This document shows, piece after piece, positions 1-64,000 of a stretch of DNA of 64,000 nucleotides (position 1 is its first letter; every line of letters begins with the position of its first letter). The position numbers and the translations under genes were made by a program. The notes beneath the pieces were generated by a model. That model was given only the letters and a program-made list of their open reading frames with translations. It was not told the DNA's origin and did not search any database. The stretch comes from Armatimonadota bacterium (GTDB lineage: Bacteria; Armatimonadota; UBA5829; DTJY01), in the NCBI GenBank assembly GCA_017993055.1, contig JAGONM010000008.1, forward strand, positions 1 through 64,000, written 5' to 3'.

Positions 1-164
1 ACGTTTGACCTCGCGGGTCTCCCATGGTAGACTGTGTTCGAAGGCATGTTGCCTTGACGCAACGGTGCGACCGGATACCTCCCTGGGTATCCGGTCGCAC
101 CGTTGCGTCAAGGCAACATGCCTTCGAACACAGTCTACCATGGGAGACCCGCGAGGTCAAACGT
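1..164. repeat. Perfect 78-bp inverted repeat at the window edge
   Basis: Bases 1-78 are the exact reverse complement of 87-164, leaving an 8-base centre (79-86). No gene lies in it. The left arm begins at the very first base, which is what a fold-back (chimeric read) or palindromic contig end gives; a hairpin chromosome end or the inner part of a larger inverted repeat would look the same. Confidence 0.95.
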
Positions 165-220
165 TGAGCGCAGGCGCGGCGGGATGCTCGCAGAGTCAGG
201 CCCGAACCGACACGGATTCT

Positions 221-505
221 TCAGATCGCGGCAGAGTCAGAGGCGCGGCAAGCCGGGCGCTCTCGGTAGCGGAACCAGAGCACGAGGTCGGCGGCTACCA
301 TCACGGCATTGAGTGCGTAGAGCCAGACGACGGGGTCTGGATTGTACAGAATCTTGTGGAAGATTCCACCCGCGTATCCGACGATGACGAGCGAGAGGAA
401 GATGGGGCTCTTGCCGACGACGTTCTTAGTCTTCCACGTTCGGTGGACCGAGAAGGGCCAACTCGCCCCGAAGCATACCAGCATCGTGATCTCGTACGGG
501 CTCAT
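221..505 (-). CDS. Small membrane protein, possible PQ-loop/SemiSWEET-like family
   Basis: A 94-residue protein with about three hydrophobic segments (roughly residues 4-20, 35-50 and 58-78). The motifs CFGASWPFSV near the N-terminus, GKSPIF and GYAGGI recall a conserved small-protein family resembling half-transporters of the PQ-loop type; this is from memory and the function is unknown. Its ATG overlaps the stop codon of the upstream YcxB-like gene in the ATGA arrangement, so the two are probably translated together. The reading frame ends about 55 bases from the terminal inverted repeat. Confidence 0.7.
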   Translation of the reverse strand: MSPYEITMLVCFGASWPFSVHRTWKTKNVVGKSPIFLSLVIVGYAGGIFHKILYNPDPVVWLYALNAVMVAADLVLWFRYRERPACRASDSAAI

Positions 506-1047
506 CGCGGGCCCCCGTCTGCAGCCGGACCGACGTTTCGCCTGAGCTCCTCGGTGAGAGACGCGAGATCACCCGACTCGATCCTCGCCTTGGGAATCAC
601 CAGCCCTATCGCCGCGCCCGTGTAGATGAAGAGGTAGTCGTCGTTCTCGGCGATGCGCTCTATGCCCGCCCAGAGAATCTTGCCTTCGGACACCTCGGAC
701 TCGGCGTGCAGACCTTCATCCGTCAGCCGTACCGTGTGTCGGCATAGGAAACTCCTGTTCTCGCCTTCACCTACCAGCTTCCTGATACGCCGTCGGACGG
801 CCCACCTGTAGTAGGGTATGGTGAAAGCCAGGTAGACCGCCGCCCAAGCGCATACGAGAACGAGGCTGTGCGAGCTTCCCTGTACCAGAGAGGCGACAGC
901 GCCGATCAGCACTATGACCAGGGCGATCCCCCAAGTGGACCAGAACCTGATGCGCCTGGAGGCCGGCGAATGGGCGAGGTGGTGCATGTTGAACGCCACC
1001 ATGTCGTCAATGGTGTTGGTGAAGATTACGAAGCTGCCTTCGTTCAT
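502..1047 (-). CDS. YcxB-like membrane protein
   Basis: The open frame is longer upstream, but the extension is Arg/Ser-rich shadow sequence of the neighbouring hicB; the ATG at 1047 (MNEGSFVIFT) is the natural start and gives 181 residues. Two close transmembrane helices lie around residues 38-55 and 60-78, followed by a soluble domain resembling YcxB-like C-terminal domains (HTVRLTDEGL, then ILWAGIERIAENDDYLFIYT). Such proteins are poorly characterised. It lies 28 bases after hicB on the same strand and overlaps the next small membrane gene by four bases. Confidence 0.7.
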   Translation of the reverse strand: MNEGSFVIFTNTIDDMVAFNMHHLAHSPASRRIRFWSTWGIALVIVLIGAVASLVQGSSHSLVLVCAWAAVYLAFTIPYYRWAVRRRIRKLVGEGENRSFLCRHTVRLTDEGLHAESEVSEGKILWAGIERIAENDDYLFIYTGAAIGLVIPKARIESGDLASLTEELRRNVGPAADGGPR

Positions 1048-1075
1048 CAGCCACTCTCCCAAGTGGATAGATATG

Positions 1076-1291
1076 CTATGCGGCGACGGAGACCGGTTTC
1101 GCCTTCGCAGTGGGCACGGGGATCGGTTGTCCATCCTCGCGCAGGGTGTCGAGGTAGAGGTCGATCGCTTCCTTGATGCTGCGCTCGGTCTCCTCCAGAG
1201 TCTTGCCCGTGGTGATGCATCCCGGAAGATCAGGCACATACGCCGAGTAGTTGCGTCCTGCTCTCTCGAAGATTACAGGGTATTCAATCAC
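1076..1291 (-). CDS. hicB: HicB-family antitoxin
   Basis: A 71-residue protein with the HicB partial RNase-H-like fold: it opens with MIEYPVIFE and continues with YVPDLPGCIT and GKTLEETERSIKEAI, the signature of type II HicB antitoxins. In this family HicB binds and neutralises HicA, an mRNA-cleaving toxin. The start is GTG at 1291, sharing one base with the hicA stop, so it would be coupled to hicA translation. The C-terminus is short and lacks an obvious separate DNA-binding domain. Because its partner carries a nonsense codon, it may now be an orphan antitoxin. Confidence 0.85.
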   Translation of the reverse strand: MIEYPVIFERAGRNYSAYVPDLPGCITTGKTLEETERSIKEAIDLYLDTLREDGQPIPVPTAKAKPVSVAA

Positions 1292-1482
1292 TATTTTTCC
1301 TCCAGTCTCGCCTGGTCCGAGATGCTCTTGAGTGTGCCGGGGGCGACCTCGTCAGACATATGGCCGGGCACAACGACGACACCGGGCTTAGGGTCGTGCT
1401 TCAACACACGGTGAATGCCACGCCGACGGGCTTCCTACCAGCCATCGTCCTGAAGACGTCTGAGCACATCGCGTATCTTCAT
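1291..1482 (-). pseudogene. hicA: hicA toxin interrupted by an in-frame amber codon
   Basis: Reading the minus strand from ATG at 1482 gives 15 residues ending in DDGW, then TAG (1437-1435), then a 47-codon continuation in the same frame containing RGIHR, a GVVVVPGH segment and PGTLKSI, all HicA hallmarks. The aligned family position of the stop is a variable, often aromatic, residue, so one base change explains it. The catalytic His of the G-x-H-R motif is kept. Without amber suppression no active toxin is made. Unusually, a TATAAT box (1486-1481) overlaps the ATG, so this promoter would start transcription inside the gene. Confidence 0.85.
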
Positions 1483-1577
1483 TATACCACCTGCACACGA
1501 TAGCACGAACAGCTTTGCCGCTCCTGCCAGATCCAGTGAGCATTTCATCCTTGGAGTGGGCAACTCCTCCCAAGAGC

Positions 1578-1609
1578 AGAGCCCCGGCGACGGGAGTCAC
1601 CGGGGCTCT
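1578..1609. terminator. Stem-loop downstream of ppdK
   Basis: Arms AGAGCCCCGG (1578-1587) and CCGGGGCTCT (1600-1609) pair perfectly over 10 bp around a 12-base loop. It lies 110 bases after the ppdK stop and upstream of hicA. No clear U-run follows on either strand, so the terminator role is an inference. Confidence 0.45.
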
Positions 1610-1718
1610 GTGGTTCAGCTATGTGCGTTCATCGGAGTGCATCGGTGGGGGCAAGGCGACTCAGACGGAGCTTTGCTGTCCAGTTCCGCCCTCCCCACTC
1701 TATTCTCCACACTCTGCA

Positions 1719-4406
1719 CTACTTGTCCCGCTGCACGTCCTTACCCTGCTCCTCGATGACTGCCTGGGCGGCAGAGAGGCGCGCGACGGGAAGGCGCTTC
1801 GGCGAGCAGGACACGTAGTTCAGGCCGATCTTGTGACAGAACTTCACGCTGTCCGGCTCCCCGCCGTGCTCGCCGCAGATACCGAGCTTGATCTTCGGGT
1901 TCACGGCCTTCGCATCCTCGACGCAGATCTGCATCAACCGGCCGATACCCTTCTGGTCAATGGTATCGGTCGGGTCGGCCTTGAAGATGCCCTTCTCGAT
2001 GTAGAGCGGCAGGAACTTGCCGGCGTCGTCGCGGGAGATTCCGTAGCCCATCTGGGTCAGGTCGTTCGTGCCGAAGCTGAAGAAGGCGGCCTCCTTCGCG
2101 ATCTCGTCGGCGGTCAGCGCCGCCCTCGGGATCTCGATCATGGTGCCGAACATGTAGTCAACCTCGACGCCCTCTTCGGCCATCGTTTTCTTCGCGACTT
2201 CCTCGAGTTGCGTCTTGATGTAGGTCAGCTCGGCCACCGCGCTGATGAGCGGGATCATGATCTCGGGATGGACGTCCATGCCCGCTTTCTTCACCTCGCA
2301 CGCCGCGCCGATGATGGCGGCGACCTGCATGTTCACGATCCCCGGGAAGTAGATCGAGAGCCTGCAACCGCGCAGTCCGAGCATCGGGTTCGCCTCGTGC
2401 ATGTCCTCGACCTTCCGCAGGAGCGCTTCCTTCTGCTTGATCTCGGGCGAGCCGGGGTTCTTGCAGCGCAGCTCGGCAAGCTCGACGAGCAGTTCGTTCA
2501 GCGGCGGAAGGAACTCATGGAGCGGCGGGTCAATCAGGCGCACGGTGACCGGTCGGCCGCCCATCGCCTTGAAGATGCCGACGAAGTCCTCGCGCTGCAT
2601 TGGAAGCAGTTTCGCAAGGGCCTGCTCGCGGATCTCCTCGCTCTCGGCGAGGATCATCGCCTGGACCGCGGGCACTCGGTCGCCCATGAACATGTGCTCG
2701 GTCCGGCAGAGTCCGATGCCCTCGGCGCCGAGTTCAATAGCTTCCTCAGCGTGCTCCGGGGTGTCCGCATTCGCGCGCACACCGAGCCTGCGGATCGAGT
2801 CCGCCCAGCCCATGAACTCCGCGAACTTGCCCGAAACTCCGGGCTCCTTGGTAGGAATCTGGCCGTGGTAGACGACCCCGTTGGTACCGTCAATCGAGAT
2901 GAAGTCGCCCTCCTTCAGCACGACGCCATGCGCGGTGATGGTGCGCGCAACGTCGTCAATCTGCAGGGCACTGCAGCCGCAGACGGTCGGGATGCCGTAC
3001 TGCCTTGCCACAAGAGCGGCGTGGGAGGTCTTGCCGCCGGTCGCCGTGAGCACGCCCTTCGACGCGAGCATCCCGCCCAGATCGTCGGGGGTGGTCTCCC
3101 GACCCACGAGTATCACCTCTTCGCCCGCAGCTTCCATCTCCAGCGCCTTGGGGGACCCGATCGCCACTTTTCCGACCGCCCCGCCGGGACCGGCATTCAG
3201 GCCCTTCGCGAGCACCTCGGGATGGTTCCTGCTGATGTACTCGGCGTCGAGCGAGGGCAGGAGCATCAGCCCCGGAACGTCCGACGAAGTGCGGGTGAGC
3301 GCCTCTTCCTTAGTGATGAGCCCTTCGTGAACCTGATCCACCGCAATCTCGATGGCGGCCTGCGGAGTGCGCTTTCCGGCGCGGCACTGCAGTATGAAGA
3401 GTCGCCCCTTTTCGATGGTGAACTCGATGTCCTGCATGTCCCGGTAGTGGTTCTCGAGCTTCTTGGCGATCCCCACGAACTGCGCGTAGATCTCGGCATT
3501 GTGCTGGGCCAACTGGTCTATGGTCTCGGGAGTTCGGACACCCGCAACCACGTCTTCGCCCTGGGCGTTCATCAGGAACTCGCCGTATATCTTGTTCTCG
3601 CCGGTCGCCGCGTCGCGGGTAAATGCTACACCGGTGCCGCAGTCGTTACCCATGTTGCCGAAGACCATGGCCTGAATGTTGACGGCAGTGCCGAGGTCGT
3701 GCGAGATCTTCTCGCGCGTGCGGTAGATGATTGCGCGCTCGTTATTCCAACTCTTGAAAACGGCTATGATAGCCATCCTGAGCTGTTCCATCGGGTCCGT
3801 CGGGAAGTCCCGACCGGTAGTCTCTCTGAAGTAGACCTTGAACTGGCCTACCAGTTCCTTGAGTCCGGCGGCGTCAACATCCGTGTCCTGCTTTGCGCCG
3901 ACCTTCTCCTTGAGGGCGTCGAAGATGTGCTCGTAGTGCTCCTTCTTGAGCTTCGGGTAATCGCCGGAGAGCACGATGTCGGAGAACATCATGACGAATC
4001 GCCTGTAGGCGTCGTAGGCGAAGCGCTCGTTGCCCGTCGCGGCGATGATACCCTTGAGCGTATCGTCGTTCAGCCCGAGGTTCAGTACGGTGTCCATCAT
4101 GCCCGGCATCGAGAACTTGGCTCCCGAGCGAACCGAGACGAGCAGCGGACTGGCGGCATCGCCGAGCTTCTTGCCCATATCGTTCTCGACGTCGGCGAGC
4201 GCAGCGATCACATCTTCCCAGAGGCCGTCGGGAAGCTTGCCGAGCTTCGTGTAGTCGTTGCAGGTCTCCGTGGTGATGGTAAACCCGGGAGGGACGGGCA
4301 GACCGATGTTGGTCATCTCGCAGAGGTTGGCGCCCTTGCCTCCGAGCAGGTCTTTCATTGTGGCGTTACCTTCGCGGAACAGGTACACGCGCTTCTTGTC
4401 GCTCAT
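1719..4406 (-). CDS. ppdK: Pyruvate, phosphate dikinase
   Basis: An 895-residue cytoplasmic enzyme interconverting pyruvate + ATP + phosphate and PEP + AMP + PPi, either gluconeogenic or PPi-linked glycolytic. Full family length. The nucleotide-binding domain opens with GGKGANLCEM; the phosphohistidine swivelling domain carries GGKTSHAALVARQYGIP with the catalytic His; the C-terminal PEP/pyruvate barrel ends with GICGEHGGEP and the Cys-containing NYVSCSPKR. The open frame runs further upstream, but ATG 4406 has an AAGGGGA ribosome site and the family N-terminus. It is alone, divergent from a LysE gene. Confidence 0.97.
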   Translation of the reverse strand: MSDKKRVYLFREGNATMKDLLGGKGANLCEMTNIGLPVPPGFTITTETCNDYTKLGKLPDGLWEDVIAALADVENDMGKKLGDAASPLLVSVRSGAKFSMPGMMDTVLNLGLNDDTLKGIIAATGNERFAYDAYRRFVMMFSDIVLSGDYPKLKKEHYEHIFDALKEKVGAKQDTDVDAAGLKELVGQFKVYFRETTGRDFPTDPMEQLRMAIIAVFKSWNNERAIIYRTREKISHDLGTAVNIQAMVFGNMGNDCGTGVAFTRDAATGENKIYGEFLMNAQGEDVVAGVRTPETIDQLAQHNAEIYAQFVGIAKKLENHYRDMQDIEFTIEKGRLFILQCRAGKRTPQAAIEIAVDQVHEGLITKEEALTRTSSDVPGLMLLPSLDAEYISRNHPEVLAKGLNAGPGGAVGKVAIGSPKALEMEAAGEEVILVGRETTPDDLGGMLASKGVLTATGGKTSHAALVARQYGIPTVCGCSALQIDDVARTITAHGVVLKEGDFISIDGTNGVVYHGQIPTKEPGVSGKFAEFMGWADSIRRLGVRANADTPEHAEEAIELGAEGIGLCRTEHMFMGDRVPAVQAMILAESEEIREQALAKLLPMQREDFVGIFKAMGGRPVTVRLIDPPLHEFLPPLNELLVELAELRCKNPGSPEIKQKEALLRKVEDMHEANPMLGLRGCRLSIYFPGIVNMQVAAIIGAACEVKKAGMDVHPEIMIPLISAVAELTYIKTQLEEVAKKTMAEEGVEVDYMFGTMIEIPRAALTADEIAKEAAFFSFGTNDLTQMGYGISRDDAGKFLPLYIEKGIFKADPTDTIDQKGIGRLMQICVEDAKAVNPKIKLGICGEHGGEPDSVKFCHKIGLNYVSCSPKRLPVARLSAAQAVIEEQGKDVQRDK

Positions 4407-4531
4407 GTTGCATTCCCCTTTCGCGCGGCCCACATTGACACGCGGCCGCAAATAGCGCAGCCGGCACCGAGCCTCGGCCGCGACACGTTTATTGATGATG
4501 GCAGATCGTGGCACGCCGCACACAGCAATAA

Positions 4532-4578
4532 GCCCTGCGATATCGGCCCGCCGCATGTCTCACGCGGCGTCGCAGGGC
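4532..4578. other. Interrupted inverted repeat between ppdK and the LysE gene
   Basis: GCCCTGCGA (4532-4540) pairs with TCGCAGGGC (4570-4578), and inside it CGCCGC (4549-4554) pairs with GCGGCG (4564-4569), leaving an 8-base bulge. It sits in the 277-base divergent intergenic region, 126-172 bases upstream of ppdK. It could be a leader structure or an insulator; no function can be assigned. Confidence 0.5.
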
Positions 4579-4645
4579 CACCGTATTCGGACTTGCCGGA
4601 ACCAACCCGTAGTTTACCACGAATCGCGCGGATTTGCAAACTCCG

Positions 4646-4674
4646 TTGACACCCGCCGCAGGCGCTGGTACACT
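4646..4674 (+). promoter_or_regulatory. Sigma-70 promoter of the LysE gene, predicting a leaderless mRNA
   Basis: TTGACA (4646-4651), a 17-base spacer and TACACT (4669-4674). Transcription should start near 4680-4682, only 2-4 bases before the ATG at 4684, and no Shine-Dalgarno sequence precedes it. Confidence 0.75.
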
Positions 4675-4683
4675 GAACTTGCC

Positions 4684-5400
4684 ATGAAGCCGATCACGAT
4701 CCTGGCAACATCCTTCATGACAGCGCTCTCCGGCGCGCTGATGCCCGGGCCGCTGCTGACCGTCACTATCGCCCGGGCCGCAACCGAAGGCTTCATCGCC
4801 CCACTGCTGCTGATGGTCGGACACTCGCTGCTCGAACTGCTGGTCGTGGTCTGGTTGATCTTCGGCCTGGGACGGTTACTCAAGGCGAGGCCGGTGATCG
4901 GGACGATCTCGGTCCTCGGCGGCGCCGTGCTCCTCTGGATGGGATGGGGCATGATCCCGTCCGCCTTGAACGGCGCTCTCGACCTGCACGCCTCCGGATC
5001 GGCTTCCCCAGTTTCGGGCGCCGGGCCTCTCAGCAATCTGGTGGTCACCGGCATGGCGGTAAGCATCTCGAACCCGTACTGGGTCATCTGGTGGGCGACG
5101 GTCGGCGCAGCTCTCTTCGCGACGCTCGCTCGGAAGCCAGGGGGCAGCCGAACCTCGTCCGTCGGCGCGTTCTATATCGGCCACATCATGGGAGATGTCG
5201 TCTGGTACCTGCTCGTCGGGGCGGCGGTCGTGACCGGGCGGGTCTTCATCAGCCCGGGGGCCTACCGGGTGATCGTCGTCGTCTGCGGAGCGTTTCTCAT
5301 GTTCCTCGGCGCGTCGTTCCTGTACCTCATCGCATCAGGGAAGCTCTGGGCGATCCAGGCAAGGTGCGAGACCGCCGATTCACAGTGCCCGATGGGTTGA
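4684..5400 (+). CDS. LysE/RhtB-family exporter
   Basis: A 238-residue inner-membrane protein with about six hydrophobic helices. The N-terminal motif SGALMPGPLLTVTIARA followed by GHSLLELLVV is the LysE-family signature, whose members export amino acids or related small metabolites. NPYWVIWWATVGAAL in the middle is also typical. The substrate cannot be inferred. The open frame begins upstream at 4492, but the promoter at 4646-4674 excludes those starts, so ATG 4684 is chosen. It stands alone between ppdK (divergent) and nikR. Confidence 0.9.
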   Translation: MKPITILATSFMTALSGALMPGPLLTVTIARAATEGFIAPLLLMVGHSLLELLVVVWLIFGLGRLLKARPVIGTISVLGGAVLLWMGWGMIPSALNGALDLHASGSASPVSGAGPLSNLVVTGMAVSISNPYWVIWWATVGAALFATLARKPGGSRTSSVGAFYIGHIMGDVVWYLLVGAAVVTGRVFISPGAYRVIVVVCGAFLMFLGASFLYLIASGKLWAIQARCETADSQCPMG

Positions 5401-5425
5401 TCTCCGAATCCGTTCCTGATGCCCG

Positions 5426-5454
5426 TTGACAATCAGAGCAGCGCGTGTTACGAT
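5426..5454 (+). promoter_or_regulatory. Promoter of nikR and the nickel operon
   Basis: TTGACA (5426-5431), 17-base spacer, TACGAT (5449-5454). Start of transcription is expected near 5461, leaving a short leader with an AAAGG ribosome site before the nikR ATG at 5475. The -10 box is overlapped by the first GTGTTAC repeat. Confidence 0.75.
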
Positions 5455-5471
5455 TCCTAGAAAGGTGTTAC
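5445..5471 (+). promoter_or_regulatory. Candidate NikR operator: two GTGTTAC direct repeats
   Basis: GTGTTAC occurs at 5445-5451 and again at 5465-5471, start-to-start distance 20 bases, about two helical turns. The first copy covers the -10 box and the second the start of the leader, an ideal position for repression. GTGTTAC resembles a half-site I recall being proposed for NikR in some deltaproteobacteria, where inverted pairs are more usual. Binding is inferred. Confidence 0.6.
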
Positions 5472-5474
5472 TCA

Positions 5475-5894
5475 ATGCCCGACTTGGCTCGCTTCGGAGT
5501 CTCGATTCCCGCAGAACTGGTGGACGCCTTCGACAAGAGCATTCACGGCAAAGGATACCGCAACCGGTCCGAGGCGATCCGCGACATCATGCGGGACTAT
5601 CTCGTCGAGCGCGACTGGGAATCAGGCGACCGGCCGGTGGTCGGAACGATCACGATCGTCTACGACCATGAGGTCCGCGACCTGTCCAATAACCTCACCG
5701 CACTTCAGCACGAGGTCCACGATGCGGTGGTCTGCGCGACGCATATCCACCTCGAAGAGCGCAGCTGTCTCGAAGTAATCGTGGTCCGCGGACGGAGCAG
5801 CGAGGTGCGGGCGATAGCGGACCGTCTGATCAGCACTCGCGGGGTCAAACACGGCAAGCTAGTCTGCACGACGACGGGCGAGCAGCTCAGGTAG
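5475..5894 (+). CDS. nikR: Nickel-responsive ribbon-helix-helix repressor NikR
   Basis: A 139-residue regulator. Residues 1-45 form the ribbon-helix-helix DNA-binding domain (RFGVSIPAELVDAFD, then RNRSEAIRD); the ACT-like C-terminal domain carries the nickel ligands H79, H90, H92 and C98 in QHEVHD, THIHLEERSC and LEVIVVRG, matching the His3-Cys site of E. coli NikR. ATG 5475 is chosen because the upstream part of the open frame overlaps the promoter. First gene of a tightly packed operon with the nickel ECF transporter, so it probably represses both itself and uptake when nickel is plentiful. Confidence 0.95.
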   Translation: MPDLARFGVSIPAELVDAFDKSIHGKGYRNRSEAIRDIMRDYLVERDWESGDRPVVGTITIVYDHEVRDLSNNLTALQHEVHDAVVCATHIHLEERSCLEVIVVRGRSSEVRAIADRLISTRGVKHGKLVCTTTGEQLR

Positions 5895-5919
5895 TTCATC
5901 CGACCACTCAGGAGGCACG

Positions 5920-6588
5920 ATGCACACGAACGGATCGAGCAGAGGAGGCGGAACGCTCGTCCTCGTCGTCGCCACGCTGTTGGCAGTAGGCGGAACCTGC
6001 CTTGCTTGTACCAGTGGGCTGATCGCCATACCGACCGCGGAGACGGTCCCGCACGGTGAATACGACATCGAGCCGCAGATTGACGGCGTCATGAGCGGCC
6101 TCCGCGACGACACCTGGATACTGAACACCCAGTTCGGACTCACCCCCAGGCTTGCGGCGGGCGTGGACTTCCAGTGGGCGGACGGGGACGATGGCGAAGT
6201 CCTTTTGAACTTCCAGTACCTGCTCGTCCCCAGCACGGATGTACGCCCGGCAGTGGCGGTCGGCATCCACAGCCTGGGCGTCGGACCCGAGCACGGGAGG
6301 TTCCTGGTCGCGACACAGGAACTCGACGCGCTCCGCGTTCATGCGGGAGTCGAGAGCATCGAGAACGAGAGCCAGTGGTTCGTCGGGGCGGACTACGCAG
6401 TGAGTGAGCGACTGGTGCTGATGGGCGACTATACTGCGGGTTCGGAGAACTGCTCGTCGGTGGGCTTCTGTTGGCATCAGAGAGAGGGCTTCGACGTTCA
6501 ACTCGGGGTGCTGTTCCCCAACTCGAGCAGCGCCGACACGCGGTTCAGCCTGGCCTTCGTCCTGACCGGACCGATCCAAGGGAGGTAG
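5920..6588 (+). CDS. Predicted outer-membrane beta-barrel protein in the nickel operon
   Basis: A 222-residue exported protein: signal peptide at residues 10-30 (hydrophobic core LVLVVATLLAVGG, probable cleavage near CLA), then SGLIAIPTAETVPHGEYDIEP, which recalls YjbH-like barrel proteins, followed by alternating-polarity strands to the end. It lacks a clear lipobox. It sits 25 bases after nikR and two bases before nikM, so it is transcribed with the nickel genes. A role as outer-membrane nickel or nickel-chelate channel is an inference from position only. Confidence 0.7.
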   Translation: MHTNGSSRGGGTLVLVVATLLAVGGTCLACTSGLIAIPTAETVPHGEYDIEPQIDGVMSGLRDDTWILNTQFGLTPRLAAGVDFQWADGDDGEVLLNFQYLLVPSTDVRPAVAVGIHSLGVGPEHGRFLVATQELDALRVHAGVESIENESQWFVGADYAVSERLVLMGDYTAGSENCSSVGFCWHQREGFDVQLGVLFPNSSSADTRFSLAFVLTGPIQGR

Positions 6589-6590
6589 CC

Positions 6591-7268
6591 ATGCACATAC
6601 CAGACGGGTATCTCGGTCCCCAGACCTATAGTGCGGCCTACCTGGTCGCAGCGCCGTTCTGGGCAGCGGCCTCACGCGCGGTCAGCCGAACGTTGCGAAG
6701 CAGGCAGGTCCCGATGCTGGCGCTTGGGGCGGCGTTCAGTTTCGTCATCATGATGTTCAACGTTCCGATCCCGGGAGGCTCGACGGGACACGCTGTCGGC
6801 GCCGTGCTCATAGCGGTACTGCTCGGTCCGTGGGCGGCATGCCTCGCGGTGTCAGTCGCGCTGATCGTGCAGGCGGTCATGTTCGGCGACGGCGGGATAA
6901 CCGCAATAGGGGCGAACTGCCTGAACATGGCGGTGGTGATGCCTTTCGTCGGATGGGGAGTTTACCGGCTGATAGCGGGGCGGTCGGAGGTAACTTCCAG
7001 GCGCAGATGGATCGGCGCGGCGGTCGGCGGGTACATCGGACTCAACGCGGCAGCGCTGAGTACGGCGATCATGTTCGGCATCCAGCCGCTGATCGCTCAC
7101 GACGCGGCCGGCCGCGCGCTGTATTCGCCCTACCCGCTCAAGATCGCGGTTCCGATAATGGCGGCGGAGCACCTACTGTTCTTCGGAATCGTGGAGGCGG
7201 TCGTCACCGGACTGGTGGTGGCTTATCTCCAGAAGGCGGATTCATCGCTCCTGGGGGCAAAGGCATGA
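6591..7268 (+). CDS. nikM: Nickel ECF transporter substrate-binding subunit NikM (CbiM family)
   Basis: A 225-residue CbiM/NikM S-component. It begins MHIPDGYL, where the free N-terminus and His2 form the metal site, and continues with about seven membrane helices; GGSTGHAVGAVL and GDGGITAIGANCLNMA are the conserved loops. The ATG at 6591 directly follows the family N-terminus and an AGGGAGG ribosome site; the longer upstream frame is not used. CbiM and NikM are hard to separate by sequence; the nikR neighbour favours nickel over cobalt. Its stop overlaps the nikN start (ATGA). Confidence 0.93.
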   Translation: MHIPDGYLGPQTYSAAYLVAAPFWAAASRAVSRTLRSRQVPMLALGAAFSFVIMMFNVPIPGGSTGHAVGAVLIAVLLGPWAACLAVSVALIVQAVMFGDGGITAIGANCLNMAVVMPFVGWGVYRLIAGRSEVTSRRRWIGAAVGGYIGLNAAALSTAIMFGIQPLIAHDAAGRALYSPYPLKIAVPIMAAEHLLFFGIVEAVVTGLVVAYLQKADSSLLGAKA

Positions 7269-7603
7269 AGAAGCTCTGGATTGGACTGGGCATTCTCGTC
7301 GTGCTCTCTCCGCTGGGCCTTATCATCCCGGCAAGGTTCGGCGCGGGATCGGCTTGGGGGGAGTGGAGCGCCGACGAACTGGACGGGATGGTCGGGTATC
7401 TGCCGGAAGGCATGTCGAGTGTGGCCGACCTGTGGCACGCTCCCATTCCGGACTACGCGATGAAGGGGCAGGAGAGCGCCCCGTTGCACGCGCTCGGTGT
7501 CTCCTATATACTGTCGGCGGTGATCGGCGCGGCGATAGTCGTCGCGCTGACGATGCTGCTGGGCAGGATACTTGCGCGACGCGAGAGCGAAGAAGAGTCA
7601 TAG
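7265..7603 (+). CDS. nikN: Nickel ECF transporter accessory subunit (PDGLE/NikN-like)
   Basis: A 112-residue protein with one N-terminal helix (residues 3-22, LSPLGLIIP) and one C-terminal helix (about 82-102), separated by a soluble loop containing AWGEWSADEL. This layout is that of the small CbiN/NikN or PDGLE-type component that works with CbiM/NikM in metal loading. Start ATG 7265 overlaps the nikM stop by four bases. The 3' end overlaps nikQ by 32 bases if the TTG start of nikQ is right. Confidence 0.85.
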   Translation: MKKLWIGLGILVVLSPLGLIIPARFGAGSAWGEWSADELDGMVGYLPEGMSSVADLWHAPIPDYAMKGQESAPLHALGVSYILSAVIGAAIVVALTMLLGRILARRESEEES

Positions 7604-8417
7604 GAAACGCAACACGGTCAGGCGCGCGCTGGCGAGCCTCGGGGAGGCGCTTGCCCGCGAGATGGCCGGCGAGCGACCGTCAGAATCGCGGGTCTCGCGC
7701 ATCGAACCGAGGGCGAAGGCCGTCAGTTGTCTGATCCTGATCGTCGGAGCGACCCTGCTCCATGGATTGCTTACTCTCGCGGCCCTCGTGGTCGGCGCCG
7801 CGACTGCCGTCCTAGTGAGCGGCATCACGCCTGCCCGCCTGGGACGGATGTGGCTCGGCGTACCGATGTTCAGCCTCGCGATCGCTCTGCCGGCGACTCT
7901 CAACGTCGTCACCCCCGGAACGCCGGTCGTCACCCTTCTCGGCCCATTGAGCGTCACCACGGACGGACTGATCGTCGCTGGGCGGCTGGTCCTGCGCTCG
8001 ACGGCCTGCATCACTCTCGCGTTTCTCCTGGTCGCCACGACCGACCGGGCGTCGCTGCTCAACGGGCTGCGGCGACTTGGAATGCCCAGAGCATTCGGGA
8101 TGGTGCTGGCGATGATGCAGAGGTACCTCACCCTACTGCTGCGGTCGGCGGAGGAGATTCACCTTGCCAAGTTGAGCCGGACGATCGGCGGTCGGCCGCT
8201 CAGGGACGAGCACCGCTGGGTCGCGGCGGGAATCGGCAGCCTCTTCCGCCGGACGCACCGCCTCGCGCAGGAGACGCACAACGCGATGGTGTCGCGCGGG
8301 TACGACGGCGACATCCGCGTCGCGCGGGCGCCCGGCATCGGGGCGACGGACTTGCTCTGGCCGGCGATATCCCTCGCCGCGACGCTGGTTCTCATGAAGA
8401 CGGATGGGAGGTTCTAG
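7572..8417 (+). CDS. nikQ: Nickel ECF transporter transmembrane coupling subunit NikQ (CbiQ family)
   Basis: A 281-residue EcfT-type protein linking the S-component to the ATPase. Several hydrophobic helices lie between residues 50 and 150, then the cytoplasmic coupling region (HLAKLSRTIGG) and the CbiQ-typical AMVSRGYDGDIR near the C-terminus. The start is uncertain: TTG 7572 has a GGGCAGG site just upstream but overlaps nikN by 32 bases; an internal ATG at residue 31 is an alternative. It is followed after three bases by the ATP-grasp gene, not directly by the ATPase as usual. Confidence 0.9.
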   Translation: MRDARAKKSHRKRNTVRRALASLGEALAREMAGERPSESRVSRIEPRAKAVSCLILIVGATLLHGLLTLAALVVGAATAVLVSGITPARLGRMWLGVPMFSLAIALPATLNVVTPGTPVVTLLGPLSVTTDGLIVAGRLVLRSTACITLAFLLVATTDRASLLNGLRRLGMPRAFGMVLAMMQRYLTLLLRSAEEIHLAKLSRTIGGRPLRDEHRWVAAGIGSLFRRTHRLAQETHNAMVSRGYDGDIRVARAPGIGATDLLWPAISLAATLVLMKTDGRF

Positions 8418-8420
8418 AGC

Positions 8421-9704
8421 TTGCGCTACAGAGGCATTGAGTTCTCCACCGAGTCGAAGGCCCTGGTCTATCCGTCGGGGACCGTCGCCGGCTACGGCAT
8501 CATCCGATCGCTGGGAGAGGCCGGCGTCCCGGTAGTCGCACTCAGTCCCGGGCGGTGCGACAACCTCCGGTCAAGGTATGTCAGAGAGCGCCACATCGTC
8601 CCCAATCCCATCGAGGACCACGAGGCGTTCGTGCGATGGCTGATCGAGTACGGCAGGAACCAGAGAACGAGGCCCGCACTCGTCCTTGCCGAGGACCTGT
8701 ACGCTTACATCGCATCGCTCTACCGGGATGAGCTTGCGGAAGCAATCTCGTATCCTTATCTCAGCCCGGAGACGATGCGGCTCGTCTTCGACAAAGAGCC
8801 GATGCTCCGGCTGGCGGCGGAGATCGGCATACCCGTCCCCGAAACTGTGTTCCGCCCGGACGCAGCCGACATCGCAGGCTGGCAACGTTTTCCGGCGCTG
8901 GTGAAACCGCTGGTTTCGAGGTTCACGTTCGACGGAAGAAGACTGCTGGACGTCGTGAAGTTCCCCAAGGAGTTCGGCGGAAAGGCGATATATGTCGCAG
9001 ACGGCAAGGACCTGAAAGAGGCAGCCCGCCGGGTGTCGGACATGGGGATTGCTTGCCTGGTGCAGGAGTTCATCAGCGAGCCAAACCGCAGCCTGGTGAC
9101 CGCGCAGTTCGTGGCCGAAGTCGGTGGAAAGCTGCCGTCGGTACACACTGCACGCAAGGTCCGCCAGGAACCGGCGGACTTCGGGAAGGCATGCGTGTCG
9201 GTGTCTTGCTACATTCCCGAACTGCGTGAGATGGCCGAGAGGTTCTGCAAGGCAAGCGGATTCGTGGGTTCGGGCGGGATCGAGTTCATCCACAGCAATC
9301 GAGACGGGAAGTGGTACATGCTGGAGATAAACCCGCGCTACGTGTACCGGTGCGGGATGTGCGCCTTGAACGGCGTCAACCTGCCGCTTCAGCATTACCT
9401 TATCTGCACGGGACAGCCTCTCTTCGAAGCGCGCCAGCGAGACGGCCGGTACTGGATAGACATCGCCGGAGACCTTGCTGGGCTTCGATGGCGCAAAGGA
9501 AAGCCTGAATGGAAGCTGAGCGCGTGGGAGATCCTGAGGCCGTACCTGAGGTTCAACGAGGCCGTATTCAACTGGCAGGATCCCATGCCCGGGCTGTTCC
9601 GATACGCGAGATTGCCCGCAGGCAAGGCGAAGCGCGCCCTGTCGGGCTGCTTCCGCAAGCGCAGTTGCGAGGTCACGTCACCGACGAGGGAGGAGATTCC
9701 GTGA
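8421..9704 (+). CDS. ATP-grasp ligase-like protein inside the nickel operon
   Basis: A 427-residue protein resembling the predicted ATP-grasp family of COG3919 (from memory). The pre-ATP-grasp Rossmann-like domain spans residues 10-110 (VYPSGTVAGYGIIRSL), followed by PETMRLVFDK, ALVKPLVSR in the ATP-binding lobe and the metal-binding EFIHSNRDG/MLEINPRY segment near residues 290-305. Members join a carboxylate to an amine using ATP. Starts with TTG three bases after nikQ and overlaps nikO by four bases (GTGA), so it is co-translated with the transporter. Its substrate is unknown; synthesis or modification of a nickel ligand is one speculative role. Confidence 0.85.
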   Translation: MRYRGIEFSTESKALVYPSGTVAGYGIIRSLGEAGVPVVALSPGRCDNLRSRYVRERHIVPNPIEDHEAFVRWLIEYGRNQRTRPALVLAEDLYAYIASLYRDELAEAISYPYLSPETMRLVFDKEPMLRLAAEIGIPVPETVFRPDAADIAGWQRFPALVKPLVSRFTFDGRRLLDVVKFPKEFGGKAIYVADGKDLKEAARRVSDMGIACLVQEFISEPNRSLVTAQFVAEVGGKLPSVHTARKVRQEPADFGKACVSVSCYIPELREMAERFCKASGFVGSGGIEFIHSNRDGKWYMLEINPRYVYRCGMCALNGVNLPLQHYLICTGQPLFEARQRDGRYWIDIAGDLAGLRWRKGKPEWKLSAWEILRPYLRFNEAVFNWQDPMPGLFRYARLPAGKAKRALSGCFRKRSCEVTSPTREEIP

Positions 9705-10534
9705 GCGACGTCGTCTTCAAGGCGAGCGGCATCAGCTACTCCTACCCGGGCGGCGCGGCGGTGCTGAACGAGATCAGCTTCGAGGTGCGCCAAGGAGAAC
9801 GCGCCGCCATCCTGGGCGCGAACGCGAGCGGGAAGTCCACCCTGCTGCATCTGCTCGACGGCCTTTACTTCCCGTCGGAGGGACGCATCGAGGCGTTCGG
9901 CAGAGAACTGACTGAGGAGGGCGTCGAGACCCCTCCGTTCTCTCGGGAGTTTCGGCAGAAGGTCGGCTTCCTCTTCCAGAACTCGGATGCCCAGCTCTTC
10001 TGCTCGACCGTCGAGGAGGAACTTGCGTTCGGGCCGCTCCAACTGGGGCTTTCCGCCGAAGAGGTCGAGCACCGAGTAGATGAAACGCTCAGGCTTTTCG
10101 GCGTCGAACATCTCAGGCGCCGCTCCCCCGGCGCGCTGAGCGGCGGCGAGAAGAAGAAGATCGCGCTGGCCGGACTCGTGACGTGCAGCCCCGAGGTGAT
10201 CCTGCTCGACGAACCGAGCGCCGGGCTCGATCCTCGGACTCAGCAGTGGCTGGTGGAGTTCCTCGAAGTCCTGCACAAGGCGGGAATGACGTTCGTCACA
10301 TGCACGCACGACCTCGGGTTCGCGGCGGATGTCGCCGACCGGGCGCTGGTCCTCTCGGAGGACCACGGACTCGCGTACGACGGTCCGCTTAACGAAGCGC
10401 TCGACGATCTAGACCTGCTGCTCTCGGTGAACCTGATTCACGCGCACGCGCACCTGCACGACGGCGAGATACACGAACACCCGCACATGCACGACTTGAC
10501 GCACGAGCATCGCCATATGGGAAGTGACCGGTAG
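9701..10534 (+). CDS. nikO: Nickel ECF transporter ATPase NikO with a His-rich tail
   Basis: A 277-residue ABC ATPase: Walker A GANASGKST, Q-loop FLFQNSDAQLF (typical of CbiO/EcfA), signature LSGGEKKK, Walker B VILLDEP and the H-loop CTHDL. After residue 240 the tail carries about 13 His within 30 residues (HAHAHLHDG, HEHPHMHD, HEHRHM), likely binding nickel; such tails support nickel rather than cobalt transport. GTG 9701 overlaps the ATP-grasp stop. The longer open frame upstream is the shadow of that gene. Last gene of the nikR operon. Confidence 0.95.
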   Translation: MSDVVFKASGISYSYPGGAAVLNEISFEVRQGERAAILGANASGKSTLLHLLDGLYFPSEGRIEAFGRELTEEGVETPPFSREFRQKVGFLFQNSDAQLFCSTVEEELAFGPLQLGLSAEEVEHRVDETLRLFGVEHLRRRSPGALSGGEKKKIALAGLVTCSPEVILLDEPSAGLDPRTQQWLVEFLEVLHKAGMTFVTCTHDLGFAADVADRALVLSEDHGLAYDGPLNEALDDLDLLLSVNLIHAHAHLHDGEIHEHPHMHDLTHEHRHMGSDR

Positions 10535-10564
10535 AAACGAAAGGCTGTTGACGGAGAGATGACC

Positions 10565-13201
10565 ATGAGACTACTTGCGGCCTGCATTCTGTTTGCGCTC
10601 ATCCTCGCGACGCGGGTCTTGTCGGAGAACGCGGATCTTTCGGACTTGTCCGACTTGACCGGCTGGGAGGGGCTGACCCCCGACCCGGCGATGACTTACG
10701 GCGGCATGCCCGCGCCGAAGTGGGACCACGCGAAGGACGGGCACATCAGTACGGATCAGATCCCGCACGACTGGGTGAGGTTCAACTGCCTCGAGTTCGC
10801 GCTTCACTCGAACAAGGCGAGCGGCGGTGAGGTCGTGCTGGTGCTCGGCTCTGACACGCCCAAGTCACCGGAGCCGGACTACTTTATGAAGAAGATCAGG
10901 CTCAACTGGCAGGGCTGGAAGTCCTTCGCCATACCATACACGGAGTTCGGGATCGCCCGCTGTCCGGTAGGGTTCAGCGACATCCAGGCTTTCATGCTCG
11001 CCTCAGAGGGATGGGACCTTGAGCCCGATCGCTCCGTGGTGATGCACATCGCGGGTATCCGGCTCGGCCGCGTGCCGAGTCCCGGCATATCCGATGACGA
11101 GCTGTTCGCAATGCTGGATCTCGACCGTTCAGGGCTGGAGAAGGTCAGGGATGCGCATGACCCAGGGGCGAGGATGCACGAGTTAGCCGAGTACCTGCGA
11201 AGCCGCGAGACGCCGGCCTGGAAGTGGGACTGGCGTAGTGAGCCTGAACGTGAGGCGGATCCCTCGAGAGTCGATACCAGAGCCGCCGACAGGGTGCTCG
11301 CCCACGAGTTGTACAGCTGCAGCCACTACCACAAGTACGAGGGCGAGATTGACTGGACGCTCAACCCGATCAACTACCGCGAGTGGCCGTGGCAACTCTC
11401 CCGCCACAGGGATTGGACCGTCCTTGCCGACGCATATCGGCGGACGGGCGATGAGAAGTACGCGCGCGAGTTCGTTTTCCAGCTCATGGACTGGCTGGCG
11501 AAGTGCCCCGTGCCGACGACCGTCAGCGGGAACGTGTCGTACACCTGGCGGACAATCGAGGCGGGCATCCGGGCGGGGCAGTCGTGGATGGATACCTATC
11601 ACAAGTTCCTGATCTCGCCGTCGTTCACGGATGAGGCGGTCGTCGCGATGGTGAAATCGTTCGCGGAGCACGCGAGGCACCTGGCGAAGTACCCGACTAC
11701 CGGCAACTGGCTGGCGATGGAAATGAACGGCCTGATGCACGTCGGCGCCATGTTCCCCGAGTTCAAGGAGTCGGCCGAGTGGCGCAGGACGGCGATGGAG
11801 AAGACCTACGAGGAACTCGACCGCCAGGTCTACCCGGACGGCGCGCAGATCGAGCTTGCCACCGGATACCATCAGGTCAGTCTCGGCAACTTCATCTCGG
11901 CCTGGGAGATCGCCCACCTGAACGGCGTACCGGTGCCGGATGATTTCATTGCCAGGATCCAGAAGATGTACGACTACAACCTCTACGCCTCGATGCCGGG
12001 CGGAACGCTACCGGGCCTGAACGACTCAGGGCGAACCGACATCAGGGGGTCGCTGGCGAAGGCGTTCACGTTCTACCCGGACAGGAAGGACTACGAGTGG
12101 GTATCCACCGGAGGCAAGAGCGGAGAGAAGCCGTCCGTCGGCTCCATCGCGCTACCGTTCTCGGGCCAGATCGTGACGCGCTCGGGATGGGATGCGGACG
12201 ACCGCTACCTGTTGATGGACGCCGGTCCGTTCGGGTACGGCCACCAGCACGAGGACTCGCTCAGCTTCGTGATCTACTCGCACGGCAGGTATCACCTCGT
12301 TGACCCGGGCAACTACCCCTATGACAGCTCGGAGTGGCGCAAGTACGTGCTCTCCACGCGCGCCCACAACACCATCAGGGTGGACGGGGAGGACCAGCAC
12401 CGGCGCGACAAACCGAACCGGGCAGACTATGTGATCTCTAAGCCGCTGCCGAACAAGTGGATCGCGGGTGAGGGTTTCGACTACGCGTGCGGAAGCTACG
12501 CCGAAGGCTACGGACCCAGGAACGATACCAGAGTCGAACACACCCGGCATATCCTCTTCGTGAAACCCGAGTACTGGATCGTCACCGACTTCCTGACGCC
12601 GCAGGACGACAAACCCCACCGATACGACAGCATGTTCCACCTCGATGCCCCGGGCGTCACGGTTGACGGGTCATCTCTGTCAGTCGTCACTCAGAACAAG
12701 GAGTCGAACCTCGCGATCATCGCTCTTGCCGACGAGGGGCTCCGGCTCGAAGTCATCTCCGGGCAGGAGAAGCCGATCGTGCAGGGATGGATGCCCGCGG
12801 GCGGATACGACGTGCGTCCGATCCCGACGCCGACGTATTCCCGCGAGCAGTCCGGCCCGGCGAGCTTCGCGTATGTATTCTACCCGGTCGCGGAAGGCGT
12901 CGAGTGCCCGGTCAAGTCGGTCGAGAAGCTGGCGGTAACGGGCCGGGCAATGGGCCTGACAGTCCGTTTTGCGGACGGAAGGACCGACCACTTCGTGCAA
13001 CGCGTGAAGCCGGGGGCGAAGCTGCGGTTTCTGGACTTCGAGACCGACGCGCAGGCGGTACACGTCCGCATCGGCGCCGACGGCACCGCAAGGGCACTTC
13101 TGGCGGGCGGCTCGAGGATCACGCGCGGGGGAGCGGCTGTCGAGGCGGAGATACGACCGATCGAGGACCTGTCGAGGACCGAAGCGAGACACTCCTTCTG
13201 A
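10565..13201 (+). CDS. Heparinase II/III-family polysaccharide lyase-like protein, secreted
   Basis: An 878-residue protein with signal peptide (MRLLAACILFALILAT). An N-terminal beta-sandwich-like part (about 30-180) is followed by an alpha-helical toroid (about 230-490, NYREWPWQLSRH, AGIRAGQSW, GNWLAMEMNG) and the heparinase II/III beta domain with GYGHQHEDSLSF, LVDPGNYPY and RAHNTIRVDGEDQ. Such enzymes eliminate uronic-acid polysaccharides. ATG 10565 has GGAGA seven bases upstream; an ATG six bases earlier is too close to it. Near the N-terminus, a 9-bp repeat encodes SDLSDL. Confidence 0.9.
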   Translation: MRLLAACILFALILATRVLSENADLSDLSDLTGWEGLTPDPAMTYGGMPAPKWDHAKDGHISTDQIPHDWVRFNCLEFALHSNKASGGEVVLVLGSDTPKSPEPDYFMKKIRLNWQGWKSFAIPYTEFGIARCPVGFSDIQAFMLASEGWDLEPDRSVVMHIAGIRLGRVPSPGISDDELFAMLDLDRSGLEKVRDAHDPGARMHELAEYLRSRETPAWKWDWRSEPEREADPSRVDTRAADRVLAHELYSCSHYHKYEGEIDWTLNPINYREWPWQLSRHRDWTVLADAYRRTGDEKYAREFVFQLMDWLAKCPVPTTVSGNVSYTWRTIEAGIRAGQSWMDTYHKFLISPSFTDEAVVAMVKSFAEHARHLAKYPTTGNWLAMEMNGLMHVGAMFPEFKESAEWRRTAMEKTYEELDRQVYPDGAQIELATGYHQVSLGNFISAWEIAHLNGVPVPDDFIARIQKMYDYNLYASMPGGTLPGLNDSGRTDIRGSLAKAFTFYPDRKDYEWVSTGGKSGEKPSVGSIALPFSGQIVTRSGWDADDRYLLMDAGPFGYGHQHEDSLSFVIYSHGRYHLVDPGNYPYDSSEWRKYVLSTRAHNTIRVDGEDQHRRDKPNRADYVISKPLPNKWIAGEGFDYACGSYAEGYGPRNDTRVEHTRHILFVKPEYWIVTDFLTPQDDKPHRYDSMFHLDAPGVTVDGSSLSVVTQNKESNLAIIALADEGLRLEVISGQEKPIVQGWMPAGGYDVRPIPTPTYSREQSGPASFAYVFYPVAEGVECPVKSVEKLAVTGRAMGLTVRFADGRTDHFVQRVKPGAKLRFLDFETDAQAVHVRIGADGTARALLAGGSRITRGGAAVEAEIRPIEDLSRTEARHSF
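10640..10662 (+). repeat. 9-bp dispersed repeat cluster
   Basis: TCGGACTTG, TCCGACTTG and a partial third unit, in frame in the heparinase-like gene as SDLSDL just after the signal peptide. Same family as the clusters at 22000, 23564, 37831, 39551 and 42479. Confidence 0.75.
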
Positions 13202-13307
13202 CCCCGTATTACGGTGACGGCGATTAGTTGGCTGTGCGTTCACCGCTATGTTGTCCATTATCTATATCTGAGTCGGGATAGATATCTGAAATATCTTGCA
13301 GAACCGC

Positions 13308-13336
13308 TTTACACCCTCTCCGGCAGATGCTACACT
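13308..13336 (+). promoter_or_regulatory. Likely promoter of the cyanophycin-synthetase-N-like gene
   Basis: TTTACA (13308-13313), 17-base spacer, TACACT (13331-13336), 88 bases before the GTG start at 13425. The preceding intergenic sequence (13202-13307) is AT-richer than its surroundings and holds no gene. Confidence 0.55.
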
Positions 13337-13424
13337 GACGCAGGGACGACGGCATCGGTCGGCAGCCCTACAGCCGGGGGCGCTTCTTCCCGATACCTTA
13401 GGGTAGAAGGGACGGGTATTCCAA

Positions 13425-13946
13425 GTGAAAGTCATCGAGATACTCTTCTACGAGCGCAACAGGGTGAAGCTGGTCGTCGAGATGGGCGATCCGTACCGCT
13501 GTTCCACGGAGCACGCCCCGCACATACCCAGGCTGCTCTTCAAGCTCTTCCCGCATCTGTCTCGCCACCGATGCGACAATGAGAACGGCTACACTTTCCG
13601 CCGGGAATGTCAGGCCACCGAGATTCCCCACCTGCTCGAACACCTCATCATAGAGCTGCAGGGGCAGGTGCAGAAGTCGCGCGTCCTGAAGGGAGAGACG
13701 CAGTGGAACTGGAGGATAGACCCCAGGGGGCGGTTCCACGTCTACGTGGACTACGACAACGAGATGCTAGTCCTCGGGTCGATCCGCCTTGCGGAAAGAA
13801 TCATCAACGCCCTCGACGACCGGCAGATAGACCGGATTGACATGGACGAGGAGATGGCGCGCCTGAAGACGCTCGCCGACATGGGCAACGCGATCGCGGA
13901 AGCAGCCGCGATCGAAGAGGAGCCGAGGCAGGCCATCCCGGCGTAG
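13425..13946 (+). CDS. Stand-alone protein resembling the cyanophycin synthetase N-terminal domain
   Basis: A 173-residue soluble protein starting with GTG (MKVIEILFYERNRVKLVV). The central part (FRRECQATEIPHLLEHLIIELQ, then RGRFHVYVDYDNEMLVLGSIRLA) resembles the N-terminal region preceding the ATP-grasp domain of CphA1, where an EH-ELQ motif and a Y-V-YDNE stretch are conserved. No ATP-grasp or Mur-ligase part follows; the next gene is a sulfatase homologue. The C-terminal 40 residues are acidic. Function unknown; the family match is recognised by eye and is the main uncertainty. Confidence 0.6.
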   Translation: MKVIEILFYERNRVKLVVEMGDPYRCSTEHAPHIPRLLFKLFPHLSRHRCDNENGYTFRRECQATEIPHLLEHLIIELQGQVQKSRVLKGETQWNWRIDPRGRFHVYVDYDNEMLVLGSIRLAERIINALDDRQIDRIDMDEEMARLKTLADMGNAIAEAAAIEEEPRQAIPA

Positions 13947-14036
13947 TATCGGCGCCTCTCTTCGAAGGAGTTTGAGCCCCCACCGGCTAATTCAGAGTCG
14001 TGCCTGCGCGCCTCGCGAAGGCACGGAGGGGGCGTC

Positions 14037-15419
14037 ATGAACTTCATCTTCATCAACTCGGACTCATTCAGACGAGACAACCTCGATTGTTACGGGAACA
14101 ACTGGATTCAGACGCCGAACATCGACAAGTTCGCGCGAGAGTCGGTCGTCTTCGATCACGCATACACCGGCTCGTTCCCGACGGTACCGAACCGACGGGA
14201 CTTACTGACCGGCCGATACACATTCACCTACACCGACTGGGCTGCGCTCTCCAGCGAAGAGATCGTGCTCCCGCAGGTTCTCGGGAAGGCCGGCTACATC
14301 AGCTACATGATCCTCGACACGCCGCACGTCATCGCCAACGGGTACGGCTACGATCGGGGATTCAACGGATGGAACTGGATCCGCGGTCAGGAGGGCGACC
14401 GGTGGAAGACCCACCCGCGCGAGGTCAAGCTCCCGTGCGACGTGAAGAAGCTGCGAGGGGCGGATCGGACGACGTCCCAGTACCTGCGCAACGTGGCCGA
14501 CCGGCATGGCGAGGAGGACTACTTCGCGCCGATGACGATGGCCGGGGCGATGGATTGGCTCGATCACAATCACAAGCTCGACAAGTTCTTCCTCTACGTG
14601 GACACCTTCGACCCGCACGAGCCCTGGGACCCGCCGAAGAAGTACAAGGAGATGTACTGCGCGGGCTACAAGGGCGATGAGGTGATCTACCCGCTCTATG
14701 CGCCGCGCGGATTCCTGACGGATGCCGAACTGGAGCACATCCGCGGCCTCTATGCGGGCGAAGTGTCTATGGTCGATGCCTGGGTCGGCAAGCTCCTGAA
14801 GAAGATTGAGGACCTCGGCCTCATGGAGAACACGATGGTGATTTTCACGGCGGACCACGGCTTCTACTTCGGCGAGCACGGGCTGATCGGGAAGTTCGGG
14901 CCACTCTACACCGAGATTAGCCGCATCCCGCTGATCGTGCACCTGCCTGGAGTCGGTCCGGGCAGACGCGCGCAGTTCGTCCAGCCGTGCGACCTGATGC
15001 CGACTATCCTCGACCTGGCGGGCGTCGAGCACCCGGAGACGATCCAGGGGCACTCGCTGGTCGATATCCTTAAGGGCAGCCCGAGGCAGGTCCGGGAGTT
15101 CGCGGTGACATCAGGGGCGATCATCCATCCGCCGGTATCGGATGTGCCGTTGAACCTGGAGTCGTCGAACTGGGACCAGTATGCCCGCGCGCTCAAGGCG
15201 AGCACGATCGTGACCTACGAGTGGACGCTGATCGTCGGGGCCGGCGACCTCCAGCCGCAGATGTACCACAACCCGAGCGATCCGCACCAGAACGTGAACG
15301 TCTTCTCGGAGAACAAGGAAGTGGCGAAGAGGCTTCACGCGGGGTACATCGAGCTCCTGGAGTCGCTTGGCACGAAGGAGGAGTACATCGCTCCTCGGAG
15401 GGTGCTGCCGGGTGCTTGA
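14037..15419 (+). CDS. Sulfatase-like hydrolase lacking the formylglycine residue
   Basis: A 460-residue member of the alkaline phosphatase superfamily with sulfatase layout: metal ligand region NSDSFRRDN (residues 7-15), QTPNIDKFA, and TADHGFYFGEHGLIGK in the middle with the conserved Asp-His. The active-site motif, normally C/S-x-P-S-R, reads T49-V-P-N-R-R-D-L-L-T-G-R, so no formylglycine can form. There is no signal peptide, so it is probably cytoplasmic. It may be a phosphodiester or phosphonate hydrolase using Thr as nucleophile, or inactive. It lies between polysaccharide-degradation genes. Confidence 0.85.
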   Translation: MNFIFINSDSFRRDNLDCYGNNWIQTPNIDKFARESVVFDHAYTGSFPTVPNRRDLLTGRYTFTYTDWAALSSEEIVLPQVLGKAGYISYMILDTPHVIANGYGYDRGFNGWNWIRGQEGDRWKTHPREVKLPCDVKKLRGADRTTSQYLRNVADRHGEEDYFAPMTMAGAMDWLDHNHKLDKFFLYVDTFDPHEPWDPPKKYKEMYCAGYKGDEVIYPLYAPRGFLTDAELEHIRGLYAGEVSMVDAWVGKLLKKIEDLGLMENTMVIFTADHGFYFGEHGLIGKFGPLYTEISRIPLIVHLPGVGPGRRAQFVQPCDLMPTILDLAGVEHPETIQGHSLVDILKGSPRQVREFAVTSGAIIHPPVSDVPLNLESSNWDQYARALKASTIVTYEWTLIVGAGDLQPQMYHNPSDPHQNVNVFSENKEVAKRLHAGYIELLESLGTKEEYIAPRRVLPGA

Positions 15420-15534
15420 GGCAGCGAGCCTCGTCACACGCAACACCCGACGCAGCCACCGACAAACACATCGGCGGCGCCCTGACAAGCCTGCCCCTCG
15501 CACGTGATGAAGGGACGGAAAGGACGCATGCGAT

Positions 15535-18192
15535 ATGATCCGCGAAAGACTGCCCGAGTTTGTCTGCGTGCTGTTCGCCTGCGTGGTCTGTCTTGCGGCA
15601 ACGGTTCGGGCAGGCGGCTCCATGCAGGGAGTCTCTGCAGATGCGACAACCGAATCCAGTCACCTAGGGTCAGTGACGGCGGGCCTGGACTCCCTGAGGT
15701 TCGCGCGCTTCGTCTCGCCGGAGGCATTCTACAGGCCGGGCTACATGTGGGTACTGAACGCCGAGATGACCGAATCGGTCATCTCGTCACAGATGAGCGA
15801 TATGGCCGATCTGGGCGCCCGAACCGTGACACCGGTGCCTGAGCCGAAGGAATTCCGCCCGACGTCGATGCCCACGTTGCTCGCCCCTGACTACTTGAGC
15901 CCGGGCTATCTCGACCGATACCGGTTCATGGCAGCGGAAGCGAAGAGACTCGGCCTGAACATCTGGCTCTATGACGAAGGTGGCTGGCCTTCAGGCAGTG
16001 TGTGCGGCAGCTTGGTCAGGGCAAACCCAAGTCTTGGGCAGCAGACACTCGTCCGACTGGTGCTGAGTCCGGCGAAGGGCGAGACGGTCGAAGTCCCGAT
16101 GGACTGCCTCGGAGCGTTTCTGTACCAGGATTCGACTCGGGTCAAACGGCTTACGCCGGGCTCCGAAGAGACGATCGGCGTCGACAACGCCCGGGTGCTG
16201 GTATTCAGCGTTTCTCGAAGCGCGAGCTACCCCGATCTCCTCAACCCGAAGTCAACCGCCGAGTTCATCCGGATGACCCACGAGCGCTACAGACAGGCAA
16301 TGGGAGACTACTTCGGGCAATCAGTCTCTCTGATGTTCACCGACGAGCCCGGGGTGCCATCCACTCCCTGGACCGACGCCTTGGCAGAGGACTTCCGGAG
16401 AGCCAAGGGATATGACATAACGGAGAATCTTCCCTCCCTGTTCGAGGGAGACACCCCGGAGGACCAACTGGTACGCGTGGACTTCCACGACTGGTGGTCC
16501 CAACGGTTCGCCGAGGCGTATCTCGGCCAGATCCAGGAATGGTGCCACCGCCGCGGCATCCTCTCCGGCGGGCATCTCGACAACGAGCACACCACGCAGT
16601 CCGCCGCTTCCATCTACGCCCTTCGCGCACTGAGGCATTGCGATGTCCCCGGAGTCGATGTCATCTGGCGGCAGATATGGCCCGGGGCCGAGAACCACCA
16701 CTTCCCCAAGTACGCTTCATCTGCGGCGCACATCGAGGGAAAGCCCTGGGCTCTCACAGAATCGTTTGCCGTGTATGGAAGCGGGCTTACGCCGGAACAG
16801 ATGAAGTGGATCAGCGACTACCAGTACGTACGCGGCATCAACCTGATGACCATGATAGGGTATCCGCTCTCTACCCGGGACTGGTTCATGGGCGGAGAGC
16901 GGCCGAGTATGGGGGACACCAGCCCTCTGTGGAGGTACATGGACGGATACCACGCGTACATCGCCAGGCTGAGCTACCTCCTGTCCCTGGGGACTCCGGA
17001 GATCAGGACGGCCTTATACTATCCCGCTCGAGACATCTGGGCCAGCGGGTCTAAGCTCAGTTCGGTGATCACTTCGCATGATACGCTGGCAAGGATTCTC
17101 CTCGAAAACCAGTGTGACTTCGACCTGATCGATGATGATGTGCTTGGAGAGTCGATAAGCTCGGCGGATGGCAAGCTGTGCGCAGGCCCGATGAGATACG
17201 ACACCGTATGCGTTGCGCGTACCCACTGGATGACCGAACGTTCGAAGTCCGTCCTGGCCGGGTTCGCGGCCGCCGGGGGTACGGTGCTCTGGATAGACAG
17301 TCCAACCGGCGACAGACCTGTCGGAACCGCGGCAATAGGTTTCGAGGTGGTGGCTGAGCACGTCAAGCCACTGCTGCGGGTGTCGCCGGCAAACCCCAAC
17401 CTGAGAGTATGTTGCCGGCGGATGGCAAACGGAACCCTCTACTTCATCACCAATGAAGGGATGAACGAGGCACACTGCACGTTGACGATCGAGGAAGAGC
17501 TTCCATTGTTGAGGCTGGAGCCGGAGACGGGGGAGTGCTACAAGCCGTCGGGTGCGAAGCGCACGCCGAAAGGCTGGTCGATGCCTCTGACTCTGAACTT
17601 TGCCGGCTCCGCTGTCTTCTGCTTCACCAATGAGCGACTGCCGCTGTCGAGGCGTCGGCCCGAGCCCGGAGAGGTGCTGCTTACACTCGGAGAGGGATGG
17701 TCCTGCCGTCAGAATAGGACCTACTCTCTCGGAGAACACGATATCGAGGCCCGCGACGCTAGTGGCGAGGCGGTGCAGGTCGTGCTTGGCGACTGGAGAG
17801 ACGCTCTGGGAGAAGGCTTCTCGGGCGATGCTGAGTACACGATTCGGTTCGAGTGTGATGCGGGCCTCGTCCGAGCAGCGCGCTTGCTCGACCTGGGTGA
17901 TGTCCGCTATGCCTGTGATGTGCGACTCAATGGCCGGAGCCTGGGCAGGCGATTGTGGCAGCCGTGGTCGTTCGTGACAGTTGGTACGCTAAGGGCGGGT
18001 GTTAACGAGCTGAGCGTTACCGTGACGAATACGCTGGCGAACCAGTATCTGACGAGCCATGCGCTCGACAGGTTCGATGACAAGCACCTCGGACCCTACC
18101 ATAAGCGCGCGCTGGAGTTCGAGCGGGAATCCCTGAGCAGCGGACTCTTCGGCCCGGTGACCATCCGCTCCGCAGGTCGACCTCGGCGATAG
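15535..18192 (+). CDS. GH106-like glycoside hydrolase, secreted
   Basis: An 885-residue exported enzyme; signal peptide residues 9-26 (VCVLFACVVCLAATV). IWLYDEGGWPSGSVCG near residue 145 is the hallmark of GH106-like alpha-L-rhamnosidase proteins; MFTDEPGVP and GGHLDNEH are candidate catalytic-site segments in the barrel. The C-terminal 150 residues form a beta-sandwich with NGRSLGRRLWQPW, a GH2-type sugar-binding domain. Start ATG 15535 follows a 115-base gap after the sulfatase-like gene. Rhamnose-containing polysaccharide is the likely target, in line with the nearby lyase. Confidence 0.82.
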   Translation: MIRERLPEFVCVLFACVVCLAATVRAGGSMQGVSADATTESSHLGSVTAGLDSLRFARFVSPEAFYRPGYMWVLNAEMTESVISSQMSDMADLGARTVTPVPEPKEFRPTSMPTLLAPDYLSPGYLDRYRFMAAEAKRLGLNIWLYDEGGWPSGSVCGSLVRANPSLGQQTLVRLVLSPAKGETVEVPMDCLGAFLYQDSTRVKRLTPGSEETIGVDNARVLVFSVSRSASYPDLLNPKSTAEFIRMTHERYRQAMGDYFGQSVSLMFTDEPGVPSTPWTDALAEDFRRAKGYDITENLPSLFEGDTPEDQLVRVDFHDWWSQRFAEAYLGQIQEWCHRRGILSGGHLDNEHTTQSAASIYALRALRHCDVPGVDVIWRQIWPGAENHHFPKYASSAAHIEGKPWALTESFAVYGSGLTPEQMKWISDYQYVRGINLMTMIGYPLSTRDWFMGGERPSMGDTSPLWRYMDGYHAYIARLSYLLSLGTPEIRTALYYPARDIWASGSKLSSVITSHDTLARILLENQCDFDLIDDDVLGESISSADGKLCAGPMRYDTVCVARTHWMTERSKSVLAGFAAAGGTVLWIDSPTGDRPVGTAAIGFEVVAEHVKPLLRVSPANPNLRVCCRRMANGTLYFITNEGMNEAHCTLTIEEELPLLRLEPETGECYKPSGAKRTPKGWSMPLTLNFAGSAVFCFTNERLPLSRRRPEPGEVLLTLGEGWSCRQNRTYSLGEHDIEARDASGEAVQVVLGDWRDALGEGFSGDAEYTIRFECDAGLVRAARLLDLGDVRYACDVRLNGRSLGRRLWQPWSFVTVGTLRAGVNELSVTVTNTLANQYLTSHALDRFDDKHLGPYHKRALEFERESLSSGLFGPVTIRSAGRPRR

Positions 18193-18230
18193 AACACCCG
18201 GCCTGATGCAGCCGGAAGGAGAAGACACCA

Positions 18231-19274
18231 ATGGAGACTATGCTCGCCGCCGTTCTGCACGATTTCGATGACCTTCGACTCGAACAGGTACCGATTCCGC
18301 GCGCCACGGAATATGGCGATGTGGTCGTGCGAATCGTCTCGTGCGGGATATGTGCGACCGACTACAAGGCGATCAGGGGGATCCGGCGGAATGTGACGTT
18401 CCCCTCGATCCAGGGTCACGAGCCGAGCGGAGTCGTAGCGGAGGTAGGCCCTGGGGTCACGCACGTGAGGGTCGGCGACGAGGTGATCGTTCAGCCGCTC
18501 GGATACTGCGGGCGGTGCGCTCACTGCCGGTCGGCGAACACCCACTACTGCGAGCGTGCTTTCGTCCTCGGCGGCGACGGTCCGGACGACGTGCGGCCGG
18601 GCGCATTCGCGGAGTACATGCTCACGACGGAGGGCACGCTCTACCACAAGCCGGCGAGCATCTCCTTCGACGCCGCCGCGATCACCGAGCCGCTCGCGGG
18701 CGCGTGGAAGGGCGTCATCCGGCATAGCGAGATGACCATCGGCGACGATGTGGTTGTGATCGGCGTGGGAAGCATCGGGCTTCTGTGCCTGATGGTGGCG
18801 AAGGCCGCAGGGGCCGCCCGGCTGATCGCCGTCGATACGAGTGACTATGCGCTCCGAAACGCCCTCGACCTCGGCGCGACTCATGCCGTCAATCCCACTA
18901 AGGAGGATGCCCTCGCCCGAATCAGTGAGATCATCCCCGACGGGCCGGACCTGATCGTCGAGGCCGCCGGTCCGATCCAGGCAGTTCAGCTCATGGTCGA
19001 TCTGCGCAGACGGGGCACGAGGTGGAACGTCTTCGGAATCACGACGCACGAGAAGTTCGAACTCGACGGCGGGCTGACTCACTTCCTCGAGGGTCGCCAG
19101 GACGCCAGCTTCGGGACGACCTCGCTCGCCATGATGAAGGCGATCCGGCTTATGGAGACCGGCCTCGTGGACACCGAGCGGATCATCTCCCACCGCTTTT
19201 CGCTCGAGCGCATCCACGAGGCCCTCGAGGTGATGGCATCCCCCGAGCGGAACAAGATCATCATCAACCCGTAG
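18231..19274 (+). CDS. Zinc-dependent alcohol/polyol dehydrogenase (MDR family)
   Basis: A 347-residue medium-chain dehydrogenase. Catalytic zinc ligands are seen in SCGICATDYK and QGHEPSG; the structural zinc loop is CGRCAHCRSANTHYC; the NAD(P) site is VIGVGSIGLLCL. It resembles sorbitol, threonine and related dehydrogenases acting on sugar-derived alcohols. Start ATG 18231 has AAGGAGAAG upstream. It follows the GH106-like gene by 38 bases and may oxidise a sugar released by that enzyme; the substrate is not deducible. Confidence 0.88.
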   Translation: METMLAAVLHDFDDLRLEQVPIPRATEYGDVVVRIVSCGICATDYKAIRGIRRNVTFPSIQGHEPSGVVAEVGPGVTHVRVGDEVIVQPLGYCGRCAHCRSANTHYCERAFVLGGDGPDDVRPGAFAEYMLTTEGTLYHKPASISFDAAAITEPLAGAWKGVIRHSEMTIGDDVVVIGVGSIGLLCLMVAKAAGAARLIAVDTSDYALRNALDLGATHAVNPTKEDALARISEIIPDGPDLIVEAAGPIQAVQLMVDLRRRGTRWNVFGITTHEKFELDGGLTHFLEGRQDASFGTTSLAMMKAIRLMETGLVDTERIISHRFSLERIHEALEVMASPERNKIIINP

Positions 19275-19285
19275 CCGTTCAGCAG

Positions 19286-19296
19286 TGTGGTATAAT
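19286..19296 (+). promoter_or_regulatory. Extended -10 promoter of the DUF433/DUF5615 pair
   Basis: TGTGGTATAAT, a perfect TATAAT (19291-19296) with the TG extension; no good -35 is visible. Transcription would start near 19303, which favours the ATG at 19313 as the DUF433 start. Confidence 0.6.
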
Positions 19297-19312
19297 GGGA
19301 ACGGTGAATCCG

Positions 19313-19531
19313 ATGAAACTAGACCGAATCACAGTCAATCCGAATGTCTGCTTTGGGAAGCCTTGCATTCGTGGGCTGCGCATACCGGTATACTTGGTCG
19401 TTGATCTGGTTGCCGCCGGGAAGTCGCCCGTCGAGATAGTCGATGACTATCCGGAACTGGAGACTGAGGACATCAAGCAGGCTCTGGAGTACGCCGCCGA
19501 GCTTACCCGAGAGAAGGTCGTCTCGGTGTAA
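19313..19531 (+). CDS. DUF433 antitoxin-like protein
   Basis: A 72-residue protein with the DUF433 pattern: DRITVNPNVCFGKPCIRGLRIPV, then LVAAGKSPVEIVDDYPELETEDIKQAL, a winged or homeodomain-like DNA-binding fold. DUF433 proteins usually precede DUF5615 PIN-like toxins. Earlier in-frame starts exist (ATG 19295, GTG 19304), but the first lies in the -10 box. Its TAA overlaps the ATG of the toxin by one base. Probably represses its own promoter. Confidence 0.88.
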   Translation: MKLDRITVNPNVCFGKPCIRGLRIPVYLVVDLVAAGKSPVEIVDDYPELETEDIKQALEYAAELTREKVVSV

Positions 19532-19887
19532 TGAGATTCCTCCTCGATATGGGAATCTCGCCCAAGGTCGCGGGCACTCTAGGATCGCTCGGCCATGAAG
19601 CAGTCCGGTGCTCTGAGATCGGCCTGTCTGGCGCATCTGACCTTGAGATACTCGGCTATGCAGAGTCTCATGGACTGATCCTCGTTTCCACTGACCTCGA
19701 TTTCGCCGACCTTACGTTCGCCTGCAAAGAGCCATGTCCCGGTCTGGTGCTCTTGAGGCTTGACAACCCATCTTCCGAGATGATGTGCTCCCGCTTGCAG
19801 ATCATGCTCACCGCGCTGGCTGAAGACGAGATTGCCGGCTCTGTCGTCATCATCCAGCATAACAAGGTGCGGACCCGCAAGCTATGA
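19531..19887 (+). CDS. DUF5615 PIN-like toxin
   Basis: A 118-residue protein of the Mut7-C/DUF5615 PIN-like nuclease family: MRFLLDMGISPKVAGTL, GHEAVRCSEIGLSGASDLEIL and VSTDLDFADL supply the acidic residues expected in the active site (D6, the Asp of ASDLE, and the TDLDF pair). The C-terminal Val/Ile-rich strand and basic end are also usual. Such proteins are thought to be RNases held in check by the DUF433 partner. The two genes are translationally coupled. Confidence 0.88.
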   Translation: MRFLLDMGISPKVAGTLGSLGHEAVRCSEIGLSGASDLEILGYAESHGLILVSTDLDFADLTFACKEPCPGLVLLRLDNPSSEMMCSRLQIMLTALAEDEIAGSVVIIQHNKVRTRKL

Positions 19888-19916
19888 TTTCCATTATGCA
19901 GACCGGGCAGGAATGA

Positions 19917-19950
19917 GCATAGGCGCAGGCCGGCAAGCCTGCGCCTATGC
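19917..19950. terminator. 14-bp stem-loop between convergent genes
   Basis: GCATAGGCGCAGGC (19917-19930) and GCCTGCGCCTATGC (19937-19950) pair perfectly around loop CGGCAA. It separates the DUF5615 gene (plus) from the anti-sigma gene (minus, stop at 19976), so it probably ends both transcripts, although no long U-run follows. Confidence 0.65.
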
Positions 19951-19975
19951 TGTGATCCTCCCTCGATATCACACC

Positions 19976-21781
19976 CTATTCAGACGAGAGGACCTTACCA
20001 TCGTAGGAGACGATACCGTTCTTGACGATCGCGCCGCCCGGATCGATCCGGCAGCGTCCGAGAACGTGGTACTGCCGAGTGGACTGAGTGTACAACACCC
20101 AGATCTGCCTGCCGGGTCCGGCAGGAGAGAACTTGATGCCGTCAGCTTGGGAGCCGACGCCATACATGGCCGTGACTTCCGTGCCGTCTATCCGACCGAA
20201 TCCGTCTCCGTTCGCGGCGGCTTCTATCCGCGCGAGCCTCACCGCCACGTCGATATCGGCCTTCATGGACTCGATCTCACTATGGGGAAGGTTGCCCCAG
20301 TCAAGCTTCCCACCCGATGTCACGTACTCGGCGATGTCATGCCCATGGTCGATATCCAGTTCGACCACGCCGTTAGTGTATGCCCTGCCGGTCGGAAGCA
20401 CCGTTGCTCTACCTCGGATAACGAATGCCTTCTTGACCTCATGCCAGGTCACCGTCGCGGGGCCAGGGCCGATGTTCTCGATGCGGTAGACTCCTCTGTC
20501 GGCCTTACAGTAATCGCCGACCTTGCCATCGAGCATCAGGACATCCTCCACCTGAGGCTCGCCGGCGAGCCGGATGTAACCGTCCTCGACCATGTCCGAG
20601 CGCCATCCGTCCTTCAGGCTGTGCGCCCGAACCTTGCCCAGAACGCGATACATATTCTTGTCGGCGAGGTAGTGGATGGACACCAGTCCCGGCCCGAACA
20701 TCTCGAACTGGAAATCGGGATGGAAACTACTCCCGCATGAGCCCAGACGCTTCGCCGGGCTGTGATCCTGGAAGAAGAGCATGCTGGCGTTCGGGTCGGC
20801 CTGCAGGCGCTTGAACTCGGCCTCTCGATCATCGAGGATCTCCTCGGGACTGGGGCTGATCATATCCAGGACCGGGAGATCGTCCGGGATGGCGAGTACA
20901 AACAACGAATCGTTGACCGGCACATCATACTCGACTCGTTCTATACACTCGATCAGCGTGCCCGCCGGATCGTAGGTCTCTGATCTGACCAGGAGGTTGG
21001 TGCTCAGATCGGTAAACACGCACATCCGGGCACCTGCATCACCCTGCAATTCGGTGACCAGCACTTCCCTGCCGGCAGCTGTTTCCTTCTTCTCGCCGAT
21101 GATCTCGGCTCCATTGGCCACGACCGCCGACCTGAGCGCTCCCGGGCCGCTGAACAGATCGAGGTAGGTCATCCCCCTGGCAAGCCCCTGGAGACTGCCT
21201 GTGCTCCGGATAGTCACCTTTGGCAGATAGTCGCGCTCGATCGCAACCAGCCGTTTGCCATCGTCGGCTACGTCTCTGATACCATTGACCCGGATGCGGA
21301 TTTTCGATGCTCCCTTGACCCATCCCTCGACCGGTTGACGCCGGCCGCTGCCATCAATGCTGAAGCCCGTGAAATGCACGCTCTGCACCTTCGTCATCGC
21401 CTGGGCCATGTCGGCCAGAGCGAAATCACCGTTCTCTCCCGGAAGCAGCCAGAATCCGACCGCGACCAGAACGACCGCAAATGCGGCAACGAGCAATGCT
21501 CTCTTCATCACAAATACCCCCTGTGCGCGGGGACTCCGGGACTCTGAGGCATCACGTGCTTGGGCCGAGGCAGCCGCCGTCATCGCGTCCGCCATCACCC
21601 GCTCCCTGAGCGCCGGCGGAACAGGCTCGCCTTCAAGCCGCTCGATATCGCGACTAAGGCCGGACCACTCCGCCATGTTTTGCCGGCATGACGCGCATGA
21701 CTTCACATGCGCCGCCATCAGCAGACGCTCATAGAAGTTGAGTTGGTTGTCCAGGTAGGCTTTCAGGTTCGCGCATTTCAT
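19976..21781 (-). CDS. ZAS-type anti-sigma factor with long periplasmic domain
   Basis: A 601-residue membrane-bound anti-sigma factor. Residues 1-50 hold the zinc anti-sigma motif HVKSCASC, plus an upstream MKCANL; one transmembrane helix lies near residues 92-112 (ALLVAAFAVVLVAVGFWLL). The next 200 residues resemble LolA-like or DUF4367-type anti-sigma sensor domains (AMTKVQSVHFTGF, TYDPAGTLIECIERVEYDVPV); the C-terminal half is unfamiliar and has SH3-like stretches. ATG 21781 is chosen; ATG 21796 is possible. It overlaps the sigma gene by 53 bases, implying coupled translation. Confidence 0.85.
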   Translation of the reverse strand: MKCANLKAYLDNQLNFYERLLMAAHVKSCASCRQNMAEWSGLSRDIERLEGEPVPPALRERVMADAMTAAASAQARDASESRSPRAQGVFVMKRALLVAAFAVVLVAVGFWLLPGENGDFALADMAQAMTKVQSVHFTGFSIDGSGRRQPVEGWVKGASKIRIRVNGIRDVADDGKRLVAIERDYLPKVTIRSTGSLQGLARGMTYLDLFSGPGALRSAVVANGAEIIGEKKETAAGREVLVTELQGDAGARMCVFTDLSTNLLVRSETYDPAGTLIECIERVEYDVPVNDSLFVLAIPDDLPVLDMISPSPEEILDDREAEFKRLQADPNASMLFFQDHSPAKRLGSCGSSFHPDFQFEMFGPGLVSIHYLADKNMYRVLGKVRAHSLKDGWRSDMVEDGYIRLAGEPQVEDVLMLDGKVGDYCKADRGVYRIENIGPGPATVTWHEVKKAFVIRGRATVLPTGRAYTNGVVELDIDHGHDIAEYVTSGGKLDWGNLPHSEIESMKADIDVAVRLARIEAAANGDGFGRIDGTEVTAMYGVGSQADGIKFSPAGPGRQIWVLYTQSTRQYHVLGRCRIDPGGAIVKNGIVSYDGKVLSSE

Positions 21782-22334
21782 AGCCTTCGACCCCATTTCC
21801 CCCGAGCTTCTCGCGCAGTAGTTTGAAAGCGCTGTTCATCCGCGACTTCACGGTGCCGATCGGTAGGTCCGATATCTCCGCGACTTCTCGGTACGTCAGT
21901 CCCTCGAAGTGGACGAGGCAGACGACCGCCCGATACTGATCCGGCAGGCTGTAGACCGCCTGGCGGATTCCCTCCTTCTCGGCGGTCCTCAAGACCAGGT
22001 CTGACGGGTCGGACTTGTCCGACGAGTCCGGCAGACCATGCCATTCCTCCAGCGGAACCGTCTCGACGGTCCGCTTGTCCCGATGCCGCAGGAACTGGCG
22101 ATACGCGATTCCGAAGATCCATGTCTTGAACCGCGATCTCTGCTGGAACGAGCCGATCCCATGCCACACGGCCAGGAAGGTCTCCTGCGCCAGGTCCTCT
22201 GCCGTGCCCGAGTCGCCGGACAGGCGCAGTAGGAATCTGTACACAGGCGCGAGCAGTTCGTGCACGACTGCGGCGTAGGCCTGCTCCTCGCCCTTACGAA
22301 GAGCCTCGATTGTCGCCGGACCGATCTCTGCCAC
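21729..22334 (-). CDS. ECF RNA polymerase sigma factor (first pair)
   Basis: A 201-residue sigma-70 family protein. Region 2 is seen in LSGDSGTAEDLAQETFLAVW and FKTWIFGIAYR; region 4 in LPDQYRAVVCLVHFEGLTYREVAEI and LPIGTVKSRMNSA. It directs transcription of a regulon when released by the anti-sigma factor encoded immediately downstream. The start is GTG at 22334. The linker between regions 2 and 4 (DSSDKSDPSDL) is encoded by the dispersed 9-bp repeat. About half identical, by eye, to the second sigma factor at 23311. Confidence 0.92.
   Translation of the reverse strand: MAEIGPATIEALRKGEEQAYAAVVHELLAPVYRFLLRLSGDSGTAEDLAQETFLAVWHGIGSFQQRSRFKTWIFGIAYRQFLRHRDKRTVETVPLEEWHGLPDSSDKSDPSDLVLRTAEKEGIRQAVYSLPDQYRAVVCLVHFEGLTYREVAEISDLPIGTVKSRMNSAFKLLREKLGGNGVEGYEMREPESLPGQPTQLL
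21999..22034. repeat. 9-bp dispersed repeat cluster in a sigma-factor linker
   Basis: Four successive 9-base units (TCTGACGGG, TCGGACTTG, TCCGACGAG, TCCGGCAG-) in the region 2 to region 4 linker of the first ECF sigma gene; the second sigma gene has an independent array at the same place. Confidence 0.8.
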
Positions 22335-22400
22335 TCAGTCACTCCGCGGATTGCGCTTTCACTATGTATGTCAGGTTTCGGGGGCAAACGGTTCGATGGG

Positions 22401-22409
22401 ATTATACCA
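22401..22409 (-). promoter_or_regulatory. Extended -10 promoter of the first sigma/anti-sigma pair
   Basis: On the minus strand TGGTATAAT, a perfect TATAAT with TG extension, 67 bases before the GTG start. No convincing -35 box is seen. Confidence 0.55.
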
Positions 22410-22410
22410 T

Positions 22411-22456
22411 GGAGTATTGGAGCGGTGGAGTACTGGGGGCCCGGACGGGCCCCCAG
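22411..22456. terminator. Stem-loop after the second anti-sigma gene, beside a GGAGTACTGG-type repeat
   Basis: CTGGGGGCCC (22433-22442) and GGGCCCCCAG (22447-22456) form a perfect 10-bp stem with loop GGAC, 8 bases beyond the anti-sigma stop. It is preceded by GGAGTATTGG-AGCGGTGG-AGTACTGG (22411-22436), one copy of a dispersed intergenic repeat. No U-run, so rho-independent termination is plausible but unproven. Confidence 0.55.
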
Positions 22457-22463
22457 TTGGTGG

Positions 22464-23345
22464 CTAGTTCGTGTTGTCGGTCACGGGCAGGGAATCGGGT
22501 ATTTCGACCTTGAAGACCGAATCGGGGATCGGAACGTCATACTCGAAGTTGTCGAGTTCAGTCGTGAGTTCGCCCTGCTTGTCGTACTCCCGAATGCTGA
22601 CCATCAGGTCAGTGTTCCTGTCAATCGTGAAGACGGCCGTTCCCTCGTAGTAACGCTGCTTCTCATGCGTCGTTATCACCAGGGCTTCGTGGCCATTTGG
22701 CAGCACGTCCTTCTTCACGTCCACCTTGTCGAAGTACTGATACAGCGACATCGTCCTTCTGAAGAGTCCACCCACGAATATGGACTGGACGTCCGTGTCG
22801 TTCTTGCTGATCGTGACCTTGTCCCGCTCGATGATGATCTCTTTGCCATCCAGAACGTAGGACTCATGGGAATCCCCGTTGTGTACATACAACCGGTCAG
22901 GGGCTTTGAACCATCCCTCGATCTCCATTCTGCCCCCATGATCGTCAGGCATCGAGCCGGTGAAGTGGCAGGTCTTGACCTGTCTCATCGCCTGCATCGC
23001 GTCGGCAATCGCCGCGTTACCCTGCATTCGAGGGAACAGGAATGCTCCGACGAGCAGCAGGATCACGACGAATCCCGCCGCGTATGTCACTCTTCTCATG
23101 GTGAACACCTCCGATGCGCGGGACCGGATCGGCGTGGCCTGGCGGGCTTTCGCTGATGCCGTCATCGCATCGGCGAGCAGCTTCTCATCGAGCGACGGCG
23201 GGAACTGCTCGTCTTCAAGCCGCTCGATTCCACGGCTAAGGCGAGTCCATTCCGTCTTGCTGCGCCTGCATGTGCCACACAGCGTCTTGTGTGTGAATGC
23301 TGTCAGGCGGTTATGCCTGTGAACTCTCGGGCTGTCGCTTTTCAT
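22464..23345 (-). CDS. ZAS-type anti-sigma factor (second pair)
   Basis: A 293-residue membrane anti-sigma factor. The zinc motif is THKTLCGTC (HxxxCxxC); the transmembrane helix is VTYAAGFVVILLLVGAFLF near residues 85-103. The periplasmic part (AMRQVKTCHFTGSM, VFTIDRNTDLMVSIREYD, FEYDVPIPDSVFKVEIPD) parallels the first anti-sigma factor, but the long C-terminal extension of that protein is absent. ATG 23345 is chosen; the open frame runs further into the sigma gene. It overlaps the sigma gene end by 35 bases. Confidence 0.83.
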   Translation of the reverse strand: MKSDSPRVHRHNRLTAFTHKTLCGTCRRSKTEWTRLSRGIERLEDEQFPPSLDEKLLADAMTASAKARQATPIRSRASEVFTMRRVTYAAGFVVILLLVGAFLFPRMQGNAAIADAMQAMRQVKTCHFTGSMPDDHGGRMEIEGWFKAPDRLYVHNGDSHESYVLDGKEIIIERDKVTISKNDTDVQSIFVGGLFRRTMSLYQYFDKVDVKKDVLPNGHEALVITTHEKQRYYEGTAVFTIDRNTDLMVSIREYDKQGELTTELDNFEYDVPIPDSVFKVEIPDSLPVTDNTN

Positions 23346-23901
23346 CAGCCTGATCCTCACTTTCCCCGAGCCTTTCGCGCAGGATTTTGAGCGCGCCGTT
23401 GATCCGTGACTTGACGGTCCCGATGGGAGTATCGAGCACCTCGGCGGCTTCACGGCACGTGAAGCCCTCCAGATAGACGAGGCAGACGACCTCTCGATAC
23501 GGGTCCGGCAGGGCGCACACCGCTCGGCGGATTCGTTCGCGCTCGGCGTTCTGTGCGACCAAATCGGACAGGTCTGACACGTCGGACCTGTCGGACTGGT
23601 GCCATTCCTCCAGCGGGACGGTCTCGACCGAGTGCTCGCGCTGTCGCCTCAGCAGCAGGTATTGGCGATATGCGATGCCGAAGACCCAGGTCGAGAACTT
23701 CGACCTCCATCGGAACGATCCTATGCTCTGCCACACCGCGAGGAACGTCTGCTGCGTGATGTCCTCGGCCGTGGCTGAGTCCCGGCAGAGCCGCAGGGCG
23801 AACCGGTGGACGGGGTGCTTCAGAGCGTTGATGACCGCCAAGTATGCGGCGTCATCGCCTCGAAGAAGACCCGCTATCGTGCGCTTGTCGATGTCCGTCA
23901 T
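23311..23901 (-). CDS. ECF RNA polymerase sigma factor (second pair)
   Basis: A 196-residue sigma factor paralogous to the one at 21729. Region 2: LCRDSATAEDITQQTFLAVWQSIGSF and FSTWVFGIAYRQYL; region 4: LPDPYREVVCLVYLEGFTCREAAEVL and TPIGTVKSRINGA. The linker SDRSDVSDLSDL comes from four units of the 9-bp repeat. ATG 23901 (MTDIDKRTIAGLL) is preferred over a start 18 codons upstream because it aligns with the paralogue. Encoded with its anti-sigma factor; target genes unknown. Confidence 0.92.
   Translation of the reverse strand: MTDIDKRTIAGLLRGDDAAYLAVINALKHPVHRFALRLCRDSATAEDITQQTFLAVWQSIGSFRWRSKFSTWVFGIAYRQYLLLRRQREHSVETVPLEEWHQSDRSDVSDLSDLVAQNAERERIRRAVCALPDPYREVVCLVYLEGFTCREAAEVLDTPIGTVKSRINGALKILRERLGESEDQADEKRQPESSQA
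23564..23599. repeat. 9-bp dispersed repeat cluster in the second sigma-factor linker
   Basis: Four units in exact phase: TCGGACAGG, TCTGACACG, TCGGACCTG, TCGGACTGG. Encodes the SDxSDx stretch on the minus strand. Confidence 0.85.
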
Positions 23902-24078
23902 CTGGATCCTCGAGTCCGGATTTTGCGCTCTCACCATGTGTGTTGCCGATTCCACTGATACGGTTCGAAAAAGTGCTCTGCTCCAACTGTTCGACGCCTG
24001 ATTCAGGCATTCCCCTTCCTCAGACAGGCCGCTGACAGTATCTTTCGCTGCGCGACCGCTACTACAGCCGACCGGCCG

Positions 24079-24094
24079 GAATACCGATACTATT
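24079..24094. promoter_or_regulatory. GAATACCGATACTATT motif upstream of the second sigma gene
   Basis: Matches 14 of 16 bases of a motif at 58626-58641, which lies at a similar distance (about 155-180 bases) upstream of another sigma-like gene on the same strand. The rest of the 296-base intergenic region (23902-24197) shows no gene. A shared regulator site is an inference. Confidence 0.4.
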
Positions 24095-24197
24095 ACCAGG
24101 GAAATGCTGTCCGCCGACTAAGCCTTGCTTTTTCGGCGCTCAGAGGTTAGACTGTCGGCAATACTCACGCATACCAGACCATCCGGGAGGTCGTCTC

Positions 24198-24860
24198 ATG
24201 ATTCATCGGTCGTTTGTTGTTGTTTTCGTCCTCGCCGTCCTTGCGGTGGGAACCGCACTCGCGGCGGCACAGCCGCCGGTCCTCGACGGCACCGACAGGC
24301 CCGTGCTCATCGCACAGGCACCGCAGACCGACTCCGACTCGGGGCAGCCCAATGAAGCAGCTCCCTCCGACGAGGAGCAGGGCCGGAAACCCCCGCTCGT
24401 CATCGGCCTGGGCGTAGGCTCGTACACACCCCTGAACTCGGACGTGGAGGACGTCTTCGGCGGCACGAAGGTCAGGTTCGGCCTGAGGCCCATACTGACT
24501 GAGTTGCCGAAGCACATGAGGTTGATGTACGACGTCAGCTATTACTCGCTGGAGAAGAACGACGACAGCGCTGTGCTGGTACCCCTGACCGTCGGCATCC
24601 TGCAGGGATTCGGCCAGAGCACAAAGACACAGACCTACGCAGCCGTCAACGTCGGGGCGTTCTACGGGGACGTGTTCTCGCCGACAATGATGGTTAGCAG
24701 GAGCGGATGGGGACTCACTGGGAACATCACGATCGGCCTGGTATATGACAAGAAGCTGGCGCTCGAGGCCCGTTACGAATTGATGGAAAAGTTCGCGGGT
24801 TTCAGCTTCGACTCGTTCAGCCTGATGGCCGCGTACAAGCTTTTCCAGGTTCGCTTCTGA
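24198..24860 (+). CDS. Outer-membrane beta-barrel protein
   Basis: A 220-residue exported protein. Signal peptide MIHRSFVVVFVLAVLAVGTALAA; residues 30-60 are a low-complexity acidic linker; from LVIGLGVGSYTPLN onwards about eight amphipathic strands alternate, ending YKLFQVRF with the terminal Phe expected for BAM-assembled barrels. Similar in type to small OmpA/OmpW-like barrels. No ligand can be named. It is divergent from the second sigma/anti-sigma pair, so it might belong to that regulon, and is followed by a clear terminator. Confidence 0.75.
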   Translation: MIHRSFVVVFVLAVLAVGTALAAAQPPVLDGTDRPVLIAQAPQTDSDSGQPNEAAPSDEEQGRKPPLVIGLGVGSYTPLNSDVEDVFGGTKVRFGLRPILTELPKHMRLMYDVSYYSLEKNDDSAVLVPLTVGILQGFGQSTKTQTYAAVNVGAFYGDVFSPTMMVSRSGWGLTGNITIGLVYDKKLALEARYELMEKFAGFSFDSFSLMAAYKLFQVRF

Positions 24861-24898
24861 GAGCCCGTGACCTCACCCGCCATCCTCGTTCCGCCTCG

Positions 24899-24930
24899 GG
24901 CGGGAGCATCGCGCTCCCGCCTTCTCTCTT
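24899..24930 (+). terminator. Rho-independent terminator of the beta-barrel gene
   Basis: GGCGGGAGC (24899-24907) and GCTCCCGCC (24913-24921) pair perfectly around ATCGC and are followed by TTCTCTCTT. It lies 38 bases after the stop and 10 bases from the convergent TSUP gene. Confidence 0.8.
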
Positions 24931-24940
24931 GCCACCCGAC

Positions 24941-25693
24941 TTAGACCAGCGACCAGAAAAGCATGCCGCCTGACGCGATCAGCACCGAGTAGACCAGTAT
25001 CCGGAAGGCGGTCTCGTTGATCCGATGGTGCGCCAGGTTGCCGAGCAGCATCCCGGTGAGGGTAAACGGGAGGCAGAGCGCGGCGAGCTTGAGCGTCTCA
25101 GCCGTGATCATGGAGCGCGCCGCCCACTGAGCTATCAGCGTACCGTTCAGCGTCAACCAGACTAGACAGAGCGTGACGCGGAAGACGCTCTTGTCGGTCA
25201 GCACCCGGCTCGCATACACCACCACCAGAGGCCCGCCGGAGCCGAAAGCGCCCTGGATAACTCCGCCGATCGGGATGAACGCACTCAGGAGAAGCCTCGC
25301 CCGCGGACTGATCTCGCCGTCCTTGCCGGACGTCATTAGCTGCCTGATCAGCCCGTTTACCCCGATGCCGACCATGAAGAACGCCAGCACCCACTTCAGC
25401 CCCTCCTCCGGCAGAACGTGCGCGACCCACAGCCCGACAGGCAGACCAGGGGCGGCCAGGGCGATGATGCGAAGGTACTCGCGCCAGACGATGTCCTTAC
25501 GGGCGGCGATCACTATGAACAGCGCCAGGATCCACGCGAGCATCACGAGCATCGGCACGGCGACCTTGAGCCCCAGGAGCAGAGCGACGAAAGGCAGGGC
25601 GAGCACGGTGCATCCGAAGCCGGTGACGCCTTCCTGGAAGTGCGTGAAGAAGACGATCAGGCCCACGAGCAGGTAGCGTTCGAGGTCAGACAA
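24941..25693 (-). CDS. TSUP (TauE/SafE) family membrane transporter
   Basis: A 250-residue inner-membrane protein with about eight helices. The first half has THFQEGVTGFGCTVLALPF and the second the repeat IPIGGVIQGAFGSGGPLVVVYA, the duplicated motif of TSUP-family anion (sulfite/organosulfonate) exporters. The substrate is uncertain. The start is TTG at 25693, with a GAAAGGA site within the end of the upstream gene; the two genes are separated by four bases and so form an operon with the RNase J-like gene. Confidence 0.87.
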   Translation of the reverse strand: MSDLERYLLVGLIVFFTHFQEGVTGFGCTVLALPFVALLLGLKVAVPMLVMLAWILALFIVIAARKDIVWREYLRIIALAAPGLPVGLWVAHVLPEEGLKWVLAFFMVGIGVNGLIRQLMTSGKDGEISPRARLLLSAFIPIGGVIQGAFGSGGPLVVVYASRVLTDKSVFRVTLCLVWLTLNGTLIAQWAARSMITAETLKLAALCLPFTLTGMLLGNLAHHRINETAFRILVYSVLIASGGMLFWSLV

Positions 25694-25697
25694 GCAT

Positions 25698-27281
25698 TCA
25701 TCCTTTCAGGGCGATGGGAACTCCGCGCTCCGGAATGAGCAACTCGCGCGAGGAGCCTAGTTCGTCAGCGTACTGCCCCGGGGCCGTGGTGTGGACGGGG
25801 ATCACACAGCGAGGGTTGATTATCTCGATCACTCTGAGCAGGTCTTTCCGGCAGGCATGCCCGGACACGTGGAACGGGCTTCCCTGATGTTCGGCGCGTT
25901 CCTCTTCGATCTGTCTCCTGGGATCGCCTGGAAACGCCATTCCGTACCTCTCGATCCACCTGCCGAGACGCTTGAAGTCTATTTTCATCTCTTCGTTAAA
26001 GGCCTCGCACCCGGAGAAGAGCCACATCGAACCGGGGGCTGGGCGGATGTAGGCCAGCTCGTTCACGTCGAAGAAGCTGAAGCAGCACATGTAAGCTCCC
26101 TGGTCGGCTGCGACGTCTGAGCACGTCACGGTCCTCGACGCATACCTGCTCCTGACGCCCTTCTTCCAGTGGGCGTCGGAACCCTCGATCTCTCCGTACA
26201 GGAACACGTTCTCGTCATCGAGCGAGGTCACGTCAGCCCCGGCCAGCGCCATCGCTTCGAGCAAGTAGACATCCTTCGCGGTGATGACGAAGCGGCGGCC
26301 GGTCTCCCTGGCAACCTGAAGGAACGAATCGAGCCGCTCGACGTTCCGGGCCCCAAAGTCCGCGACGACCAGCCCGGTCGCCTTCCTGATCTCCTCCAGC
26401 GCAGCTTCTCGCACCTGGTCTTCGGTGCCGGTCTCCCGGTAACTGACGCGAGTCCCCTCGATTATCAGCGCGACCGGGTTGAGCTTCCCAGCCTCTTCCG
26501 CGAACTTCCAGGTGAGGTCGGCATTCCGGCCGTGGCATCGTATGTCGCCGGTGTAGACGACCCACCCGGCGCTCGTCTCGACCGCCCAGGCACAGGCGCC
26601 GTAAACGGAGTGGTCCACCGGCCACCGTCTGACATTCAGACCTCCGCACGTCGAGGCCGTCTCGATCGGGCGGCTCTCGTGCTTCCTGCCCTTGTTGCTG
26701 AGACTGCTCGGCGTGTCGCCCCAGAACTCCTGGAACCCCGCCCCGGGAGCCTCATCAACGAAGAAGAACGGACGTGCCTGAGAGGGAACTCTCGCGTGTG
26801 ACGACGACTTCAGCACGCCGGAGTCGTCCGGCTCGTACGGGATGACGTAGCAGTGTTGGGTATCGAAGCCGCTCTTCCCGGAGTCCTGGGTGGCCTTCAA
26901 CATCGCGAGGCTTACCGCGGACGCGTACAAGGGAATGTCTCCGCGAAGGTAGGAAATCGTGCCCACGTGGTCCATGTGCGCGTGGGAGATCAACACACCC
27001 GACACCTCGCCGATGTCGCGTCCCTCGATTCCGATCCAGGGATCGGCGAGAGCGCTCACGAGGTCGTCCCGGTAGAGGTCGCGGAAAGGTGGAATCAGCT
27101 CCATCTGCACCGGCTCGTAGATGCCCAGAGGGCCCTTCGGCTTCAGGTACTCCTCGTAGAACAGCCCCATCCGGCCGAAGTCGAGGCCGAAGTCGAGCCA
27201 TATACTCGCATCGCCGTCTTCCAGCAGGATCTTGTTGCCGCCGATGCACTCGACGCCGTCCCAGCAAGTGATAGAAGCCAA
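25698..27281 (-). CDS. RNase J-like metallo-beta-lactamase-fold hydrolase
   Basis: A 527-residue protein with the metal-binding motif SHAHMDHVG (about residues 99-107), VDHSVYGACAW, YTGDIRCHG and the C-terminal FHVSGHACRKDL and VIPVHT segments of the beta-CASP RNase J group. These act as 5'-exo/endonucleases or related hydrolases. It is shorter than most RNase J (about 555) and has an insertion rich in Pro/Ser near residues 150-210, so it is probably not the housekeeping enzyme. TTG start at 27281 fixes the N-terminus (MASITCWDG). Encoded with a TSUP transporter. Confidence 0.82.
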   Translation of the reverse strand: MASITCWDGVECIGGNKILLEDGDASIWLDFGLDFGRMGLFYEEYLKPKGPLGIYEPVQMELIPPFRDLYRDDLVSALADPWIGIEGRDIGEVSGVLISHAHMDHVGTISYLRGDIPLYASAVSLAMLKATQDSGKSGFDTQHCYVIPYEPDDSGVLKSSSHARVPSQARPFFFVDEAPGAGFQEFWGDTPSSLSNKGRKHESRPIETASTCGGLNVRRWPVDHSVYGACAWAVETSAGWVVYTGDIRCHGRNADLTWKFAEEAGKLNPVALIIEGTRVSYRETGTEDQVREAALEEIRKATGLVVADFGARNVERLDSFLQVARETGRRFVITAKDVYLLEAMALAGADVTSLDDENVFLYGEIEGSDAHWKKGVRSRYASRTVTCSDVAADQGAYMCCFSFFDVNELAYIRPAPGSMWLFSGCEAFNEEMKIDFKRLGRWIERYGMAFPGDPRRQIEEERAEHQGSPFHVSGHACRKDLLRVIEIINPRCVIPVHTTAPGQYADELGSSRELLIPERGVPIALKG

Positions 27282-27318
27282 TTCGGATACCTACTTTCTC
27301 TCCCGCCAGGACTAGAAG

Positions 27319-27711
27319 CTACTGAAGGAAGCGAATCGTGATCGGATAGCGGAAGCGCTCCCCCTCGTTGGCCTTGATCGCCGCCATCACGATGAGTACC
27401 GCCTCGACTACCCACCAGATCCCGACGACCAGCACGATAGCGGGAAGCAGGATGAATATGCCGATGATCGAGATGACCGCGAGCACGGCCAGCACCGCAA
27501 GGCCGACGCCATAGATCGTGACACTGATCTGGAAATTCAGCGACTCCTTGCCCTGGTCGTCCACAAGCGGATACTGGTCCTTTTTCGCGAGCCACGCAAC
27601 GAGAGGCCCCAGGATATTGCCGAACGGAATGCCGACCAGCCCGGCAAACGCCAGCAGGTGGCACAGCATCGCCCACAGGCGCTCGTCCTTGTCCAGGGGT
27701 GAGTTCTGCAT
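27319..27711 (-). CDS. DUF4870-family small membrane protein
   Basis: A 130-residue protein: SPLDKDERLWAMLCHLLAFAGL, then IPFGNILGPLVAWLAKKDQYPLVDDQGKESLNFQIS and two further helices ending in ANEGERFRYPITIRFLQ, the full DUF4870/Tic20-like pattern of three to four membrane segments. Function unknown. ATG 27711 has AAGGAGA upstream; the longer open frame overlaps the glcD promoter. It is 37 bases upstream of the RNase J-like gene on the same strand. Confidence 0.9.
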   Translation of the reverse strand: MQNSPLDKDERLWAMLCHLLAFAGLVGIPFGNILGPLVAWLAKKDQYPLVDDQGKESLNFQISVTIYGVGLAVLAVLAVISIIGIFILLPAIVLVVGIWWVVEAVLIVMAAIKANEGERFRYPITIRFLQ

Positions 27712-27742
27712 CGGCCGCTCTCCTTTCGATAGTCCGCCATCG

Positions 27743-27771
27743 TTGACGGTTGCCGCGCAACCTGATACGAT
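27743..27771 (+). promoter_or_regulatory. Promoter of glcD-glcF
   Basis: TTGACG (27743-27748), 17-base spacer, TACGAT (27766-27771), 53 bases before the glcD ATG. The -10 box is identical to that of nikR. Confidence 0.65.
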
Positions 27772-27824
27772 GTGGCAAGTAATGCTTCTATGGACATCGG
27801 GCCGTATCCTGCCCGAACAGGAAC

Positions 27825-29201
27825 ATGACGAACTCAATCAGCACGGAACTCGAACAGATCGCAGGAAAGGCAAACGTCCTGTCGGAGCCGGAAGACCTTA
27901 TCGCCTACGGTTACGACGCCCAGCACGTCGAGCACCGGCCGGACGCGGTCGTCCGTCCGGGGAAACTCGACGAGACCTCTGCGGTCGTGTCGTTCGCATG
28001 CCGCGAGAACATCCCGGTCATCCCGCGAGGAGCCGGGACTGGACTGAGCGGCGGATCGGTCGCCGTCGCCGGCGGGATCGTGTTGGACATGAGCCGGATG
28101 AACCGCATCCTCAACATTGACCGCGAGAACCTGCTCGCGACGGTCGAGACCGGAACCGTGACTGCCGATCTGAACGCCGCGGTGCAGGCGGTCGGGCTCC
28201 TCTATCCGCCGGATCCGGGGAGCATGAAGGTCTCGACCATCGGCGGCAACGTCGCGGAGAACGCGGGCGGCCTGCTGGCGATCAAGTACGGCGTGACGAC
28301 CGACTACGTGAAGCAGATCGAAGGGGTCACCGCGACCGGGGAGCCGTTCCACGCCGGGGCGCAGACACTCAAGTCGGTCTCCGGATACGACCTCGTGAGC
28401 CTGCTCTGCGGCTCGGAGGGTACTCTCGCGGTATTCACCAAGATCGTTGTCAAGCTGCTCCCCATGCCCAAGAGCCGCCGCTCGATGCTCGCGTCGTTTG
28501 CCGACCCGGAGAGCGCCGCGCGCGCGGTGTCAGGCATAATCAGCGCAGGGATCATGCCAGCCACGCTCGAGTTCATGGACAATATGACGATCCGCACGGT
28601 AGAGGACTACAAGAAGCTCGGGCTGCCGGTGGACGCAGGCGCCCTGCTGCTCCTGGAGGTTGACGGCGCGAGGTCGCAGGTCGAGGAGGAGGCGGAAGTC
28701 TGCGAGATAGTCCTGAAGCGGCACGGTGCTAACGACGTCCAGACGGCTTCGTCATCCGCACAGCGCGACCGGATATGGGAAGGCCGCCGCGCCGCACTGG
28801 CGTCCCTGGCGCGGGTGCGGCCGACCACGATCCTGGAAGACGCGACCGTTCCCCGGAGCAATCTGGCCGACATGGTCCATGAGGTGAACCGGATAGCCAG
28901 GGAGTACAACCTGACGATCGGCACGTTCGGCCACGCGGGCGACGGCAACTTGCATCCTACGATTCTGACCGACGAGCGGGACGCCGAGGAGATGGAACGG
29001 GTCGAGAAAGCGGTTGACGAGATCTTCCGTGTGGCGCTCGGACTCGGCGGGACGGTCTCAGGCGAGCACGGCATCGGCTTCACGAAGGCGCGCTACCTCC
29101 CGCTGGAGATGGGCAAGGGCTCAATGCAGATGATGCGCGAGATCAAGAAGGCGCTCGACCCGAAGGGGATCCTCAACCCCGGAAAGATGTTCGCGGACTG
29201 A
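27825..29201 (+). CDS. glcD: FAD-linked 2-hydroxyacid oxidase subunit GlcD
   Basis: A 458-residue vanillyl-alcohol-oxidase-fold flavoprotein. The PCMH FAD-binding domain has IPVIPRGAGTGLSGGSV (about 64-80), PPDPGSM and STIGGNVAENAGG; the C-terminal domain has GTFGHAGDGNLHPT and GTVSGEHGIGFTKARYL. It oxidises glycolate or D-lactate and passes electrons through GlcF. Family length is normal. Start ATG 27825 with GAACAGGAA upstream. No separate GlcE gene follows; glcF comes 15 bases later, a two-gene arrangement seen in many bacteria. Confidence 0.93.
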   Translation: MTNSISTELEQIAGKANVLSEPEDLIAYGYDAQHVEHRPDAVVRPGKLDETSAVVSFACRENIPVIPRGAGTGLSGGSVAVAGGIVLDMSRMNRILNIDRENLLATVETGTVTADLNAAVQAVGLLYPPDPGSMKVSTIGGNVAENAGGLLAIKYGVTTDYVKQIEGVTATGEPFHAGAQTLKSVSGYDLVSLLCGSEGTLAVFTKIVVKLLPMPKSRRSMLASFADPESAARAVSGIISAGIMPATLEFMDNMTIRTVEDYKKLGLPVDAGALLLLEVDGARSQVEEEAEVCEIVLKRHGANDVQTASSSAQRDRIWEGRRAALASLARVRPTTILEDATVPRSNLADMVHEVNRIAREYNLTIGTFGHAGDGNLHPTILTDERDAEEMERVEKAVDEIFRVALGLGGTVSGEHGIGFTKARYLPLEMGKGSMQMMREIKKALDPKGILNPGKMFAD

Positions 29202-29216
29202 CGGTCCATCCTCATC

Positions 29217-30467
29217 ATGTACGAGACGCTCGATGAACTGACCTACCGCTGCATGAAGTGCGGGAGCTGCAACGCGGTCTGCCCGGTACTGCGCGAACTC
29301 GGCGCGGAGAGCAACTCGCCGCGGGCGAGAGTGCGCCTGGTGCGCGGGCTGACCCGGGATGAGGTCGAACTGACGCCACGCTATCGGGATATCATCGGCA
29401 AGTGCCTCAACTGTCGAGCCTGCGCGGAGGAGTGCCCGAGCGGAGTGGCCCCGAATGAAGTCGTCCTGAACGCCCGCAACCAGCTCGTCACGGAGAGAGG
29501 CCTCCCCCTGGCAAAACGCCTGATCTTTCGCCACGCCATGCGTGCCCGGAGGATGTTTCCCGGCGGGGCGAAGCTGATCGGCCTGCTCCAGCGCGCGACC
29601 CTGATCAACCATCGCTGGAGCCCGGCGAGGCTCGCGCTCCCGCTGATGGGCATGAAGACTGACAAGAAGCTGCCGATGTTCGCACTCAAGCCGTTCCTCG
29701 AGCGCGTGCCGGAGGTCGTGGAGGTCCCGAACCGTAAGGCGAGGGTAGCCTACTTCGTCGGATGCGCGGGCAACCTGATACTGCCCGAGATCGGCGAGGC
29801 GGTCGTCGGCCTGCTGACCCATCACGGCGTCGAGGTCGTCATACCCAAGGGCCAGATGTGCTGCGGCACTCCGATCTTCAACTCCGGGGACTTCACCGGG
29901 GCGTCGTACTTCGCCCGGCAGAACCTGCGCGCCTTCGAAGAGCTGGATGTGGACGCAATCGTCACGGCCTGCGGGTCGTGCGGACTGACGTGGCAGAAGG
30001 AATGGCGGGAGACACTGGGGATCGAAGTGCCGGAAAACATATCGTCCAGGGTCTACGATATCTCGCAGTTCCTCACGGAGTGCCTGGGTATCAGCGAACT
30101 CGAGGGCGCGGCGGAGCAGGATCTTCTGCTCACGTACCACGACCCGTGCCACCTCGCGCGCGGCATGAACGTCCGCACGCCGCCGAGACAACTGCTCTCA
30201 TCGCTGCCCGGCGTCGAGTACGTGGAGATGGCGGATGCGGACAGGTGCTGCGGAGGTGGCGGGGCGTTCAGCATCTACTACCCCGATCTGTCGAGGGACA
30301 TCGGCGCGCGGAAGGCGGAGAACATGGTTGGGGCGGAGGCGAATGTCATCGCGACGGGCTGCCCGTCATGCGTGATGCAGCTCGACGAGATGCTCCACTA
30401 TGCACGATCTCCGCGAACCGTGAAGCACACCGCCTGCGTGCTTTGGGACGCGGTCCGGAAGCGCTGA
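29217..30467 (+). CDS. glcF: Iron-sulfur subunit GlcF of glycolate/lactate oxidase
   Basis: A 416-residue (Fe-S) protein. Two [4Fe-4S] motifs, CMKCGSCNAVCP (residue 12 onwards) and CLNCRACAEECP, are followed by two cysteine-rich CCG domains (MCCGTPIFNSGD and RCCGGGGAFS) that bind further clusters. It accepts electrons from GlcD and passes them to the quinone pool at the membrane. Start ATG 29217 follows glcD by 15 bases. It ends 10 bases from the convergent signal peptidase gene. Confidence 0.94.
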   Translation: MYETLDELTYRCMKCGSCNAVCPVLRELGAESNSPRARVRLVRGLTRDEVELTPRYRDIIGKCLNCRACAEECPSGVAPNEVVLNARNQLVTERGLPLAKRLIFRHAMRARRMFPGGAKLIGLLQRATLINHRWSPARLALPLMGMKTDKKLPMFALKPFLERVPEVVEVPNRKARVAYFVGCAGNLILPEIGEAVVGLLTHHGVEVVIPKGQMCCGTPIFNSGDFTGASYFARQNLRAFEELDVDAIVTACGSCGLTWQKEWRETLGIEVPENISSRVYDISQFLTECLGISELEGAAEQDLLLTYHDPCHLARGMNVRTPPRQLLSSLPGVEYVEMADADRCCGGGGAFSIYYPDLSRDIGARKAENMVGAEANVIATGCPSCVMQLDEMLHYARSPRTVKHTACVLWDAVRKR

Positions 30468-30477
30468 GTCGTCCACA

Positions 30478-31128
30478 TCATGTACGCCATGGAGCGGCCC
30501 CAAGCGACCGCGAGGCCTTCGCGGTCAGCGGAAACACCCTTCCCATGATGGACGAAACGGGCACGGTCCCGTAGTTCCGGCTGTCCCACGAGAGGTTCTG
30601 CGCGTCGCCAACCAGGAATACCCGTCCCTCGGGCACCGTGACGCGGCGCAACTGACCGATCCGCGGGTAGCGCTCAACCAGACTCCGTGTCCGTGTCAGA
30701 TCGTGCGGCCTGACGACCTCCGAGTACCCGGACAGCTCGCCCTTGTACTCCAGAAGCCAGAGGTCCTCCCTGGGGCCGGCGGCAACCCTCTTGACGCAGG
30801 TCTCACCGTTCGCTTCGGCGACCACGATCTCACCCCGCGTAGGAGTCGCGTGCTCGTAGAAGCTCCTGTCGAGCATGAAGACTTTGTGGGGCGACAGAGT
30901 CGGGGTCATAGACTCGCCGACGACCACCCCGAGCCTGAACGGGGATGCCCTGAGGCTGAGCGCAGAGAGGATCAACACGGCGCCCAACGATATCAGATGA
31001 ATGTGTCCGCGCTCGCGCGAGCGTCTGCGGTCCTGCAATCCGGAAGAACGAGAAGCGCCGGCCATCTTCAACCCTGCCTTTCCGTGTAGTTCGAAAAGCG
31101 ACTGATACTCGGTCCGGGGGGTTGACAT
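30478..31128 (-). CDS. lepB: Signal peptidase I-like protein
   Basis: A 216-residue S26-family membrane protease. One transmembrane segment (HLISLGAVLILSALSLRA, about 44-61) precedes the catalytic Ser73 in GESMTPTL; the general base Lys113 lies in CVKRVAA, and the box E sequence VFLVGDAQNLSWDSRNYGTVP is intact. It would remove signal peptides of secreted proteins on the outer face of the inner membrane. ATG 31128 is used; an internal ATG at residue 22 is an alternative. Whether it is the main or an accessory signal peptidase is unknown. Confidence 0.9.
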   Translation of the reverse strand: MSTPRTEYQSLFELHGKAGLKMAGASRSSGLQDRRRSRERGHIHLISLGAVLILSALSLRASPFRLGVVVGESMTPTLSPHKVFMLDRSFYEHATPTRGEIVVAEANGETCVKRVAAGPREDLWLLEYKGELSGYSEVVRPHDLTRTRSLVERYPRIGQLRRVTVPEGRVFLVGDAQNLSWDSRNYGTVPVSSIMGRVFPLTAKASRSLGAAPWRT

Positions 31129-31273
31129 CGCTCGGTCTCACCCAGTTAGACGCGGCAGATCCTACAAAGGTTTTGCCTCGTCGGCAGAGACATGCAGGAA
31201 TTTCGCCGGTCGGCACGGGAAAGGACTTCCTGGAGCAAGACCCGCCCCTCTCGGGCATCAGGGAGCACATACC

Positions 31274-32506
31274 ATGAGAGCCGAAGTATCCTCACACGTC
31301 GAGCGAATGGCCGACGAGGCCGCCGATCTCCTCTGCAGGCTCATGGCGATTCCAAGCGTCACTGGCGAGGAAGCCGAAGCACAGAAGTACCTCGCGGAGC
31401 ACTTGAAGGGCCTGGGCTTCGACACACGGCTCATCCCGATCCTCGAAGGCATCGAGGACGATGAGGACCACACCCCCGTACCCGGCCACAAGGGCTACGA
31501 CGGCCGGGGCAACGTCATCGTGATCATTCCCGGGACCGGCGGCGGGAGGAGCATCCTGCTGAACTCGCACATGGATACCGTTCCTTGCGACGAGGGCATG
31601 TTCGCCCCGCGCATCGAGGACGGCGTCATCTACGGCCGGGGTGCGTGCGACGCGAAGGGGCAATGCGTAACTATCATCCTGGCCCTGCAGGCGCTAAGGG
31701 CGGCGGGAGTACGGCTGAAGGGCGACGTGATCGCGGAGTTCGTGATCGAGGAGGAGGCCGGCGGAAACGGCGCCCTCTCCGCGATTCTCGACGGCTACCG
31801 CGCCGACGCCGCGCTGATACTCGAGCCGACGGGCTTGAGGATCGCCCCCTCGAACCGGGGCGCGGTCTGGTTCAAGCTCGAGGTAGAGGGCAAGGCGACT
31901 CACATGGGCCGATGGCGCGAGGGCGTCAACGCGATTGACGAGACGACGGCGATACTCGACATCATGCGGGAATACGAGAAGGAGCTTGTCGCGGGGTCTC
32001 ACGGCGACCCGCTTTTCCCCGACCCGGGCGGCACGGTCAAGGTCAACCTCGGCACGATCCGCGGCGGCGAGTGGCCTTCGATGGTCGCGCCGAACTGCAC
32101 GGTCGAGGGCGGGATCGGATTCCTGCCGAACAAGCGGCTCGCGGAGGTGCGAGACGAGGTCCGAGCGGCAATCGAGGCCGGCGCAAGCGAGTGGGCGAAG
32201 GAGCACTACTCCCTCACGTTCAACCGCCTGCACAACGAGGCGTACCGCACCGATCCCGATCACCCGATGGTGAAGATGCTCCACGCATCCGCCGAGCGGG
32301 TCCTCGGCCCGACCGAGGTCTTCGGGATGACCGCCTCGTGCGACGCGCGGCTCTTCTACCACCGCGGCGGGATGCCGACCGTCGTCTTCGGGCCGAGCGA
32401 TATCTGCTACGCGCATGCGGAGTGCGAGCAGATCGCGGTTTCTGAGATGGTGGCCGCGGCGCAGGTGGTGACGGACTTCATGATGGAATGGTGCGGAGTG
32501 GAGTAG
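31274..32506 (+). CDS. M20-family metallopeptidase (ArgE/DapE/ACY1 group)
   Basis: A 410-residue dizinc amidohydrolase. Metal and catalytic motifs are SHMDTVP, GRGACDAKGQ and EEEAGGNG; VEGKATHMGRWREGVNAI is the dimerisation domain, and the last third has MTASCDARLFYHRGG and CYAHAECEQI. The family includes acetylornithine deacetylase, succinyl-DAP desuccinylase and aminoacylases; no choice can be made. It is alone; a possible TTGACA/TTAGAC promoter (31123-31151) overlaps the start of the divergent lepB. The 3' end carries a GGAGTGGAGTAGGG repeat. Confidence 0.88.
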   Translation: MRAEVSSHVERMADEAADLLCRLMAIPSVTGEEAEAQKYLAEHLKGLGFDTRLIPILEGIEDDEDHTPVPGHKGYDGRGNVIVIIPGTGGGRSILLNSHMDTVPCDEGMFAPRIEDGVIYGRGACDAKGQCVTIILALQALRAAGVRLKGDVIAEFVIEEEAGGNGALSAILDGYRADAALILEPTGLRIAPSNRGAVWFKLEVEGKATHMGRWREGVNAIDETTAILDIMREYEKELVAGSHGDPLFPDPGGTVKVNLGTIRGGEWPSMVAPNCTVEGGIGFLPNKRLAEVRDEVRAAIEAGASEWAKEHYSLTFNRLHNEAYRTDPDHPMVKMLHASAERVLGPTEVFGMTASCDARLFYHRGGMPTVVFGPSDICYAHAECEQIAVSEMVAAAQVVTDFMMEWCGVE

Positions 32507-32543
32507 GGGGATTGGGGCGGCGGCAGTGGCGCCGAAAAAACCG

Positions 32544-32572
32544 TTGACAATTTCGAACCACTGTGGTATAGT
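32544..32572 (+). promoter_or_regulatory. Strong promoter of the SAM-riboswitch operon
   Basis: TTGACA (32544-32549), 17-base spacer and TATAGT (32567-32572), preceded by the TGTGG extension found at other promoters here. Transcription should begin around 32579, exactly where the riboswitch P1 stem begins. Confidence 0.85.
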
Positions 32573-32578
32573 ACTGGT

Positions 32579-32700
32579 GCATCAGGAATGTTCTGGCGAA
32601 AGTCAGGACTGGCAACCGGCCTGGAGACGGCAGCGGTGCCCTGGGGGAGAGATCCCTCGATGTGCGAAAGCGAAGGCTTTCGAAAAGTAGTCTCGAAGAA
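32579..32700 (+). ncRNA. SAM riboswitch of the SAM-I/SAM-IV clan
   Basis: The leader holds the clan core GGCAACC (32611-32617) and GGTGCC (32635-32640). Helices by eye: P1 32579-32583/32659-32663, P2 32590-32595/32604-32609, P3 32615-32621/32629-32637 and a P4 of GGGA-GAGA-TCCC (32645-32656), followed by a CGAAAG/CTTTCG hairpin (32665-32682). The P3 loop GGAGAC can pair with GTCTC at 32690 or GTCTCC at 32713, like the extra pseudoknot of SAM-IV types. An intrinsic terminator follows and metK is the last gene, so SAM-triggered termination is expected. The exact subclass is unsettled. Confidence 0.78.
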
Positions 32701-32721
32701 GAATCCGCAAATGTCTCCACG

Positions 32722-32752
32722 GCCATCGCATAGATGCGATGGCTTTTTGTTT
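32722..32752 (+). terminator. Riboswitch expression-platform terminator
   Basis: GCCATCGC (32722-32729) pairs with GCGATGGC (32736-32743) around ATAGAT and is followed by TTTTTGTTT. It lies between the riboswitch and the first ORF, so it is an attenuator rather than the end of the upstream gene. Confidence 0.88.
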
Positions 32753-32809
32753 GCCCCTGGTGCTGCCATATCCCATCCGCACGTCGGATGAAAGAGAAAG
32801 GAGCACCAA

Positions 32810-33031
32810 ATGAGTAACTGGACCTGCCCCGCAACCGAATCGAACAAGGGCCGCTCTCAAGCACGATGTGGGAGCCCCAGAATGCCGACCCCGGCGTGCC
32901 GCCCGGAAGCCCAACCGGCGGTTCTGCACGTCTGGCAGACACACCTCGCCACCGTCTGGACGGAATCGGATGCAGAGCTTCTTCGAAGAGTGTGGGACAA
33001 CGGGAGTATCGGAGGTCGAACAAGTGTGTAG
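32810..33031 (+). CDS. Small ORF after the riboswitch, or frameshifted start of the next gene
   Basis: A 73-codon frame beginning ATG with the best ribosome site of the operon (AAAGGAG). The product (MSNWTCPATESNK at the start, LLRRVWDNGSIGG near the end) is not recognised and has no clear domain. It overlaps the following ORF in the +1 frame. Either it is a small leader-type protein, or the original gene began here and a frameshift between about 32930 and 33031 separates its N-terminus from the frame at 32970-33953. Confidence 0.4.
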   Translation: MSNWTCPATESNKGRSQARCGSPRMPTPACRPEAQPAVLHVWQTHLATVWTESDAELLRRVWDNGSIGGRTSV

Positions 33032-33953
33032 CCTCGTGGAGGAATCGAAGTTTGTTCAAATGCTGGCAGAGGCCGTCGGCGCGGTGGACTCCCGTCCAGA
33101 CAGTTGCGAGGTCCCATCCGTGCTCGGCCGGTCCTTTGTGAAGTCCGCACCTCTTGAACCGCGAACGGACGAAGGGGTCTATGAGGTAGTCACAGTGCGG
33201 ACGGAGTTGCCGGACCCGGTGGGAGTCGTCATGGACGACGACATGATCGACTCAGTGAACAGGTTCGCCTCGCTCGGCGCACTGATCCGCCACCGCGAAT
33301 CACGGGCTGTCAGCATTATCAGCCGCCTCTCCCTCTACAGGGGGCAGGAGAGCACCTGGCATCTTCTGCTTCCGATCGTGGGCACCGCAGCTCTCGTCCA
33401 AGGCACCAGCGTGAGCGCGCCCGCGCGCTTCCTGTCACCCGGAAGATCCGAGGATCTGCCGACGCTGCCGGGAGAGAACAACCCCAGTTGCTGGGGCGCG
33501 GCGGACTTCAAGCTCGCTGAGGAGATGCTCAGGCGTGCGCGGCTTATCGCGAACGGCGACGACACCGGGTTGGTGGTCGAGTTTCCCTGGGAGCCAGGAG
33601 CGGTTTCGGCCGTCCTGGGAGACGTGACAAGCCTGCTGACGTTCTCGTCCGTCGCAGAGCATCCCGTGCTGGGAAACGGGCTGCTCTGCAAGCTGGAGTT
33701 GCCCGCAGTCGTTTCGGAGGGCGAGGAACACCGGACGGCAGAGGAACTGAACCTGATTGAAGCCCGGGCGGTCGATGCCCCTCCGTTCTTCGGAGCATGG
33801 TGTACCGCGGGTCCCTGCTCGGTCGCTCACACCGCATTCTGGCCTAACATGCTTCACAGGTCGGGCGTCGTCGTGAACCTGTCTGCCTGGATGCTCGCGA
33901 GGAACAAGCTGGCCCGGGCGTTCATCAACACTCGATTCGAGAGAGGAGCATAA
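32970..33953 (+). CDS. Unrecognised protein in the SAM-riboswitch operon
   Basis: 327 residues from ATG 32970 (MQSFFEECGTTG); the frame is open from 32868 but has no good ribosome site at either start. I do not recognise a family. It is soluble and mixed alpha/beta, with an acidic N-terminal part, a central hydrophobic stretch (WHLLLPIVGTAALVQG) and a conserved-looking end (FFGAWCTAGPCSVAHTAFWPN, NLSAWMLARNKLARAF). There is no signal peptide. The stop lies three bases before the HEAT-repeat gene, so the two are co-transcribed with metK under SAM control. Confidence 0.65.
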   Translation: MQSFFEECGTTGVSEVEQVCSLVEESKFVQMLAEAVGAVDSRPDSCEVPSVLGRSFVKSAPLEPRTDEGVYEVVTVRTELPDPVGVVMDDDMIDSVNRFASLGALIRHRESRAVSIISRLSLYRGQESTWHLLLPIVGTAALVQGTSVSAPARFLSPGRSEDLPTLPGENNPSCWGAADFKLAEEMLRRARLIANGDDTGLVVEFPWEPGAVSAVLGDVTSLLTFSSVAEHPVLGNGLLCKLELPAVVSEGEEHRTAEELNLIEARAVDAPPFFGAWCTAGPCSVAHTAFWPNMLHRSGVVVNLSAWMLARNKLARAFINTRFERGA

Positions 33954-33956
33954 GAA

Positions 33957-35681
33957 ATGTACGCGGACATTGCCACCGCCGCCACGAGATGTGCCGGCGC
34001 AACCGTCGATTTCGATTTTCGGCCGGCACCGTACGACGCAGCCGAGAACGCGCTGCGAGGGGTGATCGCGTCGATCCAGGGAACCGCAAGGCGGGACCTT
34101 GCCCTGAAACTGCTGCAGGAAGGCCGGCACGACGAACTGAGCGAGTTTCTGCAACAGGAACGCCTGTCGGAGGAACAGCGCAAGGAATGGGGACGAGTAC
34201 ACCCGTCATTCATGGGAGGTGAGTTCCTGCCTCCGACGTCGGCCGGAGAGGTCGAGATCGCCCGGCTGTCGCTTCAATCCACGCTGGGCGACGTGGTCTC
34301 CTTCCGCGCGAGGCGCACACCCAAGGGCTGGAATTACCGGGTAGTCGATGAATACCCCGAGGACGAGCGCGAGTACGAGATATCGCCGGAGTACACTGTG
34401 CAGCCGCTGACCCTCGGCGAACTCATCAGGCTGATGGACGGCACAGTCAATTCCATGTGGCAGGGCATGGGGGAGTCGGGTAACTTCGAGTGGACCAGCC
34501 TGGTGATCCCTTATCTCGAATCTCAACTCATTCACGGCACCAGCATGGAGGAGTTCGAGAGCCTGTTCTCCTTCGCCAAGGTGTCGTCCGAGTTCTACCC
34601 GGACCTGCAGTGGTATTACGGTGCGGTCACCGACCGATGGTGTGAGGCGCGGCTGGTCGATCTATTCGCTCTGAAGACGAATAAGGATGTGCCGGCCCTG
34701 ATCGCGGACCTGCACGATTGGGACAGGGAGGTGAGTTCGGCCGCTGCCAGGAGACTCCGCACCCGCCCGAAGAAACGTGTCGTCCAGCCGCTCATCGGCT
34801 GCCTGGCCGACGGAGACTGGAACGTCCGGTGCGCCGCGGCCGAACTGCTGGGCAGGATCGGCGCCGCCGAGGCCGCGGATGCCCTGATCGGGGCACTGAG
34901 CGATCCGGACATCATCGTCCGGCGAGCCGCCGCCGATGCGCTCGGCAGGATTCACGTCCCCGAGATTCCATTCTTGAGGGCACTGGCCCTCGGCGAGTGG
35001 AAGCAGGTTGCAGCGGCGGGCGGTCAGGCCGTGCCGCGGCTGATCGCCATGCTGGGGCACGACTGCAGCGACGTGCGCGGGGGTTCCGCTAACACACTGG
35101 GTGAGATCAGAGATGCAGATGCGGTGGAGCCACTCATCCGGTCGCTCAGGGACGCAGACGACGGCGTGAGGTCGAGCGCCGCGGCGGCTCTCGGCAGGAT
35201 CGGAGACTGCCGCGCGGTCGGGGCGCTGATCGAGGCCCTGTCCGGCACATGCGATCTGGTGAGACGCGGCGCGGCATCGGCGCTCGGCGAGATCCGCGAT
35301 GCACGGGCTGTGGAGCCGCTCCTTCAGGTTCTCGCCGATGGGACAGACCGTCTGCGAACTGCCGCCGCGGAAGCGCTGGAAAGTATCGGCGACACTCGAG
35401 CGGCGGAGCCGCTTCTCGCTGCGGCTGAAAGAATGGACCCAGACGGGCGATGGGCCGTCGCGCAGGCGTTGAATCGGCTGCGGGACCCGCACGCGGTGCC
35501 GCTGCTCATCGAATCACTCGGCCATGCAGACCGCAAGGTGCGCCTCGAAGCGGTAGAGGCGCTTGAAATCTCGGGCGACGATCGCGCGATCGAACCGCTT
35601 GAGGCGCTTGGGGCAGTTGAGGAAGACGAGGAGATCCAGGACGCTGTCGCAGGCGCGCTCTGGACGTTTGGCAGGGAGTAG
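33957..35681 (+). CDS. HEAT-repeat (PBS-lyase-like) protein in the metK operon
   Basis: A 574-residue soluble protein. Residues 1-240 are a distinct domain that I do not recognise (SFMGGEFLPPTSAGEVEIARL, TLGELIRLMDG). From about 245 to the end run some ten HEAT/PBS-lyase repeats of about 31 residues with the pattern VQPLIGCLADGDWNVRCAAAE, LGEIRDADAVEPLIRSLRD and so on, a scaffold for protein binding. Start ATG 33957 lies three bases after the previous stop, with GAGAGGAG upstream. The partner is unknown; position suggests a link with SAM metabolism or the preceding unknown protein. Confidence 0.85.
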   Translation: MYADIATAATRCAGATVDFDFRPAPYDAAENALRGVIASIQGTARRDLALKLLQEGRHDELSEFLQQERLSEEQRKEWGRVHPSFMGGEFLPPTSAGEVEIARLSLQSTLGDVVSFRARRTPKGWNYRVVDEYPEDEREYEISPEYTVQPLTLGELIRLMDGTVNSMWQGMGESGNFEWTSLVIPYLESQLIHGTSMEEFESLFSFAKVSSEFYPDLQWYYGAVTDRWCEARLVDLFALKTNKDVPALIADLHDWDREVSSAAARRLRTRPKKRVVQPLIGCLADGDWNVRCAAAELLGRIGAAEAADALIGALSDPDIIVRRAAADALGRIHVPEIPFLRALALGEWKQVAAAGGQAVPRLIAMLGHDCSDVRGGSANTLGEIRDADAVEPLIRSLRDADDGVRSSAAAALGRIGDCRAVGALIEALSGTCDLVRRGAASALGEIRDARAVEPLLQVLADGTDRLRTAAAEALESIGDTRAAEPLLAAAERMDPDGRWAVAQALNRLRDPHAVPLLIESLGHADRKVRLEAVEALEISGDDRAIEPLEALGAVEEDEEIQDAVAGALWTFGRE

Positions 35682-35720
35682 CCTGTCCGATCTACCACTA
35701 CAAAGAGGAGAGTAACACAA

Positions 35721-36848
35721 GTGAACATGTTCACATCCGAATCAGTCACCGAAGGGCATCCCGACAAGGTCGCAGACAGAATCGCGGACGCCATCCTGGA
35801 CGCGCTGCTCGCCCGCAACCCTACGACTCGATCTGCCGTCGAGGCCTTCATCACTAAGGGGTTGGTCGTGATCGGCGGCGAGGTCAGCATGGATTCGGAA
35901 CTCGACGCGCGAAGGATAGCGCGGGAAGCGATCGAGTCAATCGGGTACGGGAGCGCCGACGACGGCTTCGACTGCGACTCGGCGGAGTTCCAAGTGATCC
36001 TGCGGCAGCAGGCGTGCGAGATCTACGACCAGGTGGACGGCGGAGGCGCCGGGGACCAGGGTATGATGTTCGGATACGCCTGCGACGAGACGCCGGAGCT
36101 GATGCCTACGGCGATCGTGTTTGCGCACAGGCTGGCGGCCCGGCTCGCGGAGGTGCGCAAATCCGGCATCCTGCCTTATCTGAGGCCGGACGGCAAGACG
36201 CAGGTCACGGTCGAGTACGATGACTCCGGCCGGCCGGTCAGGGTCGCGAAGGTCCTGATATCGGCGCAGCACTCGCCGGACGTCGATCTCGAGACGCTCA
36301 GGCGGGAGGTCGTCGCTGCGGTCGTGAGCCCTGTGATTCAGATCGACCACGATACGATCGTACGAGTGAACCCGAACGGGTCGTTCGAGGTCGGGGGACC
36401 CGGGGCCGACACCGGACTCACCGGGAGGAAGATCATCGTGGACACTTACGGAGGGTATGCCCGGCACGGGGGCGGCTCATTCAGCGGAAAGGATCCGACG
36501 AAAGTCGACCGCTCGGCCGCCTACATGATGAGGTACGTCGCGAAGAATGTCGTGGCGGCTGGCCTGGCCCAGCGCTGCGAAGTCCAGGTTTCATACGGCA
36601 TAGGCGACAGGAATGCGTTCTCGCTTAAGGCGGAGACCTTCGGCACGGGTGCGATACCCGACAAGGCGCTCGCCGGCCTGATCCGAGAGCACTTCGATCT
36701 GAGCCCGGCGGGGATCATCGAGACGCTCGACCTGCGGAGACCGATATACACACCGCTTTCGGCTTACGGTCACTTCGGTAGAGAGGGCGTTCCGTGGGAG
36801 AAAACTGACCGAACTGAAACGCTCAAGTCGACCGTGCAGATCGGCTGA
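35721..36848 (+). CDS. metK: S-adenosylmethionine synthetase
   Basis: A 375-residue enzyme making SAM from methionine and ATP in the cytoplasm. All family signatures are present: SESVTEGHPDKVADRIADAI near the N-terminus, GAGDQGMMFGYA (ATP-binding hexapeptide region), the P-loop-like GGGSFSGKDPTKVDRSAAYM, and the closing FGREGVPWEKTD. Length is normal. GTG 35721 has GAGGAGAG at the right distance; ATG 35727 is the alternative. Last gene of the SAM-riboswitch operon, which closes a feedback loop, and followed by a strong terminator. Confidence 0.97.
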   Translation: MNMFTSESVTEGHPDKVADRIADAILDALLARNPTTRSAVEAFITKGLVVIGGEVSMDSELDARRIAREAIESIGYGSADDGFDCDSAEFQVILRQQACEIYDQVDGGGAGDQGMMFGYACDETPELMPTAIVFAHRLAARLAEVRKSGILPYLRPDGKTQVTVEYDDSGRPVRVAKVLISAQHSPDVDLETLRREVVAAVVSPVIQIDHDTIVRVNPNGSFEVGGPGADTGLTGRKIIVDTYGGYARHGGGSFSGKDPTKVDRSAAYMMRYVAKNVVAAGLAQRCEVQVSYGIGDRNAFSLKAETFGTGAIPDKALAGLIREHFDLSPAGIIETLDLRRPIYTPLSAYGHFGREGVPWEKTDRTETLKSTVQIG

Positions 36849-36873
36849 CCGCAACGCAGACGCTCAAGGGATC

Positions 36874-36918
36874 GACAAGGGCAGGGCCGGAGCCGGACTC
36901 CGACCCTGCCTGCTTGTC
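36874..36918. terminator. Bidirectional terminator between metK and the GH18 gene
   Basis: GCAGGGCCGGAG (36881-36892) pairs with CTCCGACCCTGC (36898-36909) with one mismatch around CCGGA; outer GACAAG/CTTGTC arms extend it to 36874-36918. It touches the stop codon of the convergent GH18 gene. Confidence 0.8.
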
Positions 36919-37985
36919 TACTTGAGGATACTTTCGCCCTTGCGGTACTTGGCGAGGAGCTTCCAGTAATCCGGATGCTCGTCGCCGAGCCGCCAGATGG
37001 AGATGCCGGCGACACCGTACTCCTGCGCGAGCGAAACCTTGTGCTTGAGGCTGTCGGGGTCCTCGTACCAGACCTCGCGCTTCACGCCGTCCTCGGCGGT
37101 ATACGTGAACCAGTGGTACTTCCCCTCGTCGTCCCACTTGATCTCCGGTTTCACCTTCGCAATCAGGGCCTCCACCGACTTGGTGGTGTGCGACTTCGCC
37201 CTGCCCTGCTCAGGCCAGTCGTAGCCGTAGAAGGGAACTCCGAGCACGACCTTCTCGCGAGGGATGACGCTCGTCGCATATTCCAGCACCCTTCGCACCC
37301 AAGGGGCCGAGCCGATCGGACCAGGACTGCCCGCGCTCCAGTGCTCGTCGTAGGCCATCAGCATCACGAGGTCGCAGGACTTCCCGAGCGCCACGTAATC
37401 GAACGGACCCGCCCACTCCGCCTCGGGCGCGTCACGGGTCTTCGCGGGGACGTCAATCGTGACGAGCAGCTTCTTCGCATGGAACTTGTCGGCAAGCTCG
37501 CTCATGAAGGCGCTGAGATGCGGGCGGTCTTCCTTCGGAAGGTTCTCGATGTCAATGTTGATGCCCGGGCACTTCCAGTCGAGTGTGATCTTCAGCAACT
37601 GGTCTATCACCTTCGCGCGCTTTGCCGGGTCTATCAGCACCTCGTGGGCGATCTCCTTGCTGAACTCGCCGTTCGCGACAAGCGGGAGAACGCCCAGGCC
37701 CTTCTCCTTCGCGAAGGCGAGGAGGTAGTTATCCTTGCCGCACTTCACGTTGCCGTCGGTGTCGGCGATGGCGACGCGGGTCGGGCAGACGTGGGTCAGC
37801 ACGTTGTAGTTCTCACGGATGCACGGATACGCGGACCGGTCGGACTTGCCGGGAATCCAGAAGTACCCGATCACGAGCCGTTTGCTGTCAGTGGGCTTGA
37901 TATCCACTGGCTTGGTACCCCCTCTGGTGATGATCACAATTGCGGCCAACGCTGCTGCGAGGATGAGATGGCGTTTTCGGTTCAT
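36918..37985 (-). CDS. GH18-family glycoside hydrolase-like protein, exported or membrane-anchored
   Basis: A 355-residue protein with an N-terminal hydrophobic segment (LILAAALAAIVIITRGG) acting as signal or anchor. The GH18 barrel is clear: YNVLTHVCPTRVAIADTDG, the catalytic strand GINIDIENLP (the first Asp of DxxDxDxE is replaced by Asn, but the catalytic Glu is kept), LMAYDEHWSAGSPGPIG, VVLGVPFYGYDWP and GVAGISIWRLGDE. It resembles YvbX/SleL-type peptidoglycan or spore-wall glucosaminidase-like proteins more than chitinases. ATG 37985 is chosen, just after a TACAAT box. Four GGAC-type repeat bases encode SDRS. Confidence 0.85.
   Translation of the reverse strand: MNRKRHLILAAALAAIVIITRGGTKPVDIKPTDSKRLVIGYFWIPGKSDRSAYPCIRENYNVLTHVCPTRVAIADTDGNVKCGKDNYLLAFAKEKGLGVLPLVANGEFSKEIAHEVLIDPAKRAKVIDQLLKITLDWKCPGINIDIENLPKEDRPHLSAFMSELADKFHAKKLLVTIDVPAKTRDAPEAEWAGPFDYVALGKSCDLVMLMAYDEHWSAGSPGPIGSAPWVRRVLEYATSVIPREKVVLGVPFYGYDWPEQGRAKSHTTKSVEALIAKVKPEIKWDDEGKYHWFTYTAEDGVKREVWYEDPDSLKHKVSLAQEYGVAGISIWRLGDEHPDYWKLLAKYRKGESILK
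37831..37848. repeat. 9-bp dispersed repeat, two units
   Basis: GCGGACCGG and TCGGACTTG in tandem, inside the GH18-like gene, encoding KSDRS on the minus strand. Confidence 0.55.
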
Positions 37986-37991
37986 AGCGGC

Positions 37992-37997
37992 ATTGTA
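37992..37997 (-). promoter_or_regulatory. -10 box directly before the GH18 gene
   Basis: TACAAT on the minus strand, seven bases before the ATG at 37985, so the predicted transcript starts at or within a base or two of the start codon (leaderless). No good -35 is visible. Confidence 0.45.
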
Positions 37998-38011
37998 CCT
38001 CATGGGGTCAG

Positions 38012-38048
38012 CGGAGTACTGGGAACCCATATCTCCACCACTCCATTC
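38012..38048. repeat. GGAGTACTGG-type dispersed repeat between the GH18 gene and hslU
   Basis: CGGAGTACTGGGA, then TCTCCACCACTCCATTCTC in inverted orientation, filling the gap between the hslU stop and the GH18 promoter. Related copies are at 22411, 32482, 41029 and 49537. Confidence 0.55.
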
Positions 38049-39530
38049 TCACAGTATGTACTTGCTCAGGTCCTCGTTCTTGAGAATGCCTTCGAGCTTG
38101 TCGCGGACGTATTCGGCATCAATGCTGACCTCGTGACCGGCAAGCTCCGACGCGTCGAACGAGAGCTCCTCGAGCAGGCGCTCCATCACCGTGTGCAGTC
38201 TCCGCGCGCCGATGTTCTCCATCTGCGAGTTGACCTCGGCGGCCATCCGCGCGAGTTCGTCCACCGCGTCGTCCGCAAACCGGACGGTCACGCCTTCGGT
38301 CGAGAGCAGCGCGCTGTACTGTTTGACCAGCGCGTTTTTCGGCTCGGTCAGGATGCGCTTGAAGTCGGCCTCGGTCAGGCTGTCTAGTTCGACGCGGATC
38401 GGCAGGCGGCCCTGAAGCTCCGGGATGAGGTCCGACGGCTTGCTGACGTGGAACGCGCCGGCCGCGATGAAGAGGATGTGGTTCGTGCGGACCGGGCCGT
38501 ACTTCGTGACGACGGTCGAACCCTCGATGATCGGCAGTATGTCGCGCTGGACACCCTCGCGGGAGACCTGGGGGCCGCTGTCGCCGCCCTTCTCCCGCCC
38601 CGCGATCTTGTCCATCTCGTCCACGAAGATGATGCCGGTCTGCTCCGTGCGGTCAACTGCCTCGCGGACGATCTGGTCGTGGTCCACGAGTTTCCCGGCC
38701 TCCTCCTGCGCGAGTACCTCTCTCGCCTCGCCTACCGTGACCGACTTCTGCTTCCGTCGGCGCATCATCGGGCCGAGCATGCCCTGCATGTCCATGCCCA
38801 TCTCTTCGATGCCCTGCCCGCTGAAGACCTGGAGGAACGGGGTGCCGCCGGTCTCCTCCACCTCGATCTCGATGCGCTTATCGTCAATCAAGCCGTCCTC
38901 GATCTGCTTTCGGAGCTTCGCCCTGATCCTCTCCTTGCGCTTGAGGTGCTCCCGCTCGAGGGCTTCGCGCTCGGCAACTTGATGCTCATCCTCCGCCACC
39001 GGTTCGGGCTCGGGCTCTGCCTGGCCTGGAACTCGCCCGCCGAACAACTGCCCTAGGAACTGGCTTGCGGCCTCCATTTCCTTCCCATGCGCCGGGCGCT
39101 CATCCTCGCGAGACGGCAGCGGCTCCATGATGTCGAGTATTCGTTCGACGGCAAGTTCGCGGGCGCGGTCCTGGACCTCGGCAACTTTCTCGGTCTCGAC
39201 CATCCGCACCGCAAGCTGGACGAGGTCGCGCACCATCGAGTCCACGTCGCGGCCGACGTACCCGACCTCGGTGAACTTGGTGGCCTCGACCTTGACGAAC
39301 GGGGCACGGGCGATCTGCGCGAGCCTGCGGGCGATCTCGGTCTTTCCGATGCCGGTCGGGCCGATCATGAGGATGTTCTTCGGGATGACCTCCTCGCGCA
39401 TGTCTTCCCCGAGCAGCCGGCGCCGATGGCGGTTTCGGAGGGCGATTGCCACCGCGCGCTTGGCCTTGTCCTGGCCGACGATATACTTGTCGAGTTCCGC
39501 GACGATCTCACGCGGGGTAAGGTCTTCCAT
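38049..39530 (-). CDS. hslU: HslU, ATPase subunit of the HslUV protease
   Basis: A 493-residue AAA+ unfoldase that feeds proteins to HslV. N-terminal [31 protein letters not shown] and Walker [10 protein letters not shown] are typical; [19 protein letters not shown], Walker [11 protein letters not shown] and the C-terminal DLSKYIL, which inserts into HslV, are present. It is longer than the E. coli protein (443) because the intermediate domain, about residues 125-250, is enlarged and acidic. ATG 39530 lies after a 9-bp repeat cluster that occupies the gap from hslV. Confidence 0.97.
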
Positions 39531-39550
39531 ATTTGCCTCTTCGAGTGGAG

Positions 39551-39577
39551 TCGGACTTGTCAGACATGTCCGACGTC
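39551..39577. repeat. 9-bp dispersed repeat cluster between hslV and hslU
   Basis: TCGGACTTG, TCAGACATG, TCCGACGTC in phase, reaching into the hslV stop codon. It fills the intergenic space just upstream of hslU. Confidence 0.8.
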
Positions 39578-40106
39578 ACAGCGCTTCCACCGTGATGTTC
39601 TCGTTCGTGTACACGCAGATCGAGGCGGCGGTGCGCAGTGCCTCCTCGACGATCTGCTGGGCGGTCAGGTTCGAGTGCCGCATCAGGGCGCGGGCCGCCG
39701 CTAGGGCATATCCCCCACCCGATCCGATCGCCGCGATACCGTCGTCCGGTTCGATCACTTCGCCGCTGCCGGAGAGGACGAGCACGTGCTCGGCGTCGGC
39801 GACGATCATCAGCGCCTCGAGCCTCCTCAGTATCCGATCCGTCCGCCACTCCTTCGCAAACTCCCGCACGGCGCGCAGGATGTTGCCGTGCGACTCCTCG
39901 AGCTTCGCCTCGAACTTGTCCGACAGCGTGTAGGCGTCGGCGACCGAACCGGCGATCCCTGCAAGCACCTTGCCGTCGTGCATCCGCCGGACCTTCTTCG
40001 CGCCGGCCTTCATGATCTGGTTCTCGATAGTCACCTGACCGTCGCCCGCCATGGCGACCTTGCCGTTGTGCATAACCGCGACGATCGTGGTTGCGTGTGC
40101 AGTCAT
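39576..40106 (-). CDS. hslV: HslV, peptidase subunit of the HslUV protease
   Basis: A 176-residue proteasome-like threonine peptidase forming two stacked hexamers capped by HslU. It starts [26 protein letters not shown]; the active N-terminal Thr of the family corresponds to Thr6 of TTIVAV, so a five-residue propeptide (MTAHA) is expected to be removed, as in several other phyla. [20 protein letters not shown] and [20 protein letters not shown] are conserved. Starts at ATG 40106, overlapping the xerC stop by four bases; a longer open frame continues upstream through xerC as a shadow. Confidence 0.96.
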
Positions 40107-41017
40107 TTCTCCTCCAGCGCCCGGGGGTGGGCCTGCTCGTAGACCTGCTTGAGGCGCTCCCGGGTGACGTGAGCGTAAATCTGCGTCGTCGAGAGGCTCG
40201 AGTGTCCGAGCAGCTCCTGGATCGAGCGGAGGTCCGCGCCGTTCTCGAGCATATGAGTCGCAAATGTGTGCCGCAGGACGTGTGGGCTGATCTTCAGCTC
40301 GCCGCTCACCGCCCCAAAGTGTTTGTCGAGCATCCGGGCGATACCGCCCGCCGTCAGCCGGCCGCCGTCCCTGTTCAGGAAAAGCGCCTGCTCGTCCGCG
40401 CCGTCCTTCCGCTTCGCAAGGAGCTTGGGGCGTGCATTCTGTATATACCCCGAGAGCGCCTCCTGTGCCGCGCGGCCGATGAGCGTGACGCGCTCCTTCG
40501 ATCCCTTGCCCAGCACCCTGATCTCGCCCGCGCCGAGATCCAGGTCTAGCAGATTCATCCCTGAGACCTCTCCAACCCGGCAACCGGTCGCGTAGATGAC
40601 TTCCAGGATCGCCGCATCGCGAGCGCCCGATGTTGTGGTCGTGTCGGGACGGAGCATCAGCGCCTCTATCTGCTCCGGGCGCAGGAACTTCGGCAGGCGC
40701 TTGTCGAGCTTCGGGCCGGAAAGTCCGAGCATCGGGTCCGCACTCATCAGCTTCTTGTGAACGAGATACCTGAAGAACGCCCGCAAGGAGGCCATCTTGC
40801 GAGCTATCGTCCGTTTCCCGTTCCCGCCGCGCTGGAGGCGGGCGAAATACCTCCGCATGACCCGGGAGTCCACCTCGCCGGGAGACGAGCCGATGCCCTC
40901 GTCCTCCAGGAAGCCGACGAACTGGGCGATGTCCGCCGAGTATGCCCTGATCGTATTCGAGGAGACGTTGCGTACGACCTGCAGATAGCTGATGAAGCGA
41001 TCGAGCTCTTGATGCAT
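40103..41017 (-). CDS. xerC: Tyrosine recombinase XerC/XerD family
   Basis: A 304-residue site-specific recombinase that resolves chromosome dimers at dif during cell division. SAM-like N-terminal domain residues 1-90; catalytic residues R147 (GCRVGEV), K171, H246 and R249 ([10 protein letters not shown]), H272 (LGHSS) and nucleophile Y281 (IYAHV) are all present. Housekeeping context between trmFO/topA and hslVU, as in Firmicutes and others, supports XerC rather than a phage integrase. Start ATG 41017; overlaps hslV by four bases. Confidence 0.92.
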
Positions 41018-41028
41018 GATGGAAGCAC

Positions 41029-41068
41029 GGAGTGGCGGAGTACCGGATACCCGTCACTCCGCCACTCC
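41029..41068. repeat. 13-bp inverted repeat built from the GGAGT-type repeat
   Basis: GGAGTGGCGGAGT (41029-41041) and ACTCCGCCACTCC (41056-41068) are perfect complements. The element fills the gap between the GH4 stop and the xerC start and may act as the GH4 terminator. It is a copy of the dispersed GGAGTACTGGAG-type family. Confidence 0.7.
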
Positions 41069-41082
41069 ATCACTCCAATCCC

Positions 41083-42444
41083 CTAACCGTCCGTGTCCCA
41101 TCCGTCGCAGAGCGCGACGCCCGTGCCGTCGAGCGGATGCCAGTACTCCGCGTTGGCCTCGAACATCTCGTTGACCATTGACTTGATCTCCTCTAGGCTG
41201 CACACCGCGGAAGTCAGCGGGTCCATGTAGATCGCCCGGCGGATCTTGTCCTTGTCGCCGGTCATGATGCCGTCCACAGCAAGTTCCTCGATCTGGGCGC
41301 TCAGACCGGTGAGCATCGCGCACTGAGGAGGAAGCGGGCCAACCGCGATCGGATCGAGGCCGCGCCTGGAGGCCATGACCGGCACCTCGACACAGCATCC
41401 GGCGGGCAGGTTGTCGACCAGACCGAAGTTCCGGACGTTGCCGTTGAACTCGAAGAGCGCTCCGTCGCCGAAGATGGCATTGAAGATGCTGGCCGCATAT
41501 TCATGCCCGCGCGCCAGGTTGATCGGCTTGTCGAGCTCCGCCTGGATGTTGTCGCGCCAGGTATCCTCGCGCCGGAGGTACTCGTTCAGGATGTACGCGT
41601 ACTCACCCGGATTCCAGTTGGTGCCCGTCGTGCAGTACTTCTCGATGAGGTCAGGGCGCTTGCGGAACCAGGCGCAGTACTCGGAGTTGTGGCCGCTCGA
41701 CTCGGTGATGTAGTAGCCGAAGTGGAGGAACAACTCGTTTCGAACCTGCTCGGCGTTGTAGATGTCCTCACGAGTCTCGACGGCCTCCCGGATCTTCGGG
41801 TAGGCGTCATCGCCGTTCCACTTGAAGTCAATGTACCATGCCTGATGGTTGATGCCCGCGCAGTGGTAGGTGACCTCCTCATAGGGAGCGCCAATCCAGT
41901 TGGCGAGCATCATCGCCGTGCCCTGCACGCTGTGGCAGAGGCCGCTTATGGCCAGCTTCGGAAACCTGCCCTGCATCGCCCGGCAGAGCATCGCCATCGG
42001 GTTCGTGTAGTTGAGGACGGTCGCCTTGGGGGCGTACCTGGCGACGTCGCAGACGATATCGAGCATGACCGGGATCGTGCGCAGCGAGCGGAAGATGCCC
42101 GAAGGGCCGCGAGTGTCGCCGATGTTGGTATCCACGCCGTACTTCTTCGGGATCTCGATGTCGGTGCGGAAGACCTGAGGTCCGCCCTGCAGGATCGTGA
42201 TCAGGACGCCGTCCGCGCCCTCGATAGCCTCCTTGCGATTCGTGGTGGCGACGACCTTCGCGGGGTAGTTCCCGGCGGCGACGATCTTCTCGACCGCCTG
42301 CCTGCTGAACTCGAGACGCTCGGGATCAATGTCCATGAGCGCGAGCGTGCAGTCTGACAACTCGGGGAAGGTCAGGATGTCGCGGACGAGCCCCCTGGTG
42401 AACCCGAAGCTGCCTGCTCCGATGAATGCGATCTTCTTGGGCAC
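41083..42444 (-). CDS. GH4-family alpha-galactosidase/glycosidase
   Basis: A 453-residue NAD- and Mn-dependent glycosidase of family GH4. The NAD site is [29 protein letters not shown], the Cys-His metal pair in [10 protein letters not shown] and [10 protein letters not shown] follow. The pattern is closest to the MelA-type alpha-galactosidases. It works in the cytoplasm on transported sugars. ATG 42444 with GAAAGGAAC upstream. Separated from the GH127 gene by 103 bases holding a 9-bp repeat cluster, and interposed between xerC and trmFO. Confidence 0.9.
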
Positions 42445-42478
42445 GGTTGGTGTTCCTTTCTTCGGTTCTGGCCGCCTG

Positions 42479-42514
42479 TCGGACGGATCGGATGCGTCTG
42501 ACCGGTCGGACTAG
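42479..42514. repeat. 9-bp dispersed repeat cluster upstream of the GH4 gene
   Basis: Four in-phase units TCGGACGGA, TCGGATGCG, TCTGACCGG, TCGGACTAG in the GH127-GH4 intergenic region. Confidence 0.8.
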
Positions 42515-42547
42515 ATATGCCGGCACTGAGGCACGGCCACTGGGAGT

Positions 42548-44503
42548 CTACTCCCTTATCCACACCGCCATGTCGCCCTTGCCCCGGTTGCACCAGGCAT
42601 AGTAGGGAATGGCGGTGATCTTGCACTTCTTGGTCTTCGGCTCGGAAGGACGGTATAGCGTTCCGTCCCAGGCCGAACCGTCGGCGTACTCAGCGGCGCC
42701 GGTGACGACGGTCACACCGCCGAGCAGGTTCTTGCGGAATGCTGCCTTGAATTCGGACCCCTTCGGCAGAATGAGCCCGTCAATCGGAACGCCAACGTTG
42801 TCGATACCCTCGACGCAGTAGACGATCGGCCCGCGCTGAAGGGCGACCCGGCCGACGTCCGCCTGCACCTTCGGATGGCCGTGTACGCGCTCGACCGGCA
42901 TCGCAAGGTCAAGCTCGACGGTGTCGCCGCCGCTCCACCTGCGCTCGATCCTGACGTAGCCGAGATCGGGCTCGGACGCAACCGGCTTGCCGTTCACCTT
43001 CAGTTTCCACGACGGGCACCAACCCGGTACCCTGAACCTCAAGCCGAATGTTGCAGGTCTGGCCATATCGAGAGTGATCGCCACCTTGCCGTCCCACGGG
43101 TACTCGGTCTTCTGGTGAAGCGTCACATTTCGGCCACCGATCTCGAGCTTCGCCGAGCCCTGGACGTAGAGGTGAACTGCGATTTCGTTATCGCTCTGTG
43201 TGTAGATGTACTCCCCGACCGACGAGATCAGGCGCGCTATGTTCGGCGGACAGCACGCGCAGCCGAACCAGCCCTGGCGCTCATGCTGTCCGTGGCTCGC
43301 GAGCGGATTCGTGTAGAAGAACTTCGTGCCGTCGAGCGAGATGCCGCTCAGGGCGCCGTTGTAGAGTGCGCGCTCCATCGCGTCGGCGTACCTGCCGTCG
43401 GAATCGAGACCGAGCATGCGATGCGCCCAGAAGACAAGGCCGATTGCGGCGCATGTTTCGGCGTAGGCGGACTCATTCGGCAGATCGTAGGGCGTAGTGA
43501 ACCCCTCGTTGCTGGCGGAGGGACCGAGGCCGCCGGTGACATACATCCGCTGGAGTGTCACGCTGTCCCAGATGCTGTTGAGCGCAGGCATGAGCGTCTC
43601 GTCGCCGTATTCGCCCGCAAGGTCGGCCATCGCGGTGTAGATGTACATCGCGCGGACGGCGTGCCCGGTGACCTCGCGCTGGTCGCGGAGAGGCTTGTCG
43701 GCCTGGCAGTAGTCGTAGGATCTACCGTGGAACTGCGCGGGGTCTTCTCCCCGCGCGACGGCCTCGGCATCGTAGTAGTAGGGCTTCCGGCCGCGCTCGT
43801 CAACGAAGTACTTGCTCAGCTCTAGATACCGCTTCTCGCCGGTAGCGCGGTAGAGTTTGACCAGTGCCAGTTCGATCTCCTCGTGGCCGCAGTAGCCCCG
43901 CTTCTGCCCATCGCCCGTGCCGAAAACGCTGGCGATGTAGTCGGCGTAGCGGCACATGATGTCGAGCAGGCTGCGCTTGCCGGTCGCCTGATAGTGCGCG
44001 ACAGCGGCCTCCATCATGTGGCCCGCGCAGTAGAGTTCGTGGCAGTCGCGCAGATTGGTCCAGCGCTTGGAGGGCTCGACGTTAACGTAGTACGAGTTCA
44101 TATACCCGTCGGGCTGCTGGCAGCTCGCGATGTTTGCGATGAGCTCGTCGAGCTGCCCTTCGAGCTTCGGGTCGGGATGAGTCGCCAGCGAGTAGCTCGC
44201 GGCCTCGATCCACTTGGCGACATCCGAGTCGTAGAAGATATGGCGCGTCTGGCCCTCACCGGGTGTCCAGTCGGGCCTGAAGCCGTCTATCCGGCCGGTA
44301 TCCTTGCATTGCTTGTACTCGTACGGGATCGTGGCCTCGCGGTTGGTCTTCAATCGCGGCGCCCAGAACACATCATCTACCGTCACGCTGGTAAACGGAA
44401 CTGTAACGAACTCTCTGTTCACGGTATCCGCCACCTCCGGATTCGCCTGCGCGACTCCGCTAAGGAGTATCAGGGACAGAGCCGCCGCTGTCATCTTGCA
44501 CAT
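42548..44503 (-). CDS. GH127 beta-L-arabinofuranosidase-like protein, secreted
   Basis: A 651-residue enzyme with signal peptide (MCKMTAAALSLILLSGVAQA). The alpha/alpha barrel begins VTVDDVFWAPRLKTNREATIPYEY; YAETCAAIG supplies the Glu-x-Cys and GCACCPPN the Cys-Cys pair of the zinc-thiolate site known in the HypBA1 enzyme, one Cys being the nucleophile. Two beta-sandwich domains follow. It removes beta-L-arabinofuranose from plant cell-wall glycans. ATG 44503 has GAGAGG upstream; the open frame extends further without merit. Confidence 0.93.
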   Translation of the reverse strand: MCKMTAAALSLILLSGVAQANPEVADTVNREFVTVPFTSVTVDDVFWAPRLKTNREATIPYEYKQCKDTGRIDGFRPDWTPGEGQTRHIFYDSDVAKWIEAASYSLATHPDPKLEGQLDELIANIASCQQPDGYMNSYYVNVEPSKRWTNLRDCHELYCAGHMMEAAVAHYQATGKRSLLDIMCRYADYIASVFGTGDGQKRGYCGHEEIELALVKLYRATGEKRYLELSKYFVDERGRKPYYYDAEAVARGEDPAQFHGRSYDYCQADKPLRDQREVTGHAVRAMYIYTAMADLAGEYGDETLMPALNSIWDSVTLQRMYVTGGLGPSASNEGFTTPYDLPNESAYAETCAAIGLVFWAHRMLGLDSDGRYADAMERALYNGALSGISLDGTKFFYTNPLASHGQHERQGWFGCACCPPNIARLISSVGEYIYTQSDNEIAVHLYVQGSAKLEIGGRNVTLHQKTEYPWDGKVAITLDMARPATFGLRFRVPGWCPSWKLKVNGKPVASEPDLGYVRIERRWSGGDTVELDLAMPVERVHGHPKVQADVGRVALQRGPIVYCVEGIDNVGVPIDGLILPKGSEFKAAFRKNLLGGVTVVTGAAEYADGSAWDGTLYRPSEPKTKKCKITAIPYYAWCNRGKGDMAVWIRE

Positions 44504-44567
44504 GGCCGATAACCTCTCAGGGTGGTATTCGACGGAGAGGGCATGTTCGCCTTCCAACAGACGGGCG

Positions 44568-46151
44568 CTATGTGCCGTCAAGCACCAGTACCCAGTCGTC
44601 CATCGTAGGTTTTCGGGGAACGGGCCACGTGCCGTCGGCATCGGGCTCGACCGGTCCTACTGCGACATCAGCGCCCGTGCGCGGGTCGAAGAAGTACGCG
44701 CGGTATTGGATGTCGGGCTCGATCTCGATGCGCTTGTCGCGGACCCCGGCGAACTTGGGATCTACCCATTGGCCGGCGAGATAGAAGATTTTCAGCTTGC
44801 CGGGAATGCCGATCGCCAGCTGATCCGGCCGCGGCTCGAAGAGCCACCAGGGATACCGTTCGAGGAAGCGTCGGCCCAATCCTACCTGCGCCGAGCCGGG
44901 ATAGTGCATTACGTCCTGCCAGAAGCCCTCGCCCCAGTTCATCGTCGAGCCGACGAACGGCTCGTCGCGCGAACTCATCGCCCAGATGCCCTGCGCGCCG
45001 TAGGTGTGGCCCGCCGAGCCGGACATCACGCTCGTCCAGAAGACGAACCGCTGCATCTCCTGCCACGCGGTGCCCATGATGCCCTCGTAGCACGGCTCGC
45101 CGTTCACCACCGGCATGCGCGGCGTCCTGGCATTCGATGCGTTCACCCTGTCCATAGTCCGACCGAGGATTGCATGGCCCCCGTGGCTCGTCTGAAGGAG
45201 GTCGAGATCGATCAACGACTCGTCCGCAATCGCGTCGCGCCCGCTTTGGGCCCACGCGGGATGGACGGTGAGGATGCGGCGGTAGGGATCGAGCGCTCTG
45301 ACATAACGCGCGACTTCCGTCCAGCCGGCGATCTGTGCGGCTTTCTCGGCCTCGAGCGCATCGGTGTTTGCGAGGTGACTGTAGGTCGGCAGCTCGATCT
45401 CGCCGCAAAGACACCAGACGACGGGATACGCGCCGTACCGAGCGACGAGATTCCGCCAGTGCTGCTTGACCCTCTCGATGCCCATGAACGGCAGGTAGAA
45501 GCCCCACATGGCGACGATGCACGGGACCAGGCCGTGGTCTACCAGGTACTGGATGCGCCGATCGGCGAGGTCGTAGAACTCGGGGTTGATGCGCGCCCAG
45601 CCCTGCTCCCAGGGCCAGCCGCCCTCGTTCGCCTGCTGTGGATGCCATGTGGCGTCCTCGGCATCGAAGTCGGGGAGCGGACCGGCGACGATCTGGATCA
45701 GGTTGAACCCCTTCGCGACCCGGTCGGCGGCGAGGGATGCGAAACCGTGCGGCCAGTCGAGGCGTTTCGTGAGGCCCATCCACCAGGTGTCGCCGAGCCA
45801 GAAGAAGGGAGTACCGTCGGAGTGCTCGAGGGTGCGGCGGTTCGCGGCGACCCGGAGCGGCCCGTGCCGGTAGAGATCGTTCTCGCCGTCGTAGGGCTCG
45901 ATCTCAAGCTCGCCGGCGAGGCCGTCAAGGCCGACGTCACTCGAGCAAATCGTTCGGTAAGTGTACCGGCCGGGATTCGGGGACGAGAACCGCACGCGGA
46001 ATGCGTTTCCTCCCGCCCGGAACGCGGGGACCGGGAACTCCCCGGAAGGCCCGACGAATATGACGTCCATCTCGACGTCGGCGGAGTCTTCACGGATGGT
46101 CCCCGCAAAGCTGATCTCGACAGGGTTATTGGTGTATCCTCGCATCTTCAT
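44568..46151 (-). CDS. Putative glycoside hydrolase with DUF5060 and DUF4038 (GH140-like) domains
   Basis: A 527-residue protein. Residues 1-95 are a beta-sandwich of the DUF5060 type (VEISFAGTIREDSADVEM, GRYTYRTICSSD); the TIM barrel from residue 105 (RTLEHSDGTPFFWLGDTWWMGL) is DUF4038-like, with candidate acids in CLCGEIELP and VVNGEPCYEG. GH140 members cleave apiosyl linkages in rhamnogalacturonan II. There is no signal peptide. The ATG overlaps the trmFO stop by four bases, so it is co-translated with a tRNA-modification gene, which is unusual. Confidence 0.85.
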   Translation of the reverse strand: MKMRGYTNNPVEISFAGTIREDSADVEMDVIFVGPSGEFPVPAFRAGGNAFRVRFSSPNPGRYTYRTICSSDVGLDGLAGELEIEPYDGENDLYRHGPLRVAANRRTLEHSDGTPFFWLGDTWWMGLTKRLDWPHGFASLAADRVAKGFNLIQIVAGPLPDFDAEDATWHPQQANEGGWPWEQGWARINPEFYDLADRRIQYLVDHGLVPCIVAMWGFYLPFMGIERVKQHWRNLVARYGAYPVVWCLCGEIELPTYSHLANTDALEAEKAAQIAGWTEVARYVRALDPYRRILTVHPAWAQSGRDAIADESLIDLDLLQTSHGGHAILGRTMDRVNASNARTPRMPVVNGEPCYEGIMGTAWQEMQRFVFWTSVMSGSAGHTYGAQGIWAMSSRDEPFVGSTMNWGEGFWQDVMHYPGSAQVGLGRRFLERYPWWLFEPRPDQLAIGIPGKLKIFYLAGQWVDPKFAGVRDKRIEIEPDIQYRAYFFDPRTGADVAVGPVEPDADGTWPVPRKPTMDDWVLVLDGT

Positions 46152-47497
46152 GCCTGCACCTCACTCATCGTCCGCCGGATCGCGCCCAGGGCGTACTCGA
46201 CCTGGACGGCCTGGCGGTCGCGCTTGTTCCGGATGCGCTGCTCGGGCTTCGGAAGGATGCCGAAGTTGGCGTTCATCGGCTGGAAGTCGGTGGTCTGCGG
46301 AGACGAGATGTAGTCGGCGAGCGCGCCGATCATCGTCTCGCGCGGGAAGACGATCGGCTCCTGGCCCTTGATCAGGCGGGCGGCGTTGATACCGGCGACG
46401 ATGCCCATCGCGGCGGACTCTACATATCCCTCGACGCCGGTGATCTGGCCGGCGAAGAAGATCGACCCCTCCCCCAACCCCTCTCCGCTCGCGGGGAGGG
46501 GAGTTCTCATTCGCATCGTGGGCAGCAGAAGTTGCGGGGACTCGATGTAGGTGTTTCGGTGCATCACCCCGTACCGCGCGAACTCGGCGTTGCGGAGGCC
46601 GGGAATCATGCGGAAGACGCGCTCCTGCTCGGGCCACTTGAGCCGCGTTTGGAACCCGACGAGTCCCCAGAGCGTTCCCTCCCGGTTCTCCTGCCTGAGC
46701 TGCGCGACTGCGTACGGGTACTTGCCGGTGCGCGGATCGTCGAGGCCGACCGGTTTGAGCGGGCCAAACGCGAGAGTCTGACGCCCCCGCGATGCGATCT
46801 CCTCGACAGGCATGCATCCCTCGAAGAGCTTCATCGGCTCGACGGCGCTGGTGGGCACGCGCGCAGCAGAGACAAGGGCATCGTAGAAGGCGTTGTACTC
46901 GTCCTCGGTCAGCGGGCAGTTGAGGTAGTCGGCGTCGCCCTTGCCGTACCGGGAAGCCCGGTAGACGATATCGTAGTCAATCGAATCGGCGGTGATCGTC
47001 GGGGCGACGGCATCGTAGAAGTAGAGGCAGTCGCGGCCGGTGAGCAGGGAGATCTCCTCGGCAAGCGCCTCGGAGGTCAGCGGACCTGATGCGATGATGA
47101 CGATACCGTCCGGCGGCAGTTTCGTCACCTCTTGATGAAAGAGAGTGATTTCTGGTAGTGTAGAGAGGCGCTCTGTCACGCATTCGGCGTAGCGGTCGCG
47201 GTCAACGGCTAGCGCCTGCCCCGCCGGAAGCCGGTTAGCATCCGCGCACTCGACCACGAGCGATCCGAGGATGCGCATCTCCTCTTTGAGCAGACCCGAC
47301 GCGCTGGTGAGGAGGTCGGACTTGAGCGAGTTGCTGCAGACCAGTTCGGCGAGGAGGCCGGTGCCATGGACGGGGGTCTGCTTCACCGGGCGCATCTCGT
47401 AGAGGCGCACGCGGACGCCTGCGCCAGCGGCCTGCCAGGCGGCTTCCGCCCCGGCGAGTCCGCCGCCTATCACGACGAGTTCACGTTCAGCGTTCAT
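46148..47497 (-). CDS. trmFO: TrmFO, folate-dependent tRNA m5U54 methyltransferase
   Basis: A 449-residue flavoprotein that methylates U54 of tRNA using methylenetetrahydrofolate. FAD-binding VVIGGGLAGAEAAWQ, MRPVKQTPVH, ELVCSNSLKS, the catalytic Cys near LFEGCMPVEE, and FFAGQITGVEGYVESAAMG are diagnostic. ATG 47497 (ribosome site GGGAAG) is preferred over ATG 47506. A REP-like palindrome at 46466-46503 is inserted in frame, adding about 12 residues (RTPLPASGEGLGEG) before FFAGQ. The upstream neighbour is divergent, 20 bases away. Confidence 0.96.
   Translation of the reverse strand: MNAERELVVIGGGLAGAEAAWQAAGAGVRVRLYEMRPVKQTPVHGTGLLAELVCSNSLKSDLLTSASGLLKEEMRILGSLVVECADANRLPAGQALAVDRDRYAECVTERLSTLPEITLFHQEVTKLPPDGIVIIASGPLTSEALAEEISLLTGRDCLYFYDAVAPTITADSIDYDIVYRASRYGKGDADYLNCPLTEDEYNAFYDALVSAARVPTSAVEPMKLFEGCMPVEEIASRGRQTLAFGPLKPVGLDDPRTGKYPYAVAQLRQENREGTLWGLVGFQTRLKWPEQERVFRMIPGLRNAEFARYGVMHRNTYIESPQLLLPTMRMRTPLPASGEGLGEGSIFFAGQITGVEGYVESAAMGIVAGINAARLIKGQEPIVFPRETMIGALADYISSPQTTDFQPMNANFGILPKPEQRIRNKRDRQAVQVEYALGAIRRTMSEVQA
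46466..46503. repeat. REP-like palindrome inside trmFO
   Basis: CCCCTCTCCG (46478-46487) and CGGGGAGGGG (46492-46501) pair around CTCG with a single G-T pair, preceded by CCCCTCCCCCAA. It reads through in the trmFO frame. The sequence type (Pro-Ala-Ser-Gly-Glu coding, CCCCTCTCCG palindrome) is a widespread bacterial dispersed repeat. Confidence 0.8.
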
Positions 47498-47517
47498 ACT
47501 TCCCATAGAGGAGACCC

Positions 47518-48540
47518 ATGGCAGTTCCGCAGCCGGATACGCGCGATTCCGGTTCGAATCCTCCCGGCGGGCTTCATCAAGCGTTCAAGCGTGCGAAAAG
47601 GGCCGTCGTCAATGCCTTCGTGAGGCGCGCTCTCCGGTGGCTGACCGGCAAGGTGCGCCGGATGTCTCCGGACGAGGGTTACCGCCTGGCGGACCGCTTG
47701 GCACGCATAGTATACCGCATATACCCCACACCGCGCAGGACGTCGGTGCGCCAACTGCGACGCGCGTTCGGCGACCGCTACTCCGCGCGTGAGCGCGAGG
47801 AGATTGCGTGGAAATCCTTCCGAAACCTCTTCCGCACGGTGATAGAGTTCCTGCGGCTCCCCGTGATGACCAGGGAGGAGATCCTGGACCTTGCGAGTGA
47901 GTCCGGCGCGGAGTACCTGAAGCAGGCGATGTCGCTGGGCCGCGGCGTCATCGTCATGTCCGCCCACTACGACAACTGGGAACTCACTGCGGCAAGGATG
48001 GCCGCGGACGGATACAAGGTCAACGCGATAATCCGCGAGGCAAACGATGCCCAGGTAAACGCCTTCGTGAACGAAGCCCGCGAACGCTTCGGGATGCACT
48101 CGATCGGACGCGACGACCTCCGGGCGGCTATCCAGTGTCTCCGCCGAAACGAGGGGCTGGCCATTCTCGCCGACCAGAATATCCAGAAAGGCGGCGTCTG
48201 GGTCGAGTTCTTCGGGCACCCCGCGACCGCCGCTCCCGGACCTGCGGTACTCGCGCTGAGAACGGGCGCGCCGATCGTGCCGGTTTTTATCATGCGCGAC
48301 GAGCAGAACCATCATCACATCAGGTTCTTCCCACCGCTGGAGTTGGTGCGCACCGACGACACGGAACGCGACATACAGGAGAACACCGCGCTGATCACTC
48401 GGACCATCGAAGAGCAGGTCGCCCTGCATCCCGAGCAATGGATGTGGAGCCATCCTCGCTGGAGGCGAGCCGAGCAACTCGGGCTCACGCCCAGGGATCA
48501 CAAGGCTACAGGGAAGCGGCCTGAGTTGCCGGCGGACTGA
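47518..48540 (+). CDS. LpxL/HtrB-family lipid A acyltransferase-like protein
   Basis: A 340-residue membrane-associated acyltransferase. The catalytic HX4E motif is H150-Y-D-N-W-E155 in VIVMSAHYDNWE; ILADQNIQKGGVWVEFFG and RTGAPIVPVFI follow as in LpxL. The family adds secondary acyl chains to lipid A, so an LPS-bearing outer membrane is implied. ATG 47518 has TAGAGGAG upstream. The 3' end overlaps the convergent oxidoreductase gene by 43 bases. It is the only plus-strand gene in the trmFO-topA interval. Confidence 0.9.
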   Translation: MAVPQPDTRDSGSNPPGGLHQAFKRAKRAVVNAFVRRALRWLTGKVRRMSPDEGYRLADRLARIVYRIYPTPRRTSVRQLRRAFGDRYSAREREEIAWKSFRNLFRTVIEFLRLPVMTREEILDLASESGAEYLKQAMSLGRGVIVMSAHYDNWELTAARMAADGYKVNAIIREANDAQVNAFVNEARERFGMHSIGRDDLRAAIQCLRRNEGLAILADQNIQKGGVWVEFFGHPATAAPGPAVLALRTGAPIVPVFIMRDEQNHHHIRFFPPLELVRTDDTERDIQENTALITRTIEEQVALHPEQWMWSHPRWRRAEQLGLTPRDHKATGKRPELPAD

Positions 48541-49511
48541 ACAGTCAGCGCGACCTCGGCCGCACGGAGCGCGTCGGCCGTCGAGACGCCCTCGGTCCGA
48601 CCCGCAGTTACCTCTTCGCCGAACGACCGCAGGTACCCGCCGGGATCGCCTTCGGCGGGCGGAACCATCTCCGGCTCGCATGCCCCGTTCTTCGCAAGCA
48701 TGATCGCTTCGGAGTTGATGGTCGTCTCCAGAATGCCCTCCGTGCCGAACAGCGTGATCCGCCAGTAGAGATCGAGCGTGTAGCCCATCGAGTCCGGCAT
48801 GAAGTACGAGACCTCGCCCATCACCCCGCAGCCGTTGTCCATCCGCAGCATGAACTGCCCCGCATCGTGGAAGTGCGGCAAGTCCTTCGGTACGGCGTTC
48901 CAACTCCTGGCGGCCACGACCTCCGCGAACCGCCTGCCGGTAAGCCAGGGAACGAGGTCGAAGGCGTGGATGCCGATGTCGTTGATGGTGCCGCCGTGCT
49001 TCCCCGGCTCGAAGTACCATCCGGGCCGCGTGCCGAGGAGCAGAGGGTGCTGGCCGCCGATGACGATCCCGTTGACCTCGCCGATCGCTCCATCGCGGAC
49101 GAGTTCCCTCATGCGGATCATGAGCCCTTTGTCACGCATGTCGAGCATGCACCCGACGCTGAGCTTCTTCCGCGCGGAGACCGAGGCGATGCGGTGAAGC
49201 TCGGACAGACTCGTGCAGATCGGCTTGTCGGCGATGACGTGCCTGCCCCGCCTCAACACCTCCAGCATGATGCTTCCCCGCTTGCCGTAGTAGTCGCCGA
49301 CCGCGACCGCGTCGCAGGCGACGTCGTCGAGCATCCGGCGGTAGTCGTCGTGCGTGATCTCAGCCTTCCCGTTCTCAGCCAGCGCCTTACGGGTCTCGGA
49401 GTCCTCCTCGCAGGCGGAGACGATCTCGAAGTCGGGCGACTCATTCGCGCGGCTGTAAAGGTCGAAGATGTGGGCGTGGCGAAATCCGACGAATGCGAGC
49501 TTGATGGACAT
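48498..49511 (-). CDS. Gfo/Idh/MocA-family oxidoreductase
   Basis: A 337-residue NAD(P)-dependent dehydrogenase acting on sugars, inositols or related compounds. N-terminal Rossmann part SIKLAFVGFRHAHIFDLYS (the Gly motif is degenerate), then the EKP-type motif VIADKPICTS, GCMLDMRDKG and the catalytic-site DIGIHAFDLVPWLTGR. The substrate is unknown. ATG 49511 has AAGGAGAC upstream. A promoter inside the end of topA (49599-49628) can drive it separately. Its 3' end overlaps the convergent lpxL-like gene. Confidence 0.9.
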   Translation of the reverse strand: MSIKLAFVGFRHAHIFDLYSRANESPDFEIVSACEEDSETRKALAENGKAEITHDDYRRMLDDVACDAVAVGDYYGKRGSIMLEVLRRGRHVIADKPICTSLSELHRIASVSARKKLSVGCMLDMRDKGLMIRMRELVRDGAIGEVNGIVIGGQHPLLLGTRPGWYFEPGKHGGTINDIGIHAFDLVPWLTGRRFAEVVAARSWNAVPKDLPHFHDAGQFMLRMDNGCGVMGEVSYFMPDSMGYTLDLYWRITLFGTEGILETTINSEAIMLAKNGACEPEMVPPAEGDPGGYLRSFGEEVTAGRTEGVSTADALRAAEVALTVQSAGNSGRFPVAL

Positions 49512-49536
49512 GGCGTCTCCTTATCTCTGGGGCGCG

Positions 49537-49565
49537 GGAGTACTGGAGTGATGGAGTCCTGGGGT
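49537..49565. repeat. GGAGTACTGGAG-type dispersed repeat
   Basis: GGAGTACTGGAGTGATGGAG followed by TCCTGGGGT in the leader of the Gfo/Idh gene; best-preserved copy of the family. Confidence 0.65.
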
Positions 49566-49598
49566 CCAATGCTCCGAGGCCTGTCGTTGTCTGAGAGC

Positions 49599-49628
49599 AT
49601 TGTACCGCAGAGAGTAAGGACTTGTCAT
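49599..49628 (-). promoter_or_regulatory. Promoter of the Gfo/Idh gene within the end of topA
   Basis: On the minus strand ATGACA (49628-49623), 18-base spacer and TACAAT (49604-49599), about 85 bases before the ATG at 49511. Confidence 0.5.
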
Positions 49629-51997
49629 TCGGCCTGCGGGGCCGCTTCCTTGTAGTCGCAGCCCTCGGCAATGCACTTCACTCCCTGGGGTTTGCCGCGA
49701 AACTCCTTCTCGACGAGCATCCCGCCGCATGTCGGGCACTTGCGGTCGACAGGCTTCCCCGGATGGATATACTTGCAGTCGGGATACCTGTCGCAGCCAT
49801 AGAACGGGCCCCGTTTCGAGAACTTCTGTACGACGCGCCCGGAGCATCCTTCCACCGGACAGGGTATCGCCGGCCCGTCGGGCTCGCCTTCCTTGCGGAT
49901 GTTGATGATCGTCTTACACTTCGGGTAGGCCGAGCAGCCGAGGAACTCGCCGTACTTGCCCTGGCGCTTCACGAGCGGCTTGCCGCACTTCGGGCACTTC
50001 TGGTCGGTGACTTCCGCCGGCTGACCGTTGCCGTTCTCGGCCCTACCACGGGTGGCGAAGGTACACTCGGAGTTGTCGCACGTGTAGTTGGCGCTGCCCG
50101 GCGACTCCTCAACCAACACGCCGCCGCACCCGGGGACGGGGCATGGGTCGCCGAGCTTCTTGTTGATGACCGTCTTACACTTCGGGAAGCCGGAGCAGCT
50201 CAAGAACTGCCCGTACTTGCCCTCCCGGATCACGACGGGCTTGCCGCAGTTCGGACAGACTTCGTCGGTAGGGACCGGAGCCTTCTTGAGCGATTCCATG
50301 TTCGCCTTCGCCTCGATCAGAGCTTGCTCGAACGGGCCGTAGAACTCGCTCATGAGCACAGGCCACCGCAGGTTGCCCTCCTCGATCTCGTCGAGCTTGT
50401 CCTCGATGCCGGCAGTGAACGTAACATCCATGATCCCGGGGAAGTGCTTCACCAGGAGGTTGTTCACTGAGCATCCGAGGTCGGTCGGCCGGAACTTACG
50501 TTCGGCGAGTATAACGTACTCGCGGTCCTGGATCGTCGAGATGATGCTGGCGTAGGTGCTTGGGCGGCCGATGCCCTTCTCCTCCAGCGCCTTGACCAGA
50601 GTGGCCTCAGTGTATCTCGGCGGCGGCTCGGTAAAGTGCTGCTTCGGGATCAGATCGAGCAGGCGGAGCAATTCATCCTTAGCGAGCTTGGGGAGAAGCT
50701 GGTTCTCGTCTTCTTCGTCCTTGCCGTTATCCTTGCCCTCGGTATAGAGCACCGTGAAGCCGGGGAACTTGACGGTCGAGCCGGTCGCGCGGAAAGTGTA
50801 ATCGCCCGCGGATATATCCACGGTGACGACGTTGAGAACCGCCGACTCCATCTGGCAGGCGAGAAACCTCTGCCAGATCAGCTTGTAGAGGCGGAACTGA
50901 TCCTTGCTCAGAACGCTCTCTAGGTCCTCCGGCCGGCGGGCGACCGATGTGGGACGGATCGCCTCGTGAGCTTCCTGAGCCGACTTTCGCGACCTGTAGG
51001 CTCTGGGCGCATCCGGGAGGTATTCCCCGCCGTAGGTCTGGAGGATGTATTCGCGGGCTTCGTGGACCGCTTCCTGCGCGATTCGGGTCGAATCGGTTCG
51101 CATGTACGTGATCAGGCCGACGTGCCCCTCCGAGCCCAGTTCGATGCCCTCGTAGAGCATCTGGGCGACGGTCATGGTCTTCTTGTTCGAGAACCCGAGC
51201 TTGCGCGACGCCTCCTGCTGCAGGGTGCTGGTGATGAACGGCGGCGCGGGGTTGCGCTTCTGCTCGCGTTCCTTGACGTCGGCAACGACCCAGCTTGCGC
51301 CTTCGAGGTCGGCCAGGATGCTCTTCGCCTGCTCCTCGTTCCCGACCTTGATCTTCTGGCCCTTCTCCTCGATCAACTTGGCGTTGAATGGCTTATCTTC
51401 TTCCTGCTTGGTAAGCCGGGCGGTGAGCGACCAGTACTCCTCAGGGACGAAGGCCTCGATCTCACGCTCGCGGTCGCAGATCAGGCGAACGGCGACGCTC
51501 TGCACTCGCCCGGCGCTGAGCCCCTTCTTGACCTTGCTCCAGAGCAGAGGACTGAGCTTGTAGCCGACCAGTCTGTCGAGGACGCGCCGCGCCTGCTGGG
51601 CATCCACAAGATGGGCGTCCAACTCGTGCGGATGGCGAAGAGCCTCTTGGACAGCGGTCCGGGTGATCTCATTGAAGGTGATCCTCCTGGCGCCCTTGAG
51701 CCTGAGGGCCTGCTCGAGATGCCAGGCGATCGCCTCTCCCTCGCGATCGGGGTCGGTGGCGAGGTACACGGTGTCGGCCTTCGACGCGGCATCGCCGAGC
51801 CGCTTGAGGACGTCCTTCCGTTCGGGGATGGTCGCGTACTTCGGCTCGAACCCGTTGTCCACGTCCACTGCCAGTTCCCGCGCGGGAAGGTCTCGAACGT
51901 GACCCATGGACGCCTCGACCTGGAAGTCCTTCCCGAGGAAGCCTTTCAGGGTGCGCGTCTTAGCCGGTGACTCGACTATGATCAGTGACTTGGCCAT
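49625..51997 (-). CDS. topA: DNA topoisomerase I
   Basis: A 790-residue type IA topoisomerase relaxing negative supercoils. TOPRIM domain SLIIVESPAKTRTLKGFLG with the DxD in LATDPDREGEAIAWHLE; KGLSAGRVQSVAVRLI; active-site Tyr in ITYMRTDSTRI. The C-terminus has five zinc-ribbon-like repeats (CPNCGKPVVIREGKYGQFLSC, CPVPGCGG, CPKCGKPLVKRQGKYGEFLGC, CPVEGCSGR, CPTCGGM), of which two are nearly identical duplicates. ATG 51997 (MAKSL) is the family start; the open frame begins 17 codons earlier. First gene of the topA...hslU minus-strand group. Confidence 0.97.
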   Translation of the reverse strand: MAKSLIIVESPAKTRTLKGFLGKDFQVEASMGHVRDLPARELAVDVDNGFEPKYATIPERKDVLKRLGDAASKADTVYLATDPDREGEAIAWHLEQALRLKGARRITFNEITRTAVQEALRHPHELDAHLVDAQQARRVLDRLVGYKLSPLLWSKVKKGLSAGRVQSVAVRLICDREREIEAFVPEEYWSLTARLTKQEEDKPFNAKLIEEKGQKIKVGNEEQAKSILADLEGASWVVADVKEREQKRNPAPPFITSTLQQEASRKLGFSNKKTMTVAQMLYEGIELGSEGHVGLITYMRTDSTRIAQEAVHEAREYILQTYGGEYLPDAPRAYRSRKSAQEAHEAIRPTSVARRPEDLESVLSKDQFRLYKLIWQRFLACQMESAVLNVVTVDISAGDYTFRATGSTVKFPGFTVLYTEGKDNGKDEEDENQLLPKLAKDELLRLLDLIPKQHFTEPPPRYTEATLVKALEEKGIGRPSTYASIISTIQDREYVILAERKFRPTDLGCSVNNLLVKHFPGIMDVTFTAGIEDKLDEIEEGNLRWPVLMSEFYGPFEQALIEAKANMESLKKAPVPTDEVCPNCGKPVVIREGKYGQFLSCSGFPKCKTVINKKLGDPCPVPGCGGVLVEESPGSANYTCDNSECTFATRGRAENGNGQPAEVTDQKCPKCGKPLVKRQGKYGEFLGCSAYPKCKTIINIRKEGEPDGPAIPCPVEGCSGRVVQKFSKRGPFYGCDRYPDCKYIHPGKPVDRKCPTCGGMLVEKEFRGKPQGVKCIAEGCDYKEAAPQAE

Positions 51998-52116
51998 TCT
52001 ACGATGATGCCTCGCTCGCCGCGGCAGGAGATACTCGACCTGCGACAAGATTATCGGGAGCGCCGCTCCGCATCTCTAGACTGCGTGGGACGCGGGCTAG
52101 TTCCGCTCAAAATGAA

Positions 52117-52143
52117 GCCTGCCGTCGCAGGTGCACGGCAGGC
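52117..52143 (-). terminator. Terminator between the zinc-ribbon membrane gene and topA
   Basis: GCCTGCCG (52117-52124) and CGGCAGGC (52136-52143) pair perfectly; read on the minus strand the stem is followed by TTCATTTTG, a weak U-tract. It separates topA from the upstream genes. Confidence 0.65.
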
Positions 52144-52183
52144 ACGAGTCGCTATTAAAGCACATCCGCGGCAATCGCGCAAG

Positions 52184-52657
52184 CTATGTATTCTTCCACG
52201 GTCCCGGAAACGGCCCTGGGAACGGCCCGGGCCACGGCCCTTTGAAGGGCATGGTGAAGGGCATCCAGATGAGCGGCAGCAGGCCGATGATGAGAGACGC
52301 GGCGCCGACTATGATGACCCACATACCCCGGGTGTCGCCCTTGGAATGCGCCATGGCGCCAAGAACTATCGCAGCGATGGAACACAAGGGCGAACAACAG
52401 CAACAGCATCCGAAGAACCCCAGGCCGCCCAGCACGAATCCGACTATGACGAGAGTCTCGGTCTCCTTGCGGTCGGCGGGCGGCACGTATGTCGGCGAAG
52501 CGGGGACCGGCGGATCGGAAGAGACCGTAACAACGGACTCGGAAGGCTCCTGCTGCTCAACGGAGAGCGGCTCGCCGCACTGCCAGCAGGTCGTGCTCGA
52601 CGGGAAGTTGGCCGCACCGCACTTCGAGCACTTCGTTCTGTTCGGATTGTCGTTCAT
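52184..52657 (-). CDS. Zinc-ribbon membrane protein with DUF4190-like helices
   Basis: A 157-residue protein. A zinc ribbon (CSKCGAANFPSSTTCWQCGEPL) comes first, then a Ser/Pro/Val-rich linker, then two membrane helices (LVIVGFVLGGLGFF and MWVIIVGAASLIIGLLPLIW) with GAMAHSKGDT between, the DUF4190-type arrangement. Odd features are a run of five Cys after the first helix and a C-terminal Gly-Pro-Trp/Phe repeat (GPWPGPFPGPFPGPW). ATG 52657 has GGAGG upstream; the longer frame is ignored. Function unknown. Confidence 0.78.
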   Translation of the reverse strand: MNDNPNRTKCSKCGAANFPSSTTCWQCGEPLSVEQQEPSESVVTVSSDPPVPASPTYVPPADRKETETLVIVGFVLGGLGFFGCCCCCSPLCSIAAIVLGAMAHSKGDTRGMWVIIVGAASLIIGLLPLIWMPFTMPFKGPWPGPFPGPFPGPWKNT

Positions 52658-52742
52658 GCATCGCCTCCGCGCGAGCCGGCTATACGATCCGCCCGATGCT
52701 CCCTCCACTGCTATTCGACCGATCGCCGAGACTGTCCTGCCG

Positions 52743-53111
52743 TCATCCGAGGACAATCCTCAACACGCCGTACAGGATAGTCAGGCCGATGCACGATAGA
52801 ACCAGGGTCGGCACGCGCGGCCTGATCCAGTCGAGAAGCCTGGTCCGCCTCCGGGTCAGAATCTCATGGACAGCGGCCGACCAGAGCAGTGCGAAGAAGG
52901 CCGCCAGGATGACCGCGATGGGATTGAAGGACAGCGCCCGGCCGAAGTCGAGATGCGCGAGGGCCGCGAGCGAACGCGTCATGCCGCAGGTCGGGCATGG
53001 GTAGCCCGTCACGCGGTAGAAGACGCATGTGGACGGCAGACGGTCGAGTGGAACGAACCTCGCCGCCGCGATGAGGAGCGGGAGTGACACTATGATCGTG
53101 AATCTGCGCAT
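52743..53111 (-). CDS. DUF2752 membrane protein
   Basis: A 122-residue protein with a signal-like N-terminal helix (FTIIVSLPLLIAAARFV), the DUF2752 signature TGYPCPTCGMTRSLAALAHLDFGRALSFNPIAVIL, and a final helix. The family has two conserved Cys that may be redox- or metal-active; no role is known. ATG 53111 is preferred to GTG 53114. It lies 86 bases upstream of the zinc-ribbon membrane gene and 31 bases after the DapA-like gene, so these three are probably co-transcribed. Confidence 0.88.
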   Translation of the reverse strand: MRRFTIIVSLPLLIAAARFVPLDRLPSTCVFYRVTGYPCPTCGMTRSLAALAHLDFGRALSFNPIAVILAAFFALLWSAAVHEILTRRRTRLLDWIRPRVPTLVLSCIGLTILYGVLRIVLG

Positions 53112-53141
53112 CACGGGTTGGTCTCAGTACGAACAGGAGTT

Positions 53142-54200
53142 CTAGCCGAGCCATTCATCGAGATGCTCGGCGACGAAGGCATCGTCGTTGAGACGCGGAT
53201 AGGCCGAATACACGCGGTCAATCTCCGCCGCCTGGCCGGGACTGAGAGTCTCTCGAGGGTCGAGGCACCAGATGCCCTCCAGGAGACCCTGACGCCGCAG
53301 GACCTCGTGCAGGCCGGCGATGCACCCCGCGAACGCGTTCGCCGCGTCGAAGAACGCGGCATTGCAGTCGGTGACCTCGATCGCTCGGCGCATCATCTCC
53401 GCGGGCACGTCCCCACCCTTTTCGACCAGCGCGCGGCACTCGTCCAGCAGTTCGACCGCCTTCGCCGTCCAGACCGACCAATGGCCGAGAAGCCCACCGA
53501 CGATCCGGCGCTCTATCGGCCTGCCGCCTACGATGAACCGGTGCGACGTCAGGAGGTCCATTACGATGTTGTCGTCGTTGCCCGTGTAGATCGAGACTTC
53601 GTCACGGCCCGATTCAGCCAGCGCACGGATGACGTCGAGCGTCTGGTAGCGGTTGAACGGCGCGATCTTGACTGCGGCGACGTTCGGGATGTCGAAGAAC
53701 CGGCGCCAGAACGAGCAGGGAAGCACCCGGCCGCCGACTGCCGGCTGGAGGTAGAACCCCACGACCGGGATGACCTCGGCGACGGCGCGGCAGTGCGATA
53801 TGAGGCCGTCGGTGTCGGAGTCCTTCATGGCGGCGAGGCTCAGAAGCCCCGCGTGGTATCCGAGGTCGCGGACGAGCGCGGCCTCGGCAACCGCCTGCTC
53901 GGTCGCTCCGCAGATGCCGGCAACCCGGACGAGCGGCTCGCAACGGCCCCCGTCCGCGCGTGACATCTCCTCGGCGGCGAGTTCGAGTATCGGCCGAAAG
54001 AGCCCGATCCCCGGATCGCGGATGGCAAACTGGGTGGTGTGCACTCCGATCGCCAGGCCGCCCGATCCGGCCGCTATGTAGTAGCGGCAGAGCGCCCGCT
54101 GACGGCGCTCGTCGAGCTTTCGCTCGGCCGTGAGCGCGAGCGGACTCGCCGGTATCACGACTCCGCGCCGGAGCGAGTGTCGAACCTGTGTAGGCAGCAT
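53142..54200 (-). CDS. DapA/NanA-family aldolase-like protein
   Basis: A 352-residue TIM-barrel protein of the dihydrodipicolinate synthase family. VVIPASPLALTAERKLDERRQRALCRYYIAAGSGGLAIG corresponds to the substrate-entry region; GFYLQPAVGG holds the Tyr, and VAAVKIAPFNR the Schiff-base Lys. It is longer than DapA (about 290), and the N-terminal GTTGE motif is changed to VHTTQF, so DapA itself is unlikely; an aldolase for a keto-acid sugar is more probable. ATG 54200 is preferred over 54206 for spacing to GAAAGG. Confidence 0.82.
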   Translation of the reverse strand: MLPTQVRHSLRRGVVIPASPLALTAERKLDERRQRALCRYYIAAGSGGLAIGVHTTQFAIRDPGIGLFRPILELAAEEMSRADGGRCEPLVRVAGICGATEQAVAEAALVRDLGYHAGLLSLAAMKDSDTDGLISHCRAVAEVIPVVGFYLQPAVGGRVLPCSFWRRFFDIPNVAAVKIAPFNRYQTLDVIRALAESGRDEVSIYTGNDDNIVMDLLTSHRFIVGGRPIERRIVGGLLGHWSVWTAKAVELLDECRALVEKGGDVPAEMMRRAIEVTDCNAAFFDAANAFAGCIAGLHEVLRRQGLLEGIWCLDPRETLSPGQAAEIDRVYSAYPRLNDDAFVAEHLDEWLG

Positions 54201-54235
54201 GGGCATCCTTTCAAGCGGCCTGAACGAGGAGGCTC

Positions 54236-55288
54236 CTAGAACTTCCCGTCGCGGCTCTCGAAGTGAGTCGGCTTCCCGAGGCTCTCGCCCCCGCTCATCA
54301 CCCAGTTCGCGATCCAGTGGATCATCTGCTGAAGGCCGATCTTCGGGTAGCCGAAGAGCCGATGCCCCAGTTGGCCGTCGTTGAGCAGGACTTCCGATGC
54401 CTCGGCTCCGGTGATGGTGACGGGCTTCCCCATGATCTCGCCGAACTGTCCTGCGGCCTTGCGGATGCTGACAAGCTCCGGGCCGGCGACATTCAGGATG
54501 AACGGCGGGGACGACACCAGATCGAGCGACTGGAGGGTCATGGCGATGGCATCGGCCTGCCAGATCACGTTGGCGTTACCCATCGTCACATCCACGGGCT
54601 CTCCCGCCCATACCTGTCGGGCTACATCCACAAGCACACCATAGCGCATTTCGACCGCGTAGTTGAGGCGGATGATGGCCGTCGGGGTGCCGTTCGCGCG
54701 GCTGAAGTGCTCGAACATCCGCTCGCGGCCGAGGGCGCTGGTCGCGTAGTCGCCGACCGGATTTGGGGCATCGGCCTCAACCGAGCCGCCGCCGGTAAGC
54801 GGCACGAGCCCGTAGATGTTCCCCGTCGAGAAAGCCACGATCCGGCTATCCGCGTACTTCCGAGCTACGAGGCCGGGAAGGAATGCGTTCATCGCCCAGG
54901 TGAGGGCCTCCTGGCCGGTAGAGCCGAACTTCATGCCGACCATGAAGATGACGTTCTTCGCGGGCGGGAGGTTGTCGAATTGCTCCTCATCCAAAAGGTT
55001 GCACTTCACCGTCTCGACGCCGAAAGACTCGACGCGCGCCTGAACCTCGGGGTTCGGGAAGAGATCCACTCCGATCACCTTTCGCTCGATTCCCGCAGCG
55101 TCGGATGCGCGCGCGGCCATGCGGGCGAGCGTCGGGCCGACCTTCCCGCCGACGCCCAGTATCAGTATGTCTCCCTCGATGCGGCGGAGGGTGTCCACCA
55201 CCCCCTCGGTCGGCGCGCTCAGCATCTCCTCGAGTTGGTCAACGCCGCCGATTGGCTGTCTGTCGTAGATCGTCTTGCCCTCGGGCAT
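54236..55288 (-). CDS. NAD-dependent epimerase/dehydratase-like protein
   Basis: A 350-residue extended SDR-type protein. The Rossmann motif is ILILGVGGKVGPTLARMA, followed by VIGVDLFP and STGNIYG. At the catalytic position the usual Tyr-xxx-Lys reads YATSALGRERM, so the Lys is missing and activity is doubtful or altered. A C-terminal substrate domain includes ILNVAGPELVSIRKAAGQFGE. ATG 55288 is used; the 82 codons upstream in frame look spurious. It is 35 bases upstream of the DapA-like gene on the same strand and likely works in the same sugar pathway. Confidence 0.82.
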   Translation of the reverse strand: MPEGKTIYDRQPIGGVDQLEEMLSAPTEGVVDTLRRIEGDILILGVGGKVGPTLARMAARASDAAGIERKVIGVDLFPNPEVQARVESFGVETVKCNLLDEEQFDNLPPAKNVIFMVGMKFGSTGQEALTWAMNAFLPGLVARKYADSRIVAFSTGNIYGLVPLTGGGSVEADAPNPVGDYATSALGRERMFEHFSRANGTPTAIIRLNYAVEMRYGVLVDVARQVWAGEPVDVTMGNANVIWQADAIAMTLQSLDLVSSPPFILNVAGPELVSIRKAAGQFGEIMGKPVTITGAEASEVLLNDGQLGHRLFGYPKIGLQQMIHWIANWVMSGGESLGKPTHFESRDGKF

Positions 55289-55420
55289 GCTCGTGCTCCC
55301 CTCGATCAGCAGTGAAAGTATGTGGCCTGATGACGAACCGACGGCCAAGGGTGTCGGCAGTATCCAGGCTTTGCGACAAGTGTAGCAGAAGCCCGACGCA
55401 CGGTCAATCGCGGGGAGACG

Positions 55421-55455
55421 CGCGAAAGACCCGGATTGGGGCCGGGTCTCTCGCG
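55421..55455 (-). terminator. Terminator after the first PEP-CTERM gene
   Basis: CGCGAAAGACCCGG (55421-55434) pairs with CCGGGTCTCTCGCG (55442-55455) with one mismatch around a 7-base loop, 27 bases after the PEP-CTERM stop codon. Confidence 0.7.
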
Positions 55456-55481
55456 GTGAGTACAGGAATCGGTCTGTGGTC

Positions 55482-56087
55482 TCAGCTGTTGTTCCTGCGT
55501 CGAAGGGCAAGTCCGCCGACCGACGTCGCTCCAATCGCCAGGGCGAAGAGACTCGACGGTTCAGGGATCGGAGGCGTCTTGGGCTCGGTGTTGATGGTGA
55601 GCTTGATGCCGCAGTTGTAGTAGTGGCAGTCAGGGTCGAAGCCCAGGCCGAACACGTTGTTATTGTTCGCGTAGTCGGTCAGGGTGTTTATCAGACCAAC
55701 GTCGCTGAACTTGTAGGTAAGATTCTCCGCATAGCTGTTGGTATCCGTGTAGTTGGCGATCAGCGGGTGGCTCGCCCAGTTGTCTCCGCCGCCCTCATAG
55801 TCCGTCCAGCGCTTGACTCCAACCTGCGGGTTGTCGAGCAGGTGGATGTACAGGTGATCGTTCGACTCCGTGGTCCAGTCGTTGATCTGCGAGATGAACA
55901 GCACGGCTTCGGTGATCTGCTCGCCGGCCGGGACGGCCCAGGATATACCCCATGAGTAGTAGTACTCGTGAGGCAGATCCTCCAGGTCGGAAACGCTCGG
56001 AACGAACTGATAGGTGCCCGCCGACGCGGGAAGCACGAGCGCCGCCAACAGCAGTATGATGATTGCCGGATGGATTGTCTTGAACAT
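55482..56087 (-). CDS. PEP-CTERM sorting-domain protein
   Basis: A 201-residue exported protein: signal peptide MFKTIHPAIIILLLAALVLPASA, a beta-rich body (LTDYANNNNVFGLGFDPD), then the C-terminal sorting tail PIPEPSSLFALAIGATSVGGLALRRR with the PEP motif, hydrophobic helix and basic end. The tail is cut by an exosortase, which is not encoded in this window. ATG 56087 has AGGAGG upstream. The body, which looks like a lectin- or jelly-roll-type fold, has no recognised function. Confidence 0.9.
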   Translation of the reverse strand: MFKTIHPAIIILLLAALVLPASAGTYQFVPSVSDLEDLPHEYYYSWGISWAVPAGEQITEAVLFISQINDWTTESNDHLYIHLLDNPQVGVKRWTDYEGGGDNWASHPLIANYTDTNSYAENLTYKFSDVGLINTLTDYANNNNVFGLGFDPDCHYYNCGIKLTINTEPKTPPIPEPSSLFALAIGATSVGGLALRRRNNS

Positions 56088-56109
56088 GTCTTCACGACCT
56101 CCTCTTGAT

Positions 56110-56136
56110 GCGCCGGCGCCTCGATGACGCCGGCGC
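56110..56136. terminator. Stem-loop between the two PEP-CTERM genes
   Basis: GCGCCGGCG (56110-56118) and CGCCGGCGC (56128-56136) pair perfectly around CCTCGATGA, upstream of the first PEP-CTERM ribosome site and after the second gene's stop. No U-run. Confidence 0.45.
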
Positions 56137-56160
56137 GATGCATGCTTCGTACCCCGGGAG

Positions 56161-56814
56161 TCAGGCTCTCCTTCGGGCCAGGCCCGCAAGGGAGATGAAC
56201 CCCGTGCAGAGCACTATCAGAGCGGAAGGCTCAGGGATGGGCGGATAAGGCGGATCGAATGTCGCACCGCTCTTGTCGAACCAGGTCTGCCCGTACATCG
56301 GGTTGTCCTGCGCTACCCACCTGACCGAACCGTCAAGACTGCCGCTGCCCGGTACGACCTGCCCGACGTGGCAGAGGAAGCCGATGGCATCGGGATAGCC
56401 GGTGTAGCCGGCGCCGAACGGGTTGATCTTCGGCGCGGACGGGTTGAACGTGTAGGTGAACGTCGCGCTCTGCCCCGGAGCGATAGCCGGCGGCGTGAAG
56501 TACTTCTTGCTCGGCTGCGAGATCTCGTAAGACTGCCAGCCGCTTCCATCCCATTCCCAACCCGCGGGTGCGGTCCAGGCGGTCGGCGCGGGCACGTTGA
56601 ACGGCTCGAGCGACCAGATCAACACGCACGGCAGATCGGCCTGACCGCCGTTGTTGGTGAGCGTCCAGGTGAACGTGTTGGTCATCGGGTCAAGGACGGA
56701 GTCCACGAAGGTGATGCCCGTCGTCTGGGCGGAGTCCCAGGACTGTGCATGAACCGGCATTGCCAGCACTGCGAGCAACAGGACAGCGATGGTGAAGTGA
56801 GTGATTCTAATCAT
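56161..56814 (-). CDS. PEP-CTERM sorting-domain protein
   Basis: A 217-residue exported protein. Signal peptide MIRITHFTIAVLLLAVLAMPVHA; a beta-sandwich body (FTWTLTNNGGQADLPCVLIWSLEPF, GQSATFTYTFNPSAP) typical of choice-of-anchor domains; C-terminal tail PIPEPSALIVLCTGFISLAGLARRRA with the PEP motif. Only the tail and signal peptide resemble the neighbouring PEP-CTERM protein. ATG 56814. The two PEP-CTERM genes are followed upstream by sigma-like regulator genes on the same strand, which may control them. Confidence 0.9.
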   Translation of the reverse strand: MIRITHFTIAVLLLAVLAMPVHAQSWDSAQTTGITFVDSVLDPMTNTFTWTLTNNGGQADLPCVLIWSLEPFNVPAPTAWTAPAGWEWDGSGWQSYEISQPSKKYFTPPAIAPGQSATFTYTFNPSAPKINPFGAGYTGYPDAIGFLCHVGQVVPGSGSLDGSVRWVAQDNPMYGQTWFDKSGATFDPPYPPIPEPSALIVLCTGFISLAGLARRRA

Positions 56815-57025
56815 CTTGAATCCCCTTTTCCTCGTGATAGGTTTCCGGGCGGCGCTTCATCCCTCTTCGCAGAGACGGAAGGAATCGCCCGCCCAGGCAG
56901 CGCCGGGCCGGGGCCCTGACCTGCCTTTGCTTTACTGCTGTTTCTAACAAGAATTGGAACAGATGCCATCCGTGGCTGGGACGCTTCCCACATTCGGGAT
57001 AGCGAACCCACAGGACATTTCGAAG

Positions 57026-57580
57026 CTAGACCGCGCGCTCTCCGGTCACGTCTTCGATGACCAGGTACTTGCGGCGAATGGACGCCACCATTCTGGAGAC
57101 AGCCTGCCTGGACACTCCCAGCATCGCGGGCAGATCGCGCTGTTCGTAGCCCCCACGCATCAGCTCGTAGCATCTTCGCTCGGCCGGGCTGAGCATCGCT
57201 TCCATGCGCTCGATGGTCTGGCGCAGGGCGACATACTCGCACACGTCGCAGGGCTGATCGGATGATTCAGCGCGGAGGTCTCCCAATGAAGCCTCCGATT
57301 CACAGCCGATGAGTTCTCGGGCGCCGATCGAACGGGAGCGGTCTATGCAGAGGTTGCGGATGGTCCGCCGGATGAACTGCCTGGGAAACCGGATGTCGCC
57401 TCTGTAGCGGAGGGCGGCGAGCAGGGCGTCGGACGCCAGGTCCTGCTGATCGTTGTAGTTCGCCGCGAACTCCCGGGAACAGGCGGATGCCAGTCTGAAC
57501 AGCTCGATTGCGGGGTCTGAATGATTGGACCGCTGAGGTCTGGGTGATACGTATAGCCGTGTTGATCTGCGATCCAACAT
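57026..57580 (-). CDS. Sigma-70-like regulator beside the PEP-CTERM genes
   Basis: A 184-residue protein with an ECF-like layout: region 2-like YNDQQDLASDALLAALRYRGDIRFPRQFIRRTIRNLCIDRSR and a region 4-like helix-turn-helix ERRCYELMRGGYEQRDLPAMLGVSRQAVSRMVASIRRKY. ATG 57580 has AGGATCAGG upstream; ATG 57601 is possible. No anti-sigma gene is attached. Paralogous to the regulator at 57958; the QRDLP-x-x-xGVSRQAVS segment is nearly identical in both. Confidence 0.82.
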   Translation of the reverse strand: MLDRRSTRLYVSPRPQRSNHSDPAIELFRLASACSREFAANYNDQQDLASDALLAALRYRGDIRFPRQFIRRTIRNLCIDRSRSIGARELIGCESEASLGDLRAESSDQPCDVCEYVALRQTIERMEAMLSPAERRCYELMRGGYEQRDLPAMLGVSRQAVSRMVASIRRKYLVIEDVTGERAV

Positions 57581-57957
57581 CCTGATCCTCTTCCTCTGCA
57601 TGGCGCCCCCGCCTGTATCGGCGGGTGGCTTCGGCTGCGGGGACAGATCGAGGTCTGCCCTCTCACTCCGATAGACAAGCGAAGAGGCGGAATGTCAACC
57701 ATCGAATTCGTAGTTGACATTACCGAGGCTGAAACGTCTATGCAGTGACAGTCGAACTGGGAAGCGACTGCGGCCATCGCGGCCTGTTGGAGAAGAAGAT
57801 GTGGATCCTACTCTGGAAAGACACCGTTTCGAACAGATCAGGCGCGCTTGAGTGTCCGGGAGGACAGAGCCACCTCGAAGCCTGCGGCCACCTTCGAGCG
57901 CTCTTTCCCAGGCGGCTGTTCCGCGTCGCCTGGATAGCGCCCGACTCGGGCAGGCTT
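57581..57957. other. 377-base gap between two sigma-like genes
   Basis: No convincing gene. It contains an inverted repeat AATGTCAAC (57691-57699) / GTTGACATT (57713-57721) with 13 bases between; each arm includes a TTGACA box facing outwards, with TCTATC and TCTATG 17 bases further on each side as weak -10 candidates. This could be an operator or a pair of divergent promoters. A 73-codon plus-strand frame at 57745-57966 has no recognisable product or ribosome site. Confidence 0.5.
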
Positions 57958-58473
57958 CTAAACTGAGTCCTCGGCCTCCAAATCCTCGTACTTGGCCCTC
58001 ATCGAGGTCAGCAGTTTCGAGACGGCCTGCCTCGACACACCCATGAGTCCGGGCAGGTCGCGCTGTTCGAATCCCGCCTTCAGAAGTTCGTAGCAGCCTG
58101 TCTCGGCAGGCGTGAGCCGCTTGAGGAATCGGGCGAGCGTATCGCGCAGGATGACGGTCTCCGGCAGCCTCATCGGATCTTCGGAGGTATCGGCCTCGAT
58201 GAGGTCTTCCGTGTTGCTGAACTCCCTCGCGCCCGCGCCGACGCACCCGTGGTTTATCGCCAGCCTGCGCACCGTGGTCCAGATGAAGGTCTTGGGGTGT
58301 TCTATCGGCTTCCCGTACTCGAGCAGCGCGCGCACGGTATCCGAGATCAGGTCCTGACGCTCGTCGTAGCTGGCCGCGTAGTGCTCCGCGCAGTCAGCGA
58401 TGTATGCCCGCCAGCAATCGTCAACGCGGAACCGCTCTTCGCCCGTATTCTGCTTGGTATCTCGCACATCCAT
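57958..58473 (-). CDS. Sigma-70-like regulator, paralogue of the gene at 57026
   Basis: A 171-residue protein. Region 2-like YDERQDLISDTVRALLEYG and FIWTTVRRLAINHG; region 4-like CYELLKAGFEQRDLPGLMGVSRQAVSKLLTSMRAKYEDL. It matches the neighbouring regulator along its length. ATG 58473 (MDVRDTKQ). There is no adjacent anti-sigma gene. A GAATACCGGTATTATT motif lies 153 bases upstream. A role in controlling surface proteins is guessed from the PEP-CTERM neighbours. Confidence 0.82.
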   Translation of the reverse strand: MDVRDTKQNTGEERFRVDDCWRAYIADCAEHYAASYDERQDLISDTVRALLEYGKPIEHPKTFIWTTVRRLAINHGCVGAGAREFSNTEDLIEADTSEDPMRLPETVILRDTLARFLKRLTPAETGCYELLKAGFEQRDLPGLMGVSRQAVSKLLTSMRAKYEDLEAEDSV

Positions 58474-58625
58474 CTGCGCTTCAACCGGCTGTCCGGCAGG
58501 TACGTGTGCCGCGCGGGAACCGCCTGAGCGTTTCGACCGGCGGATCTTCTGCCGACTCTGTCAGGAGTAGTGCAGATTTCGTGCCAAAAACCTGGTTATT
58601 GTTGAGATTGTTGGGGCGACGAGGC

Positions 58626-58641
58626 GAATACCGGTATTATT
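58626..58641. promoter_or_regulatory. GAATACCGGTATTATT motif upstream of a sigma-like gene
   Basis: Contains the perfect 12-bp palindrome AATACCGGTATT (58627-58638). Matches 14 of 16 bases at 24079-24094, also upstream of a minus-strand sigma gene. The surrounding gap (58474-58735) shows no gene. Confidence 0.45.
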
Positions 58642-58735
58642 GCTGGGTTGCTATGCCGACAAGCAACCGATGAAGTGGAAACGGGCAGCGGTGACGCTGC
58701 CCGTTCGAATACTTCCAGAGGATATCCGACTACGC

Positions 58736-60658
58736 TCAGAAGCCCACGGGCGGGGCCTCGGTGGGCATCCCTCCCGCGCCGCCTGAACCGCCGGTGGTCG
58801 AGGAACCCGGCTTGGCCTGAGGCGCGGTCCGCAGCGTGTTGTCCACCATGAAGGTCCACTCTTCGAGCGTCCTGTTCCCTGCCCAGTCCTCGACCGTGAG
58901 AGTGGCGGTGTGACGCCCGTTGGAGAGCGGGACGAGCCGCTCGGATCGGGGGGTCTTGTACCAGATCACTCCGCGCTCGGGGATGACATGGTGATCGAGC
59001 GTCTCACCGTCGAGCGTGAGCTTGATCGTGTCCTCACGGATTCCGCTGCCGAGGTCCTTGACGAGCGCGGATATCTCTACCGGCGGAGTGCCCGGCATCA
59101 GGAAGTTGCGCAGGGGCCGCACCGTCTCGACTCTCGGCGGAGTCGTATCCGGCGAACTCATAGAGAACGCGTGAAGTGCTCCGTCGTCGGCCAGAACGTA
59201 GAGTGTGCCGTTCACGACCACCGGAGCAGCCACCAAGTTGACGTAGCGGTACTTGTACCTGGTGGAGCCGTATTCGAGGATGGAGGGCTGGATGGTGTAC
59301 TTCCATCGGACTGCGCCGGTTTCCTTGTCCAGTGCGAGAATCAGCCCCTTGTTGGCGGTCACTATCACCGTGTCCTCGGTCACGATCGGCGAGGAATAGG
59401 ACGGCGAGCCGAGGTCAACCGGCTCCTTCCACTTGAGCTTTCCGGCGCTGGTAAACGCGACGAACTTGCTCGACTTGCCTTCCTTGAAAGCGAAGTATAT
59501 GACACCCTTGGATACGGCGGGCGTCGTGGTGATCTCCCCGGGCACCGGCGCGGCCCATTTTACCCGGGCGCTCTTCGACTGCAGGGCGTACAGAAGGTGG
59601 CCGGCGGCCAGATACAAGGTATTGTCGGCGACGATGGGCGTAGTCTGCCTGGACCCGCTTCCGATACGGGTCGCCCAGCTCAGACGAGTGGAGATCGTGC
59701 TCGCCGCATACAAAATCGTGTCGGTAGACAAGAAGTAGATGAGTCCGTCCGCAACGGCGGGAGACGACGCTATACCGTCCTTCGTACGGAATCCGCCCGG
59801 CCACTTCATCGCACCCGTCTTCGCGTCGAGAGCGTAGAGGCTGCGGTCGTCCGAGCCGAAGTAGACCACTCCGTCCACCAGCACAGGAGAGGAAGTGATG
59901 TTGCTGCGAGTCACGAAGTTCCACACCAGCGATCCATCGTCGGTGGAGACCGCGTAGAGGCGGCCGTCGCCCGCGCCGAAGTACACCATGCCGTCACCGA
60001 CGGCCGGCGACGTCCGGATCGTAGCCGTGAGCGACTCGGTGGCCGGATACCGCCATCGCATCGAGCCGGTCTCCGCGTTCACGGCGTAGAGCCTGGATCC
60101 GGCGCCGAAGTATATGACTCCGTCCTTAACTGCGGGAGAGGACGGGTTGTCCGGCGACACCTCGGAGAGAAACTTCCACGATAGCTTCAGCGGAAAGCCG
60201 AGCAGTTCATCGAAATAACCTGTGTGAGCGGGATTGCCCTTGAACATCGGCGAGTTGCGGCCTTCAGCCGCATCGACCAGAAGCGGCGTGATCTCGCCGA
60301 CCGAGCCGTCATTGTTCGTCGTCGCGTTCTCGACCGGTGGCGGGGTCGGGCGGTTAGTCGGCGGCCTGGGCGGTCCCTGTCTGGGCGGCCTCTGAGCGGG
60401 GGGCACACCCGGAACGCCCGGGGGCAGGCCGGGGGGCGCCGGAGGACCTACGCCGCTGCCGGGATCGCCGGGAGGCGCGGGAGGCTGCGAGCCGTCGTCG
60501 GCAGTGCCGACCGGCATCGGCGGGCCGGGAGGCGCGTCGTCATCTGCGAGGCCGGGGGGCATCGGGGGCGCCGGAGGCCCGTCCTGCGAGAAGACCGCAA
60601 CCGCGCAGAACAACACCAATATGACTGCTATCAGACAGGCGATCAGCCTCGTGGGCAT
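58736..60658 (-). CDS. PQQ-like beta-propeller protein with proline-rich linker, exported
   Basis: A 640-residue protein: signal peptide MPTRLIACLIAVILVLFCAVAV, then about 110 residues rich in Pro and Gly (PPAPPMPPGL, GPPAPPGLPPG), then eight PQQ/Trp-docking-type blades (KDGVIYFGAGSRLYAVNAETGSMRWRYP and similar), and from about residue 525 an Ig-like domain (VEISALVKDLGSGI, LTVEDWAGNRT). A Gly/Ser-rich tail ends it. Such proteins resemble BamB and other scaffolds; no enzyme activity is implied. ATG 60658 has TAAGGAGG upstream. Confidence 0.85.
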   Translation of the reverse strand: MPTRLIACLIAVILVLFCAVAVFSQDGPPAPPMPPGLADDDAPPGPPMPVGTADDGSQPPAPPGDPGSGVGPPAPPGLPPGVPGVPPAQRPPRQGPPRPPTNRPTPPPVENATTNNDGSVGEITPLLVDAAEGRNSPMFKGNPAHTGYFDELLGFPLKLSWKFLSEVSPDNPSSPAVKDGVIYFGAGSRLYAVNAETGSMRWRYPATESLTATIRTSPAVGDGMVYFGAGDGRLYAVSTDDGSLVWNFVTRSNITSSPVLVDGVVYFGSDDRSLYALDAKTGAMKWPGGFRTKDGIASSPAVADGLIYFLSTDTILYAASTISTRLSWATRIGSGSRQTTPIVADNTLYLAAGHLLYALQSKSARVKWAAPVPGEITTTPAVSKGVIYFAFKEGKSSKFVAFTSAGKLKWKEPVDLGSPSYSSPIVTEDTVIVTANKGLILALDKETGAVRWKYTIQPSILEYGSTRYKYRYVNLVAAPVVVNGTLYVLADDGALHAFSMSSPDTTPPRVETVRPLRNFLMPGTPPVEISALVKDLGSGIREDTIKLTLDGETLDHHVIPERGVIWYKTPRSERLVPLSNGRHTATLTVEDWAGNRTLEEWTFMVDNTLRTAPQAKPGSSTTGGSGGAGGMPTEAPPVGF

Positions 60659-60811
60659 CTCGATCCTCCTTAGCTGAGGGTTCGGGGAAGTATACCGTAT
60701 TAGGCGCCGCAGCGTCAATCACGTCGCGGCGGAGGCTCCGTCAGAGAGTCGCACATCTGACAGACGAGGCGGAGCGGCGGGGTGTTCCATGACAGCCACG
60801 GTCTGACAAGT

Positions 60812-60839
60812 ACGAGGCCGGGCGCACCCCCGGCCTCGT
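60812..60839. terminator. Stem-loop after the zinc-ribbon gene
   Basis: ACGAGGCCGGG (60812-60822) and CCCGGCCTCGT (60829-60839) form an 11-bp perfect stem around CGCACC, 22 bases past the stop of the small zinc protein and before the propeller gene. No strong U-run. Confidence 0.6.
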
Positions 60840-60861
60840 CCATGCGAGATACGGGTCTCCG

Positions 60862-61065
60862 TCAGGCATGCTCCTCGAGGACAGGCTTGTCCCGCCGTAG
60901 ACACTTCGCGCAGCGCCAGTCTATATCCATATCCTCGTACATGGACGGAATATTGCGCACAGGGGCTCCGCAGATGCCGCACCGGATCTTACTGCTGTAG
61001 CTGGTCGAGGTGAAAAGCTCGTGTTCCGGCTCGATCTCCACGGCTTCGTATTCCGAATCGGTCAT
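60862..61065 (-). CDS. Small zinc-ribbon-like protein
   Basis: A 67-residue soluble protein with two CxxC knuckles, CGICGAPV and CAKCLRRD, separated by 22 residues, a typical zinc ribbon. The N-terminal third is acidic (EYEAVEIEPEHEL). GGAGGGG precedes ATG 61065 and an extended -10 promoter lies 30 bases upstream, so the gene is probably real despite its size. Function unknown. Confidence 0.7.
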   Translation of the reverse strand: MTDSEYEAVEIEPEHELFTSTSYSSKIRCGICGAPVRNIPSMYEDMDIDWRCAKCLRRDKPVLEEHA

Positions 61066-61096
61066 AGATCCCCTCCACGGTCATATATGTGACGGC

Positions 61097-61105
61097 ATTA
61101 TACCA
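61097..61105 (-). promoter_or_regulatory. Extended -10 promoter of the small zinc-ribbon gene
   Basis: TGGTATAAT on the minus strand, perfect -10 with TG extension, 31 bases before the ATG. The -35 region is weak (TGTTCC). Confidence 0.6.
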
Positions 61106-61129
61106 CGTTTGGACCCCGAGGAACAGCGG

Positions 61130-61924
61130 TCAGAACGCGGAATGCGCCAACCCCGGGAACTCCCATGCACTGCCGTAGAGCGGATGATCCAGGCCTCTCA
61201 AGAGCTCGGAACAGCCGTGGCGGAGGAGCGCCTCCATGTTCAAGACGTCCTCCCTGTTGTAGAGCAGCAGAAGTTCAAGCGCCTCTCTGCTCCCGCGGCG
61301 GTACTGATGCCAGAGCCTGACTGCGTCAAACCCGCTGAGCCCTTCGGTCTCCGGGATGCGCCGGACACCGAGCTTCTCCTCGATGCGCTTCAGCCCTCCG
61401 GTCAGACCGACCCGCCGGAGCAGATGGCACAGGTCCACGTGGAGTTGGTCGAGCCGCAGTCCCGGGAACGCCCTGCGGATGAATGGGACGTCGAAGCTGC
61501 TGCCGGAGAAAGTTACGAGCGTCCGGCATCGGGCGATCTCCGAGGGAAACTGATCCATGTTGATGCCCTGGACGAACTGCTTCATCTCGAGACCATCGTA
61601 CATCCCGATCACGGTGATGGAATCGTCCCAGTTGCAGCCGGTGGTCTCGATGTCCAGGTAGCAGACAGCGTCGCCGAACTCGCTGAGCGCGCGCCAGTGG
61701 TCTTTCTTTGGAAGGACTTCCGCAAAGTATGCGTAGTCCTTCCCTGCGAGCCGCGCGACACTCTCCTCTACACGCGGGAGGAGGAGCGCCTTCTTCGCCG
61801 GGGAGAGCTTCAGATCGTGGTGCTGGGCAAGGAACTGCTCCCATGTGAGCGCGCCGGCATCCCAAATCCTGCGCTCGGTGGAATACCCGATCCCCTGGGC
61901 ATGGATGAAGGTGGACGCAAGCAT
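61130..61924 (-). CDS. YprB-like DEDD exonuclease / RNase H-fold protein
   Basis: A 264-residue protein. The first 75 residues (IGYSTERRIWDAGALTWEQFL) form the N-terminal region typical of YprB; the 3'-5' exonuclease domain has the DEDD residues in CYLDIETTGCNWDDSITVIGM, SGSSFDVPFIRRAFP (Asp), VDLCHLLRRVGL and YNREDVLNMEALL. It would trim single-stranded DNA or RNA. ATG 61924 is used; a TATACT box just upstream gives only a 4-5 base leader. The open frame extends upstream into the UroD-like gene as a shadow. Confidence 0.87.
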   Translation of the reverse strand: MLASTFIHAQGIGYSTERRIWDAGALTWEQFLAQHHDLKLSPAKKALLLPRVEESVARLAGKDYAYFAEVLPKKDHWRALSEFGDAVCYLDIETTGCNWDDSITVIGMYDGLEMKQFVQGINMDQFPSEIARCRTLVTFSGSSFDVPFIRRAFPGLRLDQLHVDLCHLLRRVGLTGGLKRIEEKLGVRRIPETEGLSGFDAVRLWHQYRRGSREALELLLLYNREDVLNMEALLRHGCSELLRGLDHPLYGSAWEFPGLAHSAF

Positions 61925-62001
61925 GGCCGAGGGAAGTATATCACATCGGAGACCTGGAGTGGTCGAGCAACGAGTCACCATCACTCCGTTGCGTGAGACC
62001 C

Positions 62002-63072
62002 CTAGTAGCTCCCAAGTTGCTTGGCGAGATCGGTGATCCGGCGGAAGTCCTCGAGGCTCACGGAATCCGGGACCGAGTGGTCGGATGAGAAGATGTAACC
62101 GCCGTTCTCCTTCATGACCGGGAGCACGCGGGTGATCTCGGCTTGGATCGCCTCCGGGTCGTCCCACAGCACGGCGTTGATCCCACCGTGCAGGACGAGC
62201 CTGTCGCCGAACCTGCGTTTGAGCTCGACCGGGTCCATTCCCGCCTTGACCTCGAGCGGGTTGAGCGCGTCGAGCCCGATCTCGACGAGTTCGGGCACGA
62301 TTGGGTTGATGTCCCCGCAGGAATGAAGGTGGGCCTTGATGCCGTGCGCGTGTGCCCAGTCGATCGCGCGCTTGTGGACCGGCTTGAGCAGTTCGCGGTA
62401 GGTATTCAGCGAGAAGAACGTGTGGTACTTGTAGCCCATATCGTCAGGCCAGCGGACGGCATCGAAGGTGTATCCGGCGTCGCAGACGCGCTCCAGCAGG
62501 GCAAGCTGCACGTCAAGGAAGTGGTTGAACATGTCGGCACACCACTCGGGGTCCTCGACCATCGCCATGAGCAGCCGCTCCGTGCCGACGGCCCACGCGT
62601 GGGTGACGTCGAACCCGAACCAAAGGCCCGCCTCGACCCAACAGCCCTTCTCGCGCCACCCGGCGTAGTTGGCCTCGAGGTGCTCCCAGGGGATGCGGTC
62701 GTCGGAGGGAGTCATGCGCGCCTTAGCGGCCTCCCATGACTCGCGGTCCTTGATGGTGAAGTCGAGGAACTCCGGAGTCGAGGTGGCGTGCTTCCAGTTC
62801 TTGATGGTCGCGCCCCAGCCGGTCGTGCGGATAGCGTAGTCGTCCGTTTCCTCGATGACTTTCGATTCGTAGCGCGGGGAGTTGTCCACACCGAAGCCGG
62901 CGACATGATCAAGGTCGAAGAAGTCCACGAAGCTGACGCCCTCGGGCATGCCTTCTTTCCGCCATCGCTCGACGGTGGTGCCCCAGGGTGAGTCAACGAT
63001 CGGGACGCGGTCGGCCTCGCGGTGTTCGAACATGCGCGTGAACCGTTCGCGAGAAGTCAGGGGGGTGGACAT
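62002..63072 (-). CDS. Uroporphyrinogen decarboxylase-family protein
   Basis: A 356-residue TIM-barrel protein of the UroD/MtaA family, not HemE itself: the family Arg-rich N-terminus is replaced by SRERFTRMFEHREADRVPIVDSPW. It has DDMGYKYHTFFS, the metal-site-like HLHSCGDINPIVPEL (His-x-Cys) and VLHGGINAVLWDD. Members include cobamide-dependent methyltransferases and many unassigned enzymes in carbohydrate-degrading bacteria. ATG 63072. It lies 30 bases after the LacI-type regulator and is probably controlled by it. Confidence 0.87.
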   Translation of the reverse strand: MSTPLTSRERFTRMFEHREADRVPIVDSPWGTTVERWRKEGMPEGVSFVDFFDLDHVAGFGVDNSPRYESKVIEETDDYAIRTTGWGATIKNWKHATSTPEFLDFTIKDRESWEAAKARMTPSDDRIPWEHLEANYAGWREKGCWVEAGLWFGFDVTHAWAVGTERLLMAMVEDPEWCADMFNHFLDVQLALLERVCDAGYTFDAVRWPDDMGYKYHTFFSLNTYRELLKPVHKRAIDWAHAHGIKAHLHSCGDINPIVPELVEIGLDALNPLEVKAGMDPVELKRRFGDRLVLHGGINAVLWDDPEAIQAEITRVLPVMKENGGYIFSSDHSVPDSVSLEDFRRITDLAKQLGSY

Positions 63073-63102
63073 GAGACTTAGACTCCCTACTCTGCAGAGC
63101 GG

Positions 63103-64000
63103 TCAGACCTGATTGGGCGGCGGGGCGCATGACTCGCGAACTCGCAGCTCGCAGGCCAGGATGCTCTCGTCCGGGTAGCTCGCGGTGTCTCCCTGAATCT
63201 GGGCGGTCAGCATCCGGGTGGCCAGTGTGCCGATCTCGTACAGCGGCTGGTGCACGGAAGTGAGCTGAGGAATGGTCAGTTCGGCAAGCGTGTCGTCAAA
63301 ACCGATGAACGAGATGTCCTTAGGCGTCACCAGACCCTCGTGGTGCGCGGCCTGCATAGCGCCGATCGCCATCGCATCATTGCAGGCGAAGACGGCGGTC
63401 GGCCTCGGGTTCGCCAGCAGCAGCTTGTGCATCGCGTTGTAGCCGGACGGCCTGGTGTAAGCGCCGTCAACGATAATCCTCGGGTCGAGAGGGATGCCGG
63501 CATCGGAAAGCGCGGCCTCGTAGCCCTGCTGCCTCTGCCTGACCAGAATCGCGTTCTTGAGACCCAGTATCAACCCGATCCGTCGGTGGCCCAGCCCGAT
63601 CAGGTACTCCACAGCTTCCTTGGCGGCGTCGCGGTTGTTCGGCTCGACGTAGGGGAAGCCGGAGATCGCCTCGCGCCGCTCGATGATGACGAGAGGGATG
63701 CCCCTCGCGCTGACCATCCGCAGGTGGTCGGGCATGAGCGGCGAGGAGAAGACGATGCCGTCAACCCGGCGCTCCAGCAGGATGTCTATGTTCGCGCGTT
63801 CCTTCTCGGCGCTGTCGTAGGAGTTGCAGAGTATGACATTGCAGCCTTCGGTGCGGGCCTGGTCCTCGACCGCTCGCGCGAGTATCGGGGCGACCGGCCC
63901 CGAAATGCTGGGGATGATGTGGCCTATCAGCCCGGTGGTCTTCTTCTTGAGGCTTCGGGCGAGGGAGTTGTAGCGGTACCCAAGGTCGAGGATCGCCTGC
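63103..64000 (-). CDS. LacI-family transcriptional regulator, N-terminus cut by window edge
   Basis: A continuous frame on the minus strand from 63999 gives about 298 residues; the obvious ATG at 63735 is internal. The visible part begins in the last helix of the HTH domain (LGYRYNSLARSLKKKTTGLIG) and covers the whole periplasmic-binding-protein-like effector domain: IIPSISGPVAPIL, RRVDGIVFSSPL, GHRRIGLILGL, AVFACNDAMAIGAMQ, FIGFDDTLAELTIPQLTSVHQP. The DNA-binding helices lie outside the window. It probably senses a sugar and controls the UroD-like gene downstream. Confidence 0.93.
   Translation of the reverse strand, partial: QAILDLGYRYNSLARSLKKKTTGLIGHIIPSISGPVAPILARAVEDQARTEGCNVILCNSYDSAEKERANIDILLERRVDGIVFSSPLMPDHLRMVSARGIPLVIIERREAISGFPYVEPNNRDAAKEAVEYLIGLGHRRIGLILGLKNAILVRQRQQGYEAALSDAGIPLDPRIIVDGAYTRPSGYNAMHKLLLANPRPTAVFACNDAMAIGAMQAAHHEGLVTPKDISFIGFDDTLAELTIPQLTSVHQPLYEIGTLATRMLTAQIQGDTASYPDESILACELRVRESCAPPPNQV

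Follow-up and report, generated by a model that had tools for sequence, protein, structure and literature searches.

The window analysed here, a 64,000-nucleotide stretch from a draft Armatimonadota genome (3.72 Mb, 82 contigs), contains seven plus-strand genes between positions 5475 and 10534. They probably encode a NikR-controlled NikMNQO nickel importer, together with an optional, probable outer-membrane channel and an unrelated, inserted and functional ligase that would not be needed for nickel uptake. The gene order (Table 1), the common strand and the identification of a nickel ECF system given in the preliminary description were all borne out, the latter by matches to Pfam and NCBIfam families.

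Table 1. Genes of the nickel operon and its candidate operator.
Feature	Position	Strand	Evidence
Candidate NikR operator GTGTTAC-N13-GTGTTAC	5445..5471		two perfect half-sites, direct repeat
nikR, nickel-responsive repressor	5475..5894	+	NikR_C 1.3e-31, RHH_1 2e-6
Exported, probable outer-membrane beta protein, 222 aa	5920..6588	+	signal peptide, beta amphipathicity, weak YjbH
nikM, substrate-specific S component	6591..7268	+	CbiM PF01891 1.1e-61
nikN, PDGLE-domain accessory subunit (NikN-like)	7265..7603	+	PF13190 6.1e-11
nikQ, T component, start uncertain (TTG 7572 or ATG 7662)	7572..8417	+	CbiQ PF02361 1.1e-31
ATP-grasp ligase of polysaccharide-cluster subfamily, between nikQ and nikO	8421..9704	+	orthologues 49-54%
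nikO, A component (ATPase), His-rich tail	9701..10534	+	ABC_tran 3e-29

Gene content and proposed regulation of the operon

The substrate-specific subunit M, the T component Q and the ATPase O of a NikMNQO transporter were found in a single gene set. A nickel-type rather than cobalt-type system is indicated by the PDGLE-domain N subunit and by the adjacent NikR equivalog, which scored 199.6 bits against NCBIfam NF003381 (cutoff 105). The nikM product is 82% identical to its nearest relative, from genome G034. The nikQ product scored 130.7 bits against TIGR02454 (cutoff 111.8), and ECF ATPase/CbiO models were among the top NCBIfam matches of the nikO product, whose His-rich tail is seen in the translation. 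The subunit set, the adjacent nikR and the GTGTTAC consensus half-sites are shared with described NikMNQO nickel ECF transporters with NikR (Rodionov et al. 2004, PMC545781; Zhang et al. 2009, PMC2667541). The window differs from these systems in the direct orientation of its half-sites and in the presence of beta-protein and ATP-grasp genes within the operon. Nickel transport by a normal NikMNQO importer under NikR is a well-supported prediction from the sequence.

The genes are closely packed, with gaps of 25 bases between nikR and the beta-protein gene and 2 bases between the latter and nikM, and a 4-base overlap of nikM and nikN. The ATP-grasp gene starts 3 bases after nikQ and shares 4 bases (GTGA) with nikO, exactly as first described. 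The 4-base overlaps and gaps of 2-25 bases initially attributed to the whole operon hold at the other junctions but not between nikN and nikQ, where the TTG start at 7572 gives a 32-base overlap and the ATG start at 7662 a 58-base gap. This spacing suggests that the genes are co-transcribed.

A heparinase II/III-type lyase gene lies 24 bases 3' of nikO and is followed by genes for a sulfatase and a GH106-type protein (10559-13201 and 14037-15419); this polysaccharide-degradation stretch may be reached by read-through from the nik operon. The 173-residue product of 13425-13946 is similar to the N-terminal region of cyanophycin synthetase and lacks the rest of that enzyme. Elsewhere in the window, on the minus strand, an AAA ATPase is encoded next to a proteasome-type subunit domain (38049-41057). 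We take this pair to be HslU/HslV-like, with a second frame that is long for HslV (493 aa).

The window contains two copies of GTGTTAC, starting at 5445 and 5465 and separated by 13 bases; 3 bases lie between the second copy and the nikR ATG. In the survey of Rodionov et al. (2004; PMC545781), the NikR signal is the inverted repeat GTGTTAC-[N13/14]-GTAACAC, and Desulfotalea has an everted form. The candidate operator has the two upstream half-sites at the 13-14 base spacing of the NikR regulon, in direct rather than inverted or everted orientation, an arrangement unlisted in the 2004 survey. Allowing up to two mismatches (<=2), 0.05 operator matches were expected per shuffled window. The 3.72 Mb host genome and genome G242 each contain a single match to GTGYTAC-N13/14-GTRNYAC, in both cases at the nik operon. 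Sites matching this pattern also precede the nik operons of G022, G026, G089 and G097; the G089 site is likewise direct (GTGCTAC-N13-GTGTTAC), and in G022 one site lies between tandem copies of the beta-protein gene and another before nikR. Read backward as a control, the pattern matched 0 to 8 times on each strand of a genome, and isolated matches away from nik genes are therefore of little weight.

The exported beta protein

The protein encoded between nikR and nikM is probably an outer-membrane beta protein and a candidate beta-barrel, as suggested by a signal peptide read from its sequence and by beta-type alternation of hydrophobicity averaged over its family (z 4.1). It shows weak local similarity to YjbH (PF06082; E 0.0013, 18.1 bits, below the Pfam gathering score of 24), from which it differs in having one third of the length and another gene context. 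A PDB profile search with the family found no relative, and the single-sequence AlphaFold model was unusable (pLDDT 35.7).

Across 291 genomes of the phylum, the family is multi-copy, with 56 matches in 49 genomes at E<=1e-8, most of them away from nikM. In six genomes belonging to several families (the host, G022 with two tandem copies, G089, G096, G097 and G242), the gene is the immediate upstream neighbor of nikM, in the same orientation. We estimate that about 0.02 such adjacencies would arise by chance, given 56 copies and ~3500 genes per genome. NikR sites precede five of these six operons. The nik operon of G026 has no beta-protein gene; in that genome a barrel-like gene standing on its own, encoding 250 residues with weak YjbH similarity (positions 1679-2431 of the locus read on contig 203), has a perfect inverted NikR site in front of it. 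Where upstream DNA was read, family copies away from nik operons mostly had no NikR site, weak matches aside.

The preliminary description had credited the operon with an outer-membrane barrel of its own. This holds in part: the gene directly precedes nikM in five further genomes and follows candidate NikR operators, but it belongs to a multi-copy family and most nik operons do without it; the barrel fold itself is predicted. The many nik operons that lack the gene, and the many copies lying apart from nikM and mostly from NikR sites, would fit a general envelope protein co-transcribed by happenstance and without a role in nickel uptake. We consider this unlikely, given the repeated same-strand adjacency far above chance expectation, the NikR sites before five of the six operons and the perfect site in G026. 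A co-regulated outer-membrane nickel channel is a reasonable inference. Known nickel-specific entry across the outer membrane is TonB-dependent, through receptors such as FecA3, FrpB4 and NikH (PMC11247825). The window protein would share with them an outer-membrane nickel step, here proposed to be co-regulated with import; unlike them, it has 222 residues and no TonB-type domain match in Pfam.

The ATP-grasp gene between nikQ and nikO

Family models gave weak support to the ATP-grasp assignment: CPSase_L_D2 scored just over its cutoff (2.4e-4), and ATP-grasp_3 and PRK12767 fell below theirs. The assignment, proposed in the preliminary description, is nevertheless supported by the catalytic residues. 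K162, K188, K246, R248, E302, N304 and R306 are conserved or nearly so in the alignment (13 homologues) and are all kept in the window copy, which thus has both the ExNPR motif (E302, N304, R306) and the ATP-site lysines (K162, K188) of the superfamily. The segment NPR-LDFW of the orthologues reads NPR-YVYR in the window copy, so its substrate may differ; the change is compatible with an altered substrate. AlphaFold modelling from two sequences was unusable (pLDDT 32.7).

The gene is intact and branches first in the subfamily, outside the second host copy on contig 37, the G002/G004 pair and Desulfotruncus arcticus; its private changes number 27, and those of the relatives 24, 21 and 30. A degenerating pseudogene was rejected on the grounds of the intact frame and normal rate of evolution, and a recent duplication of the contig 37 copy on the grounds of 51% identity and the outside branching position. 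Foreign origin was not apparent from base composition, GC3 or codon usage, all of which match the host, and no convincing repeats flank the gene. Together, the intact frame, retained residues, normal rate, host-like composition and lack of convincing flanking repeats suggest a working enzyme that has been resident for a while rather than a decaying insert. Most likely, it is a functional passenger private to this lineage, as predicted from these sequence features.

NikM was detected at E<=1e-40 in 54 of the 291 genomes, and about 40 NikM loci were inspected. None of these loci, including those with the beta protein, contained an ATP-grasp gene; most of the loci extend 1.5 kb past nikM, and in some, including those with long fused NikM types, nikQ was unrecognised by sequence and nikO alone was visible. 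Wherever nikQ and nikO were both visible in relatives, they were direct neighbors, with nikO after nikQ. No genus-mate of the host was present among the relatives searched, and the order nikQ-ligase-nikO was seen in one genome.

Any ATP-grasp match at E<=1e-10 was found in 20 of the 291 genomes, and the close subfamily only in G002, G004 and the host genome, the host having the window copy and that on contig 37. The window protein shares 51-54% identity with the G002, G004 and contig 37 proteins (51% with the contig 37 copy). A scan of GTDB contigs with two short peptide patterns, which reaches close relatives only, added one more, from D. arcticus (49% identity). The copies in G002, G004 and on contig 37 lie outside any nik operon. 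In G002 the neighbors encode a DegT aminotransferase, a UDP-sugar dehydrogenase, a Wzz-type protein, a Wzx-type flippase and glycosyltransferases, and in D. arcticus the order is DegT aminotransferase, ATP-grasp enzyme, hexapeptide transferase and flippase. The contig 37 copy begins at base 1 of its contig, upstream of flippase and glycosyltransferase-like genes. The window copy shares its catalytic residues with enzymes of polysaccharide clusters and differs from them in its nickel-operon context and in the NPR-LDFW segment. The proteins of G002, G004 and D. arcticus are 629-645 residues long and carry a C-terminal extension, a methyltransferase in G002 according to Pfam, whereas the window and contig 37 copies both end after the ATP-grasp part.

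These neighborhoods contradict the earlier view of the ATP-grasp gene as a fixed operon member, for which tight spacing in one genome is insufficient, and leave its proposed synthesis of a nickel ligand unsupported. Absence from orthologous nickel operons combined with homologues in polysaccharide clusters, which had been named beforehand as the outcome that would mark a chance insertion, is what was observed. Of the two genes whose constant presence in related nikM neighborhoods had been put forward as a check, the ATP-grasp gene was found in none of the ~40 loci and the beta-protein gene in a minority.

An enzyme recruited in the host lineage could instead join an amine and a carboxylate into a nickelophore, or modify a part of the transporter, with the barrel admitting the nickel-ligand complex. 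The 3-base gap, the GTGA overlap and the normal evolutionary rate are equally expected of such a recruited member and of a passenger; the intact enzyme, the NPR-YVYR segment with its hint of an altered pocket and an operon that also encodes an exported beta protein are likewise in keeping with recruitment. We nevertheless regard it as quite improbable, because the gene is missing from all other nik loci read, those with a barrel gene included, its close orthologues all reside in polysaccharide clusters, and the operon has no exporter, second biosynthetic gene or TonB-dependent receptor. Our literature search, moreover, found no paper naming NikMNQO together with ATP-grasp. A broader version, in which a nickel-regulated, non-TonB outer-membrane channel family is coupled to NikMNQO in the phylum and a lineage-only ATP-grasp enzyme makes or modifies a nickel chelate, appears very unlikely. 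Less probable still, the gene could be an artefact of assembly or have been inserted too recently to be fixed in the population. The arrangement was observed once, in a draft genome of 82 contigs whose second copy starts at the first base of a contig; however, nik genes flank the ATP-grasp gene on both sides with clean junctions, its GC3 and codon usage are host-like, its flanks show no clear repeats, and 51% identity between the two host copies makes cross-assembly unlikely.

Proposed mechanism and significance

In the preferred reading, a nickel importer with an optional channel and an inserted passenger ligase, scarcity of nickel would cause NikR to leave its operator and the operon to be transcribed. 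NikM with NikN would then capture Ni2+, and NikQ would couple to the NikO ATPase, which would power uptake across the inner membrane, as in the established families. The beta protein may act as a small outer-membrane channel that admits nickel, free or chelated, to the periplasm, co-regulated with the importer and optional among relatives. The ATP-grasp protein would be a working ligase of the carboxylate-amine type, drawn from the repertoire of polysaccharide modification; its gene would have been inserted precisely between nikQ and nikO in the host lineage and would be co-transcribed with them. The role of the enzyme most likely remains one in the metabolism of cell-surface glycans, and nickel uptake would be independent of it.

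As for the use of the imported metal, the host genome encodes a homologue of the LarA-type nickel enzyme, a possible nickel user. A further short stretch matches the large-subunit family of NiFe hydrogenases and could be a complex I subunit, and the only urease match falls below cutoff. Of these candidates, LarA is the most probable nickel user.

The ATP-grasp gene illustrates that tight spacing and overlapping starts in a single genome are no proof of pathway membership. The beta protein, encoded beside nikM under candidate NikR sites, would, if its proposed role is true, represent a simple alternative to TonB-dependent nickel entry.
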